From Verrucomicrobiota bacterium (GTDB taxonomy: Bacteria > Verrucomicrobiota > Verrucomicrobiia > Chthoniobacterales > UBA10450): a stretch of 17,634 bases of DNA. Below the pieces are notes generated by a model that was given only the letters and a program-made list of their open reading frames with translations, did no database searches and was not told the origin of the DNA. Each line of letters starts with the position of its first letter. Within the stretch, counting starts at the first letter, position 1. Where the stretch lies: positions 1-17,634 of the forward strand of contig QHQV01000248.1 in the NCBI GenBank assembly GCA_003219945.1, in the 5' to 3' direction. The translations under genes and the position numbers were made by a program. Positions 1 through 17,634 of the stretch are shown here, piece after piece.

Positions 1-185
1 AAAATCAATTGACCGCACCCGACACCGCAATATGGGCAAATCGAGCGCGCTACCTCGGCATCATCTATGCGCGCATGCATCGCACGTGTCTTTTCCGACA
101 TCGCCTCGAGACCAGTGCCGTCCTTGCGTTCGCGAATTTGGCGAACCAGCGGCCATTTCGAGAGCCAGGCGAACATGCTGAGCAT
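1..185 (-). CDS. Formate dehydrogenase-like molybdopterin oxidoreductase, N-terminus (partial)
   Basis: This gene starts inside the window on the minus strand and runs off the left edge, so only about 61 residues are visible. They read MLSMFAWLSKWPLVRQIRER and continue to a cysteine cluster C50-P-Y-C53-G-V-G-C57-G-Q. This cluster is the start of the 4Fe-4S site (CxxCxxxC, fourth Cys beyond the edge) found at the N-terminus of formate dehydrogenase and nitrate reductase catalytic subunits of the molybdopterin family. The text before the cluster (WPLVRQIRER, GLEAMSEKTRAMHAR) resembles soil-bacterial formate dehydrogenases rather than nitrate reductases, by memory of the family. The start is ATG at 185; a second in-frame ATG lies at 176. 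No good ribosome binding site is seen. It lies 58 bases after the MidA-like gene on the same strand, so the two may be co-transcribed. Whether the active site carries selenocysteine cannot be seen. Confidence 0.8.
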   Translation of the reverse strand, partial: MLSMFAWLSKWPLVRQIRERKDGTGLEAMSEKTRAMHARIDDAEVARSICPYCGVGCGQLI

Positions 186-243
186 CTCACTACATTTCGC
201 CGCGGCAGACAATCCCGGTTTCAATAAAATGGTCGCGGCATCT

Positions 244-1323
244 TCAGCGGCTTTGGTCCAGCTGGCGCGCGAATTCGAAGCCGGCGAGAGGCGGCACCTC
301 AACGTTGACGTCCTTCGCAAGCGCCAGCACCTGAAAAGCACGGCCCAGCATTTCCGGATGAAGCAGCGTTTGCAATTCGCGCTTAGCCTTCGCGCTATCG
401 GGTAGGGGCGATTGACCCCAATCGCCCGCGGGCCGTTCAGGTGAACCGCCCCTATCAAACTGGCAGATGATTCCCGTCAGAAAATGGTGTTGATCGGTAA
501 ATCCGGCAACGCGCAACCCGTTTGCCTGCGCACGCTCGACGATGCTTTTCCAATGCACAGACATCGTGACGTCCGCGTCCCCGATTTGTTCGAATGACGA
601 ATCCAGATGTCGATGTCGGGCCCGGACCTGAACGTTTCTCTCAAATTCCTCGTCCAAAAAACCATAGTCGATCGCAATCACATAACCACGCTGCAAGTTC
701 CCCGCGATTTGGTCGATCCACTCGAGGGCAGCTTGATTGAACCTGGTTTTATCAACCGGCCGCTCGACGAAGACGAAGTTGTCGCCGTTGAGGCCTACCA
801 ATTTCTCCGTTCCATCACTGATCAAGCGCACGGGCATTGCGTCCAGCAATTCGTTGGAAAAATGGACACCCGTGAATGGTTCCGGTGAATCTCGCCACTC
901 AACCTTGTCGCCAAACGCCTCGAGCCTTTGGCGTTGCTGCTCTTCCAGAATTGGAAATGGCTCGAGTATCCGATAGCGCAACGCATCGAAGAATTCCGGC
1001 AGGCGTTTCTGGACGAACTCGAGAACATCCCACGCGAACTGCCCGTCGTGCGCTCCTTGTTCGACAATGACGAAATTATTCATCTTGCCGAGCCGCTCCC
1101 AAATTTCTGAGAACTGCGCGGCTAACAACTGCCCAAACAGCGGCCCTACGGCGACGTTCGTGAAATAATCTCCTTTGCGGCCTATGACGCACCGGCCTGA
1201 CGAGTAGTAACCATGCTCGGGATGATAGAGGGCCTGCTGCATGAACCATGCGAACGAAATCGGCCCGCGCTTCTGAACTTGCGCGCGAATGATTCGGATG
1301 AGATCGGCATTGCCGGTGTTCAT
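244..1323 (-). CDS. MidA/NDUFAF7-family SAM-dependent methyltransferase
   Basis: The 359-residue product matches the MidA (COG1565, DUF185) family. Its N-terminus has the typical block FMQQALYHPEHGYY (28-41), then GRKGDYFTNVAVGPLFGQ (48-65), and the SAM-binding loop E88-Q-G-A-H-D-G94. Length is normal for the family. The mitochondrial relative NDUFAF7 methylates an arginine of a complex I subunit; bacterial members are mostly uncharacterised, so the substrate here is unknown. The ATG start at 1323 is preceded by an AT-rich repeat tract and no clear Shine-Dalgarno. The gene is divergent from the penicillin-binding protein gene, with only about 79 bases between them. Downstream on the same strand is the formate-dehydrogenase-like gene, 58 bases away. 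Family assignment is firm; the exact function is not. Confidence 0.9.
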   Translation of the reverse strand: MNTGNADLIRIIRAQVQKRGPISFAWFMQQALYHPEHGYYSSGRCVIGRKGDYFTNVAVGPLFGQLLAAQFSEIWERLGKMNNFVIVEQGAHDGQFAWDVLEFVQKRLPEFFDALRYRILEPFPILEEQQRQRLEAFGDKVEWRDSPEPFTGVHFSNELLDAMPVRLISDGTEKLVGLNGDNFVFVERPVDKTRFNQAALEWIDQIAGNLQRGYVIAIDYGFLDEEFERNVQVRARHRHLDSSFEQIGDADVTMSVHWKSIVERAQANGLRVAGFTDQHHFLTGIICQFDRGGSPERPAGDWGQSPLPDSAKAKRELQTLLHPEMLGRAFQVLALAKDVNVEVPPLAGFEFARQLDQSR

Positions 1324-1324
1324 T

Positions 1325-1357
1325 CGTTGAAATCGTTAATCGTTAAATCATTGAATC
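1325..1357. repeat. AT-rich AATCGTTA-type repeat tract
   Basis: This is a short degenerate tract built from units like AATCGTTA and TTGAATCG in the divergent promoter region of the methyltransferase and PBP genes. A closely similar tract occurs at 17031-17070, and related sequence precedes the genes starting at 4110 and 6835. It probably belongs to a dispersed repeat family; a promoter role is only inferred. Confidence 0.55.
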
Positions 1358-1359
1358 GT

Positions 1360-1405
1360 CAACTGAACGACCTAAGTTGCGCGACTAAGTCGTTCAATTC
1401 AGTTG
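1360..1405. promoter_or_regulatory. Inverted repeat spanning the PBP start codon
   Basis: The left arm CAACTGAACGAC (1360-1371) is the complement of the right arm GTCGTTCAATTCAGTTG (1389-1405), with a five-base bulge in the right arm. The TTG start codon of the penicillin-binding protein (1403-1405) forms the last bases of the right arm. In the mRNA this could hide the start codon, or it could be the remains of a palindromic repeat. Regulation is inferred only. Confidence 0.45.
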
Positions 1406-4051
1406 AAACCGACCACTACATATCTCAGACCGCCGCCGGGCTATCACTTTCGGCGGCCATGGTACTTTAGGCCGTGGTTTTACATTCCCGCCGCCATTCT
1501 GGTGGTGGTGGCGTTTTTTGTAACGGTTTTCTTTTCGAGTGTCGTCTTCGATCTACAAGCGCAGGCCAACTCTTTCGACTTGAGCAAACTCGAGCAAATG
1601 GAGTCGGCCAGTGTGATTCTCGATCGCAACGGAAAAATCTTTGGCCAAATCTACGTCGAGAACCGTGAGACGGTTCCCTATGAGAAGTTGGCTCCCGATC
1701 TGATCAACGCCGTCATTGCCGTCGAGGACGCAAAGTTTTACGAACACCACGGCTACGATTTGCTGGGGATCATTCGCGCTGCGCTCAAAAATGTGACCGC
1801 CGGTCACGTCCGGCAAGGCGGCAGCACCATCACACAACAATTGGCGCGCAACAGTTTCTCGCTCAAAGAAAGAACATACCGCCGGAAGCTGCTGGAAATT
1901 TTCTTGGCGAAGCGCATTGAAGACAAATTCAGCAAACAAAAAATTCTCGAGCTGTATCTGAATCGGATTTATTTCGGTGGCGGCATGTACGGAGCCGAAG
2001 CAGCCGCTCGTGGGTACTTTGGCAAGTCTGCACGCGATATGACATTAGCGGAGTGCGCCACACTCGCCGGCCTGATCAAAAGTCCAAACCGATTATCCCC
2101 ATGGTCTGACCGGACTAACTCGCGCGAGACACGAGATTTTGCACTCGATCGGATGCGCGATCTTGGATTTATCAGCCGTGAACAATGCGCGGCTGCACGC
2201 GCCGAAAAGATTGCGGTCGGCAGCCGGCAAAACGCTCAAGGCCAGACTTACGCAGTAGATTACATTCGTCAGCAAGTGATCGCAGCCGTGGGATGGGACC
2301 GCGCGATAAATGAAGGCTACCGCATTCACACCACGATCGACGTGAATCTCCAGCGAGCGGCCGAGGATTCTCTAAAGGCACACTTGGAGCAAGTCGAGCA
2401 ACATCCCAATTACAATCATCAGACCTACGCACATTACGCAGCATCATTTCGTAAGGCTAAGTCAAGCGGTAAAATGGCTGAGCAACCTGCGCCCGAGTAC
2501 TTGCAAGGCGCGGCCATTGGTCTGGATAACGCGACCGGCGACATTCTTGTGCTGGTGGGCGGACGCGATTTCGAGCACAACCAGTTTAATCGCGCATTGC
2601 AGGCTCGCCGGCCTGCGGGCACGGCAATGTTACCGTTTGTTTACGCGACGGCTTTCGAACGAGGAATGTATCCGGGGTCGGTAGTTGAAGATTCGCCACT
2701 GGATAATCGCGCGGTGATGATCGGGGGCACAACGGGAATTCTTGGAGAATGGGGACCCGAGGACGCCGACAACCAGTACGAAGGTCGAATGACCGCCAGG
2801 CAGGCGCTGGTGAAATCGAAGAATGGCGCAACGATCCGCATCGGGATGGACGCGGGAGTCGAGGCCGTGTTGCAGCTTTGTTCCTCGGCGGGTATTCGTT
2901 CCCCGCTCCGCCCTTATCCGGCGACATTTCTCGGCAGTAGCGAAGTTACGCTGGCTGAGCTCGCGATGGGATACACGATTTTTCCGAATGGCGGCTGGCG
3001 AGCGAACACGCCGCATATTCTGGAGCGCATCGAGGAAAAAGACGGGACCCTGGTGTGGGATGGGAAGCAGCAAAGCATCCGGAAGATCGTGACCAAACCC
3101 GAAACTGCGTACGAAGTGCATTCGTGCCTCGTAGATGCGCTGCAATCGGGAACAGGAAAAGCCGCTTACACACAATTTGGGTTAAAGAAATTCCCGGCTG
3201 CCGGAAAAACCGGAACCGCGTACGATTTCACCGACGCGCTGTTTGCCGGATACGATTCCAATTTCACGTGCGCCGTATGGGCCGGTTTTGACAAGCCGCA
3301 GAAAATTTATCGCGGCGCGTTCGGGCGCGAGCTGGCGCTGCCGATCTGGGTCGATATCATGAATGCGGCCGACCAGAGTTATCCGCCACGAGAAATTAAA
3401 CAGCCGTCCAGTCTGAAGCAGATCGAGATTTGTTCGCGGTCCGGGCAACTAGCCACCGACAAATGTTACGATGCAGTGAAGTCACCCAATGGCGATACGG
3501 TCCAACGTCGTACCACTTACATGGAGATTGCGACACAGGCGCAAGCGCCCACGAATCTTTGCAACATTCACGGTGAACCGCGCGCTCGGCTCGCGCGCGA
3601 GTTTGGTTCAAGCGATTTGCCGCGAGCTGAGCTGGCTGTGAACCTGAGTGAAGTCATGCCGGTCGCGATAAAAAGTCCCACGCTCATAGCTGACCACGAC
3701 CCGTATGATTCAATTAAGGCAACAGTGATACCCGACGCTCCGCCGCAGCCGGCTACGGAAACCGCTGAAACTCAGAAGAGTGACAGCGGAGCTGCCACAG
3801 ATGGGGTGAAGTCTGCGAGCAACACGGCAAGCGTGAATCCTCCGACTTCTCAAACGACACAATCTGCTCCAGACATTCGAAAGGCCGTCCCGGTCCAAAC
3901 GATTCCGAAAGCGATTCCGGTTCAACCGCAGGAACGGCAACCACCAGAGATTCGGCGTGCGATACCGGTGAAACCGCTCGATCAAGAAGATACAGAACGC
4001 ACGCTATTGCGATCCGCAGCACAGCCGCCTAGCGACGCGGTTCACGACTGA
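1403..4051 (+). CDS. Class A penicillin-binding protein (PBP1A-like) with altered SxxK motif
   Basis: The 882-residue product is a bifunctional-type PBP. It has a short cytoplasmic N-terminus, one membrane anchor (about 27-50), a GT51 peptidoglycan glycosyltransferase domain (about 75-245) and a transpeptidase domain (about 360-670). GT51 motifs are intact: E108-DAKFYEHHGYD, GGSTITQQLARN (139-150), RRKLLE and ILELYLN. In the transpeptidase domain the SKN (472-474) and KTGT (602-605) motifs are present. The catalytic SxxK position, expected as GSxxKPF, reads G-T407-A-M-L410-P-F, so the nucleophile serine and the base lysine are both changed. The protein may therefore only polymerise glycan. 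After residue 670 comes a Cys-containing segment and a Pro-rich tail with three [KR]A[VI]PV repeats (827-831, 836-840, 852-856). The start is TTG; no ATG or GTG is available before the membrane segment. The next gene follows after 58 bases on the same strand. Confidence 0.93.
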   Translation: MKPTTTYLRPPPGYHFRRPWYFRPWFYIPAAILVVVAFFVTVFFSSVVFDLQAQANSFDLSKLEQMESASVILDRNGKIFGQIYVENRETVPYEKLAPDLINAVIAVEDAKFYEHHGYDLLGIIRAALKNVTAGHVRQGGSTITQQLARNSFSLKERTYRRKLLEIFLAKRIEDKFSKQKILELYLNRIYFGGGMYGAEAAARGYFGKSARDMTLAECATLAGLIKSPNRLSPWSDRTNSRETRDFALDRMRDLGFISREQCAAARAEKIAVGSRQNAQGQTYAVDYIRQQVIAAVGWDRAINEGYRIHTTIDVNLQRAAEDSLKAHLEQVEQHPNYNHQTYAHYAASFRKAKSSGKMAEQPAPEYLQGAAIGLDNATGDILVLVGGRDFEHNQFNRALQARRPAGTAMLPFVYATAFERGMYPGSVVEDSPLDNRAVMIGGTTGILGEWGPEDADNQYEGRMTARQALVKSKNGATIRIGMDAGVEAVLQLCSSAGIRSPLRPYPATFLGSSEVTLAELAMGYTIFPNGGWRANTPHILERIEEKDGTLVWDGKQQSIRKIVTKPETAYEVHSCLVDALQSGTGKAAYTQFGLKKFPAAGKTGTAYDFTDALFAGYDSNFTCAVWAGFDKPQKIYRGAFGRELALPIWVDIMNAADQSYPPREIKQPSSLKQIEICSRSGQLATDKCYDAVKSPNGDTVQRRTTYMEIATQAQAPTNLCNIHGEPRARLAREFGSSDLPRAELAVNLSEVMPVAIKSPTLIADHDPYDSIKATVIPDAPPQPATETAETQKSDSGAATDGVKSASNTASVNPPTSQTTQSAPDIRKAVPVQTIPKAIPVQPQERQPPEIRRAIPVKPLDQEDTERTLLRSAAQPPSDAVHD

Positions 4052-4076
4052 TCGACTTCGCTGCGTAAAAATGGTT

Positions 4077-4092
4077 GAACCGTTGAAGCCTT
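4077..4092. repeat. Short repeat upstream of 4110 gene
   Basis: The 16-base sequence GAACCGTTGAAGCCTT matches GAACCGTTAAATCCTT at 17048-17063 in 14 of 16 positions. Both copies lie just upstream of a start codon (18 and 49 bases). This supports one dispersed family of short AT-rich units in gene leaders. Confidence 0.5.
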
Positions 4093-4109
4093 AACCGGGC
4101 GAAGCTGTA

Positions 4110-5159
4110 ATGGCAGCAGACAGCCCAGAGAACTTTCGGCTAACTCTTCTCAATCCCGGAGGACACGATCGCGAACAGCAGTTTCATAGCGCGCCTGCTC
4201 CCGGCGAGGGCCCTCATCCGCCGATCAATTTTCATGCTTTCGCTGCGTCCACATTCGCAGCGTTTCATCGTGATGTGCACCGCGCCCTCGCCGAAAACAC
4301 ACCTGTGCTTCTCCTTTTGAGCAGCGATTTTCGCGCGTCAGAGCGCGCATTGGCTGAGTTAAAACGGCAAGGTCGCGTCGTCGCTGTTTCATTGAAGGAA
4401 ACCGGCCTGCACCAGATCGCACAACAATTGCGCGACCCTGCGAAGTTATCGCGCTTCATAAAAATTGTGACGCAAGCCGATGGTTGCGTCGCCACGACAC
4501 TCGAGGCCGCGGAGATCTATCAGCGCGTCCGGTCCAAACACGATCCCGCGACAGTGGCATTTATCCCAACACCCTACCCGATCGAGGATCAACGATGGGA
4601 TTTTTCTGTGCCGCGCAACGAGCAGTCCGGCATTTTCGTTGGCACACGCGAATGGGACGTGCCATCGCGCAATCATTTCGCTGCGCTATTGGTCGCACGG
4701 GAGCTGTGCGAAGCGACCGGTGAACCGGTCACTGTTGTTAATCTCGATGGCTACAAAGGTCGGCGATTGTTAGGCGAACTTAATTTTCCCGAACGAAAAC
4801 TCCGGCTAATCGAGAAATGGAAGACTTACCCGGATTATCTGCGCGATGTGGCGCGGCATAAGATCGTGTTGCAACTCGACCGCAGCCATGTGCCTGGTCA
4901 GGTTGCGGGGGACGCTCTGCTCTGCCGAATCCCGTGCGTCGGAGGCGATGGCGCGATCGAACGAATTGCGTTTTCCAAAACATCCCGCGAAGTCCGAACG
5001 CTTAACGAAGTCGCTTCAATGGCGTCGGATCTATTGAAGAATCCTGAGTTACGCGAGGCAGTTGTCGCCGAATCGCAGGAACGCGCACGAGAACGGCTCT
5101 CATTTGAGGCGGTGCGCTCGCAATTGGCAAAGTTCTTCGCCCAGTTTGAAGAAAACTGA
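4110..5159 (+). CDS. Putative GT-B-like glycosyltransferase
   Basis: The 349-residue product has no membrane segment or signal peptide and looks cytoplasmic. Its second half resembles the C-terminal half of GT-B glycosyltransferases: GIFVGTREWDVPSRN (174-188) reads like the first strand of a nucleotide-sugar-binding fold, and RSHVPGQVAGDALLCRIPCV (258-277) resembles the donor-binding loop and helix. The acidic residues usual in this loop of GT4 enzymes are replaced by GQVAGD. The first 40 residues look disordered. The start is ATG with only a weak GCGAAG-like sequence upstream. It lies 58 bases after the PBP gene on the same strand, which suggests a cell-envelope role. No donor or acceptor can be named, and a plain hypothetical protein remains possible. 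Confidence 0.6.
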   Translation: MAADSPENFRLTLLNPGGHDREQQFHSAPAPGEGPHPPINFHAFAASTFAAFHRDVHRALAENTPVLLLLSSDFRASERALAELKRQGRVVAVSLKETGLHQIAQQLRDPAKLSRFIKIVTQADGCVATTLEAAEIYQRVRSKHDPATVAFIPTPYPIEDQRWDFSVPRNEQSGIFVGTREWDVPSRNHFAALLVARELCEATGEPVTVVNLDGYKGRRLLGELNFPERKLRLIEKWKTYPDYLRDVARHKIVLQLDRSHVPGQVAGDALLCRIPCVGGDGAIERIAFSKTSREVRTLNEVASMASDLLKNPELREAVVAESQERARERLSFEAVRSQLAKFFAQFEEN

Positions 5160-5160
5160 A

Positions 5161-5175
5161 CCGCGGATTCCGCGG
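5161..5175. terminator. Hairpin after glycosyltransferase-like gene
   Basis: CCGCGG-ATT-CCGCGG forms a perfect 6-base-pair hairpin that begins one base after the stop codon of the plus-strand gene. It lies between convergent genes. There is no U-tract, so terminator function is uncertain. Confidence 0.4.
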
Positions 5176-5270
5176 AGACGACCGATCAAACATTTCCTAC
5201 CTTGGGAACAGCACGACGGTCCCTCTTCGCACCCCGGATTCGCGCGCCGCGGGTCAACCTAACGGTTAAA

Positions 5271-5570
5271 TCAAAAGACGATCTCGAAGAGCTTAATGCC
5301 GTTCCATTTCCCAGGGTAATTGGGATCGAACGATGTGTTCTCCACCCAGTTTCCGTAGCGGGCCGGCGCCCACGGATTGAGCATTTGAAGCGGGTTGCGA
5401 CCTGGACCAAAGGCTTTCGGGAGTGCTCCCTCAATCTTTGGCCGTTCGTAAACCGGCGGCGGCGTTTCCATCGCGCGCACCGGTTTTTGCGGACCGATTG
5501 GTGCTCTAAATTCTTGCGCGGAAGCAGTCGCCACCAACGCGACTAGGATTGCGATCATCAATGTCTTCAT
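5271..5570 (-). CDS. Small secreted Pro-rich protein
   Basis: The 99-residue product begins MKTLMIAILVALVATASA, a clear Sec signal peptide with probable cleavage after residue 18 (ASA|Q). The mature part is about 80 residues, rich in proline and aromatic residues (ETPPPVYERP, LNPWAPARYGNWVEN, GIKLFEIVF). It has no cysteine and no domain that I recognise. The frame is open further upstream to 5840, but that extension would overlap kdsD. The ATG at 5570 has the best Shine-Dalgarno in the window (AAAGGGAAAC just before it), which decides the start. The gene is divergent from kdsD with 67 bases between them and convergent with the glycosyltransferase-like gene. The product is probably periplasmic or outer-membrane associated; its function is unknown. 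Confidence 0.8.
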   Translation of the reverse strand: MKTLMIAILVALVATASAQEFRAPIGPQKPVRAMETPPPVYERPKIEGALPKAFGPGRNPLQMLNPWAPARYGNWVENTSFDPNYPGKWNGIKLFEIVF

Positions 5571-5600
5571 GTTTCCCTTTCTTTCGAGGCATGCGAAATG

Positions 5601-5632
5601 TTGCCCATAACCACGCCTGCACACAATATATC
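5601..5632 (+). promoter_or_regulatory. Possible kdsD promoter
   Basis: A TTGCCC hexamer (5601-5606) is followed, after 17 to 20 bases, by the AT-rich CAATATATC (5624-5632). The -10-like stretch ends only five bases before the kdsD ATG. If real, transcription would start at or next to the start codon and the message would be leaderless. No Shine-Dalgarno is seen, which agrees with this, but the evidence is weak. Confidence 0.3.
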
Positions 5633-5637
5633 TTTCG

Positions 5638-6609
5638 ATGGATTCGCTTGAAAAGGCCGCACGCGTCCTGGATTTAGAAATTTTTGAGCTCCAGCGGCTC
5701 CGGAAGCGGCTGGATGACAATTTCTCGCGCGCCGTTGAGGTGATCAAGGAAACAGTCGATTCCCGAGGGAAGGTCGTGGTCTTGGGCGTCGGCAAATCCG
5801 GACACATCGGCGCGAAGATCGCGTCTACTCTCACCAGCACCGGCTCGCCCGCGGTGGTGCTGGATTCATCTAACGCACTTCATGGCGATCTGGGTATGCT
5901 CGCCGACGGCGACGTTGTGCTTGCGCTGAGCGCGAGTGGTGAGACGGAAGAAATGCTCCGGATTTTGCCAGCGATTACTCGATTCCAAGTCAGGATCATC
6001 GCTATTTGCGGGGATCCAAAATCAACGCTGGCGCAAAACGCGCACGTCTGTCTCGATGTGAATGTCGAACAGGAAGCTTGTCCGCTGAACCTCGCACCGA
6101 CGTCGAGCACGACAGTGATGCTGGCTCTGGGCGACGCGTTGGCGATGGTGCTCTTGGAGGCGCGTGGCTTTAACAAGGAAGACTTCGCTAAATTTCATCC
6201 CAGCGGCATGATCGGCCGCAGCATGTTGATGCGCGTTCATCAAGTCATGCGGCCGCGCGGAGCAATGGCTATTGTCGCGACCGACACACCGATACGCGAC
6301 GTGCTTAGGGCGATGACGGGTGTGCGCGCTGGCGCTGCCGTTGTGACTGGCGAGGATAACCAACTGCTGGGCATATTCACTCACGGAGATTTCGTGCGGC
6401 ATTTTCAATCGGATTCCAGGATTGGCGAACGACTCGTGGCAGATCTGATGACGTTGAATCCAGTGACCGTGCACAGAGAGAAACTCGCCGTGGAAGTTCT
6501 GAACCTGCTGGAGCGTCATCGCATCGACGATCTCGTCGTGATCGATGACGACAATGTGCCTGTCGGTATGGTCGATTCGCAGGATTTGACGCGGCTGAAA
6601 TTGCTGTAA
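5638..6609 (+). CDS. kdsD: D-arabinose 5-phosphate isomerase (KdsD/KpsF/GutQ family)
   Basis: The 323-residue product has the KpsF/GutQ layout: an N-terminal SIS domain (about 30-175) followed by two CBS domains (about 203-323). The family enzyme interconverts D-ribulose 5-phosphate and D-arabinose 5-phosphate, the first step toward Kdo for lipopolysaccharide. Visible motifs are GVGKSGHIG (50-58), H82 in LHGDLG, SASGETEE (98-105), E146 in EACPLNLAPTSS, and H187 in HPSGMIG. K53, H82, E146 and H187 correspond to conserved active-site residues of E. coli KdsD, by memory of the family. Length is normal. The start is ATG 5638 with no Shine-Dalgarno. It is divergent from the small secreted protein and followed by a palindromic repeat. 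The neighbouring Kdo genes (kdsA, kdsB, kdsC) are not in the window. Confidence 0.93.
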   Translation: MDSLEKAARVLDLEIFELQRLRKRLDDNFSRAVEVIKETVDSRGKVVVLGVGKSGHIGAKIASTLTSTGSPAVVLDSSNALHGDLGMLADGDVVLALSASGETEEMLRILPAITRFQVRIIAICGDPKSTLAQNAHVCLDVNVEQEACPLNLAPTSSTTVMLALGDALAMVLLEARGFNKEDFAKFHPSGMIGRSMLMRVHQVMRPRGAMAIVATDTPIRDVLRAMTGVRAGAAVVTGEDNQLLGIFTHGDFVRHFQSDSRIGERLVADLMTLNPVTVHREKLAVEVLNLLERHRIDDLVVIDDDNVPVGMVDSQDLTRLKLL

Positions 6610-6617
6610 ACCGCGTT

Positions 6618-6709
6618 GTCATTCTGAGCGAAGTCGAGGAATCCCGTTGCGTTAGCTTAAGGTCCTCCCGCGGGATCCCGCGACTCCACTTCGCTTCGCT
6701 CAGGATGAC
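6618..6709. repeat. 92-base palindromic repeat, copy 1
   Basis: This element begins GTCATTCTGAGCGAAGTC and ends with the near complement (…GCTTCGCTCAGGATGAC). It contains an inner GCGGGATCCCGC palindrome. A second copy of the same length is at 11348-11439. It lies 8 bases after kdsD and may act as a terminator for it. It looks like an extragenic palindromic repeat of a dispersed family. Confidence 0.85.
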
Positions 6710-6791
6710 CAAATCGTGAGGCGGCAGAGTTGCACTCGCACTAGCCGCGTGTAAGCTCCGCGCTCCTCCGCTGTAGCGGTTAACGCTTCAA

Positions 6792-6827
6792 CGTTGTAAC
6801 TATGTAGCCTCTGTAACGAATCACGTC
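6792..6827. promoter_or_regulatory. Conserved leader element before efp
   Basis: This 36-base stretch agrees with 17076-17110 in roughly 28 of 36 positions, including an identical 14-base core TAACGAATCACGTC. Both copies end just before an ATG (7 bases here, 1 base there). It may carry promoter or leader signals, or be part of a mobile repeat. Confidence 0.5.
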
Positions 6828-6834
6828 TTAATCC

Positions 6835-7392
6835 ATGCCCGCCGCCAACGATTTACGCAGAGGAATGGCCATCAAATACCATGGCAATCCCGCCATTGTG
6901 CTCGAAGTCCATCATCGCACGCCTGGGAATTTGCGAGCATTCGTGCAGGCTATTATCCGTTACATCAACACGGGTAAAAGCGCGGACGTCCGCTTCGGTT
7001 CCACCGACAAAGTCGAGCTGGTCGAGATCGACCGAAAACAGCTCGAATTTTCTTACAAGGATCGGAACGGCTATCATTTCATGGATCCCGAGACGTACGA
7101 CACGATTACGCTGGCGGAAAATCTGATCGGCGACGCCAAAGATTACCTCGTGGAGAACCTTCCGATGCAGGTCCTTTATGCGGAAGGCAAGGCCGTCGAG
7201 GTGGAACTGCCTGCATCTGTAAGTCTGAAGGTCGTTGAATCAGCGGAAGGCGTTCGTGGCGATACTGCCAGTAACGTTACCAAGCCGGCAAAGCTCGAAA
7301 CCGGCAAGACCATTAACGTGCCGCTTTTCATCAAGGAAGGCGAAACGATCAAGATCGACACCCGCACGGGCGCATACATGGGACGGGCGTAA
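6835..7392 (+). CDS. efp: Translation elongation factor P
   Basis: The 185-residue product is a full-length EF-P with the three usual beta-barrel domains: an N-terminal KOW-like domain (1-65), an OB domain with HFMDPETYDTITL, and a C-terminal OB domain ending TGKTINVPLFIKEGETIKID-TRTGAYMGRA. EF-P enters stalled ribosomes and helps form bonds at consecutive prolines. The tip of domain I, which carries the modified residue (Lys34 in E. coli within PGK), reads R-T-P-G-N32-L-R-A-F, so Asn stands where Lys or Arg is expected. Arg34 lies two residues further on. The start is ATG with no Shine-Dalgarno. A repeated leader element ends 7 bases upstream, and palindromic repeats flank the gene on both sides, so it is probably transcribed alone. 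Confidence 0.95.
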   Translation: MPAANDLRRGMAIKYHGNPAIVLEVHHRTPGNLRAFVQAIIRYINTGKSADVRFGSTDKVELVEIDRKQLEFSYKDRNGYHFMDPETYDTITLAENLIGDAKDYLVENLPMQVLYAEGKAVEVELPASVSLKVVESAEGVRGDTASNVTKPAKLETGKTINVPLFIKEGETIKIDTRTGAYMGRA

Positions 7393-7405
7393 CGCGTTTG
7401 GTTCT

Positions 7406-7535
7406 GGGGGAGCACAGGCTGCCACTTTGTTCATCTCGGCAGCTTGCCGAGATGCTTCGCGTAATCCGCAAACAACTTTGTTTACACGTTTCTGGCAAGC
7501 TGCCGGAAACTACAGGCCAGCGGCCTGCGCTCCCC
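7406..7535. repeat. Palindromic intergenic element with GGGGAGC/GCTCCCC ends
   Basis: The 130-base element starts GGGGGAGCACAGGCTGCC and ends GGCCTGCGCTCCCC, giving terminal inverted repeats. Inside are hairpins CATCTCGGCA-GCT-TGCCGAGATG (7432-7454) and GGCAAGCTGCC. It begins 13 bases after efp and likely forms a multi-armed structure that could end efp transcription. Confidence 0.7.
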
Positions 7536-7592
7536 GGAACTGCAAATTTCGCTTTTCCAAAATAACCGCATTCTGCGTAATCTGCGGTCGAT

Positions 7593-8420
7593 TTGGGCAC
7601 GAAGCGCAGATCCAACAAAAAGAATGGCGGCACGCGCAATTCGCAGCGCGGCCGGAAAGTTGTCCGGAGCGTTGCGCGCACAACATCGAGAAGCTTCATC
7701 GCGGCATCCGAGCCGCTGACCGTGCCCACGCGATGGGTGAAATTTGTTTTCGGTATTTTTCTGCTACCAATCTGCGGCGTTCTGACTCAGACATTTTTCA
7801 CAGCGTTCGCGCGAGCGACCGTGACGCAACGTTTGTGGGCGGGTGAAGAGGTCTGGTTCTTCTCGTTAGGCGCGGTGCTTTGGTTAATAGCTTTTTTCGG
7901 TCTGCCGCGCCCAATCGTAATTTACGTGTTCGGGCATGAGCTTACTCACGCACTCTGGGTCTGGTTGATGGGTGGTCGCGTGAGCCGGTTCCGCGTTGGT
8001 CTGGACGGCGGACATGTGGTCACCACCAAGGCGAACTTCTGGATCGCGCTCGCGCCGTATTTCTTTCCGATCTACAGCATTCTCACGATCGCCATTTACG
8101 GCGGACTTAGTCTTTTCCTAAACATGCAACCCTATGGGCGACTGCTTTACGCCGTGATTGGCGTCACGTGGGCGTTCCATTTCACCTTCACCTGTTGGAT
8201 GATCCCCAAGAACCAGACCGACCTTACCAATCAGGGAACGTTTTTTTCGCTCGTCATCATCTACCTCATGAATCTGCTGCTGCTTAGCGTCATGCTGATT
8301 CTAGCGTCCCGACAAATCACCTTTGAAAGCTTCGGTGCAGATTTGCTGACGAATCTCGGAAGTTTCGTGACGTGGATCATGGAGCTTTTTGCACAGTTGC
8401 GAGTAATGATTGGCGTTTGA
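7593..8420 (+). CDS. M50-like membrane metalloprotease
   Basis: The 275-residue product is a multi-pass membrane protein with a zinc-binding HELTH motif (115-119) inside a hydrophobic stretch, as in site-2-protease-like M50 peptidases. The N-terminal 45 residues are strongly basic and predicted cytoplasmic. Hydrophobic segments lie at about 48-70, 87-105, 108-127, 148-175, 180-205 and 228-255. The third zinc ligand of classical site-2 proteases (NPxDG) is not evident; APYFFP (154-159) lies in the corresponding region, so activity is uncertain. The frame opens after a TAA at 7578, and the first start is TTG 7593 without a Shine-Dalgarno; a GTG within the basic region is another option. The gene ends 57 bases from the convergent treY. 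Substrate and pathway are unknown. Confidence 0.7.
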   Translation: MGTKRRSNKKNGGTRNSQRGRKVVRSVARTTSRSFIAASEPLTVPTRWVKFVFGIFLLPICGVLTQTFFTAFARATVTQRLWAGEEVWFFSLGAVLWLIAFFGLPRPIVIYVFGHELTHALWVWLMGGRVSRFRVGLDGGHVVTTKANFWIALAPYFFPIYSILTIAIYGGLSLFLNMQPYGRLLYAVIGVTWAFHFTFTCWMIPKNQTDLTNQGTFFSLVIIYLMNLLLLSVMLILASRQITFESFGADLLTNLGSFVTWIMELFAQLRVMIGV

Positions 8421-8440
8421 CACAAACACCCTACAAGACA

Positions 8441-8472
8441 CGGCAAACGAATCCCGTAGGGCGTGTTTGCCG
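8441..8472. terminator. Bidirectional terminator hairpin
   Basis: CGGCAAAC (8441-8448) pairs perfectly with GTTTGCCG (8465-8472), and CCC-GTA-GGG forms an inner stem in the loop. A competing pairing uses CAAACACCCTAC (from about 8423) with GTAGGGCGTGTTTG. It lies between the convergent ends of the M50-like gene and treY and probably serves both. Confidence 0.6.
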
Positions 8473-8477
8473 GGCGT

Positions 8478-11333
8478 CTAACGCAAATTGGTAATCACCG
8501 CGAACGGCAGCACCGAGAATACATCACGCACGGCTACCTGCCGCTCATCGTGACGAATCGGTTGGCACGTGAAGAGATCGTGCGCGTCTTTCACCGAAAA
8601 CGTTTCCGGTAACTGAATCGCCGTGTCTTGCCAAGCCTCCCCAATCGGTGGAAATCCGATGCGCGAAGAAAGCCGCGGGGCGATTACCGCGATCCAGTCG
8701 TCGTCGAGGCGTCGGATAAAGCTGATGCAGCATTCTGCAAATGTTCCGCTCGCGTGAAGAGGTAAATATTCGCCCCGCGCGACAAGATCCGCGTGTCCGC
8801 GACGAAATCGCAGTATTTGGTTTATCAGAAACAGTTTGATCCGGCCATTCGGCCACGTCTGCATCAGTTCTCCCGGGGTCGCGGTCGACAACGATTTCAG
8901 CATTTGACGGCGCAGGTCGTAGTCGACCGGACGCCGGTTATCGGGATCTACAAGGCTGTAGTCCCAAATCTCAGTTCCCTGATAGATGTCCGGCACACCG
9001 GGCGACGTCAGCTTCAGCAAGGTTTGCGTAAGCGAATTGATCGTCCCGAGCCGACCAATTTCTTTCGCCGCAGGAAGGAAAATCGGCAGGAACTTATTTC
9101 TCGGTGATGAATCCAAAATTCTCGCGACGAAATCGTGCATCGCGGCGTCCCACTCTTCATTCGGTTGAATCCAGCTTGTGTTGATCTTTGCTTCCTTGAG
9201 CGCCTTTGCCATGTAAGCCTGGATTCGTTCGATATAATCTGCAGTCGGCGCAGGCTCTGGATCGCCATTCGCCTGCATTGGCCACGTGCCCAGAAGAGTT
9301 TGGTAAAACAAATATTCTTCGTTCGCATCCGGCGCTTCCAAATCATTCACCATCCGTTTCCAACGGTGATTTGCGGTGCCCCAGCGCTGTAACGAGCGCC
9401 GCCAAAGCTCTGGGATTTCGGAGATCGCGACCATTCGCGCACGAACGTCTTCGCTGCGTTTTGTGTCGTGCGTCGACGTCGCGATTAAGGTGGCCGGCCA
9501 GTCGCGCTGCTGCTGAAGGTTCCGCTCGTGAAAGACCTCGACGCCAAGTCCAAACTGCTGCGGCTCTCCCCCAACTTCATTTAGGGCTGGTAGGCGGTTG
9601 TAAATGTAAAAAAGCGTGTCTTCCAGTCCTTTTGCCATGACTGGCCCGGTTGTCTGCTGAAATTTCAGAACGAACTGCGCATGCGCGGCGCGCCCGTGGG
9701 CGTCGAGATCTTGCGGGGAACGAAGCAACAGCACGTCGCGCAAAAATTTAAAGATCGAGTCCTCCATTGCCGGGTTGCGGCGTTTGGCTGCGGCGATGGC
9801 GCGCTCGACGATTTGCCGGTCCTCTTCCGATACCGGCTGACCGGGCTCGACGTAAGTTCGGTAAACCGGAAAACACGCAATGGTCTCCCGAACGGCGCGC
9901 GAGAGCGCTTCGAGCGTAAAATCGCGATACCATCGGTTTCGCTCGGACAAGCGATCGAGCAAGTTCCCTAGAACATCGACGTCATTTGCGAGGGCAAGCT
10001 TCATCACTAGAAGTTTCTTCGCATACAGCAAATGGCCGAAAGGAACGGAGTGGCCGACGAAACGGTGAAACGTTTTTGTGACTGCCGTTTCAGCCGAAGA
10101 CTCGACGAACAACTGCGTGACGAGGTTGGCGAAATCGTAGCCGGTCGTTCCATGCACTGGCCAGTCTTTGCGCAACGTTTCCGAACCGGTGAGAATTTTT
10201 TCCGCCACCATGTAGATGGCGCGGCCATCGCCAGGCAACCCGATCCCCTGCGCTTTCGCGGAGCGCTGCTGAAGCTTTACGAAATATTCGCGCGGTAAAT
10301 ACAGGCCGTCGGGGTGATCGATCCGAAGCCCGGTGACTGCGCCTGTGCTCACTAATTCAAGAAGCAGATGGTGAACGGTGTCGAAGACTTTTGGCAACTC
10401 CACGCGAATGGCGGCCAAGTCGTTTACGTCAAAAAAGCGGCGGTAATTGATCTCCTCGGCAGCGACTCGCCAAAAGGCCAGACGATACGACTGTGCGTTC
10501 AGCAATTCGTCCAATTTGTCGAAACTGCGCGGGTCGCCCGGATTCCCGTTGATCTGTGCGAGGGCTTTTTCGATTGCGTGTTGTACTTGCGGTGCCTCCG
10601 CACAACGTCGCTCCAGCCGCCGTTTAATGATTTCCTTTTCTCGCGCGCGTTCTGCGATTCGCTTCGGGTCGGCCTCAGTGCGCTTCGGCAAATATTCAAG
10701 TGCGGTCAAAATGCTTTGTAGTTCTGCGTAAAAATCGTCGTCTTTGTATTCGGCCAGATGTTTTAATGCGACTTCCAGAATGTGCCGATAAGTGCCGGGC
10801 GCGATCGGTAGTTCGCGTTCGCCGTATCGCACGCAAAAAGTTCCTTCCTCAAAGCGCACCTGTAATTCGCCACGCTCCAGCACGCACCCATATTGGTCGC
10901 CGAGAATTGGTAGCAGAACTTTGTTGCAGAGATCAGTCTTCAGCGGCTGCCACTCGATATCAAAATAGGGGGCGTACCGCGAACTGGGCCCGTTTTCCAG
11001 CACGTCCATCCACCACGCGTTACGGTTATCGGCAATGCCGACATGGTTCGGAACAAAATCCAGTACCTGGCCGATGTCGTGCGCCTGCAGTTGCGCGATC
11101 CAGGCGTCATAATCCGCTCGCGAACCGATCGCCGTGTTCAGCTTGTTGTGATCGGTGATGTCGTAGCCGTGCAGGCTCTCGGGGCTGGCCTGAAAATAGG
11201 GTGACGCATATATATCGCTGACTCCCAGAGCGTCCAGATATGCCACGATCTGGCGCGCCTGCGCAAACGTGAACCACCGATTGAATTGCAATCGGTACGT
11301 GCAGGTCGGAATGCGCGGGCGTTTGCTCACCAC
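8478..11333 (-). CDS. treY: Maltooligosyl trehalose synthase
   Basis: The 951-residue product is a GH13 TreY. It rearranges the reducing-end alpha-1,4 bond of maltodextrin or glycogen chains into an alpha,alpha-1,1 bond, after which TreZ normally releases trehalose. Family landmarks include YRLQFNRWFTF (13-23), LDFVPNHVG (91-99), GLRIDHPDGLYLP with catalytic D339, MVAEKIL with acid/base E378, WPVHGTTGYDF (391-401) and TSTHDTKRSEDVRAR with D623. The C-terminus has the usual LTSPGVPDIYQGTE block. Length fits the long form of the family. The start is GTG at 11333 with a second GTG next to it and no clear Shine-Dalgarno. A 92-base palindromic repeat separates it from argS upstream. No treZ or glycogen-debranching gene is within the window. 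Confidence 0.96.
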   Translation of the reverse strand: MVSKRPRIPTCTYRLQFNRWFTFAQARQIVAYLDALGVSDIYASPYFQASPESLHGYDITDHNKLNTAIGSRADYDAWIAQLQAHDIGQVLDFVPNHVGIADNRNAWWMDVLENGPSSRYAPYFDIEWQPLKTDLCNKVLLPILGDQYGCVLERGELQVRFEEGTFCVRYGERELPIAPGTYRHILEVALKHLAEYKDDDFYAELQSILTALEYLPKRTEADPKRIAERAREKEIIKRRLERRCAEAPQVQHAIEKALAQINGNPGDPRSFDKLDELLNAQSYRLAFWRVAAEEINYRRFFDVNDLAAIRVELPKVFDTVHHLLLELVSTGAVTGLRIDHPDGLYLPREYFVKLQQRSAKAQGIGLPGDGRAIYMVAEKILTGSETLRKDWPVHGTTGYDFANLVTQLFVESSAETAVTKTFHRFVGHSVPFGHLLYAKKLLVMKLALANDVDVLGNLLDRLSERNRWYRDFTLEALSRAVRETIACFPVYRTYVEPGQPVSEEDRQIVERAIAAAKRRNPAMEDSIFKFLRDVLLLRSPQDLDAHGRAAHAQFVLKFQQTTGPVMAKGLEDTLFYIYNRLPALNEVGGEPQQFGLGVEVFHERNLQQQRDWPATLIATSTHDTKRSEDVRARMVAISEIPELWRRSLQRWGTANHRWKRMVNDLEAPDANEEYLFYQTLLGTWPMQANGDPEPAPTADYIERIQAYMAKALKEAKINTSWIQPNEEWDAAMHDFVARILDSSPRNKFLPIFLPAAKEIGRLGTINSLTQTLLKLTSPGVPDIYQGTEIWDYSLVDPDNRRPVDYDLRRQMLKSLSTATPGELMQTWPNGRIKLFLINQILRFRRGHADLVARGEYLPLHASGTFAECCISFIRRLDDDWIAVIAPRLSSRIGFPPIGEAWQDTAIQLPETFSVKDAHDLFTCQPIRHDERQVAVRDVFSVLPFAVITNLR

Positions 11334-11347
11334 CCGCGCAATTTCCA

Positions 11348-11439
11348 GTCATTCCGAGCGAAGTCGAGGAATCCCGGTGCGAAACCTAAAGCTAGTTCCG
11401 CGGGGTCCCGCGACTTCGCTGCGCTTCGCTCGGGATGAC
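11348..11439. repeat. 92-base palindromic repeat, copy 2
   Basis: This second copy of the element at 6618-6709 has the same length and the same ends (GTCATTCCGAGCGAAGTC … CTTCGCTCGGGATGAC). The arms are conserved while the middle differs. It lies between the argS stop codon and the treY start, and could terminate argS or form part of the treY leader. Confidence 0.85.
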
Positions 11440-11445
11440 GCGTCA

Positions 11446-13209
11446 TCACATCCGCTCAGGCACTTTGATGCCGAGAAGATCCAGCCCGCGCTGCAAGACT
11501 CGCGCGGTGAGATCAGACAACATCAGACGCGAGCTGCGGGCTGGTTCCTCTGATTTCAACACGGGGCAAGCTTCGTAAAAAGCATGGAAGCTGTTTGCTA
11601 GCTCGAACAGATAATTTGCAAGGATGTTCGGGCGAAAACCGTTTAGCACTTGCGGAACGATCTCCGCGAACTGACAAAGTCGTTTCGCAAGATTGATCTC
11701 CGTAGGCTCAGTCAACGTGAATGCTGTAGCCACTGGCCTGTGGCCGGCCTCTTCATATTGTGCGGCTCCAACGCCCCACAGGGGCGTGGCCACAGCAATC
11801 GCGCCTGCTTTACGAAAGATCGAGCGAATTCGCACATATGCATTCTGCAAATACGGCGCAGTGTTCCCGTGCAGCGAAAGCATCTTATACCACGAAAAAA
11901 TATAATCTGTCGTCCGATACTGCGAGAGATCAGCGTATTTCACGGCACCGATACCGATCTTCTCTGCGATGTCGTTCTTCTCATCCTCGCTCAAGTCCGG
12001 ATTTTTTTCGTCGATGATTTTTCGGGCGCGCCTGCACGCTTCCTCGAGAAGCTCACGCAAAGGAACATTCTCACCCGAACGCGTCTTCATTAGTTTGCGA
12101 TCTTCGCCGAGCACACTTCCAAATGTGACGTGACGCACATCAACCGTGTAACCCTCGCGCTGCGCGACCGCGAAAATCTGTTTGAAATGCAATGTCTGCG
12201 GCGCGCCAACGACGTACCAGATCGTATCGGCTTTCAACTCGTTGACGCGATAATCGATCGTGGCGAGATCGGTCGTAGCGTAATTGAATCCGCCGTCGCG
12301 TTTGCGAATAATCAGGGGCTTGTCCGCCAAGTCGGGATCATCCCGGAAGAACACGACCACGGCGCCTTCGCTGATCTCCGCTATCCCGGCCTTGAGCAGG
12401 CGATCCACCACGTTAGGCAGCTGATCATTGTAAAAACTTTCGCCGCATTGCAGGTCGTAACGGATGTCGAGTAATTTGTAAACGCGCTCGAAATCCTGCA
12501 TCGAAAACGCGACGCATTCGTTCCAAATATCTGTGTTTTCCTTGTCGCCGGCCTGCAATTTCACAAGTTCCTGGCGGCACGCTTCGCGAACTTCCGTGTC
12601 CCTGCTCGCTCGCTCGTTTGTTTCCTTGTAAACGCGTACGATCTCGGCCAGCGGGTTGCGCTGCAGTGCCTGTCGATCCAGAAGATTTTTCCACCCCCAA
12701 ATAACCATTCCGAACTGTGTTCCCCAGTCGCCGACGTGATTATCTCGAATGACTTCGTGCCCAAGAAATTTGGCGACGCGCGCCAGTGCGTCGCCTAGCA
12801 CCGTGCTACGGATGTGACCAACATGCATTGGCTTCGCCACATTGGGGGATCCAAAATCAATGACGATGCGTCGTGGTGATTCTGTTTCAGCGACGCCGAG
12901 ACGGTCATCTTGCAACACCTCGAGCGTCTGTTTTTCGACGGCGGCCTGACGCAATGTGAAGTTGATAAAGCCGGTGCCAGCGACAGCTGGCCGTCCGCAG
13001 AATTCATCCACATCCAGATGAGCCACGATTTTCTCTGCCAGCGCACGCGGATTTTCGCCGCGCTGTTTCCCAAACACTAGAGCAACGTTGCTCTGGTAAT
13101 CGCCAAACCGCGGATCGGTCGCCTGCGTCAATTCGCCGACTTCAGGCAAGCCGGCGCGCGCCAAAGCGTCGGAAAGCTTTTTTGCGAGAAGTGATTGGAA
13201 GGTGTCCAT
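11446..13209 (-). CDS. argS: Arginyl-tRNA synthetase
   Basis: The 587-residue product charges tRNA-Arg with arginine. It shows the ArgS N-terminal domain (about 1-100), the class I catalytic core with SPNVAKPMHVGHIRSTVLGD (HIGH motif as HVGH, 129-132), DNHVGDWGTQFGM, the KMSKS-equivalent KLMKTRSGE, and the anticodon-binding domain that ends LLGIKVPERM. The frame opens further upstream to 13272, but those residues come from a palindromic repeat. ATG 13209 gives the usual start MDTFQSLLAKKL. At residues about 472-496, after SIFRKAG, there is an extra segment (ATPLWGVGAAQYEEAGHRP) encoded by a palindromic repeat in frame; E. coli ArgS is clearly shorter at this place. No key residue is lost, so the enzyme should be functional. 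Confidence 0.95.
   Translation of the reverse strand: MDTFQSLLAKKLSDALARAGLPEVGELTQATDPRFGDYQSNVALVFGKQRGENPRALAEKIVAHLDVDEFCGRPAVAGTGFINFTLRQAAVEKQTLEVLQDDRLGVAETESPRRIVIDFGSPNVAKPMHVGHIRSTVLGDALARVAKFLGHEVIRDNHVGDWGTQFGMVIWGWKNLLDRQALQRNPLAEIVRVYKETNERASRDTEVREACRQELVKLQAGDKENTDIWNECVAFSMQDFERVYKLLDIRYDLQCGESFYNDQLPNVVDRLLKAGIAEISEGAVVVFFRDDPDLADKPLIIRKRDGGFNYATTDLATIDYRVNELKADTIWYVVGAPQTLHFKQIFAVAQREGYTVDVRHVTFGSVLGEDRKLMKTRSGENVPLRELLEEACRRARKIIDEKNPDLSEDEKNDIAEKIGIGAVKYADLSQYRTTDYIFSWYKMLSLHGNTAPYLQNAYVRIRSIFRKAGAIAVATPLWGVGAAQYEEAGHRPVATAFTLTEPTEINLAKRLCQFAEIVPQVLNGFRPNILANYLFELANSFHAFYEACPVLKSEEPARSSRLMLSDLTARVLQRGLDLLGIKVPERM
11723..11796. repeat. Palindromic element inside argS coding region
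   Basis: On the plus strand the element starts GCTGTAGCCAC and ends GTGGCCACAGC, arms that pair in 10 of 11 positions. Between them are two hairpins, GGCC-TGT-GGCC and CGCCCC-ACA-GGGGCG. The three-arm plan and CTGTAGC end resemble the intergenic elements at 13225-13290 and 14563-14662. It is translated in frame as about 25 residues of ArgS. Confidence 0.75.
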
Positions 13210-13224
13210 CGGTACTGCCGGAAC

Positions 13225-13290
13225 TGTAGCGGCCCTGTCTGAGCGCCGCATCGACAGTTGCCCGGCGGTCAAAGACCGCCGCTAAAGCTA
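13225..13290. repeat. Palindromic element between ptsN-like gene and argS
   Basis: The element starts CTGTAGCGGCC and ends with GCTAAAGCTA. Inner stems are GGCGGTC-AAA-GACCGCC and GCGGC/GCCGC. Its right end supplies the TAG stop codon of the EIIA gene, and its left end lies 15 bases before the argS start. It falsely extends the argS reading frame upstream. Confidence 0.7.
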
Positions 13291-13746
13291 CGAACGTTCG
13301 CGAAAGATCGCCAAAATTTCGTCAGCGGATTTCGCACTGGCAAGACTCTCACGCACAGAACGGTCATTCAGAAATTTTGCGATGGAAGCCAGCGTGCGCA
13401 GGTGGGTTTGGAATTGATTTTTCGGTACGATAAAGAGAACGACAAATTTTACCGGTGCGTTATCCAGCGCGTCGAACTCGATTCCTCTCCTCGACGTTCC
13501 GAACGCTGCCACCACTTCATCGAGCCGATCGGATGAACAATGCGGTATGGCAATTCCGAATCCGATTCCGGTGCTCATGGTTTCCTCGCGTTGCCTCAGC
13601 GCTGCCAGAATGGAGTCGCGATCCGCTGGTTTAATTTTGCCGAGGCTAACAAGCAGATCGATCAGTTCAACAATAGCCGACCAACGCTCCGTTGCTTTCA
13701 TCTCGGGAATGATTTGCTCGGCAGAAAGTAAATTGGCGAGGGACAT
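13288..13746 (-). CDS. PTS EIIA domain protein (PtsN-like)
   Basis: The 152-residue product is a single EIIA domain of the fructose/mannitol/nitrogen type (PF00359). The phosphorylated histidine is H69 in the motif GIGFGIAIPHC (60-70), and the rest (PVKFVVLFIVPKNQ, HLRTLASIAKFL) follows the family. Stand-alone EIIA domains of this kind usually receive phosphate from HPr or EI-Ntr/NPr and regulate other proteins rather than move sugar. No EIIB, EIIC or HPr gene is near, which fits a regulatory role, but that is inference. The ATG start at 13746 has no strong Shine-Dalgarno. It lies between the broken GT2 gene (82 bases upstream) and argS, all on the minus strand. Confidence 0.88.
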   Translation of the reverse strand: MSLANLLSAEQIIPEMKATERWSAIVELIDLLVSLGKIKPADRDSILAALRQREETMSTGIGFGIAIPHCSSDRLDEVVAAFGTSRRGIEFDALDNAPVKFVVLFIVPKNQFQTHLRTLASIAKFLNDRSVRESLASAKSADEILAIFRERS

Positions 13747-13770
13747 GCAGATGCTCCGTGCGGGAGGCCA

Positions 13771-13798
13771 AGCTTAGCGGCAGGGCATGCCTTGACAA
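13771..13798 (-). promoter_or_regulatory. Possible promoter of the EIIA gene
   Basis: On the minus strand TTGTCA (13793-13798) is followed after 16 bases by TAAGCT (13771-13776), which resembles a -35/-10 pair. It lies 25 to 52 bases upstream of the EIIA start. The match is only moderate and could be chance. Confidence 0.3.
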
Positions 13799-13828
13799 GC
13801 GCGTTTTCCGAGAGCGTGGGCCCTAGTT

Positions 13829-14505
13829 TTATTCCCGAATCTTGTAATTCAAACGCCGCGAGAGCAGCCAGCGTACACCGAACATGTCGATCGTGGCGCG
13901 CACCGCGCGATTGCCCAGACCGTATTTAGTCTGACCAAAACGGCGGGGCCGATGATTCACCGGGATTTCCACCAGCCGGTATCCTGCGTCTTTGACCAAC
14001 GCAGGAATGAAGCGATGCATTCCCTTGAAAGGAAACAGCGCGCTGACGCACTCGCGTCGCATCGCCTTGAGCGTGCAACCAGTGTCGCGCACGCCGTCTT
14101 TCGTGTACCGGCTGCGAACGGCGTTCGCAATCTGCGCTGGGCGCGATAACCGCAAACGAGATCAGCGCCGTATGAAATTTCACCGACCAATTTTGGAATG
14201 TCGGCGGGATCGTTTTGCAAATCGCCGTCGATCAGAACGAGGATTGCCCCGCGCGCGGCCTGCAGCCCGGCATAAATCGCGGCGCTTTGTCCGGCATTTC
14301 TTTCGAAACGGATCATTCGCAGATTCGGCGCGGCTTCAATGCGCTGCGCGGTGCGATCGGCTGATCCGTCATCGACAAAAATAAGTTCGTGATCAATGCC
14401 CCTGAGCGCCGCTCTGAGCTCAGCTTGCAGGATCGGAATATTCTCTTCCTCGTTGTACACAGGAACGATGACCGAAACTACGGGAGAATCTGTCGTATGC
14501 GTCAT
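13829..14505 (-). pseudogene. Polyprenol-phosphate glycosyltransferase (GT2), frameshifted
   Basis: Two overlapping frames together give one DPM1/ArnC-like GT2 protein. The first frame (from ATG 14505) encodes SVIVPVYNEEEN (11-22), FVDDGSADRT (43-52), RNAGQSAAIYAG and the metal-binding LIDGDLQNDP (91-100), up to LVCGYRAQ near 14137. The next frame then continues IANAVRSRYTKDGVRDTGC, FKGMHRFIPAL and PVNHRPRRFGQTKYG to the stop at 13829. Compared with relatives, about ten residues are missing at the join, so this looks like a deletion of 3n+2 bases rather than a one-base reading error. Such enzymes load a sugar onto polyprenyl phosphate at the membrane. The partner GT39 and PAP2 genes upstream are intact. 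A TTG start at 14532 is possible but less likely. An assembly error cannot be excluded. Confidence 0.82.
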
Positions 14506-14562
14506 AACACTGCCGAGTTCTCTTGGACTCAAATCGCTCTGAATTTAAGCTTTTCCTTGAAC

Positions 14563-14662
14563 GCTGTAGCCGCGTCTCTATGAGATGCGTGGCGTTTGAT
14601 TTGTAGAAGAATTAGGCCTGCGCTTCGCACAGCGAAGAGTCTATAGGATGCGTCTAAGCTAC
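14563..14662. repeat. Palindromic element between GT39 and GT2 genes
   Basis: The element begins GCTGTAGCCGCGTCTC and ends ATGCGTCTAAGCTAC, with GTAGC/GCTAC ends. Inner hairpins are GCGTCTC-TAT-GAGATGC and CTTCGC-ACA-GCGAAG. It ends three bases from the stop codon of the GT39 gene and fills most of the 160-base gap. It shares its CTGTAGC end with the elements at 11723 and 13225. Confidence 0.65.
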
Positions 14663-14665
14663 TTC

Positions 14666-16243
14666 TCATAACGGCAGTGTGCGATAACTTCGACAGAGGA
14701 ACATCTGCCAAATCCGTATCACCTTTCCGTAACGCGACACTTCGATTGTTCCCACCAACTCGGTGGATTGAAATGCCGCCTGGATGTTGTGAGGCACACG
14801 TCCCTTTTCTCCGGCCCTGATAAAAAGGGCATCCCGTCCAACGAACAAATTGACGCCGTTCTCCTCGGTGTAAACTTCGCCCTCGGGCCGTTGCATGCCA
14901 GGCTTTAGCTCCACGAACTGATCGTAGCGCGGCCAAAACGAGAATTGATTCACCATGTCCTGCGATTCGGGAATGTAAGCGGGCGGATGCCCTGGCCCTT
15001 CCACTCGTTTGTCGCGCAGATAAAATGAAATTTCCGACGCGCGATCGCGAGCGTCAGCAATCAGAAAGAGTTTCTCGCCCAATTGCGCTTCAAGGTCGTT
15101 GCGCATTTTTTCCAGCGCCTCCGTCGCGCTTTTCCACCCGCGCATCCGATCACTCGGATCGCTACGCGGAAATTGGTAACCGGCCACCCGCAGCGAATCT
15201 GTGTCCAATGCGACTACGCTCATGATCAATCCCACCAGGACGCCGACACTGGCGCATATGCGTACAAGAACGCTCGTATGAATCCGTTCCCACCAGAAAT
15301 ACGTCGCAACCAATCCGAAACCAAAAAACGCGAGTCCGTCCCAGTTCGGCGCGGCGCTCTTGTTAACCGACAGAAGCAAGTAAAAAATAAACACCGGCAA
15401 ACCAAACCACATTAAAAACAGGATTTTGAATTGCTGATTAAGCCGGCGCCAGCTTGCGATCACGCCCCAAGCCATTGCCAGAAACAGCAGCGGCGAATAG
15501 ACGATGAAGTGTTGACCGAGAAATGAGAGCACCTCGGCCGGATGAAAGTTAAAGCCGCGGTCAAGATTTCCGCGCGAACGCAAATGCGCCAACGTGATCC
15601 AGCCGTGCTGCGCGTTCCACACAATCGGCGGAATCGTGCAAAGAATGAACATCCCGATCAGCAAATACACGCCGGGGCGTTTGAATTCCCGTCGTAACCG
15701 CGGCACGAGCGCCAGCACGAGTAACACCGAAATCAATTCGAACGCATTTGTATATTTACAAAGAAACCCCAGCCCGATTAGCAGACCCGTAACCGTCCAG
15801 TACCACGAAAACCCAGGGCTTTTTTCCACCGCGAGCCAGAAGGTAAACATCGCCGCTATCCAGAAAAAAATCGACAGCGCATCAATCGTCATCACGACCG
15901 CGCCAATGTTGAAAATCGGCGTGGCATTCAGAGCAATGACCGCCCACAGACCAGCGGTTGCGCCAAACAATCGGCTCGCGAAGTAGAACAGGAGCAGACT
16001 TGTGCCGGCTGCGAGCACAGGACTGAAGAAGCGAACACCAAACTCGTTCGCGCCAAAAACCGCGGTGCTCGCGCGTATGGCGAAAGCGATACCAGGTCCC
16101 TTGCTGAAATAGGCGGGTGCCAGTCGCTCCGACCACATCCAATAATGAGCTTCGTCAAAAGAGAGATTTGTCGCTGCCAAAAGCGAAAGGCGAATCGCCG
16201 TCAGCGCGGCGACGAAAAGCCACACTGCGCGCGTGGTGCTCAT
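14666..16243 (-). CDS. ArnT-like GT39 membrane glycosyltransferase
   Basis: The 525-residue product is a polytopic membrane protein with about 10-12 hydrophobic segments in its first 380 residues and a soluble C-terminal part of about 140 residues. It belongs to the dolichyl-phosphate-mannose/ArnT-type GT39-GT83 superfamily (PMT_2). The first periplasmic loop carries the catalytic acidic pair in FDEAHYWMWSERLAPAYFSK (D30-E31), then GPG. These enzymes move a sugar from a polyprenyl-phosphate donor to lipid A, a glycan or protein outside the membrane. The frame is open to 16345, but ATG 16243 overlaps the PAP2 stop codon (ATGA), pointing to translational coupling and fixing the start. The GT2 downstream would be the natural donor-making partner. 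The sugar and acceptor are not known. Confidence 0.88.
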   Translation of the reverse strand: MSTTRAVWLFVAALTAIRLSLLAATNLSFDEAHYWMWSERLAPAYFSKGPGIAFAIRASTAVFGANEFGVRFFSPVLAAGTSLLLFYFASRLFGATAGLWAVIALNATPIFNIGAVVMTIDALSIFFWIAAMFTFWLAVEKSPGFSWYWTVTGLLIGLGFLCKYTNAFELISVLLVLALVPRLRREFKRPGVYLLIGMFILCTIPPIVWNAQHGWITLAHLRSRGNLDRGFNFHPAEVLSFLGQHFIVYSPLLFLAMAWGVIASWRRLNQQFKILFLMWFGLPVFIFYLLLSVNKSAAPNWDGLAFFGFGLVATYFWWERIHTSVLVRICASVGVLVGLIMSVVALDTDSLRVAGYQFPRSDPSDRMRGWKSATEALEKMRNDLEAQLGEKLFLIADARDRASEISFYLRDKRVEGPGHPPAYIPESQDMVNQFSFWPRYDQFVELKPGMQRPEGEVYTEENGVNLFVGRDALFIRAGEKGRVPHNIQAAFQSTELVGTIEVSRYGKVIRIWQMFLCRSYRTLPL

Positions 16244-16938
16244 GTAGAGTAGCGCGAGCCTCTGGCTTGCGGGTTTAAAGAGGACAAGCTTGGAGCATGC
16301 CCTACGATCAAACTCGGATGGCGCGCAAATACATCTGGCATCCATTTCCGCGCTGCGATTCTCCAGATCAACTCAAAGAAGCTGAGCAGAAGTAATGCTT
16401 CACCGATTCCGAGAAAAACTGTCGCCACCACGTCGCTGGGCCAATGCGCGCCCAGGTAAATTCGCGAATATCCAACCGCCAGAGCAACGAACCAGTACAG
16501 CCAGCCCCGACGCCGATAAAACAAAGTGAAATATGTCGCGGCAATCGTGTTGTTTACCGTGTGTCCAGACGGAAACGATGGTCCGGAGCGGGTCCGATCG
16601 GATGAATCAGAAAAGCGAATGACCGGTTTTTTACAGAGGGTAAGAAACTTTGGCCGGGCCTTTTGTAGTTGCACCATCCGAAGACTTTGGACGTGTTTCG
16701 GTCGGTGACGGGCCACGTTGGACTTTAATGCACTCGTGACCAGTCCCGCGATCGCCAGAGAGATGACCAGACAGATGACCAATGCGCGCGCTTTGAACCC
16801 GCCAAAAACCAGCGCGCCAATTCCAATTACGATCAGAAACGGCATCCAAATTTGGGGATCACTCAAACCCGCCATGAACAAGTCGAGAGCCGGACTCGTC
16901 CATTGTTGGTTAATGGCGTGAAAAAGGGACTGGTCCAT
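16240..16938 (-). CDS. PAP2-family membrane phosphatase
   Basis: The 232-residue product has all three PAP2 signature motifs: K72-SNVARH-R79-P80 (KxxxxxxRP), P123-S-G-H126 within SFPSGHTVN, and S158-R-IYLGA-H165-WPS-D169. Hydrophobic segments at about 31-48, 52-70, 130-142, 147-160 and 172-192 fit a six-helix integral membrane enzyme acting on the periplasmic side. Relatives remove phosphate from undecaprenyl pyrophosphate, phosphatidylglycerol phosphate or lipid A. The insertion between motifs 1 and 2 (about 81-118) is basic. The frame opens at a TTG (16953), but ATG 16938 (MDQSLFHAINQQW) is the typical start. The stop overlaps the start of the GT39 gene by four bases. With GT39 and GT2 it suggests lipid-carrier recycling or lipid A modification; the exact substrate is unknown. 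Confidence 0.9.
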   Translation of the reverse strand: MDQSLFHAINQQWTSPALDLFMAGLSDPQIWMPFLIVIGIGALVFGGFKARALVICLVISLAIAGLVTSALKSNVARHRPKHVQSLRMVQLQKARPKFLTLCKKPVIRFSDSSDRTRSGPSFPSGHTVNNTIAATYFTLFYRRRGWLYWFVALAVGYSRIYLGAHWPSDVVATVFLGIGEALLLLSFFELIWRIAARKWMPDVFARHPSLIVGHAPSLSSLNPQARGSRYST

Positions 16939-17030
16939 GCGAATAGGGAGCAATCGGATTTAAGTTTTACTCGCTAGGCTGCTAATAGACAAACGCGAGC
17001 GAACGGCGAAGCACGAATGGGCTTCCAATA

Positions 17031-17070
17031 TTAAATCGTTAAATCGTGAACCGTTAAATCCTTGAATCGC
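17031..17070. repeat. AT-rich TTAAATCG-type repeat tract
   Basis: This tract of near-repeated units (TTAAATCG, TTAAATCG, CCGTTAAATC, CTTGAATCG) resembles 1325-1357 and shares a 14/16 match with 4077-4092. It lies in the gap between the divergent PAP2 gene and the LolA-like gene. The units are too short and irregular to be a CRISPR array. Confidence 0.55.
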
Positions 17071-17075
17071 AAATC

Positions 17076-17110
17076 CGACGTAACGATGTAACCATCTAAC
17101 GAATCACGTC
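17076..17110. promoter_or_regulatory. Conserved leader element before LolA-like gene
   Basis: This is the second copy of the element at 6792-6827, with the identical 14-base core TAACGAATCACGTC ending one base before the ATG at 17112. No Shine-Dalgarno lies between, so the element itself occupies the ribosome-binding region. Confidence 0.5.
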
Positions 17111-17111
17111 C

Positions 17112-17634
17112 ATGCGTACGACGTCAATCATCTTTCTTATGCTCGCCTTGCTGTGCATGTCGGCCGAGCCTCCGCCGTCCGCGAAAGAGATTCTCGATTC
17201 AGTTCGTATGCTTGAATCGCGCCAGCAGATCGACCTGCAAGGGCAGCTTCGTCAAGAGGAAATGATGATTCCGTTTCGCCTGATGCAGAATGGGCCATTG
17301 ATCCGATATACATTCACAAACCCGGATGAAACTCTTGAGTTGCGGCTCGGCGAAAACAGCGCACGCCTCGAACTGGTGAGTGACGCCGGAACGGAAAAAG
17401 TGGGGGCGTCGAAGCTCCAGGAAAAAATTCGCGGCAAAATCGTGACGTACGGGGATCTTGCCTTCAAATTTCTGTACTGGCCCAGTGCGCGCGTATTAAG
17501 CGAGGAAAATGTCCGTACCCGGAAATGTTGGAAACTGCAGCTACGCGCGCCTTCGCGTGAGTCGCCGTATTCGAACGTGTTGCTCTGGGTGGACAAGGCG
17601 AGCGGCGCATTGATGCGCATGGAGGGATACGACT
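17112..17634 (+). CDS. LolA-like exported protein, N-terminal part (partial)
   Basis: This gene starts with ATG 17112 and stays open to the right edge, so about 174 residues are visible. It begins with a signal peptide (MRTTSIIFLMLALLCMSAEP). Cys15 is not in a good lipobox, so a cleaved Sec signal is more likely than a lipoprotein. After it come KEILDSVRMLESRQQIDLQG, beta-rich text, TYGDLAFKFLYWP, RTRKCWKLQLRAP and VLLWVDKASGALMRMEGYD. This order resembles uncharacterised 'outer membrane lipoprotein-sorting' proteins with the LolA/TP_0789-like fold, by memory. Such proteins often bind lipids or lipoproteins in the periplasm. It is divergent from PAP2 with a repeat-rich leader between. Gene reality is quite sure; the function is tentative. 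Confidence 0.75.
   Translation, partial: MRTTSIIFLMLALLCMSAEPPPSAKEILDSVRMLESRQQIDLQGQLRQEEMMIPFRLMQNGPLIRYTFTNPDETLELRLGENSARLELVSDAGTEKVGASKLQEKIRGKIVTYGDLAFKFLYWPSARVLSEENVRTRKCWKLQLRAPSRESPYSNVLLWVDKASGALMRMEGYD

Follow-up and report, generated by a model that had tools for sequence, protein, structure and literature searches.

How a long DNA palindrome comes to lie within the reading frame of an essential gene is the question posed by argS in the stretch of DNA analyzed here, a window of 17,634 nucleotides from a bacterium that the original prediction, made from the letters alone, took for a verrucomicrobium. The nearest named relatives are indeed MAGs of Verrucomicrobia (Chthoniobacterales). 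The evidence assembled below makes it probable that the palindromic segment of argS is a REPIN that belongs to a family moved by RAYT, the REP-associated tyrosine transposase, and that the protein loop it fills has been occupied repeatedly and independently by different elements. All the sequences involved come from draft or metagenome assemblies.

A palindrome translated within ArgS

The argS gene occupies positions 11446..13209 on the minus strand (ATG at 13209, stop codon at 11446-11448) and encodes an arginyl-tRNA synthetase of 587 amino acids, as indicated by the match to TIGR00456 (521 bits, with a cut-off of 262), the matches to PF00750, PF05746 and PF03485, and the similarity of the structural model to Escherichia coli ArgRS (5yym; TM 0.87 in Foldseek). 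The segment in question, at 11723..11796, reads GCTGTGGCCAC...GTGGCTACAGC on the coding strand (11796-11723) and is translated as ArgS residues 472-496 (AVATPLWGVGAAQYEEAGHRPVATA). The original prediction of a 74-base palindrome in the argS frame was correct in its coordinates and in its description of the arms, the inner hairpins and the frame: the outer arms pair at 11 of 11 positions, with one G-U pair, two hairpins lie between them, and the element, ~24.7 codons in length, is contained wholly within the ORF. The 84-nt stretch that holds the palindrome folds at -44.2 kcal/mol (z -4.70, with none of the 200 shuffled sequences equally stable), compared with a z of -3.15 for the plus strand of the same stretch. 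The expected ~25 extra residues agree with the encoded length, but compared with L015, whose protein is 88% identical and which is the closest relative lacking an insert in the loop, ArgS has gained only 19 codons net, some five ancestral residues (PKIDK type) having been lost.

The segment consists of two REPs inverted into a long hairpin, the arrangement that is found in REPINs. The half at 11723..11747 on the plus strand (GCTGTAGCCACTGGCCTGTGGCCGG) has an intact GTAG tag and is nearly identical to a REP that lies beside the RAYT gene of L261, whereas in the half at 11771..11796 on the minus strand (GCTGTGGCCACGCCCCTGTGGGGCGT) the tag has changed to GTGG on the coding strand, L012, L016 and L018 having GTAG at this place. 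In the AlphaFold model of the window ArgS (alignment of 45 rows; mean pLDDT 89.9, pTM 0.90), pLDDT falls below 50 solely at residues 471-494, which are flanked by confident helices (451-468 and 502-512), and the insert is accordingly predicted to be a disordered loop, in line with the surface placement that the original prediction expected from structure modeling. Along with the fold and the empty loops of relatives described below, this low-confidence stretch is what marks the segment as a REPIN-like, in-frame doublet of GTAG REPs.

The explanation that we prefer is that the 74-nt segment would be a non-autonomous mobile element made of two inverted, GTAG-tagged REP hairpins, that its family would be mobilized by RAYT, and that the REPIN would have inserted where the DALR anticodon-binding domain of ArgS begins, in a surface loop that tolerates extra residues. 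In an essential gene such as argS, insertions would survive only if they contain no stop codon and preserve the frame, so that a DNA palindrome would now be read as a disordered peptide. The same loop would have been taken repeatedly and independently in the genus by various elements, at times over an older one.

The palindrome could also be an accidental feature of an ordinary lineage-specific loop that is under selection at the protein level, an origin with which the intact frame and the retention of the insert over some species splits (L012/L014 and L022/L023) are compatible. This alternative is extremely improbable given the stability of the fold, the predicted disorder of the segment, the presence of the same DNA elsewhere in its own and in sister genomes, and the occurrence of a like element in another frame (L056) and of the element peptide CSHGPVAR...GRGYS in unrelated proteins.

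The element family and its candidate transposase

In the window's own genome, which is 72% complete, the 74-nt query yields nine further BLAST matches at E <= 10, of which six reach E <= 0.05. All but one are confined to a single half of the element (a pair of these eight matches being the halves of a single place, C75); the exception, C22, extends over both halves with 73% identity. A query of the V type, the insert type to which the window copy belongs, gives six matches in this genome, argS included. The family in this genome is small or decayed. Other copies thus exist, as the original prediction anticipated, but in this genome the copies are few and mostly half-elements, and sister genomes hold more. 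The V-type query, taken from L012, has matches in 32 of the 35 genomes of the genus at E <= 0.01, with a maximum of 39 in G027, and queries for two other insert types, X and W, match 35 and 27 of the 35 genomes, respectively, at the same threshold, with some places counted on both strands in all three cases. The W family that is matched in these 27 genomes is a double hairpin, CGTGGCATCGGCATCCTGCCGAT..ATTGGCTGGAAGCCAATGCCACG (L222-L236), without the GTAG tag.

The Y1_Tnp domain is encoded in 33 of the 35 genomes of the genus, and RAYTs that score above the NCBIfam cut-off are encoded in L261, L262, L263, L264, L187 and L189. The RAYT of L261, from a sister species (NF047646, 94.5 bits against a cut-off of 80), has on one side a REP, GTAGCCACCGGCCTGTGGCCGG, that is one change away from the window half at 11723-11747, and on the other side a REP copy with one further change. 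The window's own genome encodes two RAYT-like proteins beside other GTAG REPs (L044 and L043, at 39.9 and 33.6 bits, below the cut-off of 80); the L044 gene lies between REPIN arrays, and 25 of 26 positions are the same in the right REP of these arrays and in that of the type A insert in ArgS. The L261 neighborhood points to RAYT as the likely mover of the argS insert, whereas the low scores of the two proteins of the own genome count against it. Two strong PF01797 matches, L163 and L174, were considered as RAYTs and rejected as IS200-type genes, the RAYTs being found among the weaker matches; by our count, a GTAGC hairpin lies within ~400 nt of five strong PF01797 loci, a weak signal that is given no weight here.

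The C-T dinucleotide is described as the site that is cut by TnpA_REP in the consulted parts of PMC8266576. In our set of loci, many of which were chosen for holding the element, C-T precedes GTAGC on the 5' side in 131 of the 297 occurrences with a hairpin and in 106 of the 1239 without one. An enrichment of hairpins at GTAGC across 105 loci (147/551, compared with a median of 3.7% for permuted pentamers) was dropped from consideration, many of these loci having been chosen because they contain the element. In 220 kb of G007 sampled irrespective of the element (17 contig stretches), 12 of the 279 GTAGC occurrences (4.3%) form hairpins, which ranks tenth among 60 permuted pentamers (median 3.1%); GTAGCC hairpins number 10, compared with 3-20 for four control hexamers, and inverted GTAGC pairs number 1 versus 0. 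REPs are not abundant in this sample. A candidate target motif for insertion, AAGATCGACAAG, which unoccupied loops of both ArgS and a histidine kinase discussed below contain, was rejected as a common word: in 220 kb of G007, AAGATCGACAA occurs 17 times and AAGATCGA 73 times, whereas permuted 8-mers average 5.8 occurrences. No other motif peculiar to the sites of insertion was found.

Occupation of one ArgS loop across the genus

ArgS was matched in 33 of the 35 genomes of the genus, one match ending before the loop, so that the loop is readable in 32. It is empty in 15 of these, including L015, the nearest relative of the window, with the FRKAGESAPKIDKLIL type of sequence (GESAPKIDK-LIL in close relatives, L015 among them), and is occupied in 17, by five types of inserts; the gap in related ArgS that an insertion implies is therefore there. 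The V type (VATPLWGV...GHRPVAT) fills 10 of the 17 occupied loops, two of them (L022 and L023) with decayed copies. L025 carries V with a different junction, L013 carries A, L038 carries X, L031 carries G, and three loops (L020, L028 and L040) hold W, a different double hairpin that is tagged with GTGGCAT. Outside the 35 genomes, the loop of L056 contains a V-like doublet read in another frame (CSHGPMAG...GRGY), that of L067 a single REP, those of L061 and L066 the A insert and that of L062 the G insert. In the more distant L074, L128 and L129, the peptides of the ArgS loop (SPQPSP.., IRNPKSEIRNPK and SSQPSALS) resemble, by eye, translations of other genomic repeats. A further, hairpin-like stretch of ~30 nt, of the CCGCCTTCGC...GGCGAGGCAAGC type, is nested within the second V REP in the ArgS of L014 and in the histidine kinases of L288 and L302.

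When ArgS was scanned along its length with L015 as the reference (101 sequences, 98 with >85% coverage), no inserts of 6 or more residues were detected elsewhere after the start of the protein in the rows from the genus; rows from distant ArgS have inserts at reference residues 56-83, 185, 240-248 and 327-337. One spot of an essential enzyme thus appears to have been repeatedly rewritten by mobile DNA across related species.

In a tree computed from the DNA of 42 argS genes, with the loop codons left out, the nine loop states require at least 18 changes, a count that is blind to gain versus loss. Shuffled labels require 20.3 on average (equally low in 14 of 200), so the clustering of the states exceeds that of random labels by little. 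The V state alone requires 7 changes, 6 of these forced by well-supported branches (9.1 with shuffled labels), and the AU test rejects a single clade for V (p 9e-7), W (1e-52) and A (4e-70). Fully supported sisters differ in their loops (L018 with V and L033 empty; L020 with W and L026 empty; L031 with G and L034 empty), and so do the members of a fully supported trio that consists of the window (V), L013 (A) and L015 (empty).

Such a patchwork could arise from a few old insertions that subsequently spread between species by homologous recombination over short tracts, with the V, W, A and empty alleles exchanged by gene conversion and the palindromes maintained by conversion with genomic REPs. 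Several features fit this scenario. Distant carriers often have common junctions, namely V after GESA, W in L020, L028 and L040, and A in L013 and L061/L066; the residues that follow the insert are LTL in most V alleles, as opposed to LIL or LVL in most empty ones. Allele exchange, or a preferred target, would account for common junctions and a common LTL better than chance hits would. Alleles A and G are, moreover, intermixed among the very close relatives L061, L062 and L066. The X insert of L038 and the W insert of L028 each adjoin what we interpret as a scar left by the right end of an earlier V-type REP, so that one element seems to have been replaced by another, which suggests overwriting. 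However, L025 and L018 have junctions of their own and L056 has its own frame, and several element types require separate entries in any case. Furthermore, within 40 codons on each side of the loop, pairs of V carriers are no more alike than they are in the rest of the gene (near minus rest similarity of -0.025, sd 0.055, 45 pairs, compared with 0.003 for 150 pairs of V and empty genes), although this comparison would miss old or very short exchange tracts. On balance, independent insertion is favored over short-tract allele exchange, which we regard as unlikely to be the main explanation.

Insertion is usually accompanied by the loss of ~5-8 codons; such a loss would not be expected from transposition alone and counts against the mobile-element explanation. 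A casual, unsystematic look for target-site duplications noticed none.

The hairpin blocks of L012 and L016 are identical at 51 of 51 positions, while the identity at synonymous codons of argS is 0.65; conversely, the copies in L022 and L023 are decayed although still in frame, and that in L017 is partly decayed. This combination suggests a recent origin of the pristine copies and a dispensable hairpin; the insert itself would be neutral for the enzyme. The same conservation relative to synonymous sites, together with the very stable fold, could be taken to mean that the hairpin functions as RNA, causing a translation pause or regulating argS, and has been retained for that role. With no insert in 15 of the 32 genomes, decay of the hairpin in L022, L023 and, in part, L017, substitution by other palindromes, and the presence of the element in unrelated genes as well, a function of this kind is very improbable.

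In-frame elements in other proteins and in known systems

In-frame copies of the elements are not restricted to ArgS, a point that, like the repeated use of one ArgS loop by different elements, goes beyond the original prediction. In a PAS-HisKA histidine kinase, an exact GTAGCC is present in 16 of the 30 loop sequences and 6 of the 30 look empty (Pfam domains assigned on L192); empty orthologs were read for ArgS and this kinase only. The element is also found in frame at one site of a BadF/SIS MurQ-like protein in five genomes (L141, L143, L274, L284 and L317; Pfam on L143), in a FAD_binding_3 oxidoreductase in four (L135, L137, L267 and L268; Pfam on L267), in a TPR membrane protein (L266), in a PMT_2 protein (L194) and in a PurL-like protein (L337, with AIRS and FGAR-AT linker domains). 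In two loci (L322:1345-3009 and L332:1305-2930), TrpC and TrpF form a single frame in which a GTAG REPIN is the linker between IGPS and PRAI, a fusion that was possibly created by the mobile palindrome.

Among the matches listed, at least 20 of the 46 full-length V-type places (query 1-3 to 59-63, selected by eye) lie in frame inside recognized genes, 14 of the 15 best-scoring places among them; the query comes from an ArgS copy, which biases the count towards that form. The figure of 20 leaves out unrecognized frames over the element of 200-303 amino acids (G022:C104, G018:C366 and G022:C250) and G033:C146 (626), the metG-like L321 and nuoD-like L336, whose frames open at the element and thus ahead of the probable start codon, and the C-terminal ends in L318 and L320. 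In the latter two loci (L318:569-2386 and L320:2141-3739), a NuoM-like Proton_antipo_M protein has a C-terminal extension of REPIN-encoded residues (CSHGA...GRGYN).

A length of 60 nt, equal to 20 codons, is frequent among the best-preserved full-length copies, and three of the six frames of the L012 copy are free of stops. A broader and tentative possibility, which we hold with considerable doubt, is that the REPINs of these soil Verrucomicrobiota have become a protein-coding mobile element that is mainly intragenic, that repeatedly lands in, overwrites and diversifies the same few loops, and that can provide linkers such as that of TrpC-TrpF. If true, the RAYT system would be an engine of loop diversification rather than an extragenic passenger. 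The ArgS loop provides natural replicates, with one loop of an essential enzyme occupied by different mobile-looking elements in related species and with empty sisters available for comparison, which makes the conversion of selfish DNA into protein, the choice of targets by REPINs and the pace at which the peptide is lost or put to use amenable to testing. A practical caution is that, for these soil bacteria, a recent mobile-element peptide is included in alignments and annotations of ArgS.

The closest known counterpart is the REPIN and RAYT (TnpA_REP) system as described in the consulted parts of Bertels and Rainey 2011 (PMC3116915) and PMC8266576: the two systems have in common GTAG at the foot of the hairpin, an inverted doublet with a spacer, dispersed copies, C-T before GTAG and, in the sister genome, nearly the same REP flanking the RAYT. 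The REPIN populations described in these parts are extragenic, whereas the window copy, which is inside argS and thus departs from the mostly extragenic location of REPINs, and many close ones are intragenic and in frame. Intragenic GTAG and CGTC REPs have been reported (Di Nocera et al. 2013, PMC3733652, in the consulted parts, as are the following points) as REP dimers inside ORFs that encode 20-30 residues; GTAG REPs were at their maximum in the verrucomicrobium Opitutus terrae, some intragenic REPs were in tRNA synthetases, and two Xanthomonas recB genes were hit at about the same site. The window element is of this class, a dimer within an ORF with ~24.7 codons. Intragenic GTAG REPs, including those in Verrucomicrobia and in tRNA synthetases, are accordingly already known; the consulted parts of PMC3733652 contain neither a case of several element types successively filling one loop throughout a genus nor a REPIN as the linker of a fused enzyme, and it is the serial colonization of particular protein loops, the same ones throughout one genus, that is new.

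The original prediction likened the segment to the Rickettsia palindromic elements, palindromic selfish DNA of ~150 bp that is found in frame in many genes (Ogata 2000, 2002, as covered in the consulted part of the review PMC10969869). The analogy is apt in kind and does not extend to the family, which the GTAG tag, the doublet of inverted REPs and the transposase associated with them mark as REPIN-like: compared by description, the window element is 74 nt rather than ~150 bp, belongs to another phylum and carries a GTAG tag that goes unmentioned in that part of PMC10969869. The open-licence literature yielded no paper on palindromic in-frame insertion in an arginyl-tRNA synthetase or on palindromic elements in Udaeobacter, and the consulted part of PMC3048395 has nothing on such insertions.

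The window contains further palindromes. The two intergenic elements that the original prediction compared with the argS insert are both of the GTAG...CTAC kind. The first, GTAGC...GCTAC at 13225..13291, lies between argS and ptsN (fold of 13221-13296 with z -3.33, 1 of 200 shuffles as stable); the second, GTAGCC...GCTAC at 14563..14662, has the same layout of the ends and is longer and less regular (fold of 14561-14665 with z -2.14, matched in stability by 6 of 200 shuffles). The minus-strand GTAG of the first palindrome contains the TAG, at 13288-13290, with which ptsN (ORF 13288-13746) terminates; supply of stop codons to genes by GTAG REPs in general is described in the consulted parts of PMC3733652. 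A different long palindromic repeat, GTCATTC..GAGCGAAG, is present at 6618-6709 and at 11348-11439, the latter copy between treY and argS; the two are 84% identical and fold with z of -5.4 and -4.4, respectively. Finally, a glycosyltransferase gene at 13829-14532 (DPM1-like, named by eye) is covered by two overlapping frames, 13829-14155 and 13957-14532, which appears to reflect a frameshift or an assembly error.
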